NCBI GenBank assembly: GCA_016125185.1
Contig: WGMG01000006.1
Span: 1,550,001 to 1,614,000, forward strand
Reading direction: 5' to 3'
DNA from: Armatimonadota bacterium
Lineage (GTDB): Bacteria > Armatimonadota > Fimbriimonadia > Fimbriimonadales > Fimbriimonadaceae
Length of the DNA: 64,000 nt
Every line of letters begins with the position of its first letter. Position 1 is the first letter of the stretch. Position numbers and translations under genes: made by a program. The notes beneath the pieces are model-generated. The model saw only the letters and a list, made by a program, of their open reading frames with translations, was not told the origin of the DNA and did not search any database. Positions 1-64,000 of the stretch are shown in pieces.

Positions 1-1686
<1,686 letters not shown>

Positions 1687-1752
1687 CCAACGCCCCAATC
1701 TTCCCCCGAATTCATTCGAAATTAACGAACCCCGTGTATCCTAACAAGACAC

Positions 1753-2472
1753 ATGTTCGCTGCGCTCACTTTCGCCATGACCCTCCTGCCGATGATGGCC
1801 CCAATCGACGACCTGAAGATCGAAGACGTCAAGCCGGGTGACGGCGTGGCGGTGAAGCAGTTCGACGTCATCGAGGTCCAGTACGTCGGGACCCTCACCG
1901 ACGGAAAAGAATTCGACTCGTCGACCAAACACGACAAGGCTTTTCGATTCCAAGTCGGCATCGGTCAAGTCATCAAGGGTTGGGACCAAGGTGTCATCGG
2001 TATGAAAGCTGGTGGCGAACGAAACCTCACCGTTCCGCCGGAACTCGCCTACGGCGACCAAGCTGTCGGTGACGTCATTCCGGCTAAGTCGACGCTGAAG
2101 TTCAATGTCAAAATCGTTCGCATCGTCCCGTCCGCCAAGGTCGAAGTGGAAACTCCTGGTACCGGTGATCCGATCAAACTCGGTGACATCCTCGACTGCA
2201 AAATCAGCATTAAGCTTCCCGACGGTAAGGAGTTGGCCGACCCTACGAAGGTCACTCCGGTTCAACTCAGTCCTCGCGTGATCCCTGGCTTCAACCAGGC
2301 GCTCGCCGGCATCAAGGTCGGGGAGAAGCGCAAGGTCACGGTCGGATACGAACTCGCCTTCGGAGAGAAGGGGATTCCCGCGGTCGATCAAGGCGATCAG
2401 AAAGCCGGGTCCGTCGTTCCTCCTAAGGCCGATCTGACGTTCGAAATCGAAGCCATCAAGTTCCACTCATAA
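1753..2472 (+). CDS. Exported peptidyl-prolyl isomerase with two FKBP domains
   Basis: A 239-residue protein with a hydrophobic N-terminus (about 16 residues) that looks like a signal peptide. Two FKBP-type domains follow, at about 20-125 and 130-238. The first has the typical IEVQYVGTLTDGKEFDSS start and the GWDQGVIGMKAGGER core; the second is more divergent (PGFNQALAGIKVGEKRKV) and may be structural. Family role: cis-trans isomerisation of X-Pro bonds during folding, here probably in the periplasm. A TATCCT box lies 10 bases before the ATG, and the gap after metH is short, so either a separate promoter or read-through is possible. Confidence 0.9.
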   Translation: MFAALTFAMTLLPMMAPIDDLKIEDVKPGDGVAVKQFDVIEVQYVGTLTDGKEFDSSTKHDKAFRFQVGIGQVIKGWDQGVIGMKAGGERNLTVPPELAYGDQAVGDVIPAKSTLKFNVKIVRIVPSAKVEVETPGTGDPIKLGDILDCKISIKLPDGKELADPTKVTPVQLSPRVIPGFNQALAGIKVGEKRKVTVGYELAFGEKGIPAVDQGDQKAGSVVPPKADLTFEIEAIKFHS

Positions 2473-2514
2473 GAATTTTCTAAAAAATTCTTCCCACATC
2501 CGAAAAAGCTGTGA

Positions 2515-2536
2515 TATAGTTACTGAACCGGTTCAG
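2515..2536 (+). promoter_or_regulatory. -10 box with adjoining LacI-type operator
   Basis: A TATAGT -10 box at 2515-2520 is followed at once by a perfect 14-bp palindrome, CTGAACCGGTTCAG, at 2523-2536. The central CG and the flanking half-sites are typical of LacI-family operators, and a LacI-family gene lies 320 bases downstream. The palindrome would cover the transcription start, so binding should repress the lipoprotein-lacI-pseudopilin unit, most likely by autoregulation. Confidence 0.7.
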
Positions 2537-2545
2537 CAAGGATCA

Positions 2546-2848
2546 ATGATGACCTTAAAACAACTATTCACAGGACTAGCCATCACCTCAGCATTCGCTT
2601 TACTCTTAGGCGGGTGCAGTGCCGGTCCACAGCCAGTGGACACGGATGTCGTTCAGAAAAACGCTGATGCGAATACTCGCGTTAAGTCGATTTATGATGC
2701 TGCTGGCGGAGACTTCGACAAGGTTCCAGACGGAGACAAGAAGTTTCTTATCGACCGTTACAAGAACGAAGAAGGTGCCCGAAAGGCCTTCGATCTGATA
2801 AAGAATCCCCCCGGCGGTCTGCCCGGGGCACCTTCTCCGAACCAATAG
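2546..2848 (+). CDS. Small predicted lipoprotein
   Basis: A 100-residue protein with a signal peptide ending in a lipobox (LLGGC, Cys near residue 24), so it is probably a lipid-anchored envelope protein. The mature part is polar and ends in a Gly/Pro-rich tail. A second ATG at 2549 is equally possible as the start. I do not recognise a family. It is the first gene after the LacI-type operator and lies 10 bases before the lacI-type gene, which suggests a shared transcript. Confidence 0.75.
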   Translation: MMTLKQLFTGLAITSAFALLLGGCSAGPQPVDTDVVQKNADANTRVKSIYDAAGGDFDKVPDGDKKFLIDRYKNEEGARKAFDLIKNPPGGLPGAPSPNQ

Positions 2849-2858
2849 GACACCTGCC

Positions 2859-3908
2859 ATGCAGCGCAAGCGATTCACGATCGGAGACGTAGCCCGTCTT
2901 GCCGGAGTAGGCAAGGTGACGGTCAGTTATGTTCTAAACGGTCGTGGCGAAGAGAACCGAATCAGCAAAGAGACGCAGGAGCGGATCTTTGCCGCCGCCC
3001 GTGAGCTCGAATATCGCCCTAGCGCCGTTGCCCGAAGCCTGGTTAGCAAGCGCGCAAACGCCATTTCCATCGTCTTCCAGTATGCCAACTACTTCCGCGC
3101 CGGCTCGTCGTTTGTCAACGAGCTGATGCGAGGCGTCTGCGAAGAATGCGTCGACGCCGATATCAATCTAATTCTTCACACCCGCAGTTTCGACTCGGTT
3201 GCCGAAGAAGCCGACGCGCTCATGGACGGGCGAACGGACGGCGCACTGATCCTGCGTGACTTCGATGACCCGCTCCTAGAAGTTCTGCACCAACGCCAGT
3301 TCCCTATCGTCACGTTTTTCTCGCACCCAAACGAGCCATCCATCCCCTTTGTCGATGCCGACAACGTCGAGGGAGGCATCACCGCCACGCAGCACATGAT
3401 CGAACTTGGCCACCGGCACATCGGCATGGTTACCGGCTCGCCCGGTTCGGTTGCTTCCAATGACCGATGTTCGGGATACCAGCAGGCACTTCGCCAGTTC
3501 GAGGTCGAAGTGAATCCTTCGATGATTATTTCGTCTCACGCACCGGGTGATTTCGAAGAGAACTTCGCCACCTGGTTCAAGACCAACAATCCGACCGCCC
3601 TCGTGTGCTGGTCAGACGACATCGCCTTCGCCTGCATCAAGATTCTCACCAAGCTCGGGGCATCGGTCCCAGACGACGTCTCCGTTATTGGATTCGATAG
3701 CTCCGAAGAGTGCAACCGTACCACCCCGCCACTCACCAGTATGCGGCAGCCCATCTTCGATATCGCCCGATCCGCCGCCCGCACGCTCATCGCCGCCACC
3801 CGGCTCGAACCTGCGGACGTCAACACCACTTTCCCGCTCACGCTCGACGTGAGGGGCTCGACCAAGCAACACCAACACAATTCATCTTCAATGAAGAGGA
3901 CATCATGA
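2859..3908 (+). CDS. LacI-family transcriptional regulator
   Basis: 349 residues. The N-terminal helix-turn-helix (about residues 7-30, [20 protein letters not shown]) and the hinge region ([14 protein letters not shown]) are clear. A periplasmic-binding-like ligand domain follows to about residue 335 ([23 protein letters not shown] is the usual C-terminal signature). The protein is expected to bind a sugar or related ligand and to repress through the palindrome at 2523-2536. Its stop overlaps the next start as ATGA (3905-3908), so translation of the pseudopilin is probably coupled to it. Confidence 0.93.
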
Positions 3909-4723
3909 AGAAATCATCAAAAGCATTTACGCTCATTGAACTACTCGTAGTCATCGCCATTATCGCGATTCTGGCGGCCATCTTGTTCCCGGTCTTCGCC
4001 CAAGCGAAAGCCGCGGCCAAGCAGTCCGTCGCTCTCTCCAACATGAAGCAGCTCGGAACCAGCCTGCAAATCTACCTCGCCGACAACGACGATATTCAGG
4101 TTCCGCGCTCCACCAGCGTTGCCACCACTCCGCTCCGAACCGAGCGAAACTGGAAGATGCTGACGGCACCGTACGTCAAGAGCCGCGACATCTTTCGCGA
4201 CCCGATGAACCCGGCTGCGCGATACTATGACAACCAGTCTGACCCAGCTTACGCCGCTCTGTATGGCTACGCTGTGTTCCCGGAGAACGAGCGATACGTT
4301 CGCGGCTATGCGCTGACGAACCTGTTCTATCTCACCGGCAAGTGGGATGACTTCGGTCTCTCTCCAACATCGCTTTCCGAACCAGCCAAAATCATGGCTC
4401 TCGTCGAACAGAAGCGACCTTGGCCAGATGCCGGCGCTTACCTGAACTGGACCAAGAACGAAGACGAAACACCGGCCTATCCGGGCGGACTCGGACTCGG
4501 TTGGACCTGGGGCGGCTTCAAGCGAGACGATAAAGCCATGATCGTCACGTTCCACGACTCACACTCGAAGATCACGACGCCGAGCCAGATTTGCGGTAAG
4601 AGCAACGAGATCAACATGTGGGGCTACCAGCGAGATCAGCTTCCCGTCTCGGGCGCTTACATCTCCGGTGCGACCCTTGAGTGGCTCGACACCTACTGCA
4701 CAACTCGCCCGGCTGGCTTCTAA
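3905..4723 (+). CDS. Type II secretion / type IV pilin-like pseudopilin (DUF1559-like)
   Basis: 272 residues. The N-terminus ([22 protein letters not shown]) is a prepilin leader plus hydrophobic helix, with Glu at +5 after the cleavage point and Ala instead of Gly before it. The C-terminal part contains the H-X9-DG-like region replaced by TFHDSHSK, as in planctomycete/armatimonad prepilin-like proteins. These are thought to be processed by a prepilin peptidase and to sit on the cell surface or in a pseudopilus. The start overlaps the lacI-type stop by 4 bases; a strong terminator follows at 4753. Confidence 0.88.
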
Positions 4724-4752
4724 GGCTCGCCGAATACGACGATAAGAGTTCA

Positions 4753-4783
4753 TTCGGGAGTGGCGACACTCCCGAACTTTTTT
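4753..4783 (+). terminator. Rho-independent terminator
   Basis: A perfect 10-bp stem (TTCGGGAGTG with CACTCCCGAA, loop GCGA) is followed by C and six T residues. It ends the operator-lipoprotein-lacI-pseudopilin unit. Confidence 0.93.
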
Positions 4784-4793
4784 CGATGCACCC

Positions 4794-6095
4794 ATGATCA
4801 CTTCGCTCGTGGCCTTTTCGGCCCTCACCACTTCGGCTCCCGACCTCAGCGGATGGAAGCTTCTCGATGACTGCTCGCACCGTGCATTCAACTATTTCGT
4901 TGAGCGATCTGACGCGGCAACCGGCTTCACCAAAGATCGATCCGCGAACTTTACACCGGAGGACAATCCCGAGCATGTCGTTGCGAGCGTGGCCGCCGTC
5001 GGCTTTGCTTTATCGGCCTACGCAGTAGGCGACCATCGCGGCTGGATGACGCACAAGGAAGCTATCGCCAAGTCCCGAAATACGATTCGGCACATGATCG
5101 ACCTCGCCCCAAAGTCTCACGGCTGGTACTACCACTGGCTGAACTGGAAAACGGGCAAGATCGAGTGGAACAGCGAAGTATCGACCATCGATTCATCCAT
5201 CTTCTTCTGCGGCCTCATCCTCAACGAGCGCGCGCTCAAGGACCCAGAAATCTCGAAGATGACTTCAAAGATTCTGAAGGGGATCGACTGGGACTACATG
5301 CTCCACAACGGAGGAAACAAACCCGAGAAGAACATGTTTACCATGGGCTATCAGAATGGACATTTCCTAGATTCCGACTGGGGCGAGTATTCCGAAAATG
5401 CGATGATCTACCTGCTGGCCATCGGTCTCGATCCTTCCCTGCCCGCCGACCTTTGGAAAGCATTTGAACGCAAAAAATACGAAGCCTACGGCAAAACCGT
5501 GCTGTCTGGCGGACCGCTTTTCATGCACCAGATGTCGCATATCTTCTTCGACTTTAAGGGCAAACGCGACGGCCTCGGCATCGACTACTGGGCCAACTCT
5601 CGCCTCATGACCTTGCTTCAACGCCGGTATGCCACTGAGAATCCCAAGGGCTACAAGGGCTACTCCAAGGATATCTGGGGCTTCAGCGCTTGCGATATCC
5701 CTGACGGATATGGAGCCCAAGGATTCCCTGGCGGCTATTTAGGCGACAACTTCGACAACGGCACTCTCGCCGCTCCGGCGGCGCTCGCGTCGATGATGTT
5801 CACGCCCAAGGAGTCGATGGCTGCCGCCGACGCCTTCTACCGGGAATATCGCGATGCCTACGGCCGGTACGGCTTCAGCAGTGGCATCAATCCGACCAAG
5901 AATTGGCATTCGGCCGACATGATCGGAATCGATCAGGGGCAAATGATGCTTGGCATCGAAAACGCCCGTGACGGCTGGCCGAACAAGACTTTCATGTCGC
6001 ATCCGGCGGTCAAACTGGCAATGAAAAGAGCCGGATTCCGCGAGACTAAAGAAGGTCCTCTCGAAAACCGGCCCGTGATCGTATCCGTGAAATAG
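4794..6095 (+). CDS. Glycoamylase-like family protein (GH144-type, PF10091)
   Basis: 433 residues with a short hydrophobic N-terminus that may be a signal peptide. The (alpha/alpha) barrel signatures of the PF10091 family are visible: AFNYFVERSDAATGFTKDR, STIDSSIFFCGL, and WGEYSENAMIYLLAIG, then DWHS-like NWHSADMIGIDQGQ near the C-terminus. Characterised members of GH144 are endo-beta-1,2-glucanases; the exact substrate here cannot be read from the sequence. It begins 10 bases after the terminator, next to the sugar-type regulator, so a role in glucan breakdown is a reasonable inference. Confidence 0.82.
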   Translation: MITSLVAFSALTTSAPDLSGWKLLDDCSHRAFNYFVERSDAATGFTKDRSANFTPEDNPEHVVASVAAVGFALSAYAVGDHRGWMTHKEAIAKSRNTIRHMIDLAPKSHGWYYHWLNWKTGKIEWNSEVSTIDSSIFFCGLILNERALKDPEISKMTSKILKGIDWDYMLHNGGNKPEKNMFTMGYQNGHFLDSDWGEYSENAMIYLLAIGLDPSLPADLWKAFERKKYEAYGKTVLSGGPLFMHQMSHIFFDFKGKRDGLGIDYWANSRLMTLLQRRYATENPKGYKGYSKDIWGFSACDIPDGYGAQGFPGGYLGDNFDNGTLAAPAALASMMFTPKESMAAADAFYREYRDAYGRYGFSSGINPTKNWHSADMIGIDQGQMMLGIENARDGWPNKTFMSHPAVKLAMKRAGFRETKEGPLENRPVIVSVK

Positions 6096-6100
6096 ATTGT

Positions 6101-6637
6101 TTACTTGTAGGCGTTAGCGCAGAGCACCTGGACGCCGTGCGAGAATCCGTAGTTGACATCCGCGCGGGCAAACCCAACATGCTGCAGCAGATAGCACATG
6201 CGATGGGCGGTGTATCCCCACTTGTGATACAGGCCGTCGTTGTGTTGGTCGCCCCATAGCGCCATCGCGAACAGCCCCCAGCGGTGGTTCGTGTGGTATT
6301 CGTTGGTCACTTCGGTGTACATGTTCGGTTCTGGAGCACCCAGAAACTGCGCGGCACACCAAGCGATGTCCGGCACTTCAATATAGGCCATGCCTCCCGG
6401 CTTCAGGACGCGGTGGATTTCGCGGCAAAGCGTCTCGCCGTCCTTGAAACCGAAGTGTTCGAGGACGTGGCTGAGCAAGATTTCATCCGCAGAGTTGTCG
6501 GCGAAAGGAAGAAGCGGAAAATCAGCCGGAACGACCTGATCGTTGGCCGGGAACTTGTCAACATTCGTCCAACCGGCTCGAACGTCGGAACCACAGCCAA
6601 GATTGAGTCGAACGACATCAAGAGATTGTTGAACCAT
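6101..6637 (-). CDS. SAM-dependent methyltransferase (class I, type 11-like)
   Basis: 178 residues when started at the ATG at 6637, right before the SAM-binding motif I (RLNLGCGSDVRAGWTNVD). Motif LLSHVLEHF and the post-motif GGMAYIEVPD are typical of small methyltransferases linked to polysaccharide or glycan biosynthesis. The frame stays open upstream to 6934, but that part runs into the divergent GH26-like gene and looks non-coding. The methyl acceptor is unknown. It is convergent with the GH144-like gene, with a 5-base gap. Confidence 0.82.
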   Translation of the reverse strand: MVQQSLDVVRLNLGCGSDVRAGWTNVDKFPANDQVVPADFPLLPFADNSADEILLSHVLEHFGFKDGETLCREIHRVLKPGGMAYIEVPDIAWCAAQFLGAPEPNMYTEVTNEYHTNHRWGLFAMALWGDQHNDGLYHKWGYTAHRMCYLLQHVGFARADVNYGFSHGVQVLCANAYK

Positions 6638-6751
6638 GCCCTGATTGTCGGTACATTTGCGAGGATTCTTAGTCGGGGTTTGACCCAAGTATTTTTGTCG
6701 CCCAGGTTCAATACTGCCCGCATGGAATGAATCGGACAAGGAAACAGTCCG

Positions 6752-8119
6752 ATGACATTTGTCGCCGCCGTATTGATGCTCCAGATGGGCCCTAACGCTT
6801 GGAAAGCGAAGGGAGAAAAACTCCTTCAACTTCAACGATTTCAGGAGGCCAGCGAAGCCTTTTCCAATGCCGCCGCTGGGTACGAAAAGACCGGTGATCC
6901 GAACGCAGCCAAGATTCTGCGAGAACGGAGCCAACGCTACTACTCAACCGTCGAACTCTATGCGGAAGAACCTGTCCAGCCGACCACCGGAGCTAAATAT
7001 GAACCCGCCAGCGGCATGTACCTCGGTGCGAATATCGAGCGCGAAGACGCCACCCACGCACCTGCCAAATTCAACGAGTTGGTGGGCAAGAAGCATGCGA
7101 TGTACTTTATGTATCGCCGGTACGGCGAAGCGTTCCCGTACCTGTTTGCCGATGAACTGAAGAAGGCCGGTGCGGCGCTCCAGATCGCTTGGGAACCCGA
7201 TTCTCTGGACGACGTGGTAGACGACGACTACCTGGTCGACTTCGGCGACGCCATCAAGAAGAGCGGCATTCCCGTCTTCCTGCGCTTTGCCAGCGAAATG
7301 AACGGAAGTTGGGTTCCTTACACCGGAAATCCGACGCTGTATAAGGAGAAGTTTCGTTTGGTCGCTAACCGGGTGCGGGCCATCGCTCCTAATGCGGTGA
7401 TGGTTTGGAGCCCCAATGCCATACCCGAAAAACCGATCGACGACTATTATCCCGGTCAAGAATATGTCGACTGGGTGGGCGTGAACTTCTATTCGGTGAT
7501 GTACAACGATGCCGACCGAGCCCGCGCCGCCGACTGGCGCTTCCCGACCGACTCCATCGACTACGTGTACAACAAGTACAGCCCGGTGCACCCGATCATG
7601 ATTTCGGAGTGGGCTGCTTCGCACCGATCCAGCATCGACGCGGACGACCGGCCCGACTTCGCGGAAGGAAAGATCCGTGAGTTCTTCCGCACAGTTCCGC
7701 TCAAGTATCCTCGTGTCAAATGTGCGAGTTGGCTAAGCTTTAACGCGCTGAAGTACGCCCGTAGCGACCGACAGCTTAACAACTATTCTCTGCTGGATAA
7801 CTCCGTCGTGGGCGACAGCTATCGAAAGGAAATCGACGACTCATACTTCTTGTCCCAGGTTGGCTCCACCGACGATGTTCGCTGGAAGAAGGTCGATACC
7901 GACCTCGTCAATCGTCCTGGCCGAAAGCTCCGAGTCTTCTTCCGAAGTTACGACCATGGTGCGTCCGTCCAGGTCGAAGACAGCACAGGCAGCACCAAGA
8001 CGTTTGGAGCAAACGTCCCCGAATTCGAAGTCGGCGACGGCGCTCGCTATGTAGACGTGTCTCTGCTCGACTCGAACGGAAAACCGATCCTAAAGAAGAG
8101 ATTCTCATTCAAACTTTAG
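6752..8119 (+). CDS. GH26-like glycoside hydrolase (beta-mannanase fold) with N-terminal TPR-like helices
   Basis: 455 residues. A short hydrophobic leader is followed by a helical TPR-like stretch (about 15-65). The catalytic barrel covers about 85-350: FLRFASEMNGSW carries the candidate acid/base Glu182 and PIMISEWAAS the candidate nucleophile Glu286, the arrangement of GH26 and related clan GH-A enzymes. The C-terminal 90 residues look like a beta-sandwich. Substrate could be mannan or another beta-glycan. Coupling of a TPR-like segment to the hydrolase is unusual and may serve protein contacts. Confidence 0.82.
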   Translation: MTFVAAVLMLQMGPNAWKAKGEKLLQLQRFQEASEAFSNAAAGYEKTGDPNAAKILRERSQRYYSTVELYAEEPVQPTTGAKYEPASGMYLGANIEREDATHAPAKFNELVGKKHAMYFMYRRYGEAFPYLFADELKKAGAALQIAWEPDSLDDVVDDDYLVDFGDAIKKSGIPVFLRFASEMNGSWVPYTGNPTLYKEKFRLVANRVRAIAPNAVMVWSPNAIPEKPIDDYYPGQEYVDWVGVNFYSVMYNDADRARAADWRFPTDSIDYVYNKYSPVHPIMISEWAASHRSSIDADDRPDFAEGKIREFFRTVPLKYPRVKCASWLSFNALKYARSDRQLNNYSLLDNSVVGDSYRKEIDDSYFLSQVGSTDDVRWKKVDTDLVNRPGRKLRVFFRSYDHGASVQVEDSTGSTKTFGANVPEFEVGDGARYVDVSLLDSNGKPILKKRFSFKL

Positions 8120-8128
8120 CCAAAGGGC

Positions 8129-8157
8129 TTGACAAATATAGTAGACATAGATACACT
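8129..8157 (+). promoter_or_regulatory. Strong sigma-70-type promoter
   Basis: A consensus TTGACA (8129-8134), a 17-base spacer and TACACT (8152-8157). Transcription should start near 8164, directly upstream of the folded region 8173-8303. This is one of the few canonical -35 boxes in the window. Confidence 0.8.
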
Positions 8158-8163
8158 ATCAAT

Positions 8164-8310
8164 GTCAACCAAGGTTCTCCTAAGCATTGGGGAGAACGCC
8201 GGGGTCGGGCCAGCCACAAAAACCTGACCTCGAACTTGGCTGAGTACATGAATGATCTCTGTGGGATAGGGGGGCGCCCCCCGCTTCCCTTCTCATTAGA
8301 GATTTCACCG
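8164..8310 (+). ncRNA. Candidate structured RNA or 5' leader with a pseudoknot
   Basis: No reading frame fits here, but base pairing is dense. Helix 1: 8174-8180 with 8191-8197 (7 bp). Helix 2: 8200-8209 with 8223-8232 (10 bp, two G-U pairs, 13-base loop). The loop bases CAGCCA (8211-8216) can pair with TGGCTG (8237-8242), giving an H-type pseudoknot. Helix 3: ATCTCT 8255-8260 with AGAGAT 8298-8303, then GGGA/TCCC, then a G6C/GC6 tip. The element lies between a strong promoter and the Clp-N gene that starts at 8358, so it may be a free small RNA or a riboswitch-like leader. It does not match a family I know. Confidence 0.5.
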
Positions 8311-8342
8311 CTTCTGTTTGCGCAACCGTAGGCAATTAATCC

Positions 8343-8348
8343 TATACT
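8343..8348 (+). promoter_or_regulatory. -10 box close to the start codon of the Clp-N gene
   Basis: TATACT lies 9 bases before the ATG at 8358 and only 3 before an in-frame TTG at 8352. Transcripts from here would have almost no leader, in contrast with those from the promoter at 8129. Confidence 0.55.
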
Positions 8349-8357
8349 GAATTGTCT

Positions 8358-9137
8358 ATGTGGCAACGGTTTACGGAGTCAGCTCGAAAGTGCGTTTTTT
8401 ATGCTCAGGAAGAAGCGCAGGCATTTGGCGAAGGGTATGTTAGCACCGAACACATCCTTTTAGGGCTTCTTAGAGATCGAGAGAACTTAGCTTGCCAGGT
8501 GTTGTCGAGGCTTCAAAGCAATATCGACGAAGTCGTTGACACCGTTAAGAAGCAGCTTCCTCGGGGCGACGCCAGGCCGAACGCGGACATGACGCTCACG
8601 CCGCGGGCCAAACGAGTGATTGATCTGGCCTACGACGAAGCCCGCATCCTTGGCAATAACTACATCGGCACCGAGCACCTTTTACTGGGATTACGACGTG
8701 AAGGAGACGGACTGGCAGGACGCTCGCTAGCACAATGTGGCGTCGAACTGGAGCCACTTCGACAAGCAGTCAGCGAGATCCAAGAAGAATTAGGATATGA
8801 CAAATCCGAAGCAAAGAACCCCAGGACAACCTCCCCTTCAGAGCAGGCATGGCAACACCGCGTCGTCATGTCGCGGGTCAAAGAGTGGGCGTCTTGGGCT
8901 CAGCAACTAACCGACGAGGCCGTGCCATACGAGCAAGACCTCCAAGTTCTGCGTGAAAGGACCCAAGAAATCCTGACGGACATGCAACGATCGCTCTTGC
9001 TGGGGCTCTGCATGGAAATCGCCGAAGGTGGATCGCTTGAAGCCAGTGAGAACTGGCAAAAGCTTCGTCTGACTGCCGAGCAAGCCGCCGCCCTCAAGGA
9101 GATCGGCGGCAAGGCTCGCGAAGTTCTGAAGGACTAG
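8358..9137 (+). CDS. Clp N-terminal domain protein without an ATPase module
   Basis: About 259 residues from the ATG at 8358 (MWQRFTESARKCVF). Two Clp-N repeats of the ClpC/ClpA type are visible: FTESARKCVFYAQEEA with STEHILLGLL, then TPRAKRVIDLAYDEA with GTEHLLLGLRREGDG. The remaining 110 residues are helical and unlike the Clp ATPase domains, so the protein cannot unfold substrates by itself. It may act as an adaptor or phospho-arginine/substrate-binding factor; this is inference. An in-frame TTG at 8352 is an alternative start. Confidence 0.88.
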   Translation: MWQRFTESARKCVFYAQEEAQAFGEGYVSTEHILLGLLRDRENLACQVLSRLQSNIDEVVDTVKKQLPRGDARPNADMTLTPRAKRVIDLAYDEARILGNNYIGTEHLLLGLRREGDGLAGRSLAQCGVELEPLRQAVSEIQEELGYDKSEAKNPRTTSPSEQAWQHRVVMSRVKEWASWAQQLTDEAVPYEQDLQVLRERTQEILTDMQRSLLLGLCMEIAEGGSLEASENWQKLRLTAEQAAALKEIGGKAREVLKD

Positions 9138-9138
9138 C

Positions 9139-10293
9139 CTACAGCTTGACCCAGGTGCGCTTGTCGTGGCTCTGCTCGACCGCGTCCAGAACACGCTGAT
9201 TCTCGTATCCGTCCACGAAATCGGGTGAAATCGGCTTGCCCTCGACCATGTTGGTCACTGCATCCGCAACCAGGTTCACAAAGGTGTGCTCGTAGCCGAT
9301 AATGTGCCCGACCGGCCAGTAGTGTCCGGCGTAAGGATGGTTGGCTTCGGTGGCCTGGATGAGCCGGAATCCATGCAGGTCGGAAGGGTCATCGTTGTTA
9401 TAGTATTCAAGCTCATTCATCTTTTCGAGATTGAACACCACTGAGCCCTTCGATCCGTTGATTTCAAAGGAGTTTTTGTTCTTGCGTCCAACCGCAAATC
9501 GCGTCGCCTCGAAGGTGCCGAGAGCGCCGTTCTTGAACTTGGCGAGGAACATGGCTGCGTCGTCGACGGTCACATCGCCCATCTTGTCGCTTGCCTTTGC
9601 ACCCAGCTTATCGTCGATCTCGCCCGCCAGTGGTCGCTTCTTAATGAACGTGTGAAGCATGCCGCACACTTCATCGAACTCGCCGATCAGGTGGCGAGCC
9701 AAGTCGATGATGTGCGCGTTGATGTCGCCATGCGTGCCCGAGCCAGCGACTTCCTTTTGCAGTCGCCAAACGAGCGGAAAGTTCGGGTCGGCGATCCAGT
9801 CCTGCAGGTACACGGCCCGGAAATGGTAGATTGTGCCGAGCTTGCCCTCTTCGATCATCTTCTTGACCAGCGCGACCGCTGGTGCCTTGCGGTAGTTGTG
9901 GAAGACGGCGTGGGCGACCTTCGCCTGCAGGACTGCGTCGAGCATGTCCTTAGCCTCCTGCAGCGTGTTACCAATCGGCTTTTCGCACCACACGGCCTTG
10001 CCTGCCTTCGCGGCGGCGATGGCGATCTCCGCGTGGGTGTTGCCGGGCGTCGAAACGTCGATGATATCGATCTCCGGGTTCGCCACGACCTTGCGCCAAT
10101 CGGTTTCGTAGTTCTTCCAGCCGTAGGTTTCGGCCGCCTTGCTCACCGCAGCTTCGTTTCGGCCGCAGATGGTGTGCATGTTGATCTCCGCTGGCAGGTC
10201 GAAGAAGTGGTTGGCTTGGCGGTAGGCGTTGCTGTGCGCCTTCCCCATGAATTGGTATCCGATCAGACCGACATTGAGAACTGGTTTGGACAT
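9139..10293 (-). CDS. Gfo/Idh/MocA-family NAD(P)-dependent oxidoreductase
   Basis: 384 residues from ATG 10293, which has GAGG about 6 bases upstream; an ATG at 10305 is also in frame. The N-terminal Rossmann fold (LNVGLIGYQFMGKAHSNAY) and the conserved EKPIGNTLQEA segment, with the cofactor-near Lys, identify the family. GTHGDINAHIIDLARHL near residue 190 holds the usual active-site Asp/His pair (D.xxH). Members oxidise or epimerise sugars and inositols; the substrate is not evident. It is convergent with the Clp-N gene, one base apart. Confidence 0.9.
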   Translation of the reverse strand: MSKPVLNVGLIGYQFMGKAHSNAYRQANHFFDLPAEINMHTICGRNEAAVSKAAETYGWKNYETDWRKVVANPEIDIIDVSTPGNTHAEIAIAAAKAGKAVWCEKPIGNTLQEAKDMLDAVLQAKVAHAVFHNYRKAPAVALVKKMIEEGKLGTIYHFRAVYLQDWIADPNFPLVWRLQKEVAGSGTHGDINAHIIDLARHLIGEFDEVCGMLHTFIKKRPLAGEIDDKLGAKASDKMGDVTVDDAAMFLAKFKNGALGTFEATRFAVGRKNKNSFEINGSKGSVVFNLEKMNELEYYNNDDPSDLHGFRLIQATEANHPYAGHYWPVGHIIGYEHTFVNLVADAVTNMVEGKPISPDFVDGYENQRVLDAVEQSHDKRTWVKL

Positions 10294-10397
10294 GGCTAGC
10301 CTCATTTTGGGCTCCAGCGAAGTCAATTCGCAACCCTTAGGGGTGTCTTCGCACCCAAGCGAAACAAAAGGACATGCTTACGCATGGATGCTCGATC

Positions 10398-10461
10398 GCT
10401 GCCTCCGTATCAATGAAAGAGTGCAGACGCTCGAACCCTTTGACCGCGATACGGAGGCTAA
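10398..10461. repeat. Left REP-like hairpin element
   Basis: GCCTCCGTATC at 10401-10411 and its exact complement GATACGGAGGC at 10448-10458 form an 11-bp stem around a 36-base loop. The element is an inverted, diverged copy of the one at 11040-11101. Shared parts are the stem, the CGCGG just inside it, and the unequal flanks (TTA on the transposase side, AGC on the outer side). The transposase stop codon (10458-10460) lies inside it. Confidence 0.8.
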
Positions 10462-11027
10462 GAAGACGGGCTCAATAACTCGCGATAGAACTCGAGAGAC
10501 TTCGAAAGGTCGACTGATTCGTCCTCAAGGATGAAGCCATGCCGCACAATGTACAAACTCGACCAAACGTACTCGCCAGCATCCGAAACATAACCAGCCC
10601 GAACAGGATTATCGTTGAGGTAGCGAACCTTTTGCTCCAGGACTTCGTTGGTGAACAGAGGATTGCCTCGAAATGAGCGCTTCCAGAAGTTATTTCGTCC
10701 GAGTCCAGCCTGTTGATGAAGCTGCTCCCTCTCATGTGACGTTAGAAACGCCTTGAGCCTGTCAGAAGCATTCCCTTTGATTTCCCTGACCAAAGCCGAA
10801 ATCGTCTGAGATGCATCTGGACGGACGACCAAGTGAATATGGTGCGGCATCACCACATAGCCGAAGAGAGACGCTCGCCAACGCTTCCAATCCCGCAAGA
10901 GGGAAAGACACATCCGCGTCCGCATCTCTTCCCGAGCAAATAGATGCGCGAAATCGAGGCACGTAGCCGTAACGAAGCACAGTTGTCCCGGCCCCTTCGG
11001 ATTGACGTAGTGCTTATAGTCAGACAC
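10458..11027 (-). CDS. REP-associated tyrosine transposase (RAYT, Y1 / IS200-like)
   Basis: 189 residues, GTG start at 11027. The Y1 fold is shown by FVTATCL near residue 18, the metal-binding HUH-type motif MPHHIHLVV (His63 and His65), and the catalytic tyrosine region KVRYLNDNPVRAGYV (candidate Tyr136). RAYTs are single-copy domesticated relatives of IS200 transposases that cut and join REP hairpins. The gene is complete and free of frameshifts. Its stop lies within the left hairpin, and the right hairpin begins 13 bases before its start, so the unit is compact. Confidence 0.9.
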   Translation of the reverse strand: MSDYKHYVNPKGPGQLCFVTATCLDFAHLFAREEMRTRMCLSLLRDWKRWRASLFGYVVMPHHIHLVVRPDASQTISALVREIKGNASDRLKAFLTSHEREQLHQQAGLGRNNFWKRSFRGNPLFTNEVLEQKVRYLNDNPVRAGYVSDAGEYVWSSLYIVRHGFILEDESVDLSKSLEFYRELLSPSS

Positions 11028-11039
11028 CCAAAAGCAAGT

Positions 11040-11101
11040 TTAGCCTCCGTGTCGCGGCCTGGATTTGCAAAGACCCAAATATCTATTGACACGGAGGCAG
11101 C
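11040..11101. repeat. Right REP-like hairpin element
   Basis: GCCTCCGTGTC (11043-11053) pairs exactly with GACACGGAGGC (11088-11098), with a 34-base loop. Compared with the left copy, one base pair of the stem has changed from A-T to G-C on both strands, so pairing is preserved. It lies 16 bases downstream of the accA stop codon. Confidence 0.8.
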
Positions 11102-11116
11102 ATGGCAAACGGTAGC

Positions 11117-12094
11117 CTAAACCGAGTCGAACTGGCCCATTTTGCGGAACTTCGCGAATCGCGCTTCTCGAACCTGCTCCGGCGTCATCTTTTCCAATTC
11201 AGCCAAGTTCTTGGCAATCGCTTCCTTCACCGTCGCAAATGTCTCAATCGGGTTGCGATGCGCTCCACCGACCGGCTCCGGCAGAATGCCGTCGATGAGT
11301 CCGAATGAGTGCGCGCTTTCCGCCGTCAGCTTCAGCGCTCGCGCCGCTTCGGCGCCGCGCTCCGGCATTCGCCACAAGATCGCCGCGCAGCCTTCAGGCG
11401 GAATGACGCTGTAAACCGAGTATTGAAGCATCAGCACCTTCGACGAGGCCGCAATTCCGATCGCTCCGCCCGAGCCGCCCTCACCGATGACGACCGCGAT
11501 GGTCGGCACCGAAAGCTCGAACATCTTCATGATCGACGCGGCGATTGCTTCCGAAATCCCGCGGGACTCGCTTTCGACGCCTGGGTCAGCGGCGGGCGTA
11601 TCCACAAAGCTGATGACAGGCATGTTGAACCTTTCGGCCATCTCGAACAGACGGATCGCCTTGCGGTAGCCTTCGGGCTTGGCCATTGCGAAATTGCGGA
11701 ACTGGCGTTCCTGAATGTTGCGTCCCTTCTGGTGGCCAACGATCATCACCGGACGGCCGTCAAATGTCGCTGGACCGCCGATGATCGCATTGTCGGCGAA
11801 GCCGTTTCGGTCGCCCTGAAGCTCGACGAAATCTTGGAATAGCGCCGTCACGTAGTCAAGTGTGTAGGGTCGCTTTTCCGCCCGCGCGATCAGCACCTTC
11901 TCCCAGTCGCCCACGTTGGTGTACAGCGCCTTCAGGAACTTGTCGCGCCCGTCTTCCAGCTTCACGATCTGGTCTTCCAGCAACGCCTTGTCCGACTCGT
12001 TCTGCTCCTTCCGCGCTCGCTCTTTGGCGTTCACAATAAACTTTTCGAGCTCGGTCAGCTCGCTTTCCCACTCGTTGTGGTTCTTCGCGCTCAT
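11117..12094 (-). CDS. accA: Acetyl-CoA carboxylase carboxyltransferase subunit alpha
   Basis: 325 residues, the usual length. It carries the crotonase-type core: DFVELQGDR, GHQKGRNIQERQFRNFAMAKPEGYRKA, VDTPAADPGVESESRG and IGEGGSGGAIGI, all standard AccA signatures. With AccD it transfers the carboxyl group from carboxybiotin to acetyl-CoA, the first step of fatty acid synthesis, in the cytoplasm. Its start overlaps the accD stop by 4 bases (12091-12094), giving coupled 1:1 translation. Confidence 0.97.
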   Translation of the reverse strand: MSAKNHNEWESELTELEKFIVNAKERARKEQNESDKALLEDQIVKLEDGRDKFLKALYTNVGDWEKVLIARAEKRPYTLDYVTALFQDFVELQGDRNGFADNAIIGGPATFDGRPVMIVGHQKGRNIQERQFRNFAMAKPEGYRKAIRLFEMAERFNMPVISFVDTPAADPGVESESRGISEAIAASIMKMFELSVPTIAVVIGEGGSGGAIGIAASSKVLMLQYSVYSVIPPEGCAAILWRMPERGAEAARALKLTAESAHSFGLIDGILPEPVGGAHRNPIETFATVKEAIAKNLAELEKMTPEQVREARFAKFRKMGQFDSV

Positions 12095-12891
12095 GCCTTC
12101 CCTCCTACCAAGTGGCCACCCAGCGTCTTAACCAGCGAACCGAGCGTGTTTCGCATGTCCTTGCGCGCGACGATCGCGTCGATCATGCCGTGCTTCAGGC
12201 AGAATTCTGCCGTCTGGAAGTCGTCGGGCACCTTGCTCACGCCCGCTTGCTTGGCGACCCGCGCTCCGGCAAAGCCGACCAGCGACTTTGGCTCAGCGAC
12301 AATCACATCGGCGACCGATGCATAGGAAGCAAGCACGCCTGCCATCGTGGGGTCGGTAAAAACCGAAATGTAGGGGACGCCTGCCTCGCGGCACTGCTGA
12401 ACGGCGGCCGTCGTCTTCGCCATCTGCATCAGCGAGAGAATTCCTTCCTGCATGCGTGCGCCACCGGAGGCGCAAAAGATGATCGCGGGCATGCCTTCCA
12501 TCGCCGCCCGTTCCAGGCATCGCGTGATCTTTTCGCCCGCTACCGATCCCATCGAGCCGCCCATGAACGAAAAGTCGGCGATAGCGATGCTCACTGGCTG
12601 GTCCATCAACTTGGCTCGCCCGCCCGTGATCGAGTCGAATCTGCCGGTCTTTTGCTCAGCAAGGTGAAGCTTGTCGATGTAATCGGGAAAGTCGAGCGGA
12701 TTCCCGCTTCGGAGCTCGGTGTCCAGCTCCTCAAATGAGTCGGCATCAAAGGTCCAACGGAGGCGATCCTCAGCCGAAATTCGGTGATGATGTCCGCAGT
12801 AAGGACAGACACGAAGGTTCTGTTCAAAATCGACGGAAAAGATGATCTTCTTGCACGATTGGCACTGCAAAAAGGCCTCAGACTGCTTCAT
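12091..12891 (-). CDS. accD: Acetyl-CoA carboxylase carboxyltransferase subunit beta
   Basis: 266 residues from the ATG at 12891; an in-frame GTG at 12933 would add 14 residues with no family likeness. The N-terminal C4 zinc ribbon (CQSCKK...CPYCGHH) and the carboxyltransferase core (SIAIADFSFMGGSMGSVAGEK, SGGARMQEGILSLMQMAKT, AGARVAKQ) are clear. The zinc ribbon binds acetyl-CoA-site or RNA elements in other bacteria. It is the first gene of an accD-accA pair. The start choice is uncertain. Confidence 0.95.
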   Translation of the reverse strand: MKQSEAFLQCQSCKKIIFSVDFEQNLRVCPYCGHHHRISAEDRLRWTFDADSFEELDTELRSGNPLDFPDYIDKLHLAEQKTGRFDSITGGRAKLMDQPVSIAIADFSFMGGSMGSVAGEKITRCLERAAMEGMPAIIFCASGGARMQEGILSLMQMAKTTAAVQQCREAGVPYISVFTDPTMAGVLASYASVADVIVAEPKSLVGFAGARVAKQAGVSKVPDDFQTAEFCLKHGMIDAIVARKDMRNTLGSLVKTLGGHLVGGKA

Positions 12892-13018
12892 TCCCTTCGC
12901 GCTCAACCCGGATATGGTACCACTTTCAGGCACCCTGCCGTTCCCGGACCCATTCCTTGTTATCCACAGAATCCCTTCCTCCCAGGAGAGGAAAGGCCCA
13001 GGAATGGAAGGGCAAGAT

Positions 13019-13884
13019 TCAGGAACTTAGAGGCGCTTTGCGGTCCCGATACCGCTCCATATTGTCCACAAAAAGGAACTGGTGCGCTGCTCCCGCCAGT
13101 TCGCCAAATCGATCACGAAAATCCCCTGCCGCGGTCTCGTATCGGCTCTCCGTCAGGCTCGTTCCTGCCCATTGCGGGTAGTACAGACGCGTCATCACCT
13201 GCCAGATATGGGTGTCTATCGGCACCGACTCGCCATAGTCCAAGGCGAACAGACAAATGCAGTCAGCCAGCTTTCGACCAACGCCCGGCAATGCAAGCAA
13301 CTCTTGACGAGCCACCGAAAACTCGGCACTCGCCAACTCGTCCAGAAAGGCTTCGCCGCCCCGACCCGCCAAGGTCGCCGCAACTCGCGGAATCGTCGCC
13401 CCTCGGTACCCAAAACCAGTTTCCCGAAGCTCTTGCTCAGTCACGCTCGCGATCCGGGCTACCGACGGAAAACCCGCGTCGCCATACGAAGCCAGCTTCC
13501 ACACCATCGAGGTGATGCGCGAAACATGGTTGTTCGCCGAGCACAAAAAGCTGAACAGCATCTCGACCCGGCTATGAGGACGCATCAGCCTGAGCCCCAC
13601 CCGGTCTCGGCAAAACGGCTCCAACTCAGGTCCAATCGCCAGAATCCGCTTGATAGTCTCGTCGTGGCGAACTTCCAACCGAAACAACCGTCGGAACACG
13701 TCTTCCGGCTGGTTTCCTTCGACTTCAAAACTCGCAGGTCCCGAGTATCGAACTCGGAAATGGTGGTCCCCGTCGAGAATCTCCCAGCCGCCATCGAGCA
13801 CCAGCCAACGGAACATTTGCCCGCTCCGCGCGATGCGATCCATGTCAACGGGCCCGTCCTCAAATGTGACGGTGAAGCGATGCA

Positions 13885-13885
<1 letters not shown>
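13019..13885 (-). CDS. 8-oxoguanine DNA glycosylase / AP lyase, OGG1 type
   Basis: 288 residues. An N-terminal OGG_N domain (SGQMFRW at 21-27) precedes the HhH-GPD domain. CSANNHVSRI at 115-124 matches the OGG1 lesion-pocket motif. The HhH loop LPGVGRKLADCI carries the Schiff-base Lys205, and VPIDTHIWQV the catalytic Asp224. The enzyme should remove 8-oxoguanine paired with C and nick the strand. OGG1-type rather than MutM-type is less common in bacteria. GTG start, overlapping the ligA stop by one base; the last three residues of the C-terminus are unremarkable. Confidence 0.9.
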
Positions 13886-15918
<2,033 letters not shown>

Positions 15919-15922
15919 TTAC

Positions 15923-16420
15923 TCAGTCTCGATGGGCCAATTCGAACACTTTCGATTGAACAAAGATCGGGACTTGGAAGCGCACTGCAAGCGCAATGGC
16001 GTCCGACGGGCGGGAGTCGAGAATGACTTCGTTTCCACCCTGGCGCATATGGATTTTGGCGTAGTAAATGTCTCGCCAAAGATCGTCGATGACAACCCGT
16101 TCAACCGTCGCGCCGAGCTTTTCGATGGAAGTCTTCAGCAGGTCGTGGGTCATGGGACGATCCGGAGTTTCCTGTTCCAACGGATCGAGGATCGCCTTGG
16201 CTTCGGGAAAACCGATGCTGATCGGCAGTCGCTTCTCGCCGTCCGTCAGGAAGATAAATCGATGCGGATGTCGGTCGACATCCATCTCATAGATACCTTC
16301 GATCTGAACTTCGACTGGCTCCATGTCATCCATGTCGATGTCGTCGAACTCCTCCTCGGGAAAAAACGCCGGAGGCTGGTGCAGTCTCTCATCCATAGAA
16401 CCATCGAATTCTTCAGACAT
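15923..16420 (-). CDS. Bifunctional nuclease family protein (DUF151 / BFN domain)
   Basis: 165 residues. After an acidic 40-residue N-terminus comes the BFN domain: RLPISIGFPEAKAIL, PMTHDLLKTSIEKLGATVERVVIDDL, and DSRPSDAIALAVRFQVPIFV, the standard signature with SRPSDA. Plant and Thermotoga relatives have been studied as nucleases or for structure only; the bacterial role is not settled. GGGAGAG ahead of the ATG is a good Shine-Dalgarno. It lies 13 bases downstream-facing from ligA, between replication and repair genes. Confidence 0.9.
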   Translation of the reverse strand: MSEEFDGSMDERLHQPPAFFPEEEFDDIDMDDMEPVEVQIEGIYEMDVDRHPHRFIFLTDGEKRLPISIGFPEAKAILDPLEQETPDRPMTHDLLKTSIEKLGATVERVVIDDLWRDIYYAKIHMRQGGNEVILDSRPSDAIALAVRFQVPIFVQSKVFELAHRD

Positions 16421-16448
16421 TGTTCTCTCCCAGGTAGCTTCTCCTATT

Positions 16449-17513
16449 TTATGCTCTTTTTGCTCGGAGTGTATTGCTTAAATCAAAAACTAGCCGTTCA
16501 ATCGTGTCCATGGGGCTTAAGGAGGTTCCGAGCCCCTTCAGGGCGGCGTCCGCCTTCGATAAGTGCTCCATCGCTTCGACGACCTGCCCAAGCGAAAGAT
16601 TCTGGGCCGCGCGCATCACCGAGCCCTGCACGAAGGGCCGCTCGGAGCCCAAGTTCGGCTTCGACGGGAACTGGGCGCGGACCTCGCTCGGGGCCGACTC
16701 CGGTCGGCACCCACTCTCCACGCAGACTCGACCCTGATAAAGCAGTTTGAGTTGCCGCGAGATGAGCGGAAAAAGCTGAGAGAAGACCACGTCTTCGACC
16801 TTATTTTTGCTCCCCACCACGATCTGCAACTGACGCAGAGATTCCTGCACGTTGCCCGATGTGAGAGCGTCGATCATTCGCCACACGTTCCACTCGCGCG
16901 ATGCGACGACGACCGACTTGATCGAGTGTTCCGAGATCGTCTCCTCCTCGCTGTACAAAAAGACCTTGTCGAGCTCTTCCATTGCGTAGGAATAGCTTCC
17001 GCCAGTCATTTCCACCAACAGGTCGAGGGTCCCCGGCTGAATCTTTCGCCCGCGCTTCAGAATCTCCTGTCGAAGCATGTCCGACGTCTTTTTGGGGTCG
17101 GCGTCAAACTTCGCCACGGTCCCCCCCGCTGAAGTCACGAGCCTTTCCAGCGATGCCTTGCGGCTGCCACCGGCCTGCCGCTGATCCTCGCCTTCGTTGC
17201 TGTGAACCAAAATCAGAAGCGCCGTTTCGGGCAGAGCCTGCAACGGCGCGGTCGGAATATCGTCGGCCTTCAGTTTCTGGGCGTTGCGGACAATGACTGT
17301 ACGCTTTGATGCCAAAAAGGGGAAAGTCCCAACCGAGGCCAGCCAGTCGCCAGGTTGTGAGCTATCGGCCTGAAACTCTTCCAGGTCATAGTCGTCTTTT
17401 TGCAGTCCAGCATGCTCCAACATGTCGTCGATGGCCGCGCGTAGAAGAACAGGCTCGTTCCCCGAAAGGAGGACGACGCGACTTTGGACGGCTTTGGCTA
17501 CGTTGAAACTCAT
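16449..17513 (-). CDS. holA: DNA polymerase III subunit delta
   Basis: 354 residues. The clamp-loader delta layout is visible: VVLLSGNEPVLLRAAIDDML at the N-terminus (non-ATP-binding P-loop relic), FPFLASKRTVIVRNAQKL, and LLVEMTGGSYSYAMEELDKV in the middle, then the C-terminal collar domain. Its role is to open the beta clamp and load it on DNA. There is about a 25-residue insertion rich in Pro/Glu near residues 263-290. The start overlaps the end of the transglutaminase gene by 4 bases, so it is translated from the same transcript. Confidence 0.92.
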   Translation of the reverse strand: MSFNVAKAVQSRVVLLSGNEPVLLRAAIDDMLEHAGLQKDDYDLEEFQADSSQPGDWLASVGTFPFLASKRTVIVRNAQKLKADDIPTAPLQALPETALLILVHSNEGEDQRQAGGSRKASLERLVTSAGGTVAKFDADPKKTSDMLRQEILKRGRKIQPGTLDLLVEMTGGSYSYAMEELDKVFLYSEEETISEHSIKSVVVASREWNVWRMIDALTSGNVQESLRQLQIVVGSKNKVEDVVFSQLFPLISRQLKLLYQGRVCVESGCRPESAPSEVRAQFPSKPNLGSERPFVQGSVMRAAQNLSLGQVVEAMEHLSKADAALKGLGTSLSPMDTIERLVFDLSNTLRAKRA

Positions 17514-19612
17514 GCGGATTTCGGCATCTTGATCAGCCGATTCCTAAAGTCTTGCACGGAAGTGCGAGCGCTTTCAACATCCGTTTGGTTCACTTCAATC
17601 GGACCGAACATCACATTCGTAAAAGTCGTGCCGATCTCGAACGCCGACTCCTTCAGTTCACCAAGCTGGTCGCCAACTCGCCGCAGGTACTCGTTCGTCG
17701 TTTCACTCAAGAGGCGTCGGTGCCCTGTGTATTTCCAAATCGCGGCGATAAACTTCACATACTCCAGGTCGAGCTCATTTCGAATCATGGACGCGGTCTT
17801 GGGTAACCGCCGCATGCGGATGAACACCACGATGCCGGTCACGATCGCACCGATGATCAGGAAGTTCAAAACCATGCCTATCGTTCGCAAGATCGCGGCG
17901 GTATCCGTCGGCTTGTTGTCCTTTGGGCCGCCGCCCGGTACTACTTCGGCTCCTGCAGTTGCATCGAACGGCACCCAGCCAATATCCTCGAAATACAGTT
18001 CCGCCCACGCGTGGCGGTCGCTTTCCAACAGCGTCTGCGTTCCCTGCGAATTGCGGTTAACCGGATCGACCAGATAACCGACGCAATACCGAGCCGGAAT
18101 GCGAGCCGACCGCGCCATCTCGACCATGGCGGTAGCAAAAATATCGCAATAACCTTCGTGGCTCTTGAACAGCGCGTACTCTGCCGCGTCCTGATCGCTC
18201 GGCGTCGCCTCGGCGCGCATGTTATATTTGATGCGCGACGAAATCTCGTGCTGGATCGCCATCGCCTTATCTAAGTCGCCATGCAGCCCCTTTGTCACCT
18301 GGGCGGTTAGGTCGCGAATGCCGCCCGAGGGCGGGGTCGGATCGAAATAAGAATTCAGCCATGTATCGATCACATCCGGGACTGACGAGCCACTTTTCAG
18401 TTCGGGAACCTTGTCATATGTCAGCGTGCCATCGTAGCGATCCGCCGAATTCAACTGCATGTTGATCGTCGAATTATCGATGGGGCGCCCACAGGAGAAG
18501 TTGGGATCGTTCCCCGCTTGCAAGATTTCCCGAGTAGGCAGCAGGGCCGTGATCTTCAGCACTTGGCTACGGTAATCGTCCCAATACTGGCCCGATTTCT
18601 TGTTTGGATACTTAAAGTGTTCGGCCGCTGGTTGAGGTTCAGGCTCCAGATATCCGCCCGAAATTCGGTCGACGAAGGTTCCGCCCCCCGGGTCGCGATT
18701 CGACCAAGATTTGCCCGACCACAGGTTGTAAGTCGCTACCCGCAGGTAGTCCGGGATGTCTCCCCGCAGTTCAAAGTAAGGGGTGTCGCTCAGCGAGACT
18801 GGTCCGGTGCCCACCGCGGTAGAATTCGGAATCTCTTGCGAAGACGACGTGTTGTTTGGTGTCCGCAAGCGAGGAGATCGAACGCTCACAATGCCGGCCA
18901 GCGGCTTTGCCGTCGCTTGGATGACCGGCGCACCAAGCAGACTCAAAACGACGATGACAAGAGCGCTTCCCAGGGCCCACTCGGCCCCCGCTGCCCATCG
19001 CCAAGGCCCTTCGCGAAGGGACATCGATTGCTCGGAAGGTGAGAGGTGCATCCCTTGCCCAAGTCGGAAGAATCCCGAATCGACGGCCCGATTCTGCATG
19101 TCTCGCCCATGGGCGCGAGCAAACAGCGTCGCGAAGCAGATCAGGAATAGGAAGAAGAAAAAGACGACGTATCGGAACGTGTCGTAACACCCGACAAACC
19201 CGAAGATGGCGACCGCCGGAATGGACTGGAAGACGATGGTCCCGTCCCGCCAGCAGAAAAAAGAACCGAAGATGGTCATCCAGAGGAGCCATGACGACGG
19301 AGCAAGCTCAGGCGGAAAGGTGTCCTCTGGAAAGATGCTGATGTTGATACTTCTGGCCGCGACCACCGCCCCCCAGGCCACGACAGCGTAGAGGATGCCG
19401 TCGATCTTTACGAACCAGAACTTCTCGAACTTCGACCGAATGAGGAAGCTCAAAAGCACGCCGATCGACACGCCGACCACGCCGACCAGCGACACATAAT
19501 TCGACGCCACGGCTTGGCCGCACGAGAACACGGCAAATACGCTGGTCAGCCAGCACAAAAGGTAGTCGATCCAGTTCGCCTTGCTGGTGTCTTGCCAAGC
19601 GTTCGCCTTCAC
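17510..19612 (-). CDS. Membrane transglutaminase-like protein (TgpA type)
   Basis: 700 residues. Six or so membrane helices occupy about 13-240, followed by a large outside domain with a transglutaminase core: HEGYCDIFATAMVEMARSA (Cys489), SDRHAWAELYFED (His534) and GWVPFDAT (Asp550), a complete Cys-His-Asp triad. A further membrane helix lies near 580, then a cytoplasmic tail. TgpA-like proteins occur with DUF58 and MoxR genes; their exact substrate is unknown. Both ends overlap neighbours by 4 bases, so it belongs to a tightly coupled operon. Confidence 0.9.
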   Translation of the reverse strand: MKANAWQDTSKANWIDYLLCWLTSVFAVFSCGQAVASNYVSLVGVVGVSIGVLLSFLIRSKFEKFWFVKIDGILYAVVAWGAVVAARSINISIFPEDTFPPELAPSSWLLWMTIFGSFFCWRDGTIVFQSIPAVAIFGFVGCYDTFRYVVFFFFLFLICFATLFARAHGRDMQNRAVDSGFFRLGQGMHLSPSEQSMSLREGPWRWAAGAEWALGSALVIVVLSLLGAPVIQATAKPLAGIVSVRSPRLRTPNNTSSSQEIPNSTAVGTGPVSLSDTPYFELRGDIPDYLRVATYNLWSGKSWSNRDPGGGTFVDRISGGYLEPEPQPAAEHFKYPNKKSGQYWDDYRSQVLKITALLPTREILQAGNDPNFSCGRPIDNSTINMQLNSADRYDGTLTYDKVPELKSGSSVPDVIDTWLNSYFDPTPPSGGIRDLTAQVTKGLHGDLDKAMAIQHEISSRIKYNMRAEATPSDQDAAEYALFKSHEGYCDIFATAMVEMARSARIPARYCVGYLVDPVNRNSQGTQTLLESDRHAWAELYFEDIGWVPFDATAGAEVVPGGGPKDNKPTDTAAILRTIGMVLNFLIIGAIVTGIVVFIRMRRLPKTASMIRNELDLEYVKFIAAIWKYTGHRRLLSETTNEYLRRVGDQLGELKESAFEIGTTFTNVMFGPIEVNQTDVESARTSVQDFRNRLIKMPKSA

Positions 19613-20787
19613 TGACCAACCTCCGGCATCTGCAAAACCAATGCGCCTCGCTGGCGGTAGCTTTCGTTCATCAGCGAGGCCGATTCGCTCACTCGTTTCG
19701 GGTCGAACGCCGTCGCATCGTAGGTCAGGACCACGACCGGATACCGGCCGCGGACTCGGTCGAGGGCCGTCAACAGCGAGCCATCGTCGATGGCCGCCAT
19801 CACGTAAAAAGTCGTTCCGGCATCAACTTGCGCGGTCGCATCCAAAAGGTCGCCGCCGATCGTGTCGATCTCGTCCGCCATCGCGGTTCCCAGCGCGAGC
19901 GCAATGTCTTCGCGGCGCTCGGCCTCGCCTCGAACCGAGGATTTCTCTTCAAACTGAGGGAAGCTGATCTTCACGCCCTGCCGCAAAAGCTGTTCGGTCA
20001 GGTAGAGCGCATGTCCCGCCATCGCGTCAAAACTCGTGACGTTGCCTTTGCCCACGTCGGTGCCACGCGTCCGCTGAAGTAGAAACGCCGCCGCCCCTTG
20101 CGACCCGGCCTGAAACTCCTTCACCTGCAATGTTCCTGTGCGGGCACTGCTTCGCCAGTGAACGTGGCGGAGCGAGTCACCTGACACATACTCGCGAATG
20201 CCGCGTGGCTCGATACCTGCGCCCGACGCCTGGCCGCTCATCGCCTCGTTGATGCCCCAACCCGCTGAACTTGGAAGCTCAACGGAAACCGGAATCGGCG
20301 TTGGAACCACGATGATCTCGGTCGGCTCGGTCTCGTAGTTGACGGTTCGCGTAGTTAGGCCGAGCGCATCCGTCGCCGTCACCTTGATGTTCTTCCAGCG
20401 GAAGCGCCCGCGTTTCAAGGGCCGAAATTGGTAAATCGTTCGCACTGGTAAGTCGAAGGCCGGAGCCACAGGCAGACTCGGCCCGACTTCCGAACTCTTC
20501 AGTCGATCTGGCAAATGGTCCTCGACCGTTACCAAAGGGCGCTTGATCTTGCGCTCGCTCCACAAAACGACCTCAATGGTCACCAATTCGCCAACGTGCA
20601 CGCTCTTCGGCGCGATCCGTTCAATGCGAAGGGCTCGTGTCGCCAAGATGGATTGCAGGTTGCAGGCGATGATTGTTGCGATGAGCGCAAAGCTCATATA
20701 GAACAGCGACGGCGCGTTGATCAGCACCGCGACGACCCCTAAAAAGAGGGAGCAAACCGTGAGCGCTGTACCTGCAACCTTTCGCAA
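19609..20787 (-). CDS. DUF58 domain protein
   Basis: 392 residues. Two N-terminal membrane segments (about 5-50), a beta-rich middle part, and the DUF58 signature RGIREYVSGDSLRHVHWRSSARTGTLQVKEF split across residues 200-225 region. The rest resembles a vWA-like fold. DUF58 proteins work with MoxR AAA+ ATPases in membrane-linked processes, possibly as metal- or partner-binding chaperones. It starts 4 bases after the MoxR stop and overlaps the transglutaminase start. Confidence 0.88.
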   Translation of the reverse strand: MRKVAGTALTVCSLFLGVVAVLINAPSLFYMSFALIATIIACNLQSILATRALRIERIAPKSVHVGELVTIEVVLWSERKIKRPLVTVEDHLPDRLKSSEVGPSLPVAPAFDLPVRTIYQFRPLKRGRFRWKNIKVTATDALGLTTRTVNYETEPTEIIVVPTPIPVSVELPSSAGWGINEAMSGQASGAGIEPRGIREYVSGDSLRHVHWRSSARTGTLQVKEFQAGSQGAAAFLLQRTRGTDVGKGNVTSFDAMAGHALYLTEQLLRQGVKISFPQFEEKSSVRGEAERREDIALALGTAMADEIDTIGGDLLDATAQVDAGTTFYVMAAIDDGSLLTALDRVRGRYPVVVLTYDATAFDPKRVSESASLMNESYRQRGALVLQMPEVGQ

Positions 20788-20791
20788 CGAA

Positions 20792-21742
20792 CTACCCCAC
20801 CGGCAATGGCGCCGTCACCGTATCGACGATCTGGCTGACCACGTCGCTGGAGTCGAAGCCTTTCGAGCGGAGCTCGGCCCGGGTCATCACGCGATGTCCG
20901 AGAACAAATGGAGCCACCTGCTTTACATCGTCCGGTCGAACCGTGTTCGAACCGCTGATGGCGGCTTTGGCTTGGCTCGCCCGCATCAGGTGGAGGGTGG
21001 CACGCGGCGAAGCGCCAAGAACCAACTGGTTCGAGGTTCGCGTGGCTCGAACGATGTCGACGATGTAGTCCTTGATCATGTCGTGGACGAACGTGTCGCG
21101 AATGTCGTTCTGAGTCTCTCGCAGTTCATCCTGCGAGATCACGGCCTGCAAGTGGTCGATGGGTCGAGAAACCTGTTGGTCGGTGAGGACCTGCCTTTCC
21201 GCGTCGCGGTCGGGATAGCCAAGCGATATTCGCGCGAAAAACCGGTCGAGCTGGGCTTCCGGGAGCGGGAAGGTGCCCGTCATCTCCACCGAGTTCTGGG
21301 TCGCGATGACGAAGAATGGTCGCGGCAGTCGGCGCGTTTCGCCGTCGGTTGAGACCTGTCCTTCTTCCATCGCTTCCAAGAGCGCGGACTGGGTCTTCGG
21401 CGTCGCACGATTGATTTCGTCGGCCAACACCACGTTCGCGAACAGCGGTCCTGGGCGGAACGAAAACTCGGCGTCGCGTTGGTTATAAATCGAACTTCCC
21501 GTGATGTCCGCGGGCAAAAGGTCGGGCGTAAACTGAACTCGGCGGAAGTCTCCACCGATCGTGATCGCCAACGCCTTCGCCAGCGTGGTCTTACCGACGC
21601 CTGGAACGTCCTCGATCAGCAGATGGCCTTCGCAGAGCAAGGTGACGACGGCCATTTCGACCGCGTCGCGCTTACCCACGACCGCGCGTTCAACTTCATT
21701 GACAATCCGACGAGCAACATCCCCTATTCTTTGATTCGCCAC
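20792..21742 (-). CDS. MoxR-family AAA+ ATPase
   Basis: 316 residues, GTG start. Walker A (EDVPGVGKTTLAKAL, Lys51), Walker B (VVLADEIN, Asp108-Glu109) and sensor 1 (FFVIATQNSVEM) are intact. The lid domain is at the C-terminus (GASPRATLHLMRASQAKA). MoxR ATPases are chaperones that act with DUF58/vWA proteins. It is the first gene of the operon MoxR - DUF58 - transglutaminase - holA. Confidence 0.95.
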   Translation of the reverse strand: MANQRIGDVARRIVNEVERAVVGKRDAVEMAVVTLLCEGHLLIEDVPGVGKTTLAKALAITIGGDFRRVQFTPDLLPADITGSSIYNQRDAEFSFRPGPLFANVVLADEINRATPKTQSALLEAMEEGQVSTDGETRRLPRPFFVIATQNSVEMTGTFPLPEAQLDRFFARISLGYPDRDAERQVLTDQQVSRPIDHLQAVISQDELRETQNDIRDTFVHDMIKDYIVDIVRATRTSNQLVLGASPRATLHLMRASQAKAAISGSNTVRPDDVKQVAPFVLGHRVMTRAELRSKGFDSSDVVSQIVDTVTAPLPVG

Positions 21743-21918
21743 GAACCCCTGGTACCTCTCCGTAATCTTGCTTGTGAATGATTACGTTCTAAATTTAGAC
21801 ACCGTTATGCCTACTAAGGATACAACTACGAGTTTTTTGTCCAATAGGTGCCCGTCAAACGTTCTCCATTGCCGAGACTTCGTGCCCGCTCCGGCCTCAA
21901 AATGCTAAACTTTTCCGC

Positions 21919-22971
21919 GTGCCAGATTGTGTTGTCGGTGTGGATTTAGGCGGGACCAATGTCCGGGCTTGTGCGTATTACGAGAACGGAGAGCCAGCCG
22001 GTCGCAAGTTTGAAAACCCCTCGCGGGGACAGGATGGGGTCGTCGCCGTCATCGACGCCGTCGCCGCCACAATCCAGCAGGCCATCGCCAGCGCCGAGTC
22101 GCCGCCCAAAGCATTCGGACTCGCCATTCCTGGGCACGTTGACCACAAACACGGCATCGTCCGCTGGTCGCCCAACTTTGGCAAGGAGATCAACGGCGTA
22201 TTCGAACCGTGGAAGGATGTTCCCGTCCGCGAACCGCTCTCCAAGCTCGTCGATCTGCCGATGTTTATGGACAACGACGCCAACATGGCCGCCCTAGGCG
22301 AATACCGCTTCGGCACGGGCAATAACAGCGCCAAGGCGTTTGTCATGTTCACCCTTGGCACCGGCATCGGCAGCGGCATCATCCTTTCTCCCGAGTCGGT
22401 CCTGGGCGATGCCCGCGGTCCACTCGTCGTCGTTGGTGGAAACCATGGCGGTGCGGAACTCGGACACACGATCATCAACGCCGACGGATTGGACTGCACT
22501 GCCGGGACCTATGGCACCCTCGAAGCCTACTGCCAGCGTGACGCAATCATCCGTCGCGCCCAATACAAGCTTCAGCGGGGCCGCGAAAGCCTGATGACCG
22601 ACCTGGTGGAAGGCGATTTCAGCCGCATCACTCCGCGCCTCATCTCGGAAGCCTGCGACCAAGGCGATGTCGTCGCCCAAGAAGTCTTCCGTGAGATCGG
22701 CACCTTCCTCGGTGTCGGCATCGCCAACGCCATCAACACCTTCGCGCCGGAGATTCTCGTCATCGGCGGTCAGGTGAGCAAGGCAGGCAAATGGATCATG
22801 GAGCCCGCCGTAGTTTCCGCCCGAAACAACGCGATTTCATCCCTCTTCAATGACTGCACCATCGTCGCTGCAAAACACATCGAAGACGCCGGCATGCTCG
22901 GCGGCGCCGCCCTGGCCCTCGAGGGACTTAAGTGGAATACCGGTTCCTCGCACCAAGGCAGGGACTACTAA
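21919..22971 (+). CDS. ROK-family sugar kinase (glucokinase-like)
   Basis: 350 residues, GTG start, with TAAACT seven bases upstream (leaderless pattern). The ATP-phosphate motif VVGVDLGGTNVRA, the sugar-binding MDNDANMAALGEY with catalytic Asp, and the GTGIGSGI loop mark an active ROK kinase. The ROK zinc motif CxCGxxGCxE is degenerate here (CTAGTYGTLE): only the first Cys remains, with the His of GAELGHT. So zinc binding is probably lost. It should phosphorylate glucose or a similar hexose. Confidence 0.9.
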   Translation: MPDCVVGVDLGGTNVRACAYYENGEPAGRKFENPSRGQDGVVAVIDAVAATIQQAIASAESPPKAFGLAIPGHVDHKHGIVRWSPNFGKEINGVFEPWKDVPVREPLSKLVDLPMFMDNDANMAALGEYRFGTGNNSAKAFVMFTLGTGIGSGIILSPESVLGDARGPLVVVGGNHGGAELGHTIINADGLDCTAGTYGTLEAYCQRDAIIRRAQYKLQRGRESLMTDLVEGDFSRITPRLISEACDQGDVVAQEVFREIGTFLGVGIANAINTFAPEILVIGGQVSKAGKWIMEPAVVSARNNAISSLFNDCTIVAAKHIEDAGMLGGAALALEGLKWNTGSSHQGRDY

Positions 22972-22991
22972 AGGTAATCTAGGACAAGCAC

Positions 22992-24221
22992 ATGACCGAA
23001 GTGATCATGCCCAAGATGGGCGACGGAATGGAAGAAGGCACGCTCAACGAGTGGCTGAAGAAAGACGGCGAGAAGGTGAAGTCGGGCGAAGTGATCGGTA
23101 CGATCCAGACCGACAAGGCGACGCTCGAACTGGAAGCTCCCGCGAGCGGCGTCCTGACCGGCATCTTGCTCCAAGCGGGCGGCACTGTACCCGTCGGCAA
23201 GGCCATCGCCGCCATTCTAAAGGATGGCGAGTCGCTTCCGTCCGGTTGGGGCTCGGGCTCTTCGACTCCGGCTGCACCCGCCGCCGAAGCCGCTCCCGTT
23301 GCTGAGGCTCCTGCGACTGCTTCTGCTCCGGTCGCCACCACGGCAGTTTCCGAGCGCATTAAGGCTTCTCCGCTGGCCAAAAAGATCGCCAGGGATCGAG
23401 GCATCGATCTTGCCGGTATCACCGGTTCCGGTCCCGACGGCCGCATCGTGCAGAAGGACGTTTTGGGCGCGACTCCCGGCTCCGCTCCGGCTCCCGCCGC
23501 CACCAAGGCGCCGGCATTCGCTCCGATTGCCGCATCTGCCGAAGACACGACATTCCCGCTCAACAAGATTCGCCAAATCACCGCCAAGCGAACCCAGGAG
23601 AGCAAACAGCAGGTTCCCCACTTCTACGTCACTGTCGAGGTCGACGTCGAGAAGATTCTCGCCCTTCGCGAAATGTTCGAAGAAGAGGAGAGCGGCAAGG
23701 TTTCCATCAATGACTTCGTGGTGAAGGCCTCGGCCCTCGCCCTGCGCGACATGCCTCAGGTGAACGCGGCCTTCCAAGGCGACAAGCTTCTGATTCATGG
23801 AGGCGTGCACATCGGAATCGCGGTAGCGCTGGAAGATGGTCTCACGGTCCCCGTCGTTAAGAACGTCGACCTTAAACCGCTTCGCCAGATTAATGCCGAA
23901 GTACGCGATCTCGCCAAGCGCGCCAAGGACAATAAGCTGTCGATGGACGAGCTTTCTGGTTCGACCTTCAGCATCTCGAATATGGGAATGCTTGATGTCG
24001 ACAACTTCCTCGCTATCGTCAATCAGCCCAACGCCGCCATCGTCGCCATCGCGTCGGTGCGCAAGCGAGTGGTGGTGAACGACGAAGGCGAAATCGAGGT
24101 TCGAAGCAAGATGAACATCACCGGCTCGTTCGATCACCGAGTGGCCGACGGCGCAATCGGCGCCAAGTTCATCAACGTGATCAAGAGCTACCTTGAGAAC
24201 CCGACGCGTCTGCTTCAGTAG
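22992..24221 (+). CDS. 2-oxo acid dehydrogenase E2 component (dihydrolipoyl acyltransferase)
   Basis: 409 residues. Lipoyl domain 1-80 with the lipoylated Lys42 in QTDKATLE; an Ala/Pro linker; E3/E1-binding domain (KASPLAKKIARDRGIDLAGITGSG split around 118-150); catalytic domain with SFDHRVADG (His382, Asp386). It carries acyl groups from E1 to CoA, as in the pyruvate dehydrogenase complex. No E1 or E3 gene is nearby in this window. It follows the ROK kinase by 20 bases and could share its transcript. The 3' end overlaps the convergent gene by 7 bases. Confidence 0.93.
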   Translation: MTEVIMPKMGDGMEEGTLNEWLKKDGEKVKSGEVIGTIQTDKATLELEAPASGVLTGILLQAGGTVPVGKAIAAILKDGESLPSGWGSGSSTPAAPAAEAAPVAEAPATASAPVATTAVSERIKASPLAKKIARDRGIDLAGITGSGPDGRIVQKDVLGATPGSAPAPAATKAPAFAPIAASAEDTTFPLNKIRQITAKRTQESKQQVPHFYVTVEVDVEKILALREMFEEEESGKVSINDFVVKASALALRDMPQVNAAFQGDKLLIHGGVHIGIAVALEDGLTVPVVKNVDLKPLRQINAEVRDLAKRAKDNKLSMDELSGSTFSISNMGMLDVDNFLAIVNQPNAAIVAIASVRKRVVVNDEGEIEVRSKMNITGSFDHRVADGAIGAKFINVIKSYLENPTRLLQ

Positions 24222-25135
24222 CGCAGATCGATCGACTCGTTTGCAACCGCGATCTTGACTGGCGAAACTTCCATCTCAACGATGGCGCTTTCGACCGCCA
24301 GCACCTCATGGTCCATGGCGTGGACCAGATTGCGGGCGCTCTCCAGAATGGGCGAAATCGCCAGATAAGGATTCTTGTCGATCTGCATGGTGCATTCGCC
24401 CATCGACCGCATCAGTTCGATAGCGAGCGCCTCCTGAGCCGCCAACTGCTGGATGTGGCTTCGCAAATGCTCTCGCCTCAACAACTGCTTCTCCAAAACC
24501 GAAATATTCTTCTCGATATACTGCCGGGTCGCCAGATTGGTCGTCTGTCGCAACTCGGATCGTTTTTCTTCCAACGGCCCTTTCGGATCGTGGCCCGCCA
24601 AGCGATCGAGTTCGCTTTGGAGGTCGGCTCGTTTGGCCTTGGCCTCGATCTCAGCGTGAAGCAGATCCTTCAGCATGACCGACATTTCTTGGTATTCGTC
24701 GGATTCCAGACGTGCCCGCATGACGGCAGCCAGAGCCTCGGCGTAAACCATTACCGACTTTCCACCGCTAACCGTTTCGAGAAAGTGATCTACGTCGTCG
24801 ACCTTAATCACCAATCGGTCGGGCCGATTCGGGTCGCCTCGGCGTCCCCAAAGCCTCTGCGAGAAGTGTGCAACTCCAGCAAAGGCCACCATCGGGAGAA
24901 AAAGGAAGCTTCCAAGACCCAACGTTGCAAGTGTAATGACGAAGAGTATCCCGGAAGCCGCCCAGAGATAAGTCATATTGATTTCGCCCGCAACAACCTT
25001 TGCACCGAGTCTCTCGAGGTGGGTCTTTGGCTCTTCCGGACGGAGTCTCCTGGTGCGGCTCGTGATGACGGAATGAATACCGCCCTTGGGGAAGGACCCC
25101 CGCGCATATGTCGGTTCAAAACTATCCGAATTCAT
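24215..25135 (-). CDS. Membrane protein with a long coiled coil, unknown function
   Basis: 306 residues from ATG 25135, which has GGAGAG about 5 bases upstream; an in-frame TTG at 25165 lacks such a site. A pair of adjoining hydrophobic segments (about residues 55-90) forms one or two membrane helices. The C-terminal 190 residues are charged and strongly helical (e.g. LLHAEIEAKAKRADLQSELD), suggesting coiled coil. No domain is recognised. The gene stands alone and converges with the E2 gene. Confidence 0.75.
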   Translation of the reverse strand: MNSDSFEPTYARGSFPKGGIHSVITSRTRRLRPEEPKTHLERLGAKVVAGEINMTYLWAASGILFVITLATLGLGSFLFLPMVAFAGVAHFSQRLWGRRGDPNRPDRLVIKVDDVDHFLETVSGGKSVMVYAEALAAVMRARLESDEYQEMSVMLKDLLHAEIEAKAKRADLQSELDRLAGHDPKGPLEEKRSELRQTTNLATRQYIEKNISVLEKQLLRREHLRSHIQQLAAQEALAIELMRSMGECTMQIDKNPYLAISPILESARNLVHAMDHEVLAVESAIVEMEVSPVKIAVANESIDLRY

Positions 25136-25545
25136 CTCGCTCTCCGTGCGATGTTTCGACGCCAATCCTTGGCGTTTATGGTGTTAGCATATCACGAATC
25201 CTCGTCTGAAGGCGACTTTCCGAATTTCTAGATGGCGGAACACATCTCGCGTCACACTCGGCAAGAAGTCGTTTTGGCGCGTATTCCCTGTTCTTGTTTT
25301 TGACGTGCAGTATTCAATTTGCAACTGATTTAGGACTGTAGGCCCGTTCTAAGTTAGCCCAGTTTGAAGAGTCGTAAAACGACTCGAAGGGCTGGGTTTG
25401 GTGTTCAAAACAATAAAGAGTCCGAGGAGCGAAGTCGAAGACCCGCCGAGCAAAACGAGGAAGAGCCCTCAGAAAATGCCCCACGCACCGTGACACAAGC
25501 GTGACGAAATTCATACATCGCATCTTTTCGTATTAGACTGTCTAA
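25136..25545. other. Intergenic region between divergent genes
   Basis: No convincing gene. It contains one hairpin: GAGTCGT (25369-25375) with ACGACTC (25379-25385), extended by AGCCC (25356-25360) with GGGCT (25389-25393). A TATGCT box on the minus strand (25191-25186) may serve the membrane protein. At the right end TAGACT (25534-25539) lies 6 bases before the next ATG. Confidence 0.5.
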
Positions 25546-26841
25546 ATGCTGACGATTCGGCTCGGCCATACGTGCGAGGTCCTCAGGGACGGCGTTCAAA
25601 TTGGCCCGTGGCCATGCGAGTCAGCCCTGATTCTGCTTTGGGGTCTTGCCCATGAGGGAACCCGTTGGTCGGCCCGAAGCGAAGTTGCCGCCAAGCTTTT
25701 TCCCACTGGCGACCAAGCCAAGAGAATGAACGCCCTTCGCCAATGCATTCTTCGCCTCCGAAATTGGATCGGCGACGACGAACTCGAAGTCCACCCGCGA
25801 TTCATCCGGCTGAGCCCTGGCAAGTGGAGCCTCGAAATCGAGGAAGGTGAAGCTGCCGACCTCTGTGAAATCATTCCCTGGATCGAGCATCCGTGGATCG
25901 ATGAGATACGCCGACGTCGGAGAACCGCCGCCGCGCGCTCAGCCGTATCGCCGATGGCTGGTCTCATCCATTCCATTGAGCAAGTCGCCAAAGACGACGT
26001 CGATGCCGCCCGCGGCTTATTCGTCTCGGCCTACGATCTGGCCGATTCGTTCAGTGTTCAAGAGTTTTACGACCTTGCATCCATTCTTCGGCCCCTTCAA
26101 ACGGCCTCTCCTTTCGCCGCCGAGTTTCGCATCGCCTGCGCTTGGATGAGTTATCGAAACGGGCATATCGAGGAGTCCGTTCGGCAGGCCAAACTGGCCG
26201 AACAGTCCACGCAAAGACCCGAAGTCCTGGCCCAAGCCGCAAGCCTCCGCTACTACGCGGGCATCGAACGAAACGACGACAAAGAGATCGCCGCCGCTCG
26301 TCGTCGACTTCTCGAAACGAACCTCGCCTACAACATCGACCACATCGACATGTGTCTGTTTTGGAACAAAGGACTCTTCGCCGAAGCCATCGAAGCCCGC
26401 AGTAAAGCGATCACCCGACTTCACGAATCCCCACGCAATCATCAACTAAACTTCTGGCTGAACTCAGGCTATTTTGCTTCGGACTATGGCGATCGTGGCG
26501 CGTGCCGAGAGGCGTGCGAGGAGGCAGCCAAGCTGATCGTCCCAAGTCTGGACGGTGGGCACCTGATAACCTACCATAATGTGCAGGCCAAAATGCACCT
26601 GCTGGAGCACAACGCATATGCGGCTCAGCGGTCGCTCGGCGAGGCAAGAGATATCTTCCGACGCTTCGGTCGCAAAATCAGCGCGCTCTACATCCAGGAA
26701 ACCCAGAGCGAAGTCACGGCCGCGTTGGGCCAGTACGAGCGCGCCCGCGCCGAATGGGGCGGCTTCTTCCAGCGGCGGCGTTCCATCGGAATGTCCATCA
26801 CCGCCCGCCTCCAACGCCAGCAGAGCCGAGTCCTGGTCTAA
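25546..26841 (+). CDS. SARP/BTAD-like winged-helix and TPR protein
   Basis: 431 residues. The N-terminal 95 residues look like the OmpR-type winged helix of SARP regulators: a beta start (TIRLGHTCEVLRDGVQIG), then WSARSEVAAKLFP and NALRQCILRLRNWIG, where a short recognition helix would lie. The rest is helical with TPR-like repeats (e.g. EESVRQAKLAEQS, AEAIEARSKAITRLHESP). A role as a transcription regulator that senses protein partners is an inference. TAGACT six bases before the ATG suggests a leaderless mRNA. Confidence 0.65.
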   Translation: MLTIRLGHTCEVLRDGVQIGPWPCESALILLWGLAHEGTRWSARSEVAAKLFPTGDQAKRMNALRQCILRLRNWIGDDELEVHPRFIRLSPGKWSLEIEEGEAADLCEIIPWIEHPWIDEIRRRRRTAAARSAVSPMAGLIHSIEQVAKDDVDAARGLFVSAYDLADSFSVQEFYDLASILRPLQTASPFAAEFRIACAWMSYRNGHIEESVRQAKLAEQSTQRPEVLAQAASLRYYAGIERNDDKEIAAARRRLLETNLAYNIDHIDMCLFWNKGLFAEAIEARSKAITRLHESPRNHQLNFWLNSGYFASDYGDRGACREACEEAAKLIVPSLDGGHLITYHNVQAKMHLLEHNAYAAQRSLGEARDIFRRFGRKISALYIQETQSEVTAALGQYERARAEWGGFFQRRRSIGMSITARLQRQQSRVLV

Positions 26842-27734
26842 AGATTCAACAGCCAGGCGTACGCCTCGTCGTCTCCCGTCGGAGCGGTTCCTTCGACCAA
26901 GCTCCATCGCTCGACATGGGTATCGGACGATTTGCCCGGCAAGATCGTCTGCAGCGGGGCCAAGGATTCGACTTCCAGCATCCCCGCCTTGGTGTAGCTC
27001 TCGAAGTTGCATCCGCGATCCGGCAACGATTCACCATGATAGGTATAGAACCGCTTCACAAAGGTGAAGCAAAGATTTGAGTAAGCCGCCAAGCCCGCCG
27101 TCACGAATGCACCGAACTTCGTTGGATTCGGGTCATCGGTTGAGCGAAGTCGAATGACCTTGCGGCCCCAGGTGTACCGTGGGTCAGTCATCTCCGTATA
27201 GCCCCACAATGCGATGTTCTGGATGGGCAGAAGGTTATCGTCCGCCTGCGGCCGCGTCGGGTTATGCGGAATCAGGCATTCCCCACCGGGTTCCATCACC
27301 GTAATCGCCCACGGGGCCAGCGTCGCTTCGTATACACCGCGATTCGTAACCACGTGACCGATCTCGAAATATCCGTCACCCACATAAATCTCTATCGTCT
27401 TCTGGATGTGGAACTCGTCAACCGGACTAGAAAGTCGAAGAAACCGCTTCCCTTTCTTCGTCACTTCCTCGATCTCGACCGGAAAGGAGTCGGACGTACA
27501 AGTCTTCCGCTTGTCCTCCGGCCCGATCCACAGCCGATGCCCACCATATGATCGATAGGGTCCGCCTTTATGTCCTGCGTGCTCCTTGCGGACCAACAGC
27601 ATGTTTGGCCCGCCTTCCCGGCCGAAATAGAGAATGCGAGGGCCAACCTCGGTCGTCACAACCATCTTCAAATCGCCCGTTCGTAGGACGATACAGCCGT
27701 CGAAACCGGCTAAAGAACACCGCTCGGAAGTCAC
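26838..27734 (-). CDS. DUF4380-like protein (galactose-mutarotase-like fold)
   Basis: 298 residues from GTG 27734. This start has TAGGCT seven bases upstream, matching the leaderless pattern, and avoids overlap with the divergent PEP-CTERM gene; the frame stays open to 27926. Features include GPRILYFGREGGPNML, GGHRLWIGPED and APWAITVMEPGGECLIP, which resemble DUF4380 proteins and, more distantly, aldose-1-epimerases. A carbohydrate-binding role is likely but the reaction is unknown. It converges with the SARP-like gene, overlapping by 4 bases. Confidence 0.7.
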   Translation of the reverse strand: MTSERCSLAGFDGCIVLRTGDLKMVVTTEVGPRILYFGREGGPNMLLVRKEHAGHKGGPYRSYGGHRLWIGPEDKRKTCTSDSFPVEIEEVTKKGKRFLRLSSPVDEFHIQKTIEIYVGDGYFEIGHVVTNRGVYEATLAPWAITVMEPGGECLIPHNPTRPQADDNLLPIQNIALWGYTEMTDPRYTWGRKVIRLRSTDDPNPTKFGAFVTAGLAAYSNLCFTFVKRFYTYHGESLPDRGCNFESYTKAGMLEVESLAPLQTILPGKSSDTHVERWSLVEGTAPTGDDEAYAWLLNL

Positions 27735-27840
27735 GTCCAATAGCCTACTCGATTCTTTTTTTCGGTTTTGTTGGAACGATCCGGTACTTTCGTGCATTGT
27801 GGTTATGTCCCGTGGCCACCGGACTTTCAGAGGAGAAAAC

Positions 27841-28593
27841 ATGAAAACACCATTTGTGCACGTAGCACTTGGCGTCGTCGTTTTTGGGCTCGTACCGGTC
27901 GCATCGGCCGATATGTTTACGGTCACGGTCGAGAATCTCGGCCCTCAGCCGCTCAGCCCGATGATAGGCATTGCGCATAATTCTTCGTTCGACATTTTCA
28001 CCGAGGGGCAAACGGCTTCGCTGGGCATCAAGAAGATCGCCGAAGGCGGCGACACGTCCGCGATGGAATCGATCGTCGCAGCCGCAGGCTCCGACATTGG
28101 TGGCTGGGGCAAAGTCGCTGGTGGCCCGCTGGGTACCGGTGACATCCGATCCTTCACCATTTCGACCGACTCAGACCACCCGTGGTTCTCGTTCGCGATG
28201 ATGTTAGGCAAAACCAACGACGGATGGCTGGGTATCGGAGCTGGCGACGGCGCGCTCAACCTGTACTCGGGCATGACCGCAGTTGGCGGCATGTACCTGG
28301 CGAAGGGTGCCGACGCTTGGGACGCTGGCACTGAACTGAACACTCAGAACGCCGCTGATCTCGGCTTCCTCGGCGGCTCTGGCAATCCGGCCGACACCGA
28401 TAGCAATCTCATCCGCCACCACGCAGGAATCATCCCCAATGTCGGCGACAGCTGGCAGCAGATGCCGGCATGGACTCAGGACCAGAATTTGGCCCGAGTC
28501 ACGATTGCTCCGGTTCCTGAACCCGCATCGCTCGCCGTTCTCGGCATCGGCGCGCTCGCGCTCGTGCGACGACGCCGCAACAAGGCATCCTAG
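27841..28593 (+). CDS. Spondin-domain protein with PEP-CTERM sorting signal
   Basis: 250 residues. A signal peptide (cleavage near ASAD, residue 24) precedes a spondin_N-like domain (FTVTVENLGPQPLSPMIG, then FDIFTEGQTASLGIKKIAEGGD). The C-terminus is a textbook PEP-CTERM tail: VPEPASLAVLGIGALAL followed by RRRRNKAS. Such proteins are sorted by an exosortase and end on the surface or in extracellular matrix. AGAGGAG lies 5 bases before the ATG. No exosortase gene is in the window. A bidirectional terminator follows. Confidence 0.92.
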   Translation: MKTPFVHVALGVVVFGLVPVASADMFTVTVENLGPQPLSPMIGIAHNSSFDIFTEGQTASLGIKKIAEGGDTSAMESIVAAAGSDIGGWGKVAGGPLGTGDIRSFTISTDSDHPWFSFAMMLGKTNDGWLGIGAGDGALNLYSGMTAVGGMYLAKGADAWDAGTELNTQNAADLGFLGGSGNPADTDSNLIRHHAGIIPNVGDSWQQMPAWTQDQNLARVTIAPVPEPASLAVLGIGALALVRRRRNKAS

Positions 28594-28605
28594 TCCCCAC
28601 CTCCA

Positions 28606-28649
28606 AAAAGAAGTAAGGGCGGCCCACATCGGGTCGCCCTTACTTTTTT
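28606..28649. terminator. Bidirectional terminator between convergent genes
   Basis: GTAAGGGCG (28613-28621) pairs with CGCCCTTAC (28635-28643), with A-rich sequence on the left and six T on the right. It serves both the PEP-CTERM gene (plus) and the giant repeat-protein gene (minus). Confidence 0.9.
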
Positions 28650-28665
28650 CCGAAAGCCTAATGGC

Positions 28666-31600
28666 TTACTTGCCGATACGCCACTGGTAGTTCAGTCGCG
28701 CGACCCAGTCGTTGGTTCCGGCCAGCGTCTTGTCCGTGTTCTGCAACCAGCCCTGGTTGCCCACCGAGAAGCTGAACACCTGGTTGGTGGAAGGCTTCTG
28801 GTCGAAGCTGAAACCGAACTTCACATACGAATTTCGACCGGCGGTGCTATCGTTCTGCTCGATACCATAGAACAGCGAAACCGGCGAACCTGACGCCTTG
28901 AACAGCGACATGTTGATGCCCGACGTTCGTCGCGTCGTAAACAGCGTGTCATCTCGCATTTCGTCGAACTGACCGCCAAACGTGAAATTCTTACCCGCCG
29001 AGTAGTCCGCTCGCCAGATGTTTCGTCGCTGCGCCATCGGAGTCGTACCCAAAACGATGTTCGGGTTGTACGGCCCTTCTGGATTCGTCTGAATCGTATT
29101 CGTCAACTGGAATCCCGGCGAAACCTGCCACTTCACTTGGTAGTCGCGGATCGCGTATTCCTTGTTGTCCGGCAGAAGTCGCTGCTTGTACGTGAACGAA
29201 GCCGAGAGCGGAGCCTTGTTTGTAAAGTCCGTCTTGACCTGATACGTTCGGTCGATCGCCCGCTGACCTTGTTGGTCCACCTGACCTCGGTACTGATAGC
29301 CGACGCCGTACTTACCAACGTGCGACTCGAACGAGGACGCCACGTCTTCCTTCAGCCATCGGCTGTTGTCCGATGACATGTAAGTATTAACGTTCAGCTT
29401 ACAGGCTTGGAAAAAGCCCAGTTCGAACGGCTTGTTGGTCGCCAGCGCGAAGCTCGAGAATGCTTGGGTTCGACCAATCTGGTCGTCCCAGGTGTTCGCC
29501 GAGTTCGCGTATCCAAACGTCGTACCGTTCAGATCCGCGCCGGTCACTGCCGTCAGAGCTTGTCCCGGCTTGTAGGCCGCCGGATTGTTGCCGAAGGCAA
29601 ATCCGGTGCTGGCAAAGCCCGACGTCTCGCCGGTCAGTTGGCGAACATAGCCGTAGCTCATCCGCACACCCTTACCGAAATCCCACCAGAAGCCGTAGTT
29701 TCGCTTTGTCTCGTCGTTGCTATCGCCGCTTCGGTCGATACTCGTGTCCGTCACGCTCACGCCTACATTCTTCGAAAGCTGAGTGCTGATCGTGTTCGAG
29801 TTAACGTCTTCCTTGTTGCCGTCACTAAAGTTGGTTTTCGTCTGCTCGGTTCGGAACGATGTGTTCTTATCGATCTTCGTTTCCAGTGCGATGGAGGTCT
29901 TATCGTAGTCTGGCGTCGCGTTGGTGCCGTCGTACTGCTGCTTCTCCTTCGTAAAGGACAGCGAGGACGTGCCGAACTTGCGCGTGATGTACATGCGCTC
30001 CAACGAAGCCGCCAAAATCGTGCTGTTCGACGTTCGATCGACCTGGTTGACCTGCGTAAATCCGAATTGCGTGTTCTTATCCAGATTCAAACCGAGGTTA
30101 AGAAGATCGTTCTCCTTCAATTCGGTCGTCGAATCGTTGAAGGCGCTCGAATTCGTGTATTCGAGCTTCATGTTCTTCAACGGCGCAAACTTCAGGCTCG
30201 CATCGGTCTCCTTGAAGCCGACAAGCGAAGCAAGCATCGCCTTCTCCGGGTCAACTAGCTGACCGGCAATGCCAAAATCCTGACCAACATTTCGTTGGTT
30301 GTACGTAGCCTCGATCCCCTGGCCACTATAGGACAGCTTGGTTCGATCCAGGCCGGACTGTCCGTACTTGGCCGTCAGGATGCTCGCATCGAGTTTGCCC
30401 TTCTTGCCCATATCGAAGTTCATGCCGAGATCGGTTCGGCTCAGACCCGCGACGGAGCCGAGGATGTTCTGTTCGAAGCCCATCAGGCTCGTCACTTCCG
30501 TGAACTTACTTCCGAGGTTAAGCTTGCGAAGATTGAACTTCAGGCCCTTGGCCGAGTAATCCAAGGTATCCAGGCCGCCATGATCATTCGCGCCGCTCAG
30601 CGACGTCGACGAGATCGTCAGCGACTTGTCCTTGCCCGGTTGGAGATTGAAAGTCGTGTTGTCGCGTGAAATTCCCGCCGACCGGCCAAAGTTTCCTCGC
30701 TCGGCTCCGGCGTTGACGGCGGCACCCTTGTACATGTCGCCAATCGCCTTGATGTTCGCGTCCGTTTCGGCTGCGTTCAGCGAGCTAAAGCGGTTAAATC
30801 CAGTGTCGGCCGAAATCGAGGACGACTCCAGGCTCCAAGTCTTGCCCTTCAGACCGATGTCATGCTTGTCCAGTCCACCGCTGGTGTCTCCGACCGTGCT
30901 CTGAGCAAAGGTCAGGTTCATGTCCTTGCCGACAATGCCCTTCGTCAGGTTGAAGCTTTGCCGCTTCAGACCTGCTTCCAGTCCGAAAGCCGCTCGATCG
31001 GCCTCAAACCGATTGAATCCCTTATCGACCGACTGCGTGGTGTACTCAAAACCAAACTTCGTGCTGTCGAATCCCATCTTCGACTGGTGGATCGCCAGCG
31101 TCTTCTCGGTGTCCTCGACCGTCGAAGTTGTGTACGACATCAAACCGAAAGCCGTCTTCAGGTTCGCGACATCGCTTGAATTTCGGATCGCTTGCGACTG
31201 CGACATCTTTTGCCAGTCGGCAACGCCAAGGTCCTTAAAGCGTGTGAAGCCTCGTTCGACCTCATTGGTCGAGTGCGAAAAAGTCAGGCCACCGTTATTC
31301 ATTGCGTAAGACGAAGCCTTGATGCCCGCCGTGCCGTCCATCACCGAACTCTGCGCCGCCGAGAACTTCAGACCGCCGAGATTGAGGTCAGACAAGCCGA
31401 CGCCCTGACGCTTCAAGCCTTTCTCGCGGTTGAACGCCGCAACTTGATCGTCGGTGTAGCCAGAATCCTTCACCGCATTAAACGCGGAGAAACTCTTGCT
31501 GATGTCCTGGATATTGGCCGTCAGCTTCGCGCCGCCGCCCAGAGCGTAGTTAAACTGCTGGACGAGGAACGATGAACTGCCCTCGGTGCTGGCCGATTGC

Positions 31601-32223
31601 CCGCCTTTCGCCGAAGCATCGTACGTCATGGAACCCAAGACATCTTGCTTCATGCTGCTTCCGGCGAAGAAGGCACCCGAAAGCCCCATTCCGCTACCGG
31701 AAAAGTTGTTCTTTGTGCCCCAAATATTGGTTCGAAGAACACGGCCGTCAGCCGTTCGCTCCGTCTCGCCGAAGTTCAGTTGCATCGAAAGGCCACCCGG
31801 AACGAGGTTGAACTTCATTCCTGGCAGACCAGCAACCGCCGAACCCGAGTTGACGGGAGCCTTTGCATCGTATCGGTATTGAACCGAGATGCTGTCACCA
31901 TCGCGGAATGCGCGGGAAATGTAGACCACTCCAACGGAGTAGTCCATGCTGTAGTCGAGTCCCGGCTTCAGGCGAACCCCGTTAAGGAAAACGAGTTCAC
32001 TGTTCTTGATGACGTTTCCGTATCGAAGCGGCGCACCGGTGCCTCCCGGCGTCAGCCGAATGAGGTCCATGGCTGGCGTTCCGCCTATCGTAACGGAGCC
32101 CGCGTCTGGCTGAACTGCATCAGACGAACCGCTGAGCGGTAAAATTTGGGCGTGCGTAGTTGAGGCAAGACAAACCGGCGCGACTAGCGCGGCACTTCGT
32201 ATGACCTTCCTGGCGTTCTTCAT
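28666..32223 (-). CDS. Giant beta-strand-rich repeat protein, predicted outer membrane or surface
   Basis: 1185 residues. A signal peptide ends near residue 25 (TTHA/QI). Residues 70-120 form a compact beta module (VFLNGVRLKPGLDYSMDYSV, then a GD-I-V-Y-Y pattern). From about 240 to 730 there are roughly six diverged repeats of 73-98 residues, each with an F-x-x-F-like motif (FSAF 245, FTRF 326, FNRF 403, FNRF 476, FTEV 574, then near 650). The rest alternates polar and aromatic residues and ends NYQWRIGK, as in beta barrels. TACAAT lies on the minus strand at 32272-32267, and GGAG 7 bases before the ATG. No known family is recognised; LptD-like or autotransporter-like barrels are alternatives. 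Confidence 0.85.
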   Translation of the reverse strand: MKNARKVIRSAALVAPVCLASTTHAQILPLSGSSDAVQPDAGSVTIGGTPAMDLIRLTPGGTGAPLRYGNVIKNSELVFLNGVRLKPGLDYSMDYSVGVVYISRAFRDGDSISVQYRYDAKAPVNSGSAVAGLPGMKFNLVPGGLSMQLNFGETERTADGRVLRTNIWGTKNNFSGSGMGLSGAFFAGSSMKQDVLGSMTYDASAKGGQSASTEGSSSFLVQQFNYALGGGAKLTANIQDISKSFSAFNAVKDSGYTDDQVAAFNREKGLKRQGVGLSDLNLGGLKFSAAQSSVMDGTAGIKASSYAMNNGGLTFSHSTNEVERGFTRFKDLGVADWQKMSQSQAIRNSSDVANLKTAFGLMSYTTSTVEDTEKTLAIHQSKMGFDSTKFGFEYTTQSVDKGFNRFEADRAAFGLEAGLKRQSFNLTKGIVGKDMNLTFAQSTVGDTSGGLDKHDIGLKGKTWSLESSSISADTGFNRFSSLNAAETDANIKAIGDMYKGAAVNAGAERGNFGRSAGISRDNTTFNLQPGKDKSLTISSTSLSGANDHGGLDTLDYSAKGLKFNLRKLNLGSKFTEVTSLMGFEQNILGSVAGLSRTDLGMNFDMGKKGKLDASILTAKYGQSGLDRTKLSYSGQGIEATYNQRNVGQDFGIAGQLVDPEKAMLASLVGFKETDASLKFAPLKNMKLEYTNSSAFNDSTTELKENDLLNLGLNLDKNTQFGFTQVNQVDRTSNSTILAASLERMYITRKFGTSSLSFTKEKQQYDGTNATPDYDKTSIALETKIDKNTSFRTEQTKTNFSDGNKEDVNSNTISTQLSKNVGVSVTDTSIDRSGDSNDETKRNYGFWWDFGKGVRMSYGYVRQLTGETSGFASTGFAFGNNPAAYKPGQALTAVTGADLNGTTFGYANSANTWDDQIGRTQAFSSFALATNKPFELGFFQACKLNVNTYMSSDNSRWLKEDVASSFESHVGKYGVGYQYRGQVDQQGQRAIDRTYQVKTDFTNKAPLSASFTYKQRLLPDNKEYAIRDYQVKWQVSPGFQLTNTIQTNPEGPYNPNIVLGTTPMAQRRNIWRADYSAGKNFTFGGQFDEMRDDTLFTTRRTSGINMSLFKASGSPVSLFYGIEQNDSTAGRNSYVKFGFSFDQKPSTNQVFSFSVGNQGWLQNTDKTLAGTNDWVARLNYQWRIGK

Positions 32224-32325
32224 CTGGACGTCTCCGAGATGAGAATAAATCCCAACTACTCCCTATATTGTAGCCTAGATTCTCCCCTTCCATAGTCCTA
32301 ACGCCCGGAATCCTACTAGGTTTCT

Positions 32326-32454
32326 ATGAAAGTTCTCCTTTTCCACAAAAGAGTTGGGGCCGCGTATGGAATTTTGTTTGTGGAGGGAGCAGAAGTTATT
32401 TCTGTTCGAGAAGGATCGAAATGGCAAAAGACGGAACCGTGTATCTCATGCTAA
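32326..32454 (+). CDS. Possible 42-residue small protein
   Basis: A short frame (MKVLLFHKRVGAAYGILFVE...) that overlaps the next small gene by 34 bases in another frame. It has no clear Shine-Dalgarno, though TAGGTT lies close upstream. It may be the upstream partner of a coupled pair, or chance. Low confidence. Confidence 0.3.
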   Translation: MKVLLFHKRVGAAYGILFVEGAEVISVREGSKWQKTEPCISC

Positions 32455-32594
32455 CGCTCGAAGAAGCGACCGATCTGTTTTTCCGATGCCTCCAAAGTCC
32501 AGAAGAGGATAATCCGCTTTCCGAGATCGTCCTCAGCAAGCTGGCGCGAGCCCTCGCCGAGGTCAACGAAGACGATCTGCGCATGTCTGCCTAA
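32421..32594 (+). CDS. Small conserved-looking protein, 57 residues
   Basis: The ATG at 32421 is preceded by AAGGA at a good distance. The product (MAKDGTVYLMLTLEEATDLF...) is acidic and helical, with no Cys-rich or membrane segment. Codon use follows the G/C-ending pattern of the neighbours. Its stop overlaps the convergent TPR gene by 3 bases. Function unknown. Confidence 0.6.
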   Translation: MAKDGTVYLMLTLEEATDLFFRCLQSPEEDNPLSEIVLSKLARALAEVNEDDLRMSA

Positions 32595-33406
32595 CTCAGC
32601 GAACGCATTCGCTTGATGCGCTCCGAATCCACACCGAGCTGTCCTTCCAACTTATCTGCCGCCGCGCGAAAGAATGGCTTTGCCGCTTCCGCGTCGCCTT
32701 TTTCCAACAGAATTTCGCCCAACTCTTCGTTGACGAACCCGTCGCCACCCGCGTCTTTCAGCGCTTTCTGTATGGCAAAGGCCTCATCCAGGTCGCCCTT
32801 CGCCCGGTACGCGCGGGCCAAGCACCACTTTGCAATGCGGATCGCCCCGGCATTGCCATACTTCTCTCGTTCCGCCAACGCGTCCTGAAACCGCACGATG
32901 GCCTCGTCGTAGCGGCCCAGATCGAAAGCCGTCCAACCAAGATTATTGCAAAGGGTTCCCTGCCATCGCTGCGCCCAAGGATGGCTCGATGACCGCGCCT
33001 GCTCCAGGGCAACCAGGTTCAATCGCGTCGCCTCGCCCGGTTCCGCGTCGATCGCCAGCATGTGGATAGCGTCGATGCGAAGATCGTCCACCTCGCTTTG
33101 AGCCGCCGCTTCGAAAAACGGAACTGCGGCTAAACCCTCGCCGCCTGACCGAAAGCCACGCCCCTTCTCCAGTTCAAAGCAAGCCTTTGGGCGTCCGCCC
33201 GCAGTCATCGCGTTCTCCCAATGCTCGTTCAGGATCGCATGGCAGTTGACTCGATCCCGCCGCAGACTGAAGGTCCGCGCGATTTGAGCCCAGATCTCAA
33301 GCCGTTCGTTCGGCGTAAAGTCGCGAGTCTGCAGCGCCTCTCGGAACTTCTGCTCACTCTCCACCGGATCGTCGAAGTTCCATATTTCTCGGACGTCGAT
33401 TCCCAT
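32591..33406 (-). CDS. TPR-repeat protein
   Basis: 271 residues, soluble, made of tandem helical repeats; the clearest TPRs are NNLGWTAFDLGRYDEAIVRF (about 156-175) and CLARAYRAKGDLDEAFAIQ, then GEILLEKGDAEAAKPFF. It is probably a scaffold for protein contacts. The ATG lies divergent from, and overlaps, the TTG proposed for the histidine kinase, so both genes share a very short control region. Confidence 0.8.
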   Translation of the reverse strand: MGIDVREIWNFDDPVESEQKFREALQTRDFTPNERLEIWAQIARTFSLRRDRVNCHAILNEHWENAMTAGGRPKACFELEKGRGFRSGGEGLAAVPFFEAAAQSEVDDLRIDAIHMLAIDAEPGEATRLNLVALEQARSSSHPWAQRWQGTLCNNLGWTAFDLGRYDEAIVRFQDALAEREKYGNAGAIRIAKWCLARAYRAKGDLDEAFAIQKALKDAGGDGFVNEELGEILLEKGDAEAAKPFFRAAADKLEGQLGVDSERIKRMRSLS

Positions 33407-34944
33407 TGCTGCCTAACCGAGTCGAATTTTACCGGGGGTATGCCGACAATTCATATGTGCCTACTCGCGCCCCATCGCTCGACATCTGGGAGTTGTTCGA
33501 CATCCCGTCAATCGAAGAGGGAGGAGTCGAGGCCTATCTTCGTACCATCCTGGTTCGCTGCGCCGATTGGTTCGAGTCCTACGCCGCGTCGGTCTTCGTC
33601 GCCGGCATCGATGGCGTCATCCGCTGTCAGGCATCGCTTGGCGTCTCGATTTCACCAAACGCAACCATCATCGAAGGCGAAGGCATCGCGGGAAGCGCCT
33701 TGCACCACGGCACGGCCATCATTGTCGAAGACCCAAGCGATAACCCGATCTTAGTCAACCAGGTCACCCGTAAGCGCCGCGAAATCGGTTCCGCCATGGT
33801 CATCCCGCTCATCTCCAATGGGCGCAAGCTCGGCGTTCTCAACCTGGCTCGCCACGCTGATGACCAGCCTTTTAACAAGCAGGACCTCGCCAAAGCCAAC
33901 ACGCTGGCCGCCAACATCTCCCTCGCCGTCGCCAACTGGCGCATGATCGGCGAAATCAAGTCGGCTCACGACCAAATCACCACCGTTTTCAACCTCCTCA
34001 ACGTTGCCATCCTCACGATCAAGGGACGCGAGATCGAACAGCGCAACCAGGAGGCCGACCGTCTTTTCGGACTTGGTTCGTATGAAGACATTCTCATGAA
34101 CCTGCCTCGTGCTTTCTCGGAAGCCGTAAACAAAGCTGTCGCCGACGCCGAGCGCGGCGAGAGCCGCAAGTGCCAAGCCCAGAACGGGGCCGCAACCTGG
34201 ATGATCGGCGCATCGCCAATTCCTGGAGGTGGAGTCCTGCTCTTCGCCGAAGACATCACCGCTACTGTCCAAGCGACACAAGAGCTGTCGCGGGTTCGAC
34301 GCCTGGCCGAAATCGGCCAGATGACCGCCGCCATCGCTCACGAAATCCGGAACCCGCTAACCGGCATCCGTAGCGCCGCGCAGTTGGTCACGTCGGTACC
34401 CGACATGAGCGAGGAACTCGCCAAGATGATCGAGGATGAGGCCATCAAGCTCAACGAGCTTTGCAACCAGTTCCTCGAATTCGCCCGGCCGGCCGAACCT
34501 GTGCTCGTGCCCGGCGACCTCGCCTCAATCGCCCACCGCCTCGCCGCCGTCCACCAGCACGAATTTGAAGAGGCTGGAGTCACTCTCATAATCGAAGGAC
34601 AGCCACAAGCCTACATATCGATGGACAAGAACCAGATCGAGCAGGTGATGCGAAACCTCGTCATCAATGGCCTGCATGCCACCTCTCACGGCGGTACGGT
34701 TACCATCGGGATCGACGGCAACGGATTCTCGGTTGCCGACACCGGCTCCGGCATGAGCGAAGAGACCGTCAAAAACCTCTTCATGCCATTCTTCACCACC
34801 AAACCCAAGGGCACCGGCCTTGGCCTCAGCAACTGCCGCAAAATCGTCGAAGCCCACGGCGGCGTCATCGAAGTCGAATCGAAGCCCGGCAAAGGCTCTA
34901 GGTTTGCCGTTCGATTTGCCGATCATCTAAAGGTAGCGGCATGA
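33406..34944 (+). CDS. NtrB-like sensor histidine kinase with GAF and PAS domains
   Basis: 512 residues from TTG 33406; a GTG at 33457 is an alternative start that would free the divergent promoter. GAF domain about 40-175 (EGEGIAGSALHHGTAIIVEDP), PAS-like domain 185-285, HisKA with phospho-accepting His312 (AAIAHEIRNPLTGIRS), and HATPase with N-box (QVMRNLVINGLHA), DTGSGM and GTGLGL motifs. No membrane segments, so it senses a cytoplasmic signal. It overlaps the response regulator gene by 4 bases (ATGA), forming a two-component system. Confidence 0.93.
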   Translation: MLPNRVEFYRGYADNSYVPTRAPSLDIWELFDIPSIEEGGVEAYLRTILVRCADWFESYAASVFVAGIDGVIRCQASLGVSISPNATIIEGEGIAGSALHHGTAIIVEDPSDNPILVNQVTRKRREIGSAMVIPLISNGRKLGVLNLARHADDQPFNKQDLAKANTLAANISLAVANWRMIGEIKSAHDQITTVFNLLNVAILTIKGREIEQRNQEADRLFGLGSYEDILMNLPRAFSEAVNKAVADAERGESRKCQAQNGAATWMIGASPIPGGGVLLFAEDITATVQATQELSRVRRLAEIGQMTAAIAHEIRNPLTGIRSAAQLVTSVPDMSEELAKMIEDEAIKLNELCNQFLEFARPAEPVLVPGDLASIAHRLAAVHQHEFEEAGVTLIIEGQPQAYISMDKNQIEQVMRNLVINGLHATSHGGTVTIGIDGNGFSVADTGSGMSEETVKNLFMPFFTTKPKGTGLGLSNCRKIVEAHGGVIEVESKPGKGSRFAVRFADHLKVAA

Positions 34945-36125
34945 GCAAGAACTCGAAATTACTGATTGTCGACGACGAACTGAACATTCGTCGAATCCTG
35001 CAGATGGCTTTTGAGAAGATGGGGCACCAGGTCCTCGTCGCCGAGGACGCCCGAGTCGCCCTCCAACTGCTGGAATCCAACAATTTCGATCTCGTCATCA
35101 CCGACGTGACCATGCCCGGCATGACCGGCTACGAGCTGCAGAACATCATTCATGAGAACCAGCCCGACCTGCCCGTCATCATCATGACCGCCTACGGCAC
35201 CATTCCGCAGGCCGTCGCCGCCATCCGCAACGGGGCGTACGAGTACGTCACCAAGCCATTCGACTTAGACCAACTGAAGAAGATCGTCGTGAGCGCCCTC
35301 GGGGGAGGGGAGACGCTCAAAAAGACGGTCAAGAAAGCGAGCAAGCCAGGTTTGGGTGGGGATCCGTTCCTGGCCGCTTCGCCCGCGATGCAACAAGTCC
35401 TCGAGACCGTTCGTCAAGTCGCCGACTCCAAAGCCACCGTCATGATCGGCGGCGAAAGCGGCGTCGGAAAAGAGGTCGTCGCCAACGCTCTGCACACCCT
35501 TTCGTCGCGAAGCAAGAAGCCCTTTGTGGCCGTCAGTTGCGCCGCCTTGCCCGAAACGCTCCTGGAAAGCGAACTCTTCGGCTACGAAAAGGGCGCGTTC
35601 ACCGGAGCAAACGGAAGCAAAGTTGGCCGCTTCGAAGCTGCCAACGAAGGCACCCTTTTCCTCGACGAAATCGGCGAAATTCCGCACCTCGTGCAGGTCA
35701 AACTCCTGCGCGTGCTTCAGGAGCGGGAAATCGAGCGATTGGGCAGCACCAAGCCCACCAAAATCGATGTTCGCCTCATCACGGCCACGCACCGGGATTT
35801 GCGAGCTGCGGTCGATGCCGGGTCTTTCCGCCTGGACCTTCTGTATCGGCTGCAGGTCGTCGAAATTCTGATTCCGCCGCTCCGCGAGCGAATAGAAGAC
35901 ATCGTGCCACTCGCCGAGCTATTTATGGCCAAATTCGCCGCCGAAAATGGCCGTGATCCGCTCCACTTCGGACCCGAAGCCGTGAAGGCGCTTCACGCCT
36001 ATCCGTGGCCTGGCAACGTCCGCGAGTTGGAAAACACCATCGAGCGTGCAATGGTACTGGCTCCAGCGGCGTCAAATGAATTGGAAACTCGGCTTCTTCC
36101 CGAAAGAATCCAGAAGGCCGCTTAG
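34941..36125 (+). CDS. Sigma-54-type response regulator (NtrC-like) lacking a DNA-binding domain
   Basis: 394 residues. Receiver domain 1-120 with Asp11, Asp12, phospho-acceptor Asp55 and Lys104. AAA+ domain 143-370 with Walker A GESGVGKE (171-178), sigma-54 contact loop GAFTGA (218-223) and R-finger region. The protein ends at [10 protein letters not shown], soon after the AAA+ lid, without the usual Fis-type helix-turn-helix. It should still remodel sigma-54 holoenzyme but would have to act from solution or via a partner. It pairs with the upstream kinase. Confidence 0.93.
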
Positions 36126-36196
36126 GACCCCCTAAGAATATTAGGTCTTCAGGTTAAGCCTTTAAGAAGAGCCCTCCAGTTTTCCCCGCCGATGGG

Positions 36197-36276
36197 TACA
36201 ATATTAGTGTTCATTGATGAACAAGGACAACTGAACGCTGCTAGAGTTCAGTCCGACAAGCCTAGGACATTGGCTT
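36197..36276 (+). promoter_or_regulatory. Promoter with dyad at the start site and folded leader
   Basis: TACAAT at 36197-36202 is followed by the dyad TGTTCAT-TG-ATGAACA (36208-36223), which spans the expected start site and looks like an operator. Then come two hairpins: ACTGAAC (36230-36236) with GTTCAGT (36246-36252), and AAGCC (36259-36263) with GGCTT (36272-36276). A strong ribosome site follows. Confidence 0.55.
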
Positions 36277-36297
36277 ACAACCAACAGGAGGAACCAA

Positions 36298-36474
36298 ATG
36301 GTTGTAAACACGCTCCTAAGAAAGACCTACAAGGTCTTTCCGACGCCGGTTCGTCGAGCAATTAAGCTTGCTCTGCCTCACAAGGCAAAGTCTGAAGCGA
36401 AGCCCAAAAGAAGCTTCTTGGATGACGTCGACGCAATCGCGGATTCGATATTAGGACCGCTCTGGAAAGAGTAA
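36298..36474 (+). CDS. Small basic protein, 58 residues
   Basis: The ATG is preceded by AGGAGG at 7 bases, the best ribosome site in the window, so strong expression is expected. The N-terminal half is basic (TLLRKTYKVFPTPVRRAIKL) and the C-terminal half acidic (SFLDDVDAIADSILGPLW). There is no signal peptide or membrane segment. No family is recognised. It has its own promoter, folded leader and terminator, hence is a single-gene unit. Confidence 0.75.
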   Translation: MVVNTLLRKTYKVFPTPVRRAIKLALPHKAKSEAKPKRSFLDDVDAIADSILGPLWKE

Positions 36475-36481
36475 AAGAATC

Positions 36482-36518
36482 GAGCCCCTTTCAAGAGGAG
36501 GGGCTCTTCTCATTTTTG
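36482..36518 (+). terminator. Terminator of the small-protein gene
   Basis: GAGCCCCT (36482-36489) pairs with AGGGGCTC (36499-36506), followed by a T-rich tail (TTCTCATTTTT). It ends the 58-residue gene's transcript. Confidence 0.8.
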
Positions 36519-36550
36519 GGCTCCGTTTGTGATAGCCTAGCTTCATTCGC

Positions 36551-37063
36551 ATGAAGCGTTTCGGCCAAATCTGCATCGTTCTCGGCATCGCCGCGCCGAT
36601 CCTGTACTCGTTCATGTGGTTTGGGCTCGGCCTGTTTGGAATCCACGATGGCGGATGGACGTTTTACACGCCGTATTCATCGATGTACGAAGAACCCACG
36701 CGAGTGGTCGCTATGCCCATGATGCTCTTCGTCTTCGCCGGAAACTGGCTCACCTTCTATGGCTGGACCCGGCTGGAGTCGGGGCGGCGAACAGCACTAA
36801 CAATGGTCTTGATCGGCCTCCTGGTGCCGCTTGCTTTAGAACTGATCCCATTTGTGCTGACGCTGGTCAGCAAACCGCTCGGCGAGCCTCCCCAACGGTA
36901 CCACTACTACTACTCAGCGCCAGAACCTAGGCCATTCAACATCCTAGAACTATTTGGTGAACCTGGGTGGATTGGTCACGTCGTTGGCCTCGTGTTCCTC
37001 ATGTTGGGGCTATCAATCCGCACCAAAATCAGCTACTCCGATTCGTTGCCACCGACCGACTAG
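36551..37063 (+). CDS. Four-helix integral membrane protein, unknown function
   Basis: 170 residues with four hydrophobic segments at about 5-28, 52-70, 82-108 and 143-160. A Tyr-rich loop (RYHYYYSAPEPRP) lies between the third and fourth. TAGCTT (36538-36543) seven bases before the ATG suggests a leaderless mRNA. No known family. Confidence 0.78.
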   Translation: MKRFGQICIVLGIAAPILYSFMWFGLGLFGIHDGGWTFYTPYSSMYEEPTRVVAMPMMLFVFAGNWLTFYGWTRLESGRRTALTMVLIGLLVPLALELIPFVLTLVSKPLGEPPQRYHYYYSAPEPRPFNILELFGEPGWIGHVVGLVFLMLGLSIRTKISYSDSLPPTD

Positions 37064-37218
37064 GCTTTTTGATCCCCACGGAACCACCGCCCCAAATAGG
37101 ACGGCTAAACGTGATACCTCTTCGGACGGAGAGGTCGGTGAGGCACGAACCGGGTGAGGCGATTGGTCGAAGCAAATACGAGCACCTGAAGCAGGCCGCC
37201 CGACGGGTAAAGTCGGTC

Positions 37219-38604
37219 ATGCTTCCCTTTCTCGCCCTGATCTTGACGCCCCGATTCGTCGACGTCACCACCGCGATGGGAATGCAGATCGGCAACGACC
37301 AAGCCTGTTGGGTCGACGTCGATAACGACGGCTGGACCGACCTGATCGCGGGCGGCGTTGTTTGGCACAACGAGAAAGGAAAAGGGTTCACCAAATTAGC
37401 CGAAGGCGTCGGCATGGTCGTCGCCGCCGACATGGACAACGACGGCTACCCCGACCTCTTCTCGTGGTCCCAAACCAAGCTCTATCGCAATGTCGGCGGA
37501 AAATCTTTCACAGCCGTCCCCCTCCCGACGATGCCGCCGACCGTATCCCGAGGAGCCTGCTGGGGCGATTTCGACAACGACGGCCTCGTCGATCTCTACA
37601 TTGGCGGCTATGAAGATTGGGACAAGCAGATCACCTATCCCAGCTTCATCCTCATGAACCGAGGAGCCAAGGGATTCGAGGTCACCTGGACCGACGCGAC
37701 CTATCGCAGTCGCGGCATCACCGCCTGCGACTTCAACCGCGACGGATGGCTCGACGTCTACGCCTCAAACTACCGCCTCCAGCCAAACGAGCTTTGGGTG
37801 AATGACGGCAAAGGCAAGTTTGCCAGCCGAGCTGGCGAATTCAACGCGATTGCTACCTCGGCCGGATTCGATGGTGGACACTCTATCGGCGCGGCATGGG
37901 GCGACTTCGATAATGACGGCGAATTCGACCTTTTCGCCGGAAACTTTGCCCACGTCGATAGCCGGGGCGACCAACCCAAGTCGCGCCTCCTGCATAATCT
38001 CGGCCCCAAAAGCGGCTATAAATTCGAGGACAAGGGGACCTGCGGAGTCTGGTACCAGGAGTCTTACGCCTCCCCCGCCGCCGCCGACTTCGACAACGAC
38101 ACCAATCTCGATTTCTACTTCACCACCGTGTACGGCACCGCCTCGTTCAACAAGCCCAACTTCCCAGTGCTGTACCGCAACGAAGGGGACTTCAAGTTTG
38201 CCGACGTGACCGAGGGGAGCGGGCTGGAGAAGCAGGTTCCAACCTACCAAGCCGCCTTTGCCGACTTCCGCAACGATGGCCGCCTCGGACTCTGCACCGC
38301 CGGAAAGCTCTTTGCCAACGAAGGCGACGCTCACCAATGGATCGACGTTCGGCTCGAAGGCGACGGCAAGCGCATCAATCGAAGCGCTATCGGCGCCCAA
38401 GTACGAATCAAGCTCAAGAACAAGACGCTCACTCGTCAAGTCGAAGCCGGGACCGGCGAAGGCAACCAAAACGACCTGCGCCTCCACTTTGGTCTGGGCG
38501 ATCTTCACGGAAAAGTCGATCTGCAGATCACCTGGCCGGGGGGCCGCAAGCAAACCGTGCGTGGCCAGCGAACTAATCAGATCGTCACCGTAAAGGCGCG
38601 CTAG
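37219..38604 (+). CDS. FG-GAP/VCBS repeat protein with ASPIC/UnbV C-terminal domain
   Basis: 461 residues from ATG 37219, which has TAAAGT five bases upstream; the frame is open further upstream but overlaps the membrane-protein gene. After a short hydrophobic N-terminus come several FG-GAP-like Ca-binding repeats (DVDNDGWTDLI, DMDNDGYPDLF, DFDNDGLVDLY, DFNRDGWLDVY, DFDNDGEFDLF). The C-terminal 80 residues are the ASPIC/UnbV domain (NRSAIGAQVRI... HFGLGDLHGKVDLQITWPGG split). These are secreted or surface beta-propeller proteins; partner unknown. Confidence 0.9.
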   Translation: MLPFLALILTPRFVDVTTAMGMQIGNDQACWVDVDNDGWTDLIAGGVVWHNEKGKGFTKLAEGVGMVVAADMDNDGYPDLFSWSQTKLYRNVGGKSFTAVPLPTMPPTVSRGACWGDFDNDGLVDLYIGGYEDWDKQITYPSFILMNRGAKGFEVTWTDATYRSRGITACDFNRDGWLDVYASNYRLQPNELWVNDGKGKFASRAGEFNAIATSAGFDGGHSIGAAWGDFDNDGEFDLFAGNFAHVDSRGDQPKSRLLHNLGPKSGYKFEDKGTCGVWYQESYASPAAADFDNDTNLDFYFTTVYGTASFNKPNFPVLYRNEGDFKFADVTEGSGLEKQVPTYQAAFADFRNDGRLGLCTAGKLFANEGDAHQWIDVRLEGDGKRINRSAIGAQVRIKLKNKTLTRQVEAGTGEGNQNDLRLHFGLGDLHGKVDLQITWPGGRKQTVRGQRTNQIVTVKAR

Positions 38605-39062
38605 TGACTGCTGTGCTGGCGCACCTCGAAGAAGAGCCACTTGCCCTTTTTCTTGACTAACTGGATGCCAAAAACCGAGGAATTGGATTCCGTGGCGGGC
38701 TTGCCATTCGCCTTGACGACCTGAAAAGTGGACTTCGCTGTCGCCTTAATCGTCGCTTTGTCACCGCTGACCGTGAGGCTATCAATGTGAAAAGCGAGGC
38801 TCAAAATCTTGGGTGACCGCGAGTAGCTAGCCTTTTCTTCCGCCAGCCAATCCTTCAGAAAATACGGACGGCCCTCTCGTACGACGAAGCGAAAGTCCGG
38901 CGCGCAGTTGCTGGCGCTCCACTTGTCCAGCGCCTTGCCATCTTTGGCCTTGATGATCGCCGCATAGGAGTCGAGTCTTTTCTGCAGGTCCGATTTCAGA
39001 TCGCCGTGGGCAATCGCGGCGACAAACCCAGCCGTGGTAAGTGCAAGCAGTTTCGATTTCAT
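38601..39062 (-). CDS. Exported NTF2-like (SnoaL-type fold) protein
   Basis: 153 residues with a signal peptide (MKSKLLALTTAGFVAAIAHG). The mature part has the helix-then-sheet layout of NTF2-like proteins (LQKRLDSYAAIIKAKDGKAL, then KWLFFEVRQHSSH at the end). It has no catalytic residues that I can assign. It is a paralogue of the gene at 39334, in the same orientation, and its last 4 bases overlap the convergent ASPIC/UnbV gene. Confidence 0.7.
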   Translation of the reverse strand: MKSKLLALTTAGFVAAIAHGDLKSDLQKRLDSYAAIIKAKDGKALDKWSASNCAPDFRFVVREGRPYFLKDWLAEEKASYSRSPKILSLAFHIDSLTVSGDKATIKATAKSTFQVVKANGKPATESNSSVFGIQLVKKKGKWLFFEVRQHSSH

Positions 39063-39333
39063 ACAATCCCCGCCTAGTGAACGCAGAAATCTCGAAAATC
39101 GTTGCGACGTCCCGGGTCCTGGAGCCGAAGGGGCCAGCCAATTAGGGCATGGGTGGGTCGCTGAGAGGAATAACTTCGGACCGCTCCCTCAGCATCGAAG
39201 CGCGACACGGTCTCCCGAATCCAGATTCAGAGATGTGGAGGGTAAAAGGGCCGCTAATAGATTTCATAGCATCCACGTGCAGACAAAATGACCCACACAT
39301 GTCACTCACGCAAAGCACAAACCGCGTGAAACT

Positions 39334-39813
39334 CTACCCGCCATCGAACGGCTTTCCGTCGAGCGTCGTCTTCATGTCGCCCTCTTTCATCTCGACCACC
39401 CACCAGCGCCCGCTTCGCTTCACCAGCTTCTGATCTGCAGACCCATCGAATTTCAGCAGGTTCGATGTCTTCGCGCCGGGGCTCATTTTCACCTTGCCCG
39501 AGAAATGAATCGACACCTTCATCGTCGCCGTGTCCTTCCCTTCCTTCAGGCTCTCGATCTTGATCGAAAAGGAGTTCACCTTCTCCGTCATCGATGCCTC
39601 GGTCTTTTCCTTCTCGATCCACTGCTTCAGGTTGACGGTCTCGCCCTTCTTGGGAATGAATTTGAAGTCTTCGGCAAAGACGCCGCGAAGCGACTTCTCG
39701 ACCGCCTTCATGTCCTTCTTAATGCTGGCCGCGCAATAGGCGTCGTACTTCTTCTGCCACTCCGACTTCATATCGGCAAAGCCAGGAACGGCAATGACCG
39801 CAATCAATGCCAT
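39334..39813 (-). CDS. Exported NTF2-like protein, paralogue of the neighbour
   Basis: 159 residues from ATG 39813. The signal peptide makes more sense if translation starts at an ACG at 39834, which would add TKKKFVA and supply the basic n-region; that codon lies 6 bases after TACACT (39846-39841, minus strand). The mature part (MKSEWQKKYDAYCAASIKKD... RWWVVEMKEGDMK) shares fold and layout with the 38601 gene. The frame is open up to 40161, but that part is antisense to the oxidoreductase. Function unknown. Confidence 0.72.
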   Translation of the reverse strand: MALIAVIAVPGFADMKSEWQKKYDAYCAASIKKDMKAVEKSLRGVFAEDFKFIPKKGETVNLKQWIEKEKTEASMTEKVNSFSIKIESLKEGKDTATMKVSIHFSGKVKMSPGAKTSNLLKFDGSADQKLVKRSGRWWVVEMKEGDMKTTLDGKPFDGG

Positions 39814-39858
39814 AGCGACGAATTTCTTTTTCGTGCGCGTAGTGTAACGCCAATCGAG

Positions 39859-39896
39859 CCTTTCTCCAAATTCTCCGAAGGAAATTTGGAGAAAGG
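39859..39896. other. Perfect 14-bp hairpin between two minus-strand genes
   Basis: CCTTTCTCCAAATT (39859-39872) pairs fully with AATTTGGAGAAAGG (39883-39896) around a 10-base loop. It follows the oxidoreductase gene and has no T-run on the minus strand, so it may be a processing or stability element rather than a classic terminator. Confidence 0.65.
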
Positions 39897-39925
39897 ACCG
39901 CGGAACGACGAGAGGGGAAAGTCCA

Positions 39926-40924
39926 TTAGAGAGCAATCTCCACGCGAAGCCCAGTCTCCGCGCTCTCAATCGCGCCAAACACCATCGCCAAACTCTTGAT
40001 ATTGTCGTGGCACTCGCCGTTCGGCGCATTCCCGGTCCGAAGCGCCCACAAGAACTCGTCCAGGCTCCCGGCGATGCCACCCAGCTTGTCGATCGGCTGG
40101 AAAACCTGACGTTCGACTGGACGATGGAACCCTTCGTCGCCCACCACGGTCTCCGCCTCAATCAGGTCGTGACCGTTCCACTTCACCGTCCCTTTCGAGC
40201 CCACGGCCCGCCACTCGCCTTCCCACGAGGTGTGAAGCCCCTCACTGCACCAAGACCCGCGGTAGGCAAAACGAACGCCGCCCGTCATCTCAAAGAGGCA
40301 CGTGATGGACGATCCGTCCTGATACCAGCTCCAGCCCGGATTGAACTCGTCGGCATAGACCGAAACCGGATCGAGACCCGACAAATAGCGAGCTTGATCG
40401 AAGGTGTGAATCGCCATGTCCAGCACCAAGACGTGTGCCATTTTGTCTCGAAATCCGCCGAAGTGCGCTCCGATATAGAAGTCGACATTCAGGATTCCAA
40501 GCTCGCCAATCTCGCCCAGAATCTGCTTGAACGCCTCCTGCCGTCCGTCGTACCGGCGACTCTGCGAAACCATGTAGAGCTTCCCCGCCCGCTCCGACGC
40601 CGCCACCATGCGTCGCGCCGACTCCATCGAAACCGACATCGGCTTCTCTCCGAGCACCGGCAAGCCCGCCTCCAAAGCCTCAATGGTCACCGCCTCGTGC
40701 GCTTCCGGCACCGAAACATCCACCACGAAGTCCGCCTCGACCGCCCGCAAGGCATCCGAAAGCGACACAAACGCCGGAACCTCGATACCGACTTCTTGGG
40801 AGCTTTGCTCAACCTGGCCGGGCACCACATCGACCCATGCCGCGATCTCCGTCTCTGGGTTCGACACCAGGTTCCGAGCCCATGCTCGCCCCATTCCTCC
40901 CGCCCCAACAAGAATTGCCTTCAT
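39926..40924 (-). CDS. Gfo/Idh/MocA-family oxidoreductase
   Basis: 332 residues. Rossmann N-terminus (MKAILVGAGGMGRAWARNL), the VLGEKPMSVSMESARRM segment with the conserved Lys-Pro, and the substrate domain with HVLVLDMAIHTFDQARYL holding an Asp/His pair. It is a different subfamily from the 9139 gene. The natural substrate is probably a sugar or cyclitol. It is divergent from the threonine aldolase. Confidence 0.88.
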   Translation of the reverse strand: MKAILVGAGGMGRAWARNLVSNPETEIAAWVDVVPGQVEQSSQEVGIEVPAFVSLSDALRAVEADFVVDVSVPEAHEAVTIEALEAGLPVLGEKPMSVSMESARRMVAASERAGKLYMVSQSRRYDGRQEAFKQILGEIGELGILNVDFYIGAHFGGFRDKMAHVLVLDMAIHTFDQARYLSGLDPVSVYADEFNPGWSWYQDGSSITCLFEMTGGVRFAYRGSWCSEGLHTSWEGEWRAVGSKGTVKWNGHDLIEAETVVGDEGFHRPVERQVFQPIDKLGGIAGSLDEFLWALRTGNAPNGECHDNIKSLAMVFGAIESAETGLRVEIAL

Positions 40925-40977
40925 CGAGTGAAATTATGAATGGTGGCAACCTCGAATTAAGTAACCTATCAGCATCC

Positions 40978-42000
40978 ATGAGCATCGTCGATCTCCGTAG
41001 CGACACCGTCACCCGACCCACGCCCGACATGTATGAGGCAATGATGAACGCCCCTCTCGGTGACGACGTACTTGGCGACGAGCCCACCGTCTCGGAGCTT
41101 GAGTCCCTCGCCGCCAAAATGACGGTGAAGGAAGCCGCGCTCTTCGTGCCAAGCGGCACCATGGGGAACCAAGTCGCCATCGCCACCCACACCCAGCCTG
41201 GCCAAGCGATCATCGTCGAGCAGGAAGCCCACGTCATCTATTACGAGGTCGGCGCTCCCGCCGTGTTTGCCAATGTCCTGACTTGGACGCTTCCTTCGGA
41301 CAAGGGCGTCATGGACCCAGCAGACATCGAAAAGCGCATCACCTCGGCCAACCTGCACACTCCCGGAACCTCCCTGATCTGCATCGAGGACACCCATAAC
41401 CGAGCCGGAGGAACCATCATTCCTCTCGATACAATTGCCGAGTATCGCCGCATTGCCGACAAGCATGGCCTCAAGCTTCATATGGACGGCGCACGCGCCT
41501 TCAACGCCGCTGTCGCCCTCGGCGTGCCCATCGGCGATGTCACTCGCAACGTAGACACCGTCAGCATCTGCCTCTCCAAGGGTCTCCGCTCGCCGGTTGG
41601 CTCCATCCTGTGCGGCCCAAAGGAGTTCATCGACCGAGCTCGAATCTGGCGAAAGCGAATGGGCGGTGGCCTGCGCCAGTCTGGCGTTCTCGCCGCGTGC
41701 GGACTCGTCTCCCTGACGAAGTACGTCGATCGCCTCGCCGATGACCACGCCAATGCCCAACGCCTCGCCGTCGAAATCGGCAAACTCCCCGGCCTCCACA
41801 CCGACCCCGCCAACACGCCGACCAACATCTGCCTGGTCGGCACGGATCGCCCCGCTGTCGAATGGCAAGCCATGCTTCACGGTCGCGACGTTTGGTGCTT
41901 TCCGGTGGCTGAAAATCGTATCCGGCTGGTGACTCATGCCGATGTCGATTCGACCGGCGTGGACCGAGCGATTGAAGTGTTTACCGAACTAGCAGGCTAA
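40978..42000 (+). CDS. ltaE: Low-specificity L-threonine aldolase
   Basis: 340 residues, PLP fold type I. The N-terminus VDLRSDTVTRPTPDMYEAM, FVPSGTMGNQ, HMDGARAFNAAVALGV and the PLP-binding Lys201 in SICLSKGLRSPVGS are standard. It splits L-threonine or allo-threonine to glycine and acetaldehyde in the cytoplasm. The ATG at 40978 fits the family start; TAACCT lies 10 bases upstream. An ORF extension to 40837 overlaps the divergent oxidoreductase and is not coding. Confidence 0.95.
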   Translation: MSIVDLRSDTVTRPTPDMYEAMMNAPLGDDVLGDEPTVSELESLAAKMTVKEAALFVPSGTMGNQVAIATHTQPGQAIIVEQEAHVIYYEVGAPAVFANVLTWTLPSDKGVMDPADIEKRITSANLHTPGTSLICIEDTHNRAGGTIIPLDTIAEYRRIADKHGLKLHMDGARAFNAAVALGVPIGDVTRNVDTVSICLSKGLRSPVGSILCGPKEFIDRARIWRKRMGGGLRQSGVLAACGLVSLTKYVDRLADDHANAQRLAVEIGKLPGLHTDPANTPTNICLVGTDRPAVEWQAMLHGRDVWCFPVAENRIRLVTHADVDSTGVDRAIEVFTELAG

Positions 42001-42016
42001 AGGTACTCTGAGGTTA

Positions 42017-42565
42017 GTGAGCTTCGAAATCATCCTCGGTGACGTAAACGAGGAACTCTGCCACCATTGGCGGCAACACTTTCGAGACCTGCGCCACCCG
42101 ATCCACGGGCGAGCCGAGATTCAACACGGAGACTTCTTCGACATCAACGCCGATGCCTACGTCTCTCCCGCCAATAGCCACGGCATCATGGATGGCGGCT
42201 TCGACCTCCTCCTTCGCATCCGCTTTCCCAGCGTCGACGTCGCCGTCCAACGCGAGATCGATCAGCTCGGCGGAATGCTTCCTATCGGTCATGCCCTGGT
42301 GGTCGAAACCGGCGACTTCGACGTGCCCTATTTGGTCAGTGCGCCGACAATGGAGGTCCCAATGAACATCGCGCACACAAACAACGTGTATCTCGCGACT
42401 CGAGCCGTCTTCCGCGCTGTTCACGAATTCAATCTTGAGAACGACGGCGACATCCAATCGATCGCCATTCCGGGCCTAGGGACCGGAGTCGGCAAAATGC
42501 CCCCTGCCTTCGCCGCCGCCCAAATGGCGGAAGCGTACGGGGAATTCCTAAATGAGATTCAATAA
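42017..42565 (+). CDS. Macro-domain protein
   Basis: 182 residues, GTG start with TACTCT seven bases upstream. The macro fold is shown by AEIQHGDFFDINADAYVSPANSHGIMDGG split around residue 40-60 and IPGLGTGVGKMPPAFAAAQM near the C-terminus, the two phosphate/ribose-contact loops. Macro domains bind or hydrolyse ADP-ribose derivatives. This subfamily (with SPANSxGxMDGG) occurs alone in bacteria and phages. Substrate unproven. Confidence 0.88.
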   Translation: MSFEIILGDVNEELCHHWRQHFRDLRHPIHGRAEIQHGDFFDINADAYVSPANSHGIMDGGFDLLLRIRFPSVDVAVQREIDQLGGMLPIGHALVVETGDFDVPYLVSAPTMEVPMNIAHTNNVYLATRAVFRAVHEFNLENDGDIQSIAIPGLGTGVGKMPPAFAAAQMAEAYGEFLNEIQ

Positions 42566-42596
42566 CACGTTTCGCCTCGGGTAACGTCCAATCAAT

Positions 42597-43301
42597 ATGG
42601 TTGGCATCGCACTCGCTCTTTGCATGGCGCAAGAAGGACCCACGCCAGTGTTTGCCATCAAGCTCAACGGAACCGTTGTTTCGCCCAGCCCAGAAAGCTG
42701 GCGACCCGAAACCCATTGGATAAAGGTTCCCGGAGGTCTCGGCGTCGAGTTTTGGGGTCAGTCCTCTGGGTGGATGATTGTTGACCATCCCGCTCTCGCC
42801 CTTGAAAAGCAGTTCACGATTTCCGCATGGCTGAAACCGTACGCCTATGTGCTCAGCGGCCCACAAGCGCAGATCATGTTTCGCGGCGACGATCGTCCTG
42901 GCCTCGATCCCTACAGCATGGCCATCCATGACGACGGCACCATATTCTTGCGATTTGACAGCGATGACAACGTGACCACCGAATGCAAGAGCACAACGAA
43001 GCTTCCCGTGAACCAATGGTCGCACGTGGTTGGAACTTTCGATTCCTATGCGCATGCGATGAAGATTTGGGTCAATGGCAAGCTCGAAAATACCACGCAG
43101 ACCGACCGCCATCCCATCGGCAGACTGGAAGCCATCGACTCGGCCGGCCTTGGTGTCGGCAATGTACAGTGGGATAAAGGGCCGCACAACCAGCCCTACC
43201 ACGGCGTCATCGCCGACCTTCGACTCTACAATGTGGCGCTCGACCCCGAGAAGGTCGGATACGACCCCAAGCTTTGGGGCATTCAGAAGGTCGGCGGTTA
43301 G
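42597..43301 (+). CDS. LamG / concanavalin-A-like domain protein
   Basis: 234 residues. A short hydrophobic N-terminus (signal peptide likely) leads into a laminin-G-like jelly roll: FTISAWLKPYAYV, NQWSHVVGTFDSYAHAMKIWVNGK and HGVIADLRLYNVALDPEKV are the usual LamG_3 motifs. Probably exported and carbohydrate- or protein-binding. TAACGT lies 9 bases before the ATG. Confidence 0.87.
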   Translation: MVGIALALCMAQEGPTPVFAIKLNGTVVSPSPESWRPETHWIKVPGGLGVEFWGQSSGWMIVDHPALALEKQFTISAWLKPYAYVLSGPQAQIMFRGDDRPGLDPYSMAIHDDGTIFLRFDSDDNVTTECKSTTKLPVNQWSHVVGTFDSYAHAMKIWVNGKLENTTQTDRHPIGRLEAIDSAGLGVGNVQWDKGPHNQPYHGVIADLRLYNVALDPEKVGYDPKLWGIQKVGG

Positions 43302-43325
43302 CCCAATTATCTATCCGCAACCAAA

Positions 43326-43775
43326 TTAGTTGAGCGCCAAGTTGTATACGCCGCGAACAGTATCTGAACCGTATGCCTCTATGTAGGTGACCGTCAGCCC
43401 ATTCCCCGACCGCACGAATGTCGCTGTATAGGTGTACTGATTTCCGCCGGTTCCGTCCTGATCCTTCGCGTCCCAGTAAATGCCACCAGCAGCACCATTT
43501 GCATCTACAGCCCCAAGCATGTTGTCATAGATGTTGCCTGAGCCGGGACCAAACTGCATCTTAATGTCGATATTGCCATTGGAATCCACCGTTCCAGAAG
43601 TTGGAATGTCCGTTGCTTCGGTTCCAATTGGATTGTTGTTGGAATCGTAAATGTTCCAAGTGCCCTTGCCAGACCAAGTTCCCGCGTACAGACTTGTAGT
43701 TGAAGATCCACCGCCGCCACAAGCGAACAATGTTCCAACGAGTAAAGAGGCTCCAATGAATGAGGCTAGCTTCAT
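43326..43775 (-). CDS. Small predicted lipoprotein
   Basis: 149 residues with a lipobox (LFACGGGGSS, Cys19). The mature part is beta-rich, with Gly/Asn/Thr bias (YAGTWSGKGTWNIYDSNN) and looks like a small beta-barrel or lipocalin-like domain. Similar in style to the lipoprotein at 43969, which also begins with a Y-A-G-S/T repeat. Function unknown. Confidence 0.8.
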   Translation of the reverse strand: MKLASFIGASLLVGTLFACGGGGSSTTSLYAGTWSGKGTWNIYDSNNNPIGTEATDIPTSGTVDSNGNIDIKMQFGPGSGNIYDNMLGAVDANGAAGGIYWDAKDQDGTGGNQYTYTATFVRSGNGLTVTYIEAYGSDTVRGVYNLALN

Positions 43776-43887
43776 CAGAGGATGAGTCTACAAGCTTTTC
43801 GCCAGCGTGTCAAAGCAAGGCGTCGCATTCTCCTCCAGGCATAAGGGTCCAATCATGGTAAAGTTACGGACTTCATGACGAGGACTC

Positions 43888-43909
43888 TCGGCCAGTTTTG
43901 GCCGATTTT
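43888..43909 (+). terminator. Terminator-like hairpin upstream of a lipoprotein gene
   Basis: TCGGCCA (43888-43894) pairs with TGGCCGA (43899-43905), followed by TTTT. No plus-strand gene lies just upstream, so it may end a short unseen transcript or attenuate the lipoprotein gene. Confidence 0.5.
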
Positions 43910-43968
43910 GAAGTCAAATCCAGGCAGAGAGGGCGGCAGGGCGGCCGCAGAAACAGAAGGAAATTGCT

Positions 43969-44679
43969 ATGAAGAATACGATTCTTATTAAGATAGTGGG
44001 GGTCATAGCCCTAATCGCTTCCATCTCTGGATGCGCAACCAAAGCAGAAGAGTTCGGCGACTATGCCGGCTCCTACTCGTCCACCTACACCCGAGTGGCG
44101 CTCGGTGGAACCATCAATATCGCCGTCACGCCCGGTGGACTGGTCGACTACGCCGTTTCAGACTCAGCGGCAGGAGTCTTCTTCGGCACAGCGGCCATCG
44201 ACAGCACTGGCCACTTCGCGGCGGTGGTGAACCAAAACAACCAGACCTATAATCTGTCCGCGACGGTCATCCCGTCCAAGACCGCCGCCCAACGGCAGGT
44301 CGTGTTCAATGTGACGGGTGACATCACTCTCTCGGTCACCCTCCAGTACCAGGACTCTCCCAACACGGGAAGCTATGCAGGAAGCTATGCCGGAGCGTAC
44401 ACCGGAGACTTTTCGGGAGACTGGAACTTCACCTTCGGCTCGAACGGGCATGTCGTGGGCGGAGTAACCAACGGAAATGAAACCCTCTTCAACGTGTCGG
44501 GCAATTTCTCGGCGGCCGGTGCCGGCCAACTAACGGGCCAAGGCTCTGGTACCCATCTAGGGGAAACGATGACATGGGCAGGCATGTGCGTTCTCTCCAA
44601 TGGGCAGGTCAGTTGTACGGGCATTTGGTCCACCAGCGCATCCCAAGCGGGAACCTGGCAAGGATCGCGAAGCAACTAA
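43969..44679 (+). CDS. Predicted lipoprotein with Gly/Ser/Thr-rich beta domain
   Basis: 236 residues. Lipobox SISGC (Cys22). The mature protein has two similar halves that each start with a Y-A-G-S-Y motif (YAGSYSSTYT near 32; YAGSYAGAYTGDFSG near 138), suggesting an internal duplication. AGAAGGAAATTGCT precedes the ATG. Function unknown; likely cell-envelope. Confidence 0.8.
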   Translation: MKNTILIKIVGVIALIASISGCATKAEEFGDYAGSYSSTYTRVALGGTINIAVTPGGLVDYAVSDSAAGVFFGTAAIDSTGHFAAVVNQNNQTYNLSATVIPSKTAAQRQVVFNVTGDITLSVTLQYQDSPNTGSYAGSYAGAYTGDFSGDWNFTFGSNGHVVGGVTNGNETLFNVSGNFSAAGAGQLTGQGSGTHLGETMTWAGMCVLSNGQVSCTGIWSTSASQAGTWQGSRSN

Positions 44680-44686
44680 TGTCAAT

Positions 44687-44718
44687 TCCAGCCCCAGTGG
44701 CGGCACCCTGGGGCTGGA
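44687..44718. terminator. GC-rich hairpin after the lipoprotein gene
   Basis: TCCAGCCCCAG (44687-44697) pairs perfectly with CTGGGGCTGGA (44708-44718). No T-run follows, so termination may be weak; it lies between convergent genes. Confidence 0.65.
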
Positions 44719-44735
44719 TTGAACACTTGCCGACA

Positions 44736-45167
44736 TTACGGCTGGTTCGGCATGTCCTGCGTTTGGAAGTGAACCAGAGCCCGAACGCCTTCACTCTTCA
44801 TGATCGCAACTGTTTCCGTTGCCCCGTCGCCTAAGTCCCGTTCAAAGTCACGCGAATCGACCAGGACATAAGGTCCATCCTGGGAGTTGCTATAAAGGTG
44901 AGTCGTTCCCGGTCCCTGGTCTTTGAACCCTTCCTTGACGAGTACCTTAGCGATTTCCTCGACGTCCATGGTCGGAACTTCGAATACGTTGCCTGGGCCA
45001 GCGTATCGCCAGGGAATCTTGGTAAAGTCGACCATCTTTGGCGTCACCTGGATTCCATAAAGGGACGTCTTTGGCAAGAGGAAGTGGGAGACGACGAACC
45101 AAGCGGTCGCACCTGCGCAGACCAAAAACCCCAGGATCGCGACAAGGATAAGAACTCTTCGGCGCAT
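44736..45167 (-). CDS. Single-pass membrane-anchored protein, unknown function
   Basis: 143 residues. A basic N-terminus (MRRRV) and one hydrophobic helix (about 5-30) anchor an outside domain of about 110 residues (e.g. VFEVPTMDVEEIAKVLVKEGF). No motif is recognised. The last of three minus-strand genes. Confidence 0.72.
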   Translation of the reverse strand: MRRRVLILVAILGFLVCAGATAWFVVSHFLLPKTSLYGIQVTPKMVDFTKIPWRYAGPGNVFEVPTMDVEEIAKVLVKEGFKDQGPGTTHLYSNSQDGPYVLVDSRDFERDLGDGATETVAIMKSEGVRALVHFQTQDMPNQP

Positions 45168-45197
45168 TTGACTCAGGCATTGTAGCCGAAGACGACC

Positions 45198-45827
45198 TTA
45201 CTTCTTCGTCCGCTCAGAATTCTTTCGATAGGCGAATTGGAGTCCGGTGGCTCGCTCGATCTTGTGCAGAAGCTTTTTCTTCGAAGCGATGATTCCTTGA
45301 ATGGTCACCTCACGACCATCTTGGAGCAGGACCACGCAGTGATCGAACGGCTGACGGTCATCGTCCAATCCCTGGTACCGTCGTAGCTCAACGACTTCGC
45401 TAAACTTGGCTTCGGCCGAAAGCACCCCCTCTTTGTCGAACAAACGAAGACCGTCCCGATCAAGCTCGATGCGCGCGTGAAATTGACGCTCGTATCGGAC
45501 GTTTTGACGAACTCTCACGTAACTGGCGAGAAAGAGGACCGTTCCCACCGCAACTCCCGATGCGCAGAAGAAGGCGAAAAATTCAAAATGCAATACCAAG
45601 CTCAACGACAAGAAAAGCAACGATAGGGAGACAAGGCAGCCGCCACACCCGACTTCAAAAACCGGTCTGGTTTGGCGAATTGGAAAGCAGTCTGGGCTTG
45701 CTTGCATCTCACTGCTCGACCTGAACAAGAATTTCGCCCAGATGATGAGGCTGCCAAAAGCCAAAACGAGACAAAGGAGTGCGCCGAACATCACTATCGT
45801 CCGTAACCGGATTGTACCGACGGCCAC
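45198..45827 (-). CDS. Membrane protein with cytoplasmic C-terminal domain
   Basis: 209 residues from GTG 45827, three bases after the previous stop, so coupled translation is likely; ATG 45791 is an alternative. Hydrophobic segments lie at about 12-35, 62-80 and 83-105; the C-terminal 90 residues look PH-like (FHARIELDRDGLRLFDKEG, then VTIQGIIASKKKLL). Function unknown. Confidence 0.72.
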   Translation of the reverse strand: MAVGTIRLRTIVMFGALLCLVLAFGSLIIWAKFLFRSSSEMQASPDCFPIRQTRPVFEVGCGGCLVSLSLLFLSLSLVLHFEFFAFFCASGVAVGTVLFLASYVRVRQNVRYERQFHARIELDRDGLRLFDKEGVLSAEAKFSEVVELRRYQGLDDDRQPFDHCVVLLQDGREVTIQGIIASKKKLLHKIERATGLQFAYRKNSERTKK

Positions 45828-45830
45828 GGC

Positions 45831-46364
45831 CTAGTTATTGGTCAAGTAGACGGGCATACCCAGCTTGCCAAGGGTTCCAGCCAGCCAAACCAGAGATTCC
45901 TCATCGGCAGGATCATCACTCTGGGCATCGATAAATGCGATGATGTGCTTCGCACTGTCCGAATCCTTCCAAGCATTCCGGTAAGTCGCGATTCCCACGC
46001 CGTTATAGCCAACTTTCGTGCGAGCAGAAGCCAACTGAACAATGGCATCTTCTGGCATCACTATGTGGTCTCCCGTTCGCGTCGCCTGAACCGTGATGGT
46101 GACTGGGGAACCTCCAAGCGACAGAGTAATCACATAGTAACCCGCGTAGCCGTGCGGAAACTGATACTCTTGTTCTATTCGAAGCGACCTCGTCGTATCC
46201 GCCGTTCTCGACCCAAGCTCGACTTTCCGATCGCCTCTCACCGCGTACAAAGGACGCGCGTGCAAAGAGAAGCCCCATCTCTCTTCCTTCTGGACAATCC
46301 ACTCGTTGCCCAAAAGCTCGTCATGGTCACCTTCGACAAATGAGGTCAGTCTTGGCATTTTCAC
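45831..46364 (-). CDS. Hypothetical soluble protein
   Basis: 177 residues from GTG 46364; ATG 46358 is also possible. TAAAAT on the minus strand (46375-46370) lies 5 bases before the GTG. No signal peptide or membrane helix. The middle is beta-rich (YAGYYVITLSLGGSPVTITVQ). Not recognised. It heads a small minus-strand operon with the 45198 gene and faces away from nusA. Confidence 0.65.
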   Translation of the reverse strand: MKMPRLTSFVEGDHDELLGNEWIVQKEERWGFSLHARPLYAVRGDRKVELGSRTADTTRSLRIEQEYQFPHGYAGYYVITLSLGGSPVTITVQATRTGDHIVMPEDAIVQLASARTKVGYNGVGIATYRNAWKDSDSAKHIIAFIDAQSDDPADEESLVWLAGTLGKLGMPVYLTNN

Positions 46365-46503
46365 CCCACATTTTACTGACTTTAGTCCTGTATCCCAAGT
46401 TCGGAGACCTGAAAGGAAACGACAGCCAAAAAAAATCGTGGAGCGAACCCTGGCTACCTTGGCGTAGTACTAAGGGCGCGCCGTCCACCCGGACCGAATG
46501 TGA

Positions 46504-46562
46504 TACAATAAATGAAGACAGTTCGGGTAGCGTAAACCGAGGTGGCAAAAGCCACCTTTTTT
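46504..46562 (+). terminator. Promoter and intrinsic terminator inside the nusA leader
   Basis: TACAAT (46504-46509) is followed, about 35 bases later, by AGGTGGC-AAAA-GCCACCT (46540-46557) and a run of six T (46557-46562), a complete intrinsic terminator 38 bases before the nusA start codon. Either a very short RNA ends here, or nusA expression is attenuated. No competing antiterminator fold is obvious. Confidence 0.75.
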
Positions 46563-46600
46563 GTTACCGGACGAACGCAAAGTCGAGGAAAAGGAGCACA

Positions 46601-47671
46601 ATGGAAGGCGATGTACTGCATCAACTGAACCAGATTGCGCAGGAGCGTGATCTGCCAATGGAAGAGCTTCAAGCTGAGCTTGAGGAGGCGCTTGCTGCCG
46701 CATACAAGAAGTATGTGGGAGCTCGCGGCGAGGTCCATGTCAAGCTCGATCCTCGTAAAGGAATGACCGCCAGCGTCGAAAAGGAAGTTGTCGGCGTCGT
46801 GGTCGAACCCAGCTTTCAAATCAGCCTCGTCGAGGCTCGCCGCCGCAAGAACGACGCAGAAATCGGCGACTTTATCCCGATGGATGTGGATCCCAACCGG
46901 TTTGGACGCATTGCCGCCCAAACCGCAAAGCAGGTCCTCAGCCAAAAGCTCCGTGAAGCCGAAACCCGCCGCATCCACGACGTCTTTGCCGAAAAGATCG
47001 GCGACATCGTGACTGGTCAGGTCACTCGACGAGACGATCAAAACGTCTATGTTCAAGTCAACCGGGTCGAAGCCGAACTTCCCCGTCGCGAGCAGGTGCC
47101 GACCGAAAAGTATTCGACCAATACCCGCCTGAAGGTTTACGTCTACAAGGTCGATGACTCGCAGAAGCGACTCAAAGTCATCGTCAGCCGAACCCACCCG
47201 AACCTGCTTCGAAAGTTGTTCGAATTGGAAGTTCCAGAGATCGGTACGGGCATCGTGACGATTAAGAGCGTGGCCCGCGAACCAGGTCAGCGAAGCAAGA
47301 TCGCAGTTCAATCCACTGACGAACGCGTCGACCCGATCGGCGCTTGCATTGGCCCGCGCGGTGCGCGAGTCCAAGCCATCGTCGATGAACTGAACGACGA
47401 AAAGATCGACGTTGTCCCGTTCAAGGACGACCCCAAAGAATTCATCGTCGAATCGCTGTCGCCAGCCAAGGTGAACACGATTCGGCTCACCGAAAAGCAG
47501 AATGAGCGCGGAGAAATGGAGAAGCACGCCTACGTGGTGGTTCCCGAGAACCAGCTCTCGCTCGCGATCGGCAAAGGCGGCCAAAACGTCCGTTTGGCGG
47601 CCCGACTAACTGGCTGGACAATTGACATCCGCAGCGAGGCGCAAGCCGCCGCTGAGCGGGGACGAGGGTGA
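46601..47671 (+). CDS. nusA: Transcription termination/antitermination factor NusA
   Basis: 356 residues from ATG 46601 with AAGGAG upstream. N-terminal RNA-polymerase-binding domain 1-115, S1 domain (GDIVTGQVTRRDDQNVYVQV), then two KH domains (DPIGACIGPRGARVQAI; NQLSLAIGKGGQNVRLAARLTGW). It ends after KH2 and has no C-terminal acidic repeats, as in Gram-positive types. It heads nusA-ylxR-infB; rimP, usually first, is missing here. Confidence 0.97.
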   Translation: MEGDVLHQLNQIAQERDLPMEELQAELEEALAAAYKKYVGARGEVHVKLDPRKGMTASVEKEVVGVVVEPSFQISLVEARRRKNDAEIGDFIPMDVDPNRFGRIAAQTAKQVLSQKLREAETRRIHDVFAEKIGDIVTGQVTRRDDQNVYVQVNRVEAELPRREQVPTEKYSTNTRLKVYVYKVDDSQKRLKVIVSRTHPNLLRKLFELEVPEIGTGIVTIKSVAREPGQRSKIAVQSTDERVDPIGACIGPRGARVQAIVDELNDEKIDVVPFKDDPKEFIVESLSPAKVNTIRLTEKQNERGEMEKHAYVVVPENQLSLAIGKGGQNVRLAARLTGWTIDIRSEAQAAAERGRG

Positions 47672-47685
47672 GGTGATGCTCCACA

Positions 47686-47943
47686 GTGCCAAGCCACGTT
47701 CCAATTCGGACCTGCATCGCCTGTCGCGGTAAATTTTCTCAGGAGAGCCTGTTTCGGCTCTCCCTGTCCGAAGAGCATATGCCAACCCCCTGGACTGGGC
47801 AGGGGCGGAGTGCGTATGTCTGCAAGTCTCGTCCGTGCGTCGAATCGTTCACGCACAAAGGACGCCTGCAAAAGGCGTTCAAAACCGGCAATCTCGTTCC
47901 AAACGAGCCCCTTTTACAAGATTTATTATGCAAACTGAGGTAA
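47686..47943 (+). CDS. ylxR: YlxR-family (DUF448) RNA-binding protein
   Basis: 85 residues, GTG start. The family signature RTCIACR at 8-14 and GRSAYVCKSRPCVE in the middle are clear, and the place between nusA and infB is the standard one. YlxR proteins bind RNA and have been reported to affect RNase P or transcription. The C-terminus overlaps alternative infB starts. Confidence 0.92.
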   Translation: MPSHVPIRTCIACRGKFSQESLFRLSLSEEHMPTPWTGQGRSAYVCKSRPCVESFTHKGRLQKAFKTGNLVPNEPLLQDLLCKLR

Positions 47944-47954
47944 AGAAAGCAAAT

Positions 47955-49865
47955 ATGACAAGCATCGCCGAGATCGCGAAAGAATTCGAGATAAGACCGG
48001 GACAAGTGTTCACGGTCTTAAACGATCTCGGATTGAGCCACGACGGAGCCGCCTTCGATGTCGATTCCGACACGATGGAATTGGTTAAAGAAGGGTGCTT
48101 GGACCAACTCGACAAGAAAGCCATCACGCTGAAGCCGAACTCGTCGCCTCGCGACGTCGCCTTCGCACTCGATGTTCCGCAGGCCGAAATGCAGAAGAGC
48201 CTGATCGCCAAATTCCGAATCATGAAGGCGATCGGCAATCCGCTGACCGAAGAAGAGGCCCGCAAGATCGTCGAAGGGTACGGCTTCGAATACGCCGTGG
48301 CATCGGCCGTTGCGGCTAAACCCAAACCCAAGTCAGCCGCGCCCAAGCCGGGCGAAAAGATCTTGCGACCGCCGGTCGTCACCATCATGGGTCACGTCGA
48401 CCACGGCAAGACATCCCTGCTCGACTACATTCGAAAGGCCAATGTCGCCGCCAAGGAGTACGGTGGCATCACCCAGCACATCGGCGCGTACCAGGTCACT
48501 CTGCCGGAAGGCGTCATCACCTTCCTGGATACCCCCGGCCACGCCGCCTTCACCAACATGCGGGCCCGTGGGGCCCAGGTCACGGACATCGCGATCCTGG
48601 TCGTTGCCGCCGATGACGGCATCATGCCGCAGACCATCGAAGCGATTCAGCACATTCAGGCCGCAAACGTTCCGATGATCGTCGCTGTCAACAAGATCGA
48701 CAAGCCCGGCGCAAACCCGGACCGCGTTCTGACGCAGTTGACGGAGCACAACGTCGTTCCCGAATCGTACGGTGGCCAAACCATCACCGCCAACGTCTCG
48801 GCCATGACCGGCGAAGGCGTTCCCGAATTGCTGGAACTCATCCTCCTCCAAGCCGAAATCATGGAACTGAAGGCGGACCCGAAGGGGACGCTCGAGGGCA
48901 CCGTCATCGAGGCGAAGCTGGAGAAGGGCCGCGGCCCGGTCGCCACGCTCCTCATCGAGGAAGGCACTCTGCACTCCGGCGACGCGCTGGTGGTCGGTAA
49001 CACGTTCGGCCGCATCAAGGCGATGACCGACTACTTGGGCGAAAAGATGTCCGAAGCCGGACCGTCGACGCCGGTTGAGATCCTCGGTCTGAACGAAGTT
49101 CCGGCCGCCGGTGACAAGATCGAATTCTTCCCCGACGAGCGCTCGGCCCGTATCGAAGCCGAAGGTCGCGTCGCCAAGGAGCGCGCCCGATCGCTCACCA
49201 GTGGTGGACGTGGACTCACGCTTCGCGACCTGCGAAACCGAATGCAGGACGACGGTATGCGAGAGCTCAACCTCATCGTCAAGGCCGACGTTCAAGGCTC
49301 GGTCGAAGCGGTCAAGGGCATGCTCGAAAAGGTCAAGAACGAGGAAGTCGAGGCCAAAATCATCCTCAGCGGCGTCGGCCAGATCACCAAGGCGGATATC
49401 GACCTCGCGGCCGCATCCGACTCGATCGTCGTCGGCTTCAACGTGAAGCCGGAAGGCGAAGCCAAAAAGGAAGCCGAGAAGCGAAAGGTCGAAATTCGAA
49501 CCTACACGATCATTTACGAACTCATCGAAGACATCGAAGCCGCCGTCAAGGGCATGCTTGCACCGAAGTTCGAGGAGCAATTCATTGGCGAGGCTGAGAT
49601 TCGACTCCGCATGTCCTTCTCCAAGAAGGGCGTCATTGCCGGGTGCTACATCACCGAAGGCAAGGTCATGCGCGGTGCGAAGGCCAAGGTCTACCGCGGA
49701 AAGGACCTCATTCACGACGGCGACATCGTCACCCTCAAGCACTTCAAGGACGATGTCCGCGAAATGAACATGGGCCAGGAATGCGGTATGACGTTCGGCG
49801 ATTGGGAAGGATTTGAAGAAGGCGACCGAGTCGAAGCCTTCGAAGTCGTTCAAGTTAACGCGTAA
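47955..49865 (+). CDS. infB: Translation initiation factor IF-2
   Basis: 636 residues from ATG 47955; ATG 47928 in frame is an alternative that overlaps ylxR. Two short IF2_N-like helical domains (3-110) replace the long Pro/Ala-rich extension of many IF-2 proteins. G1 [10 protein letters not shown]3 DTPGHAAF and G4 NKID are intact; domains II-IV follow and end [10 protein letters not shown]. It brings initiator tRNA to the 30S subunit in a GTP-dependent way. The stop is 2 bases before trhO. Confidence 0.97.
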
Positions 49866-49867
49866 CC

Positions 49868-50644
49868 ATGATTGCGATCCGCGCCTTTTATAAGTTCGTC
49901 GCCATGACGCCTGAGCGGGCCGATGAGGTCACCGCTCAGATCAAGGCGCTGTGCGAGGAACTAGAATTCAAAGGCGCGATCACCTTCGCAACCGAAGGCA
50001 TCAACGGCACCGTTTCGGCGTCGCCGGAGAACATGGAGGCGTTTTGGCGAGCGCTGACTTCCCTGCCCGAGTTTCCCGACGTGGATTACAAGGATTCGTC
50101 GCACGAAGAGCATCCGTTCCGTAAACTGCGCATCCGCCACCGAAAGGAGATCATCACGATCAAGGATCCGGCGGTCGATCCGACCAAGGTGGTGGGCACC
50201 TACGTTTCGCCTGCCGAATGGAACGACCTGATCTCCGATCCCGACGTCTTGGTCCTGGACACCCGCAACCACTATGAGTATGTCGAGGGCACCTTCGAGG
50301 GTGCCGTCGATCCCAATACCCGTAACTTCTCCCACCTGCCCGCTTGGGTGGACCAAAACCTCGATCCGTCGAAGGTCAAGAAAGTGGCGATGTTCTGCAC
50401 CGGCGGAATCCGGTGCGAAAAGGCGTCGGCGATGATGCTTCAGCGCGGCTTCAAAGAGGTGTATCACCTCAAAGGTGGGATTCTGAAGTACCTGGAAGAG
50501 ATCCCCGAAGGCGAGTCGAAGTTCACTGGCAGTTGCTTCATCTTCGACGATCGCGACGCGATTCTCACCGGGTTGAAGTCCGAGAAACGCAAATTCGACC
50601 AGAACAAGCTGGACGAGACCGTCGAGTATTACAGGCCTTCGTAA
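49868..50644 (+). CDS. trhO: tRNA uridine(34) 5-hydroxylase, rhodanese type
   Basis: 258 residues. N-terminal acylphosphatase-like domain with FKGAITFATEGINGTVS, then a rhodanese domain with the catalytic loop MFCTGGIRCEKA. TrhO (YceA) makes 5-hydroxyuridine at position 34 of some tRNAs. The Cys-rich C-terminus found in many homologues is absent. It follows infB by 2 bases, so is probably in the same operon, a fitting place for a translation-linked enzyme. Confidence 0.93.
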   Translation: MIAIRAFYKFVAMTPERADEVTAQIKALCEELEFKGAITFATEGINGTVSASPENMEAFWRALTSLPEFPDVDYKDSSHEEHPFRKLRIRHRKEIITIKDPAVDPTKVVGTYVSPAEWNDLISDPDVLVLDTRNHYEYVEGTFEGAVDPNTRNFSHLPAWVDQNLDPSKVKKVAMFCTGGIRCEKASAMMLQRGFKEVYHLKGGILKYLEEIPEGESKFTGSCFIFDDRDAILTGLKSEKRKFDQNKLDETVEYYRPS

Positions 50645-51768
50645 ACGCACCGCCAAAAGTCCGTAAACACCTTCGGTGGTTCCGGCGAGGTCATCATACG
50701 CTGGGTCATCAGGACTCCACAGAGGTCATTTGATGGATCGGAGTAGGCCGAAGTGCCGAAGCCACCATCCCATCCGTACCGCCCCGGAACCTGCCACGGT
50801 TCTTCACCGCCAATGCATATGGCGCCGCCAAAGCCCCAACTACTGTGGTCACCAAAAAATATTTCACCTCCTATGCGCTGGGACGGCACTAAGCGGTCAG
50901 ACATCATCATGGATATGCTTGATTCGGAAAGGACGCCCTGTCCCTTCCTCAGCAACATCCTGCAGAAACTCAGGTAGTCGCTTGCGGTGGAAACCAAGCC
51001 ACCAGAGCCAGATTGGAAGGCAGGAGGAGTTGCAATTTCGCTTGACGAGCCGGCCGCATCGAAGACCTGAAGCCCGCCTTCGTTCGGCCAAAGAAGGGCA
51101 GGCAGACGATGATGCTTGCTTTCTGGAACACTGAAACCGGTGTCCGCCATCCCGAGCGGTTGGAAGAGGCGCTCTCTCATGAAGTCTTGGAGACTCATTC
51201 CCGACACTCGCGAAATTAGGATGCCAAGAACATCCGAACCTGTATTGTAGAGCCATCGTTCCCCAGGTTGATGCATTAGGGGTAGTGCGCCGAGGCGACG
51301 CATGAATTCGTCCTGCCCCGGAGCTCGGGACAGTCTTGGCGGTCCATCACCACCTAAATTCCCTTCAGCAATGGGCTTCTGAATCGGGTAGGTGCCTGGC
51401 ATGGCCATGACGCTCCCAAATCCAAATGTAAACGTTTGGAGATCACGAAAAGTAATGGGTCGGTTTGCGTGAACCGTATCGTTCAACTCCGAACCGATGT
51501 CCCGCAATACTTGACGATTAGCCAATTCTGGAAGCCATGGCTCAACCGAATCATCGAGCCCGATCTTGCCATCATCGACGAGGATCATCCCCACCGCGGC
51601 AGTTACTGGCTTGGTAATCGAGGCAATCCGAAAGATCGTATCGAGTTCGACGTTTCCAAACGCCATCTGATGAACACTATCGCCGTGGCTAACCAAAGCA
51701 ACAATGCCTGGCACTTCGCCGCCGACGACATGGCTCTCCATTTTCGCAAACAACCGGTCTAAATTCAT
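50629..51768 (-). CDS. Serine hydrolase, beta-lactamase class C / esterase family
   Basis: 379 residues from ATG 51768, with TACAAT five bases upstream on the minus strand. PF00144 motifs: SxxK in FRIASITKPVTAAVG (Ser50, Lys53), a tyrosine motif YNT in WLYNTGSDVLG, and an H-x-G-like GWDGGFG near the C-terminus. No signal peptide, so a cytoplasmic esterase or peptidase is more likely than a beta-lactamase. It overlaps trhO by 16 bases, tail to tail. Confidence 0.88.
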   Translation of the reverse strand: MNLDRLFAKMESHVVGGEVPGIVALVSHGDSVHQMAFGNVELDTIFRIASITKPVTAAVGMILVDDGKIGLDDSVEPWLPELANRQVLRDIGSELNDTVHANRPITFRDLQTFTFGFGSVMAMPGTYPIQKPIAEGNLGGDGPPRLSRAPGQDEFMRRLGALPLMHQPGERWLYNTGSDVLGILISRVSGMSLQDFMRERLFQPLGMADTGFSVPESKHHRLPALLWPNEGGLQVFDAAGSSSEIATPPAFQSGSGGLVSTASDYLSFCRMLLRKGQGVLSESSISMMMSDRLVPSQRIGGEIFFGDHSSWGFGGAICIGGEEPWQVPGRYGWDGGFGTSAYSDPSNDLCGVLMTQRMMTSPEPPKVFTDFWRCVYEGL

Positions 51769-52081
51769 AACTGATTGTAAGCCCAAATGGGTTACCAGAA
51801 GTCGTACGTTGCGAGCTAACGTTCCAGGTTTGCACCGGGATTCGGAGCGTCTCCGGGCTTTAGGGTACTCCTTCGCCCTAATCTTAGCGGCCCTAGTATC
51901 CCCTCAGAATTTTCCCGAGCTTCGACAGTCTGAATCTTTCAATCTTCATTCATTCCGTAATCTTGACCCAATGAACAGAGAAGCACCCTGGCCACCAACG
52001 AGAGTGCCCCAAAAAGCTCTGGATGAGCATCCTAACCTCCGATTGAGTCCCCTGTCTTTATCACAAACAGGACGATGAGAC
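51769..52081. other. Intergenic region without recognised genes
   Basis: About 313 bases between the hydrolase start and the sigma-factor terminator. I see no credible frame, only the hydrolase -10 box at 51774-51779. Confidence 0.5.
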
Positions 52082-52106
52082 AAAAAAAGACCGCCCTCTC
52101 GGGCGG
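52082..52106 (-). terminator. Terminator of the ECF sigma gene
   Basis: CCGCCC (52091-52096) pairs with GGGCGG (52101-52106), loop TCTC; on the minus strand it is followed by a seven-T run (52088-52082). Confidence 0.92.
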
Positions 52107-52131
52107 CCTTTGGTGCTCATTAGTGTCGGAT

Positions 52132-52725
52132 TTAAGATCGGTTGCCGCGCAGGGCCTGCTGAGCGCGAGCCTGTTCCAGCTTCGTTCGCAGAGCCTTGTG
52201 GGTTCGGTGCAGTCGTGAGCGGATCGTGCCCACCGGAGCACCGAGCATCTCGGCGATTTCCGTGTACGGAACCTGCTTCACGTCGGCCAATTCGATTAGC
52301 TCTCGCTGATCCGGCGAAAGCGCGTCGAGAGCTTCCTGAAGCGGCTCGCTGTAGGCGTTCTCGATGAGCTGTTGCTCCGGCGAAGGACCATCGTCAGCCA
52401 CTTCGAAGTGGATCGTGTCTCCGCCCACTTCGGCCGGAATTGAATTGTCATAGCTGACCGTCTGCACGCGTCGGCGTCGGTTGCGCAGAAGGTCCAGGTA
52501 GAGCCTCGTCACGATTCGGAAAATCCAGTTCTCGAACGGGCGATCTCCCTCATAGTCGTTGAACGACCGGTAGGCTCGATAGTAGGCTTCCTGCGTCAGG
52601 TCCTCTGCGTCGGGCCGATTTCCACTGAGGCGATAGGCCATGTTGTAGACCTTTCGATAGGTCTCATCCATCAATTGATTGAATCGGACCGTTTCTTTTT
52701 CGTTCAGTGCATAGGTTGTTGTCAT
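52132..52725 (-). CDS. ECF-type RNA polymerase sigma factor
   Basis: 197 residues. Sigma region 2 (VYNMAYRLSGNRPDAEDLTQEAY split, then FENWIFRIVTRLYLDLLR) and region 4 (LSPDQRELIELADVKQVPYTEIAEML split, then GTIRSRLHRTHKALR) are complete. It resembles the RpoE/SigW groups. GGAGGAG precedes the ATG. No anti-sigma gene is next to it, which is unusual for such factors. The upstream promoter matches ECF consensus, so it probably activates its own gene. Confidence 0.95.
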   Translation of the reverse strand: MTTTYALNEKETVRFNQLMDETYRKVYNMAYRLSGNRPDAEDLTQEAYYRAYRSFNDYEGDRPFENWIFRIVTRLYLDLLRNRRRRVQTVSYDNSIPAEVGGDTIHFEVADDGPSPEQQLIENAYSEPLQEALDALSPDQRELIELADVKQVPYTEIAEMLGAPVGTIRSRLHRTHKALRTKLEQARAQQALRGNRS

Positions 52726-52772
52726 TAGCTTTACTCCTCCTTTTGGTTCAAAGCTGCTTGCTCTGATAAGTT

Positions 52773-52799
52773 AAACGAGATATGTCATCGGAATGTTCC
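52773..52799 (-). promoter_or_regulatory. ECF-type promoter of the sigma gene
   Basis: On the minus strand GGAAC (52799-52795), 17 bases, then CGTTT (52777-52773), about 47 bases before the start codon. GGAAC-N16/17-CGT is the usual ECF promoter form, so autoregulation is likely. Confidence 0.75.
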
Positions 52800-52836
52800 A
52801 CATTTTTGAGTTTTTTGATATTAAGTAGCTTGAGCC

Positions 52837-52919
52837 TATGGGACTCAAGTCCCATAATCCTACCGGTCGGTAGTTCAAGACTTCTGTAGAAAAGGTAACG
52901 GGCGAGACTCCACCGGAGT
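52837..52919. repeat. Three dyads upstream of the sigma gene
   Basis: TATGGGACT-CA-AGTCCCATA (52837-52856), CTACCG-GT-CGGTAG (52860-52873) and ACTCC-ACC-GGAGT (52907-52919). The first is a perfect 20-base dyad and looks like a dimeric regulator site; they lie between the divergent-side ends of the sigma gene and the next minus-strand gene. Confidence 0.6.
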
Positions 52920-53005
52920 TTCACTCAAACTACTATACGCACATAGTTTCGTCATTTACGGCATGGAAACATCAAATTTGGAAGCAGTGCGGGGATTTAG
53001 TACCC

Positions 53006-53914
53006 TTATGCGCCTCCGCCTGTCGGCGCGAATTTGTCGTAACCTTTGGGCAGTTCGAACGGTCGATTAGGCTCAAATGTGTTCCAAACCAGTTTCGAAA
53101 TGTTCCTCAAAGCGACAAGCCCATCGTTATCGTGGACCCAGCGCTGGTCCTGCTGATCGGCCGTATACATGGCCAAAACGTACGGGCGCGAGGCGTAGAC
53201 GATGGCCACTTCCGACCGGCTTTGGTTGACTGAACCCGTCTTCGAGCACACTTTCACATCGATCGGGCACATCGTCGGCGTAATGTCGTCCCAGTATTGG
53301 CGCGACAGAATCCTCAGTAGCTTCTCGCATACCGCCGGGCTCGCGGCCTTATGCTGGTACAGCAATTCGTATAGTCTCGCCTGCTCGCGCGGAGTAGTCA
53401 TGCCCCACCCGAACTTTTGTTGCCACACGCTCTCTTGGTTGTCGCGGTCTGTGCGGTGGCCAAGAATCTTGGTATGGAGCAGGCCAAGCTTCTCCATCCT
53501 TTGGTTGACAGGCTTACTCCCGATGAAGTCCTGCATTGTCATCGTCGCCGTGTTGTCGCTCACACCGATCATCAGATTCACGTACCCGTCGATGTCCAGC
53601 GATGTCCCGTCCTTCATCAAATAGGTCCACATGCTCGCCTGCCGCTTCTCGGTGGGGAGTAGCGGGTACTTGTCGGTCATCTTGTGCTGACCTTCGTCCA
53701 CCTCGCACAGTGCCTCCAAGGCAACGGAGGTCTTGATGGTCGAGGCTGTCGGGAAAATGTCCTCACCATTAAAGGAGATGCGTTTGCCGGTCGTCAGATC
53801 GACCACGCAGTAGCCCAGCCTTCCCCGAAACGCCTTAGCTATGGCCGTCAGGTCCTTCTCAAGCTTGGTGAGGTTAGGCGGAGTCGAAGAGAGGGCGAGG
53901 AACGCAGGAACCAT
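53006..53914 (-). CDS. Class A beta-lactamase-fold serine hydrolase
   Basis: 302 residues. SxxK in FPTASTIKTS (Ser58, Lys61), SDN (119-121) and KTG (225-227) are all present. The omega-loop ExxLN carrying the deacylating Glu of true class A enzymes is not seen (HRTDRDNQESVWQQKF occupies that place), so the enzyme may be a slow penicillin binder or a peptidase. A short N-terminal hydrophobic stretch may export it. TAATCT lies 6 bases before the ATG. Confidence 0.85.
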   Translation of the reverse strand: MVPAFLALSSTPPNLTKLEKDLTAIAKAFRGRLGYCVVDLTTGKRISFNGEDIFPTASTIKTSVALEALCEVDEGQHKMTDKYPLLPTEKRQASMWTYLMKDGTSLDIDGYVNLMIGVSDNTATMTMQDFIGSKPVNQRMEKLGLLHTKILGHRTDRDNQESVWQQKFGWGMTTPREQARLYELLYQHKAASPAVCEKLLRILSRQYWDDITPTMCPIDVKVCSKTGSVNQSRSEVAIVYASRPYVLAMYTADQQDQRWVHDNDGLVALRNISKLVWNTFEPNRPFELPKGYDKFAPTGGGA

Positions 53915-53976
53915 GAGGCTAGATTACTTCAGCGGATAGCTTAGAGCCTTCAGCCTTTCTGGCCAATGGCCAAGAT

Positions 53977-54078
53977 GTCTCTCTGGCGAGAGAGACCGGT
54001 GAGCGTTATGCGAACCGAGAGAGTCGTCTTTAGCCTTCGAGACTTGCCTCGAAGGCTAGAGCGCGAATAAATTCGCGC
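53977..54078. repeat. Cluster of consecutive hairpins
   Basis: GTCTCTCT (53977-53984) with AGAGAGAC (53989-53996); TAGCCTTCGAG (54031-54041) with CTCGAAGGCTA (54048-54058); GCGCGAAT (54061-54068) with ATTCGCGC (54071-54078). None has a T-run. They follow the mpl gene and precede the lactamase-like gene. Confidence 0.6.
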
Positions 54079-54101
54079 AGTCCAAAGGCCGCTTTCCGAA
54101 A

Positions 54102-55505
54102 TTACTCCGCCATCATTGCTCGCAGGCCGCCAAAGTCCCCGTTGCTAAACGTCACGACCAGATCGCCAGGCTGGACCACATCCTCCAGCCAATCCCGAAC
54201 GTACTTCCCCCAATCCGACTCTTTGCCTTGCTCAAGCGAAAGAACAAAAGCCGGGACCTTGAATTGGCTCCGGAGCCAATCCAAATCCAATCGTTCGGAA
54301 TCCGAATATCTCCACGGTCGATCCAAGGCTCCAATCGCAACGCCGGAAGCCTTGGCGAAGCAGTCAACAATTTCCTGTTGGTAAAAGCGTCGCGTCGTGG
54401 TGTTGGTCCGGGGTTCGAAGCAAGCGATCAACCTTCTGTTCGGATACCGAGCAATTAGGGCATCGATTGTCTCGCGGATCGCGGTCGGATGATGGCCGAA
54501 ATCGTCGATCACCAGCGCGCCCCGCCAGGTTCCCTTTTCCTGCATCCGTCGCTTGGGCGGAAGATAAGACGCCGCTCCCGACTGCAACTGATCGAGCGGC
54601 ATTCCCAGCCGATGCCCGCAGACGAGCGCCACCAACATGTTGAGGGCATTGAACCGGCCATTGGCCGGACTCGCGAACTCGCCAAACTTTTCGCCGTTCC
54701 GCAGAACCGTAAAACGAGAGCCTTCCGGCGACTCCTCAAGGTCCACAACCCGCCAGAAGCAAGAGTCCCCAAAGCCGAACGTCTCCACCGGGGAGCAAGC
54801 AACTTTCAGAACCTCCGCGACAACGGGATCATCGCCATTGGCCAAGACCAAGCCATTGCGTGGCACCAACCGAATGAAGAGCCGGAACGACTTCTTGATC
54901 GCCTCCAAGTCATCGAAGATATCCGCGTGGTCGAACTCGATGTTATTCACCACCGCGATGTCGGGCCGATAATGCATGAACTTCGACCGCTTGTCGTAAT
55001 ACGCCGAATCGTATTCGTCTCCCTCAATGACGAATACATCGCTCTCGGCCGGAAGGCAGGAAACGGAAAAGTTACCCGGCACTCCGCCGATCATAAAGCC
55101 TGGTCGAAGCTCGCCAACCGTCAGCATATTGGCCGTCATCGCCGTCGTCGTGGTTTTTCCGTGCGTTCCCGCAATCACCACACTGGTCCGCTTGCCGATC
55201 AGTTGCTGGGCGACCAACTCCGGCAGAGAGATCAAGTCCAGCTTGTGCTCCAACGCGAACTCTAACTCCTCGTTGCCTCGTGAAACCGCATTGCCAACAA
55301 CGATGCGATCTGGATTTAAACTGAGGATGTGTTCGGGATCGAAGGACGAGAAAACCTCGACTCCACAATCGGCCAGGTAGGACTTCATCGGCTCGTACAA
55401 AACCTCCTCCGAACCGAAGACCTCATTGCCGAGCTTTTTGCAGGCTCCGGCCACCCCGCCCATGGCGGTCCCACCGACGCGTATGAAATAGAGTTTTTCG
55501 CCCAC
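54102..55505 (-). CDS. mpl: UDP-N-acetylmuramate : L-Ala-gamma-D-Glu-meso-DAP ligase
   Basis: 467 residues, GTG start. Mur-ligase layout: N-terminal FIRVGGTAMGGVAGACKKLG, ATP loop GTHGKTTTTAM, NNIEFDHADIF and a C-terminal domain with DDFGHHPTAIRETI and FEPRTNTTTRR. The DHP..R region and the VFGSEE/YPPMSTxL-like YEPMKSYL favour Mpl over MurC. It joins recycled murein tripeptide to UDP-MurNAc. This implies meso-DAP peptidoglycan. TACTCT lies 8 bases before the GTG; the promoter region is shared with gpx. Confidence 0.92.
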   Translation of the reverse strand: MGEKLYFIRVGGTAMGGVAGACKKLGNEVFGSEEVLYEPMKSYLADCGVEVFSSFDPEHILSLNPDRIVVGNAVSRGNEELEFALEHKLDLISLPELVAQQLIGKRTSVVIAGTHGKTTTTAMTANMLTVGELRPGFMIGGVPGNFSVSCLPAESDVFVIEGDEYDSAYYDKRSKFMHYRPDIAVVNNIEFDHADIFDDLEAIKKSFRLFIRLVPRNGLVLANGDDPVVAEVLKVACSPVETFGFGDSCFWRVVDLEESPEGSRFTVLRNGEKFGEFASPANGRFNALNMLVALVCGHRLGMPLDQLQSGAASYLPPKRRMQEKGTWRGALVIDDFGHHPTAIRETIDALIARYPNRRLIACFEPRTNTTTRRFYQQEIVDCFAKASGVAIGALDRPWRYSDSERLDLDWLRSQFKVPAFVLSLEQGKESDWGKYVRDWLEDVVQPGDLVVTFSNGDFGGLRAMMAE

Positions 55506-55513
55506 TTTCCCGA

Positions 55514-55530
55514 AGAGTATGACGTAGAAT
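55514..55530. promoter_or_regulatory. Divergent start-proximal -10 boxes of mpl and gpx
   Basis: TACTCT on the minus strand (55519-55514) is 8 bases from the mpl GTG, and TAGAAT on the plus strand (55525-55530) is 6 bases from the gpx ATG. The two start codons are only 31 bases apart. Confidence 0.6.
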
Positions 55531-55536
55531 CAGGGC

Positions 55537-56082
55537 ATGGTAACCACGCTCGCAATCGCCTCATTGCTAGCCATGAAGGTAGGTAATCCGTCCGCCGGAA
55601 CAATCTACGACTTCACGATGAACAACATCGACGGCAAGCCCACTCCGCTCAAGAAATTCAAGGGCAAAGTCCTCCTCGTCGTGAACGTCGCCAGCAAGTG
55701 CGGCAACACGCCTCAGTACGCCGCTCTCGAAGCGCTGTACAAGAAGTATCACAAGGAAGGCTTGGTCGTCCTCGGCTTCCCGGCGAACAACTTTGGCGGC
55801 CAAGAGCCCGGCACCAATGAAGAGATCAAGACGTTCTGCACCTCCACCTATGACGTTTCGTTCCCGATGTTCAGCAAGATTTCGGTGAAGGGCGAGGACA
55901 TCGCTCCACTGTACAAGTGGCTTCTGACCGAATCGAACAGCACCACCGATATCGACTGGAACTTCGCCAAGTTCGTTGTCAGCCGAGACGGAACCACGGT
56001 CAAGCGATATGCGGCGAAAACAAAGCCGGATAGCCCCGACGTGGTCGAGGCTATCGAAGCAGCTCTGAAAGAGAAGGCTTAG
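55537..56082 (+). CDS. Glutathione peroxidase family protein
   Basis: 181 residues. A hydrophobic N-terminus (TTLAIASLLAM) may export the protein. The peroxidatic Cys55 lies in NVASKCGNTPQY; the Gln of FGGQEPG and the Trp-Asn of DWNFAKF complete the active-site set. Most bacterial members use thioredoxin rather than glutathione. The last 21 codons are repeated downstream at 56912-56973. The antitoxin cassette begins after the terminator. Confidence 0.93.
   Translation: MVTTLAIASLLAMKVGNPSAGTIYDFTMNNIDGKPTPLKKFKGKVLLVVNVASKCGNTPQYAALEALYKKYHKEGLVVLGFPANNFGGQEPGTNEEIKTFCTSTYDVSFPMFSKISVKGEDIAPLYKWLLTESNSTTDIDWNFAKFVVSRDGTTVKRYAAKTKPDSPDVVEAIEAALKEKA
56021..56082 (+). repeat. Direct repeat, left copy (3' end of gpx)
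   Basis: 62 bases covering the last codons and stop of gpx. Compared with 56912-56973 there are three differences (59 of 62 identical): two are silent and one changes Asp to Gly. Confidence 0.9.
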
Positions 56083-56099
56083 AACGTCATAAGATAATC

Positions 56100-56136
56100 A
56101 AGGTTGATGGTCGTCGGCTGTCAACCTTCTTTGTTT
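56100..56136 (+). terminator. Terminator after gpx
   Basis: AAGGTTGA (56100-56107) pairs with TCAACCTT (56121-56128), followed by CTTTGTTT. It separates gpx from the toxin-antitoxin genes. Confidence 0.8.
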
Positions 56137-56196
56137 ATGACCGAGCAGTTTGTTCTAACGTACAATAGGTAGGCAACGACCTTTTTGAGAAAGATC

Positions 56197-56436
56197 ATGA
56201 GCTTCGATATCCCGCCAAACATTGAGCCCCAAGTGAAGGAATTTGCCCGGGCCCAGCACATTTCGGAAACCGAAGCACTCATTCGGCTAATCCAAGCGGG
56301 GCTCAGTGTGCAGAAAATCCCGCCACAGGAAACAGTGCGTCCTTCTTACGGATCGATGTTTGGCATTCTCAAAAATGGATATGGTTCGCCCGAGGCAGTC
56401 GATAAGGCAATCGACGAGATACGCGACGCATGGTAA
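56197..56436 (+). CDS. Antitoxin of a VapBC-like pair
   Basis: 79 residues from ATG 56197 (TTG 56185 is an upstream alternative). The N-terminal part (IEPQVKEFARAQHISETEALIRLIQAG split) resembles a small ribbon-helix-helix or CopG-like DNA-binding fold, and the C-terminal tail would bind the toxin. TACAAT at 56161-56166 is a likely promoter. It overlaps the toxin start by 7 bases. The family name is uncertain. Confidence 0.72.
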   Translation: MSFDIPPNIEPQVKEFARAQHISETEALIRLIQAGLSVQKIPPQETVRPSYGSMFGILKNGYGSPEAVDKAIDEIRDAW

Positions 56437-56861
56437 CTCTTGCTGGCAAGCGCGTTTACTTAGACACCAACACGATCATTTACGCACTTGAGGGCTTCTC
56501 CAGCTACGCGAATCTGAAAGCTGGTCTGCTGGAACCACTAGACGCGGGGGCGTTTGTGGCGGTTACAAGTGAGCTCACGATTGTAGAAACAGTCGTTGGC
56601 GCCCGAAAGGCCGGACAGGCAAGCCACGAATCGGTACTTCGAGCCTTCCTGTCTCCAACTAGCAATTTCATTATTGAACCAATCTCAATTGCAGTTCTTG
56701 AGAAAGTGATTGACCTTAGATCGCAATTTGGATTCAAAGTGCCAGACGCCATTCACCTGGCAACGGGCATTCTGACTGGTTGCGATGTGTTTGTTTCCAA
56801 CGACTCAGCTTGGAGCAATGCAGGCGTTCAGGTCATCGACCCCTCAAATATTCGGCCATAA
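56430..56861 (+). CDS. PIN-domain toxin (VapC-like)
   Basis: 143 residues. The acidic residues of the PIN active site are present: VYLDTNTIIYALEG (first Asp), SELTIVETVVG (Glu), PDAIHLATGILTGCDVFVSND (later Asp residues). VapC toxins are Mg-dependent RNases that cut tRNA or rRNA. The gene is complete and looks functional. It overlaps the antitoxin gene by 7 bases, the usual arrangement. Confidence 0.88.
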   Translation: MVTLAGKRVYLDTNTIIYALEGFSSYANLKAGLLEPLDAGAFVAVTSELTIVETVVGARKAGQASHESVLRAFLSPTSNFIIEPISIAVLEKVIDLRSQFGFKVPDAIHLATGILTGCDVFVSNDSAWSNAGVQVIDPSNIRP

Positions 56862-56911
56862 GTCGCGAGTACACGTGGTTGGGAGTAATTACTCAATCGA
56901 TTTGGATATTC

Positions 56912-56973
56912 CAAAGCCGGGTAGCCCCGACGTGGTCGAGGCTATCGAAGCTGCGCTGAAAGAGAAGGCTTAG
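56912..56973 (+). repeat. Direct repeat, right copy
   Basis: Copy of the gpx 3' end, still encoding SPDVVEAIEAALKEKA and a stop, but without the gpx body in front. It contains the stop codon of the convergent gene 56970. Confidence 0.9.
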
Positions 56974-57446
56974 ATTTTCCCTTCGCTAATCTCTCTCAGC
57001 ATCTTCTTACTCAGTTCTGGGATCGGAGTACTCTTTTCAATCTTGTATTGAATGAGCTTCCATCCCAGGAATCCACCGACCGCCAGAAGCAGTCCCCAAA
57101 TCCATAACGGCTTCGAGGGTTTCTCTTCCTGAGCCACTCGATTAGTGGCCGTCGTGATCGCCCCGACCTTGTCGGCTTTCTCGGAGCCCAGCACAAGCGA
57201 TTCCTCTCCATTCGAAGCGGCCGCCATGCCTGGCCTGGGCTTGTCGCCCTCTTGTCCAGCGTCGTTTGTATATCCCGGAACCTGACCCACGATCGGCGTT
57301 ACACCGTTGAAGGCTTGCTGCTTAGCCACCTGCTCCTGAGTTTGCTCAGGGTGGTGAGGCTGGGCAACGCGGGCGTCGTTGATGGGCGCCGGGCTCAATG
57401 CCGCAGCCCCAAGAGCCGCGGCGGCAATGATTAGTTTACGTACCAT
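56970..57446 (-). CDS. Exported or membrane-anchored protein, unknown function
   Basis: 158 residues. Signal-peptide-like N-terminus (MVRKLIIAAAALGAAALSPAP split), a polar Gln/Ala-rich middle, and a second hydrophobic helix (about 116-135) followed by a basic cytoplasmic-type tail. It overlaps the stop of the 57436 pilin-like gene by 11 bases, so it may be the last gene of the pilin operon. Confidence 0.72.
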   Translation of the reverse strand: MVRKLIIAAAALGAAALSPAPINDARVAQPHHPEQTQEQVAKQQAFNGVTPIVGQVPGYTNDAGQEGDKPRPGMAAASNGEESLVLGSEKADKVGAITTATNRVAQEEKPSKPLWIWGLLLAVGGFLGWKLIQYKIEKSTPIPELSKKMLREISEGKI

Positions 57447-59280
57447 ATGTCGTTCCCCTATCCTGCCAAGTGCTCTTCATCAGCACTGGGCTTCTTGGCA
57501 ATTTGATGTCGACCAGCGGCTTCTGCGAGAGCGTGCGCTCTTTGATCCGCGTATCGTAGTTCATCATCATCGGCAGACTGTAGATCACCATCGCCTCGTC
57601 GCGACTGATGATCGATCCATTGATCGTCACACCGCCACCGGACGTACCTAGGTTTCCACCACCGACAAAGTTCGTGTACATCACCGCGTCGATCTGATTG
57701 ATGCCTTCCGCGATGCTGTTCATCGTCGTATCCGAGATGACGCTCTGATATTTCTTTCGCCCTGTCGAGTCCGTGTCGTAGGCGTTGAACGCGGGAATGG
57801 TATTGCCATTCTCGTCCAGGCGCGACTTGGTAAACGGAGGGCTCATATATTGGAGCGTGGTCGATGTGAACGAGTTCGGATTGCCCATCATGACCGATGC
57901 GCGTGCCGCCAGACCCAACAGGTCGGCTTTCTCGTTCTTGTTGTCGATCGTGGTCGGATTGGTGCCTCGGAAGTCGGGCGCGTTCACATACTTGATCGAA
58001 CCGACGATGTGCACATTTCGCCCCGTATAGATCGTCCCTTGGCCTGTTACATAGCCTTTGATGACGGCATCTTGAGCGACCGTCACGGGACCATGGATTT
58101 TGATTGGGTGGCTGGAAGTGCCTACGATGACGGCCGATCCGTTCACGTAACCGCTGGTAGTCAGTCGCTGGTAGGCGTTCGTCGTCGAGTTCCAAACGTC
58201 GACGTAAGCGCCCTGCCCGTAGTACGGGTTTGCGGTGCCGTCGGCGTAAGTAGCCTTTGTATCCACATATGCGGCGCTGGCCGTTTGGTAGTCGGCAATG
58301 TCGCCGAGGTCCGGCATGATGACCTCCTCGGCCGGGGCCGGGTCGATTGTGGCGAAAGTCGGCGTCGAGGAAGAAGACGTCTTTACCCACGACCGTGATC
58401 CACTGGAATCCTGCAAGGTCGAGCCGATCAACTGGTTGTTCAGGACGCTGCCCGTGGTATCGAACAGGACATCCTTCCAAGTATCGTAGGTCGTCGATCC
58501 TTTGGTGCCATGGATCGTCGAGTCATACGCTTGACGCATGCGCGAAACATAGGTACCCGATCCACCCTGGTAGGTGGCGTAGGTTGAGTTCGTCCACTTC
58601 ACCGGCGTGCCGGAGATGTTTCCCGAGACACCGGTGCTAAGTTTTTCGTTCTGGGTGGCAATGACCGTCCCATTGATGGTCGGAGTGCCGTTCGTGAACG
58701 TGAAGTCACCGTTGGCCCGGATATCGCCGTTCATAGTCAGGTCGCTCGGCCCAAAGCCGTCCATCCAACCATAGTTGTTCACGAAGTAGACGTAGTCAAA
58801 GACTTGGCTACGGCTGAGCTGGAACGTCACTTTGACGTCGATAATCTTGGCTGGCTCATTGGAGTCCAAGACCCCGTTGCCATTGCTGTCGATATAGCCG
58901 ACCGCGCGCAACGTCACGCGCCGCGTGTAGTCATCGCCGTTAGGCTCGGAGTAGCTGATCACACCTACCGAGTAGTTGCCAACACCACTCATAGTCCCTG
59001 TCGTAACAGCTTTCGGGTGTTCGGTACTTGCGTTCTGGCAGGTCGATTCGAGATAGTCGAAACTCTGGGTCGATTTGAAGTCACGCCAGTAGGTTCGAAG
59101 GATGGTCTGGACGCCAGCATCGCAAAGCTGCGTCATTTGGACATCGAGCGCTCGGTGCTTGGCCGAACGCAAAGCGGTAGAAGCCGAACTCATATACGTC
59201 ATGCCGGCCACGCTCAAAAGGGCCATCAGCATTGTGGCGGCAAGGTAAGTAGAGCCTCTCTTTCTTCGGAATCGGTTCAT
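57436..59280 (-). CDS. PilX-like large minor pilin / pilus-assembly protein
   Basis: 614 residues. The N-terminus (RKRGSTYLAATMLMALLSVAGMTYMSS split) resembles PilX-type minor pilins, with a basic n-region and a long hydrophobic helix. The rest is beta-rich with repeated short turns (GPVTVAQDAVIKGYVTGQGT), like a right-handed beta-helix as in polymer-forming cytoskeletal proteins. It lies directly downstream of two further minor-pilin genes. The role is probably at the pilus or pseudopilus tip. Confidence 0.78.
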   Translation of the reverse strand: MNRFRRKRGSTYLAATMLMALLSVAGMTYMSSASTALRSAKHRALDVQMTQLCDAGVQTILRTYWRDFKSTQSFDYLESTCQNASTEHPKAVTTGTMSGVGNYSVGVISYSEPNGDDYTRRVTLRAVGYIDSNGNGVLDSNEPAKIIDVKVTFQLSRSQVFDYVYFVNNYGWMDGFGPSDLTMNGDIRANGDFTFTNGTPTINGTVIATQNEKLSTGVSGNISGTPVKWTNSTYATYQGGSGTYVSRMRQAYDSTIHGTKGSTTYDTWKDVLFDTTGSVLNNQLIGSTLQDSSGSRSWVKTSSSSTPTFATIDPAPAEEVIMPDLGDIADYQTASAAYVDTKATYADGTANPYYGQGAYVDVWNSTTNAYQRLTTSGYVNGSAVIVGTSSHPIKIHGPVTVAQDAVIKGYVTGQGTIYTGRNVHIVGSIKYVNAPDFRGTNPTTIDNKNEKADLLGLAARASVMMGNPNSFTSTTLQYMSPPFTKSRLDENGNTIPAFNAYDTDSTGRKKYQSVISDTTMNSIAEGINQIDAVMYTNFVGGGNLGTSGGGVTINGSIISRDEAMVIYSLPMMMNYDTRIKERTLSQKPLVDIKLPRSPVLMKSTWQDRGTTYGT

Positions 59281-59283
59281 GGT

Positions 59284-59850
59284 TTACCTCGACAGTTGCG
59301 GAATGTTTCGCAGATACACGCTCTCACGTGATCGCGAAGGAGTCCAGTTGTTTCGAAATCCTTGTTTGGATGTGACAAGTTGAACGATGACCTGGCGGGT
59401 GACCGTACCGGAGTTGGCGGTAAAGATCTTGTAGGACGCGTTCGTGGTTGGGTCGGTTGTAAGAACGTTTTTCGAAATCGTTCGAGTGCTAGTCCCGATC
59501 GTTTGCGATAATGTTCCGTTCGACAAAGTGAACTTTCGAACGGTGGTATCCGTGGTCAGAGGCAGTATGTAGCTGCCACTGCTATCCTTCAACGGAAGTT
59601 GGTAGGAAACGGTATTCCCATCGTTGCTGATCGTCACACTGACGGCTTCGCGCAGTTGCTGCGCCATCAGCTTAACGGCGTTTTGCGAACTCGAAATAGA
59701 GTCCATTGCGCCGACGCCTTTCAGCCAGCTCATCATGCCGGCCATGTAGCAGGCAACACCGCCTACAAGTGTGAATACCGAAATGGCGGAAGCCGTGATA
59801 ACTTCGAGGAGAGTTGCCGCGCGCTTGCGACGATTCGTATGTTTCCTCAT
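59284..59850 (-). CDS. Minor pilin, PilW-like
   Basis: 188 residues. Prepilin-like N-terminus (RKRAATLLEVITASAISVF), with Ala before the cleavage site and Glu at +5. A small globular C-terminal domain follows. Overlaps the 59847 gene by 4 bases and lies 3 bases from the next, forming a coupled minor-pilin operon. Confidence 0.82.
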   Translation of the reverse strand: MRKHTNRRKRAATLLEVITASAISVFTLVGGVACYMAGMMSWLKGVGAMDSISSSQNAVKLMAQQLREAVSVTISNDGNTVSYQLPLKDSSGSYILPLTTDTTVRKFTLSNGTLSQTIGTSTRTISKNVLTTDPTTNASYKIFTANSGTVTRQVIVQLVTSKQGFRNNWTPSRSRESVYLRNIPQLSR

Positions 59851-60302
59851 AAGTTGGCCACCAATGAAGAGACCACGTAAGAGCGGGCTCTTCCCCTTTC
59901 GGTCCAGGAAATGGAGAGTGTAATCTTCTTGAGTTCAATATCGACCTGTTCGATCTTCACGGTTCCTTTGCCGTTGGGAAGCAGGTCGGTAACTCGGTCG
60001 CCGACAGCGCTGTCGGTGTTATTGCAGGAAAAGGTATTGGAGCTCACCGGTGTGGTGCTATCGATGAGATCGGCAGCGTAGAGTTTGGTTTCGTTGAGAT
60101 TGGCGTAGGTTTGCGCCTTCATCAACTCGATTTCTTTTTGAGCAAAATTGGCTGCCTTGTTCGCGTAGTTCGCCTTGTTGCGGCTCAACGTCGAAATTGG
60201 CATCGCACTGGCCAAGATGGCTCCTGCACAAGCGACCATAAACACTGAAAGCATTGTTTCAACGAGAGTGAATCCTTTATGAACAGTTGCTTTCTGGTGC
60301 AT
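59847..60302 (-). CDS. Minor pilin, PilV/GspI-like
   Basis: 151 residues. Class III signal peptide KGFTLVETMLSVFMVACAG with the canonical Gly and Glu at +5. The C-terminal part ends with a beta strand (ITLSISWTERGRARSYVVSS). The first gene of the minor-pilin trio and probably the initiator of pilus assembly. Confidence 0.85.
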   Translation of the reverse strand: MHQKATVHKGFTLVETMLSVFMVACAGAILASAMPISTLSRNKANYANKAANFAQKEIELMKAQTYANLNETKLYAADLIDSTTPVSSNTFSCNNTDSAVGDRVTDLLPNGKGTVKIEQVDIELKKITLSISWTERGRARSYVVSSLVANL

Positions 60303-60381
60303 CTTAAGAAATTTCTTCCATTAAGTGCGATTACCGGGGCTGGTACTTATGCAGGAATTTGGGTTCCTTGGGCTCGTAATT

Positions 60382-60732
60382 TTAGGGCAAAACGTGGCCC
60401 GAAACGGTGCAGGTCGGAACCGTGCCGATCGGATTGAGCGAATAGGTACCGCCTTCGGCGCACGATGGGGTCGACTTCATGTAGAGAGTCATCCCCACGA
60501 GGTCCGTAAACGCTACGGTGTCACCGTTGCTCTTGCGGTTATCCATCGCCCACTGCTCTTTGGCAGACTCGATTTCTTTCATGTTGGCAAGACACGAAGA
60601 ACGTCGGCCGGATTGGCGAGCTTGGATAAAGCTCGGAACGGCGATAGACAAAAGAATGCCGATGATCAAGACCACAATCATGATCTCGACGAGAGTAAAG
60701 CCTCTCATTCGTTGGGATCCGCCGAATTTCAT
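60382..60732 (-). CDS. Pseudopilin, GspG / PilE-like
   Basis: 116 residues from ATG 60732. Class III signal RGFTLVEIMIVVLIIGILLS; short globular domain with the SAKEQWAMDNRKSNGD motif and a Cys pair near the C-terminus (PSCAEGGT...PTCTVSG). A paralogue of the next two genes with lower similarity. Likely a major or minor pseudopilin. Confidence 0.88.
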   Translation of the reverse strand: MKFGGSQRMRGFTLVEIMIVVLIIGILLSIAVPSFIQARQSGRRSSCLANMKEIESAKEQWAMDNRKSNGDTVAFTDLVGMTLYMKSTPSCAEGGTYSLNPIGTVPTCTVSGHVLP

Positions 60733-60885
60733 ATATTCTCCGCGATTTCTTTTCTTATTCCACCTCGGGTCCCAAAACCAACACATCAAATTCAGTAAAG
60801 TGGCAAGAAGACTGCCTTTGTGACCATCAAACTGCGGACAGGCCCGGACCATACGGCCCGGACCCTAGACTGGAAGGAGTTTTCC

Positions 60886-61233
60886 TTACGGCAGCGCGTG
60901 GCCAGAGATCGAACAACTCGGGTTGGTACCGATGTTGTCGACGGTGTACGTACCGCCGCTCGGGCAGCTCGGATTGGCCTTCAGGTAAAGCGTCGCACCG
61001 ACGAGGTCGGTCATTGCAACGGAGGCACCGGCATCCTTCTTGTTGTCCATTGCCCACTGCTCTTTAGCAGAGTCGATCTGCTTCAGGTTGGCAATGCAGG
61101 AATTCTTGCGGCTGCTCTCTCGAGCCTTCACAAAGTTCGGGACTGCGATCGCCATCAAGATACCAATGATCAGGACGACGATCATAATTTCGACGAGCGT
61201 GAACGCTCGATTTCGCATGTTGTTTCGCTTCAT
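60886..61233 (-). CDS. Pseudopilin, near-identical copy of the next
   Basis: 115 residues from ATG 61233. RNRAFTLVEIMIVVLIIGI with Ala at the cleavage site. The body (SAKEQWAMDNKKDAGASVAM, Cys pair) differs from the 61402 product by one residue only (Ile for Val near the end). Synonymous differences remain. Probably a recent tandem duplication or gene conversion. Confidence 0.9.
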   Translation of the reverse strand: MKRNNMRNRAFTLVEIMIVVLIIGILMAIAVPNFVKARESSRKNSCIANLKQIDSAKEQWAMDNKKDAGASVAMTDLVGATLYLKANPSCPSGGTYTVDNIGTNPSCSISGHALP

Positions 61234-61348
61234 TGTTTCAGATCTTCCGCCACGCGGAATTCTCCTCAATGGTTGCAACTTTCCCTGCCGCCACCAATTC
61301 CCACACAGTAAAAATGCCTTAATCGTGAATTGGCGACCGGTCTAAAGC

Positions 61349-61381
61349 AAAAAAAGCCCAGGTTTTGAACCTGGGCTTTTT
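61349..61381. terminator. Bidirectional terminator between the twin pseudopilins
   Basis: AAGCCCAGGTT (61354-61364) pairs with AACCTGGGCTT (61368-61378), with A-run left and T-run right. It ends the 61402 transcript, so the two copies can be expressed unequally. Confidence 0.93.
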
Positions 61382-61401
61382 GACTGAAAGGATCAGAATC
61401 C

Positions 61402-61749
61402 TTACGGCAGCGCGTGACCGGACACCGAACAGCTCGGGTTGGTGCCGATGTTGTCGACGGTGTACGTACCGCCGCTCGGGCAGCTCGGATTGGCCTTCAG
61501 GTAAAGCGTCGCACCGACGAGGTCGGTCATCGCGACGGAGGCGCCGGCATCCTTCTTGTTATCCATTGCCCACTGCTCTTTGGCAGAGTCGATCTGCTTA
61601 AGGTTGGCAATACAGGAATTCTTGCGGCTGCTCTCTCGAGCCTTGACAAAGTTCGGGACTGCGATCGCCATCAAGATACCGATGATCAGGACGACGATCA
61701 TGATTTCGACGAGCGTAAACGCTCGATTTCGCATGTTGTTTCGCTTCAT
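61402..61749 (-). CDS. Pseudopilin, twin of the 60886 gene
   Basis: 115 residues from ATG 61749 (ATG 61761 adds MSNH). Same class III signal and body as the 60886 product, with Val in place of Ile near the C-terminus. GGAGG lies 12 bases upstream of ATG 61749. It is the first gene of the pilin cluster and has its own terminator, as expected for a major, strongly expressed subunit. Confidence 0.92.
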   Translation of the reverse strand: MKRNNMRNRAFTLVEIMIVVLIIGILMAIAVPNFVKARESSRKNSCIANLKQIDSAKEQWAMDNKKDAGASVAMTDLVGATLYLKANPSCPSGGTYTVDNIGTNPSCSVSGHALP

Positions 61750-62005
61750 ATGGTTTGACATCCTCCCAGTCTTAATCCGGGATGCTCCCATTCAAAAGTT
61801 TCGGAGTTTCATTTTTGAATCCTCAGACATTTGTGGAAAATGCGGGACTCTGTTTGTCGCTTCTAAACCCACGGTTAGGAGATACAAATGGCTTATTCCA
61901 CGAATCGCGAAGATTCTGGTACTAAAGGTAACTTTTTTGACAGACGCCGATCCGTGACCGGATACGGGTCGTCCTAAATCCGTAGAATAGGAAAGGAGTT
62001 CAGCC

Positions 62006-62866
62006 ATGACCAAAAAGCTCTTAGGAACGATTTCGATAGCCTTGACGGTTGCATCCGCCAATGCCCAGCTATTCAAACCGTCTCCCGCTGACCAGGTAAA
62101 GGCAGGTAAAGAATACGCGGCTAAGATTCGCAAAGAAAACAAAGTCCTGCCCGATTCGGACCCGCGAGTCAAACTGCTTCGGGAGGTCGGCCAACGATTC
62201 CTCGATGCTCGAACCCCAGAAGAGAAGAAGAAAGAGATTTGGCAGTACTCGTTTGACGTTATCGACTCGAAAGAAGTCAATGCTTTCGCCATTCCCGGAG
62301 GCCCAGTCTTCTTCTTTACCGGTCTTCTCGACAAACTCACCAATGTCGATGAAATCGCGGGCATCATGGGGCACGAGCTCACCCACGTACGCCGCCAACA
62401 CTGGGCGAGCGCCGTCAACTCCCAACAGGAGAAACAGGCAGGTCTGATCCTGCTTGGAACGCTTTTTGGCGTTAAACGCCAACAGATGGACATTCTGCAG
62501 GTCGTCAACGAGTTTGGCTTTAACCTTGCCGCCAGCCGCGGCCAGGAACGCGAAGCCGACCAATTTGGCTTCGATTTCGACTTAAGAGCGGGCTATAACC
62601 CCGAAGGCATGATCCAAGTCTTCCAAATGTTCGAGCACTTGAAGGGCTCGGGCAGTACGCCGGAATTCCTGAGCACCCACCCGGACGACAAGAGCCGCAT
62701 TTCTTCGCTTCAGAAAAAGCTCGCCGACTACCAAAAGAGCGGCAAGATCAGGTCGCTTCCTGCCCTGACGCCGTTGCCTTTCGAGACCACCGCCATGAAG
62801 GAAGCCAAGAACCCCAAGACCAAAGATGGAGGCGGGGGCGGAAAGTCCTCCGGCGGAACGCGCTAG
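62006..62866 (+). CDS. Exported M48-family metalloprotease
   Basis: 286 residues. Signal peptide (MTKKLLGTISIALTVASANA). HELTH zinc motif (His123, Glu124, His127), with the third ligand Glu183 in EREADQFG. The NAFAIPGGPVFFFTGLL motif is typical of M48 (BepA/LoiP-like). It degrades or re-folds envelope proteins in the periplasm. TAGAAT and AAAGGAG precede the ATG. Ends with a Gly-rich tail. Confidence 0.93.
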   Translation: MTKKLLGTISIALTVASANAQLFKPSPADQVKAGKEYAAKIRKENKVLPDSDPRVKLLREVGQRFLDARTPEEKKKEIWQYSFDVIDSKEVNAFAIPGGPVFFFTGLLDKLTNVDEIAGIMGHELTHVRRQHWASAVNSQQEKQAGLILLGTLFGVKRQQMDILQVVNEFGFNLAASRGQEREADQFGFDFDLRAGYNPEGMIQVFQMFEHLKGSGSTPEFLSTHPDDKSRISSLQKKLADYQKSGKIRSLPALTPLPFETTAMKEAKNPKTKDGGGGGKSSGGTR

Positions 62867-62890
62867 TCCAGCAACCCGTCAAATTGTAAC

Positions 62891-63112
62891 GTGAACCAAA
62901 CGATTCGGTTTGCCAAGGCAGCCAAGAATGCCGACAATCCTTGGCCCGTGCGGATCGCCTGCGCTCTGGCGACGGCGTATCTACTGTTTCCATTTGATGT
63001 CTTGCCCGACTTCTTACCCGTTATTGGATGGCTAGACGATTTCCTCGTCGTCTTCGGTGTGGTCATGTGGGTTGTCAACCGTCGCCGGAACCGTCTGCCG
63101 GTCCAATCCTAA
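62891..63112 (+). CDS. DUF1232 (YkvA-like) membrane protein
   Basis: 73 residues, GTG start. The family motif (YLLFPFDVLPDFLPVIGWLD followed by DFLVV) and a hydrophobic C-terminal half are clear. These small membrane proteins occur widely; function not known. 24 bases after the protease gene, so possibly in the same unit. Confidence 0.85.
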   Translation: MNQTIRFAKAAKNADNPWPVRIACALATAYLLFPFDVLPDFLPVIGWLDDFLVVFGVVMWVVNRRRNRLPVQS

Positions 63113-63186
63113 AACCAGCAATTCAGCGAGTCGTTCAGCGTAAGGTTGGTGCCATCTAGAACCGACAATATCAGCAAACCGCCGAT

Positions 63187-64000
63187 ATGACTGAACGACA
63201 AGAGCAAGCCCTCAGCGATGCTAAATCCGCGCTCGAACTGAGCAATCGGATTCCGTATCAAGCCCTCGAACTCGCCAATAGTGCGCTGAATTTTGCGCAT
63301 GATGACGACACGGAGACTCAAGCATTCGCCTTCGCCGCGCTCGGTTCGAGCTATGCGAGCCTGGGCCGATTCGAAGAAGCCGCTCGTCATATCGGCGAAG
63401 CCCAGAAACTGGCTTTCGAGCTTCGGCTGACCTACGTCATCGCCCGCATTCACCAGGCCCGAGGCTGGATCGCTTACGCCCAAGGAAACTCGGTCCTCGC
63501 GTTCTCCGACTGGCAGATCGCTTTCGACTATTTCCAACAGATTCGCGACATGCGCGGCACCGCGTGGATCCTGATGCACTACGGGGCCAACTACTGCTCG
63601 CTCGGCCTGCTCGATCACTCAATCCGATGCCAAGTCAGCGCCCTCGAATTAGTGACTCTGCTCGACGACACGGCGACTCAAATCGACTTGAGAATCTCGC
63701 TCGCCCGAACCTACGTCGAAAAGGCGTGGCAGCGATCGTTTGTCGGCGACAAGGGCTTTTCCTACTACGATGCCCAGATCGCGACCGCCATTGTCCTGAA
63801 GGTCCTCGACCAGTACGCCAATGACCTGACGCCGCTCGCGATGGAGCAGGCTTACCATTCGCTCGGAGAGGCGTTCCTCATCCAGGATCGACCTGAAGAA
63901 GCCCTGCAGAATCTGCAGATTGCCCTAGAGGCCTCGACTCACGGTGGCCACTACAGTTCCGAAGCGCGCATCCAGGGCGCTATCGGCTACGCCCATTTTC
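63187..64000 (+). CDS. TPR-repeat protein (3' end outside window)
   Basis: The frame starts at ATG 63187 and is still open at the last base, so at least 271 residues are visible and the C-terminus is missing. Helical repeats are clear: AFAALGSSYASLGRFEEAARH, ARIHQARGWIAYAQGN and SLGEAFLIQDRPEEALQNLQ split. It may extend into a catalytic domain (for example a GGDEF or kinase part) beyond the window; this cannot be seen. Confidence 0.8.
   Translation, partial: MTERQEQALSDAKSALELSNRIPYQALELANSALNFAHDDDTETQAFAFAALGSSYASLGRFEEAARHIGEAQKLAFELRLTYVIARIHQARGWIAYAQGNSVLAFSDWQIAFDYFQQIRDMRGTAWILMHYGANYCSLGLLDHSIRCQVSALELVTLLDDTATQIDLRISLARTYVEKAWQRSFVGDKGFSYYDAQIATAIVLKVLDQYANDLTPLAMEQAYHSLGEAFLIQDRPEEALQNLQIALEASTHGGHYSSEARIQGAIGYAHF

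Follow-up and report, generated by a model that had tools for sequence, protein, structure and literature searches.

In a window of 64,000 nucleotides from the genome of an Armatimonadota bacterium (family Fimbriimonadaceae), we identified a locus that is very probably a REPtron, in which one gene for a REP-associated tyrosine transposase (RAYT) is accompanied on both sides by cognate, tagless REP hairpins. REP/RAYT systems are already known as a kind; the form found here is distinct in that it does without the usual GTAG tag. In the literature library searched, Armatimonadota combined with RAYT or REP gave nothing relevant, as judged by title.

Gene order and hairpins of the locus

The RAYT gene (10458..11027, minus strand; 189 aa) has intact HIH and YLNDNP motifs and is located between a GFO/IDH/MocA oxidoreductase gene (9139-10326, minus strand) and accA (11117-12094, minus strand). 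The gene-downstream hairpin (10398..10461, plus strand) reads GCT-GCCTCCGTATC-36 nt-GATACGGAGGC-TAA, with the arms of its 11-bp stem at 10401-10411 and 10448-10458. The gene-upstream copy is inverted (11040..11101, minus strand) and reads GCT-GCCTCCGTGTC-34 nt-GACACGGAGGC-TAA, with arms at 11043-11053 and 11088-11098. Complementarity of the arms is 100% in both hairpins, so the two 11-bp stems with 34-36-base loops of the original prediction are perfect, and their inversion around the Y1 transposase gene was verified: the inner ends are 94% complementary over 18 nt and the outer ends 94% over 17 nt. Both hairpins have the flanks (TTA inside, AGC outside) that had been proposed to give the elements polarity, and each runs GCT-stem-loop-stem-TAA from the outside towards the gene. 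The compensated base pair reported between the two copies was located at stem position 9, which is A-T in one hairpin and G-C in the other. Within 1301 nt around RAYT, these two are the only perfect 11-bp stems with a loop of at most 60 nt, compared with a mean of 0.03 such stems in dinucleotide shuffles of the same region (n=300), of which 2/300 reached two. The stop codon of RAYT (TAG, 10458-10460) lies inside the foot of the gene-downstream hairpin. No matching Rfam or PADLOC defence families were found for the locus.

The RAYT protein

The protein matched the NF047646 model (REP-associated tyrosine transposase) with 83 bits, above the cut-off of 80, and the NCBIfam model of IS200/IS605 transposases with 25.6 bits, far below the cut-off of 55. 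Its AlphaFold2 model (pLDDT 88, pTM 0.85) had 4er8, a structure of E. coli TnpA_REP in complex with its REP hairpin, as the best PDB match (E 1.2e-7). In an alignment of 18 relatives, the two histidines of the HUH motif (H63, H65), the tyrosine (Y136), and the NP residues (N140, P141) are invariant. Together with the dispersed related hairpins and the strong covariation at orthologous loci described below, the NF047646 and 4er8 matches bear out the earlier naming of the gene as a RAYT and of the hairpins as REP-like.

Residues W94, Q95, E100, H101, and R104 of E. coli TnpA_REP have been reported to read GTAG (PMC6006769). In a weak pairwise alignment to 4er8, the corresponding residues of the window RAYT are W, K, G, N, and F, and the RAYT clade shows a W..SFR[GS] pattern at this place. 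These replacements would fit a RAYT that works without GTAG, although so weak an alignment is by itself no proof.

The window RAYT is present as a single copy in its genome, and its nearest paralogue is about 50% identical over most of the length. This paralogue is a frameshifted gene (G000:C2:406036-406591, L017; G000 being the genome that contains the window), whose frameshift is possibly an assembly error. It has hairpins of its own, ACCCTCAGC/GCTGAGGGT upstream and CCCTCAGTAGCCG..CGGCTGCTGAGGG downstream, and may be the former partner of a sister family of hairpins dispersed in the same genome (see below).

The same arrangement in related genomes

The window RAYT has relatives in its own genus, family, and order. 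According to the named records retrieved by a contig search with a 5-protein profile, the RAYT clade sits in Armatimonadota, with some records labelled Fimbriimonadaceae. At 29/38 related loci, RAYT stands between two mutually inverted hairpins whose 11-bp stems follow SCCNC-N6 (at most one mismatch). The SCCNC motif was derived from these very loci and the proportion is therefore descriptive, but the controls exclude a by-product of composition: the same test gave 0/3800 in shuffled flanks, 0/17 at accA loci, and 0/16 at more distant Y1 loci. A maximum-likelihood tree places the hairpin-bearing RAYTs in a single supported clade (35 rows, 98/94), and the window RAYT groups with the RAYTs of two genomes, G009, which is of the same genus, and G002, and with the paralogue from its own genome (100/98).

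RAYT is absent from the orthologous gfo-accA interval of G002, which holds other coding sequence, and the orthologous site in G009 has a different neighbour; the unit is thus lineage-specific at the gfo-accA site, by either gain here or loss elsewhere. The ORFs that stand in place of RAYT in G002 (L091, approximately 885-1501) look like one of DUF433 and one of DUF5615 type, toxin-antitoxin-like as judged by eye. A RAYT on a Bacteroidota plasmid and a Calditrichota relative carry other palindromes instead of SCCNC stems. In the Calditrichota locus L172 (1893-2180), GCTTGCAAGC palindromes are repeated in tandem behind a RAYT-like gene, with a spacing of about 49 nt.

Conservation of the stem and freedom of the loop

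The original prediction had held that the stem, and not just its letters, is conserved, and the related loci strengthen this view considerably. When 27 long-loop hairpins are aligned, pairing holds in 94% of the stem cells, compared with 30-53% when the partners are slid by 1-3 columns, and 8/11 stem pairs change on both sides. Compensated differences also occur inside single loci (L033, L039, L051, and L062). Position 9, the site of the difference in the window, is the least paired position of this set. In hairpin families A and B of G009, the same position frequently holds two mismatched pyrimidines (T.C or C.T), which stay mismatched as the letters change. The locus L035, whose "loop 52" in the tree label stems from neighbouring hairpins with 3-nt loops, was not counted as having a long loop.

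Across all hairpins listed, loop lengths range from 2 to 55 nt, the commonest being 3 nt. Two RAYT lineages have near-identical stems with quite unlike loops: CCCACCACAGT has a loop of 45 nt (L039 and L062) and CCCGCCACAGT a loop of 3 nt (L040 and L061), the stems differing by one compensated A-T/G-C pair. The long loops of the window, once contrasted with the short loops of enterobacterial REP sequences, are not a distinguishing feature, since close relatives have 3-nt loops on a like stem. What distinguishes these elements is the missing GTAG tag and the constant 11-bp SCCNC stem, not loop length. GT[AG]G was found at the hairpin foot in 0/80 hairpins, and a T stands directly before the stem in 76/80 and directly after it in 66/80.

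Related hairpins dispersed in the genome and genus

Two covariance models were used for genome-wide searches: R1, built from the long-loop hairpins, whose training includes both hairpins of the window (51.1 bits for 10398..10461 and 43.3 bits for 11040..11101), and R2, built from 19 dispersed hairpins of the sister family and descending from R1 matches. All counts are lower bounds with rough E-values, given that 150 of 848-1478 candidates were scored per genome. R1 gave at least 24 matches (E<=1) in the genome of the window, and 0-2 matches were listed in each of seven other genus members. Most R1 matches away from RAYT belong to the sister family YT-[CAT]CCTCAGTGCC-GAGG...CAGA-GGTTCTGAGG[GT]-T, whose stem (CCCTCAGTGCC) differs from that of the window RAYT's hairpins. 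With R2, the outermost pair of which covaries (C-G/A-T/G-C), at least 35 matches (E<=0.1) were obtained in the same genome, 13 of them new (28-67 bits). Among the matches listed for other genomes, there were 32 in G009, three in G002, one weak match in G012, and none in G001, G005, G007, and G018. Moreover, R2 picks up the RAYT-flanking hairpin at 10398-10461 although it was built without it (28.8 bits, E 3e-6), as well as a hairpin next to the RAYT paralogue with the frameshift (23.7 bits).

Related hairpins are thus found at about 30 intergenic places in the genome of the window. On the basis of simple codon-based gene calls, 34/36 inspected places are intergenic, the exceptions being one pattern-only match and one partial match of 35 nt, and the gaps that hold dispersed hairpins are more often convergent (13) than divergent (3). 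One hairpin whose 11-bp stem is perfect (C1:520816) was dropped, as it lies inside a called gene. All 13 of the G009 matches inspected likewise (13/13) are intergenic. The pattern TGCCTC-N40-70-GAGGCT occurs 42/54 times (forward/reverse) in G009 versus 7/6 for the reversed pattern; these matches comprise several families, including the one that flanks G009's own RAYT, and many of the hairpins are paired as inverted doublets 11-17 nt apart. The expectation that a covariance-model search would reveal more copies was hence borne out for related hairpins, which are dispersed intergenically in both genomes, but not for the exact stem: in its own genome the arm GCCTCCGTRTC occurs at the window RAYT only, plus two unpaired single matches.

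One sister-family hairpin (CCCTCAGCATC..GATGTGGAGGG) lies in the window itself (39183..39245, plus strand), in the gap between two called genes; it scores 24 bits with R1, outside whose training it falls, and is a training member of R2. As read from the sequence, it is surrounded by the left (ATGGGTGGGTC, 39149..39159) and right (GACCCACACAT, 39290..39300) outer arms of a larger repeat. Repeats of this kind, with outer arms GTGGGTGGGTCATTGAGCG / CATTGACCCACCCACG and the hairpin at the centre, were seen at 39149-39300 of the window and at L082, L086, L087, L115, and L157. At L152 (G000:C3:27433-28464), L084, L088, L151, and L159, hairpins adjoin another repeat with nested palindromes (CTCCCCTCCAAAGCTTGGAGGGG...GGCGCGAAGCGACGGGGTGGAT), of which about 900 nt are enclosed by two oppositely oriented hairpins at L152.

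Alternative explanations

The locus might instead be an IS200/IS605-type insertion sequence or a TIRtron, whose hairpins would mark the two ends of a single mobile unit travelling together with its transposase. Both the closeness of the hairpins to the two gene ends and the lack of the unit in the same gfo-accA interval of G002 would suit such an element. However, several near-identical units are not seen, RAYT being single-copy with a paralogue only about 50% identical; there is no tnpB-like neighbour; the IS200/IS605 model scores 25.6 against a cut-off of 55; and the hairpins are inverted copies of each other, with related hairpins scattered without the gene. We regard this explanation as very unlikely, and the RAYT gene itself is not behaving as an active insertion sequence. 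Even less probable, to the point that we give it hardly any weight, is that the hairpins are transcription terminators or stabilisers of mRNA 3' ends that have nothing to do with the enzyme. Their intergenic location and greater frequency at convergent gene ends agree with such a role, but no terminator-like prediction coincides with them, they occur as pairs at both ends of RAYT with polarity towards the gene, and their stem letters vary by RAYT lineage while the flanks of accA have 0/17 such pairs.

Of somewhat greater weight, though still unlikely, is the idea that the dispersed hairpins form the centre of a MITE moved by an unrelated transposase, so that their likeness to the RAYT-flanking hairpins would be superficial. 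In several copies, the hairpin is indeed enclosed by a common outer inverted repeat (GTGGGTGGGTCA...TGACCCACCCAC). Against this idea, other copies have no obvious outer repeat, and R2, trained on dispersed copies only, detects both the RAYT-flanking hairpin (28.8 bits) and one at the RAYT paralogue with the frameshift (23.7 bits).

The interpretation we favour is therefore a REPtron whose REPs are tagless, with some points that weigh against it. The exact window stem has no copy in the genome beyond the RAYT gene, which makes current mobilisation by the window RAYT a supposition; the RAYT on which the dispersed sister family depends may be a different one that is now frameshifted; and many dispersed copies are inside larger inverted-repeat elements that could move by another route.

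Proposed mechanism and significance

By analogy with TnpA_REP of E. coli and Stenotrophomonas (PMC8266576), the window RAYT would bind its hairpin in single-stranded DNA, such as the lagging-strand template. The enzyme would recognise the SCCNC-footed 11-bp stem and probably the unpaired T on each side, largely ignoring the loop; covariation of the stem and freedom of the loop point to recognition chiefly via the stem. The tyrosine would then nick beside the hairpin foot, and strand transfer would copy or move REPs into new intergenic sites. A broader proposal, which we advance only tentatively, is that RAYTs of the Fimbriimonadales type constitute a separate recognition class, which would need no GTAG guide tetranucleotide, depend on an 11-bp SCCNC-foot stem between unpaired Ts, accept any loop, and have its specificity in stem positions 6-11 co-evolving with the enzyme.

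In the literature compared here, how a RAYT chooses and spreads its REPs has been worked out only for GTAG-tagged REPs. The approximately 30 pairings of RAYT and hairpin, in which stems vary with the lineage and loops span 2-55 nt, provide a ready set for working out a second recognition code, and they directly show conservation of the stem, not the loop.

Comparison with known REP/RAYT systems

With the proteobacterial REPtrons of E. coli and Stenotrophomonas (PMC2817692, PMC8266576), the present system has in common a RAYT flanked by inverted palindromes, dispersed intergenic copies and inverted doublets, complementary changes that preserve the palindromes, and lineage-specific stems. Unlike them, hairpins of the window type have no GT[AG]G (0/80) and keep the 11-bp SCCNC stem constant as their loops vary from 2 to 55 nt; according to the weak alignment, Q95, E100, H101, and R104 of E. 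coli TnpA_REP are replaced by K, G, N, and F in the window RAYT. REPs with large, poorly conserved loops are also processed by the TnpA_REP of the Marinomonas REPtron Ma, but that system belongs to group 2, for which the GTAG motif is considered crucial, and its REPs have irregular stems and are 38-42 nt long (PMC8266576). TIRYTs and TIRtrons likewise place a Y1 transposase between inverted repeats, some of them self-complementary, whereas their TIR motif, GGGGWSAS, differs from the motif found here (PMC3733652), and TIRYTs fall for the most part into subclass 2.1, which has an HTH extension at the C-terminus (PMC6006769).

Subclass 2.6 of TnpA_Y1 (group 5 of Bertels; Quentin et al. 2018) has been described with "atypical secondary structures" that lack GT[AG]G (PMC6006769). 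It shares with the RAYT clade the absence of GT[AG]G, copies elsewhere in the genome, a length of about 180-190 aa, and, in most clade members, a Tyr motif of the YIH.NP type. It differs in that it was described mostly from Bacteroidetes, with structures given without detail in the text, and its motifs NH[LIV]H, WQ, and YIH[QN]NP correspond to HHIH, WK, and YLNDNP in the window RAYT; many clade members fit them in part. Compared by description, the RAYT clade thus appears to resemble subclass 2.6 in length and Tyr motif.
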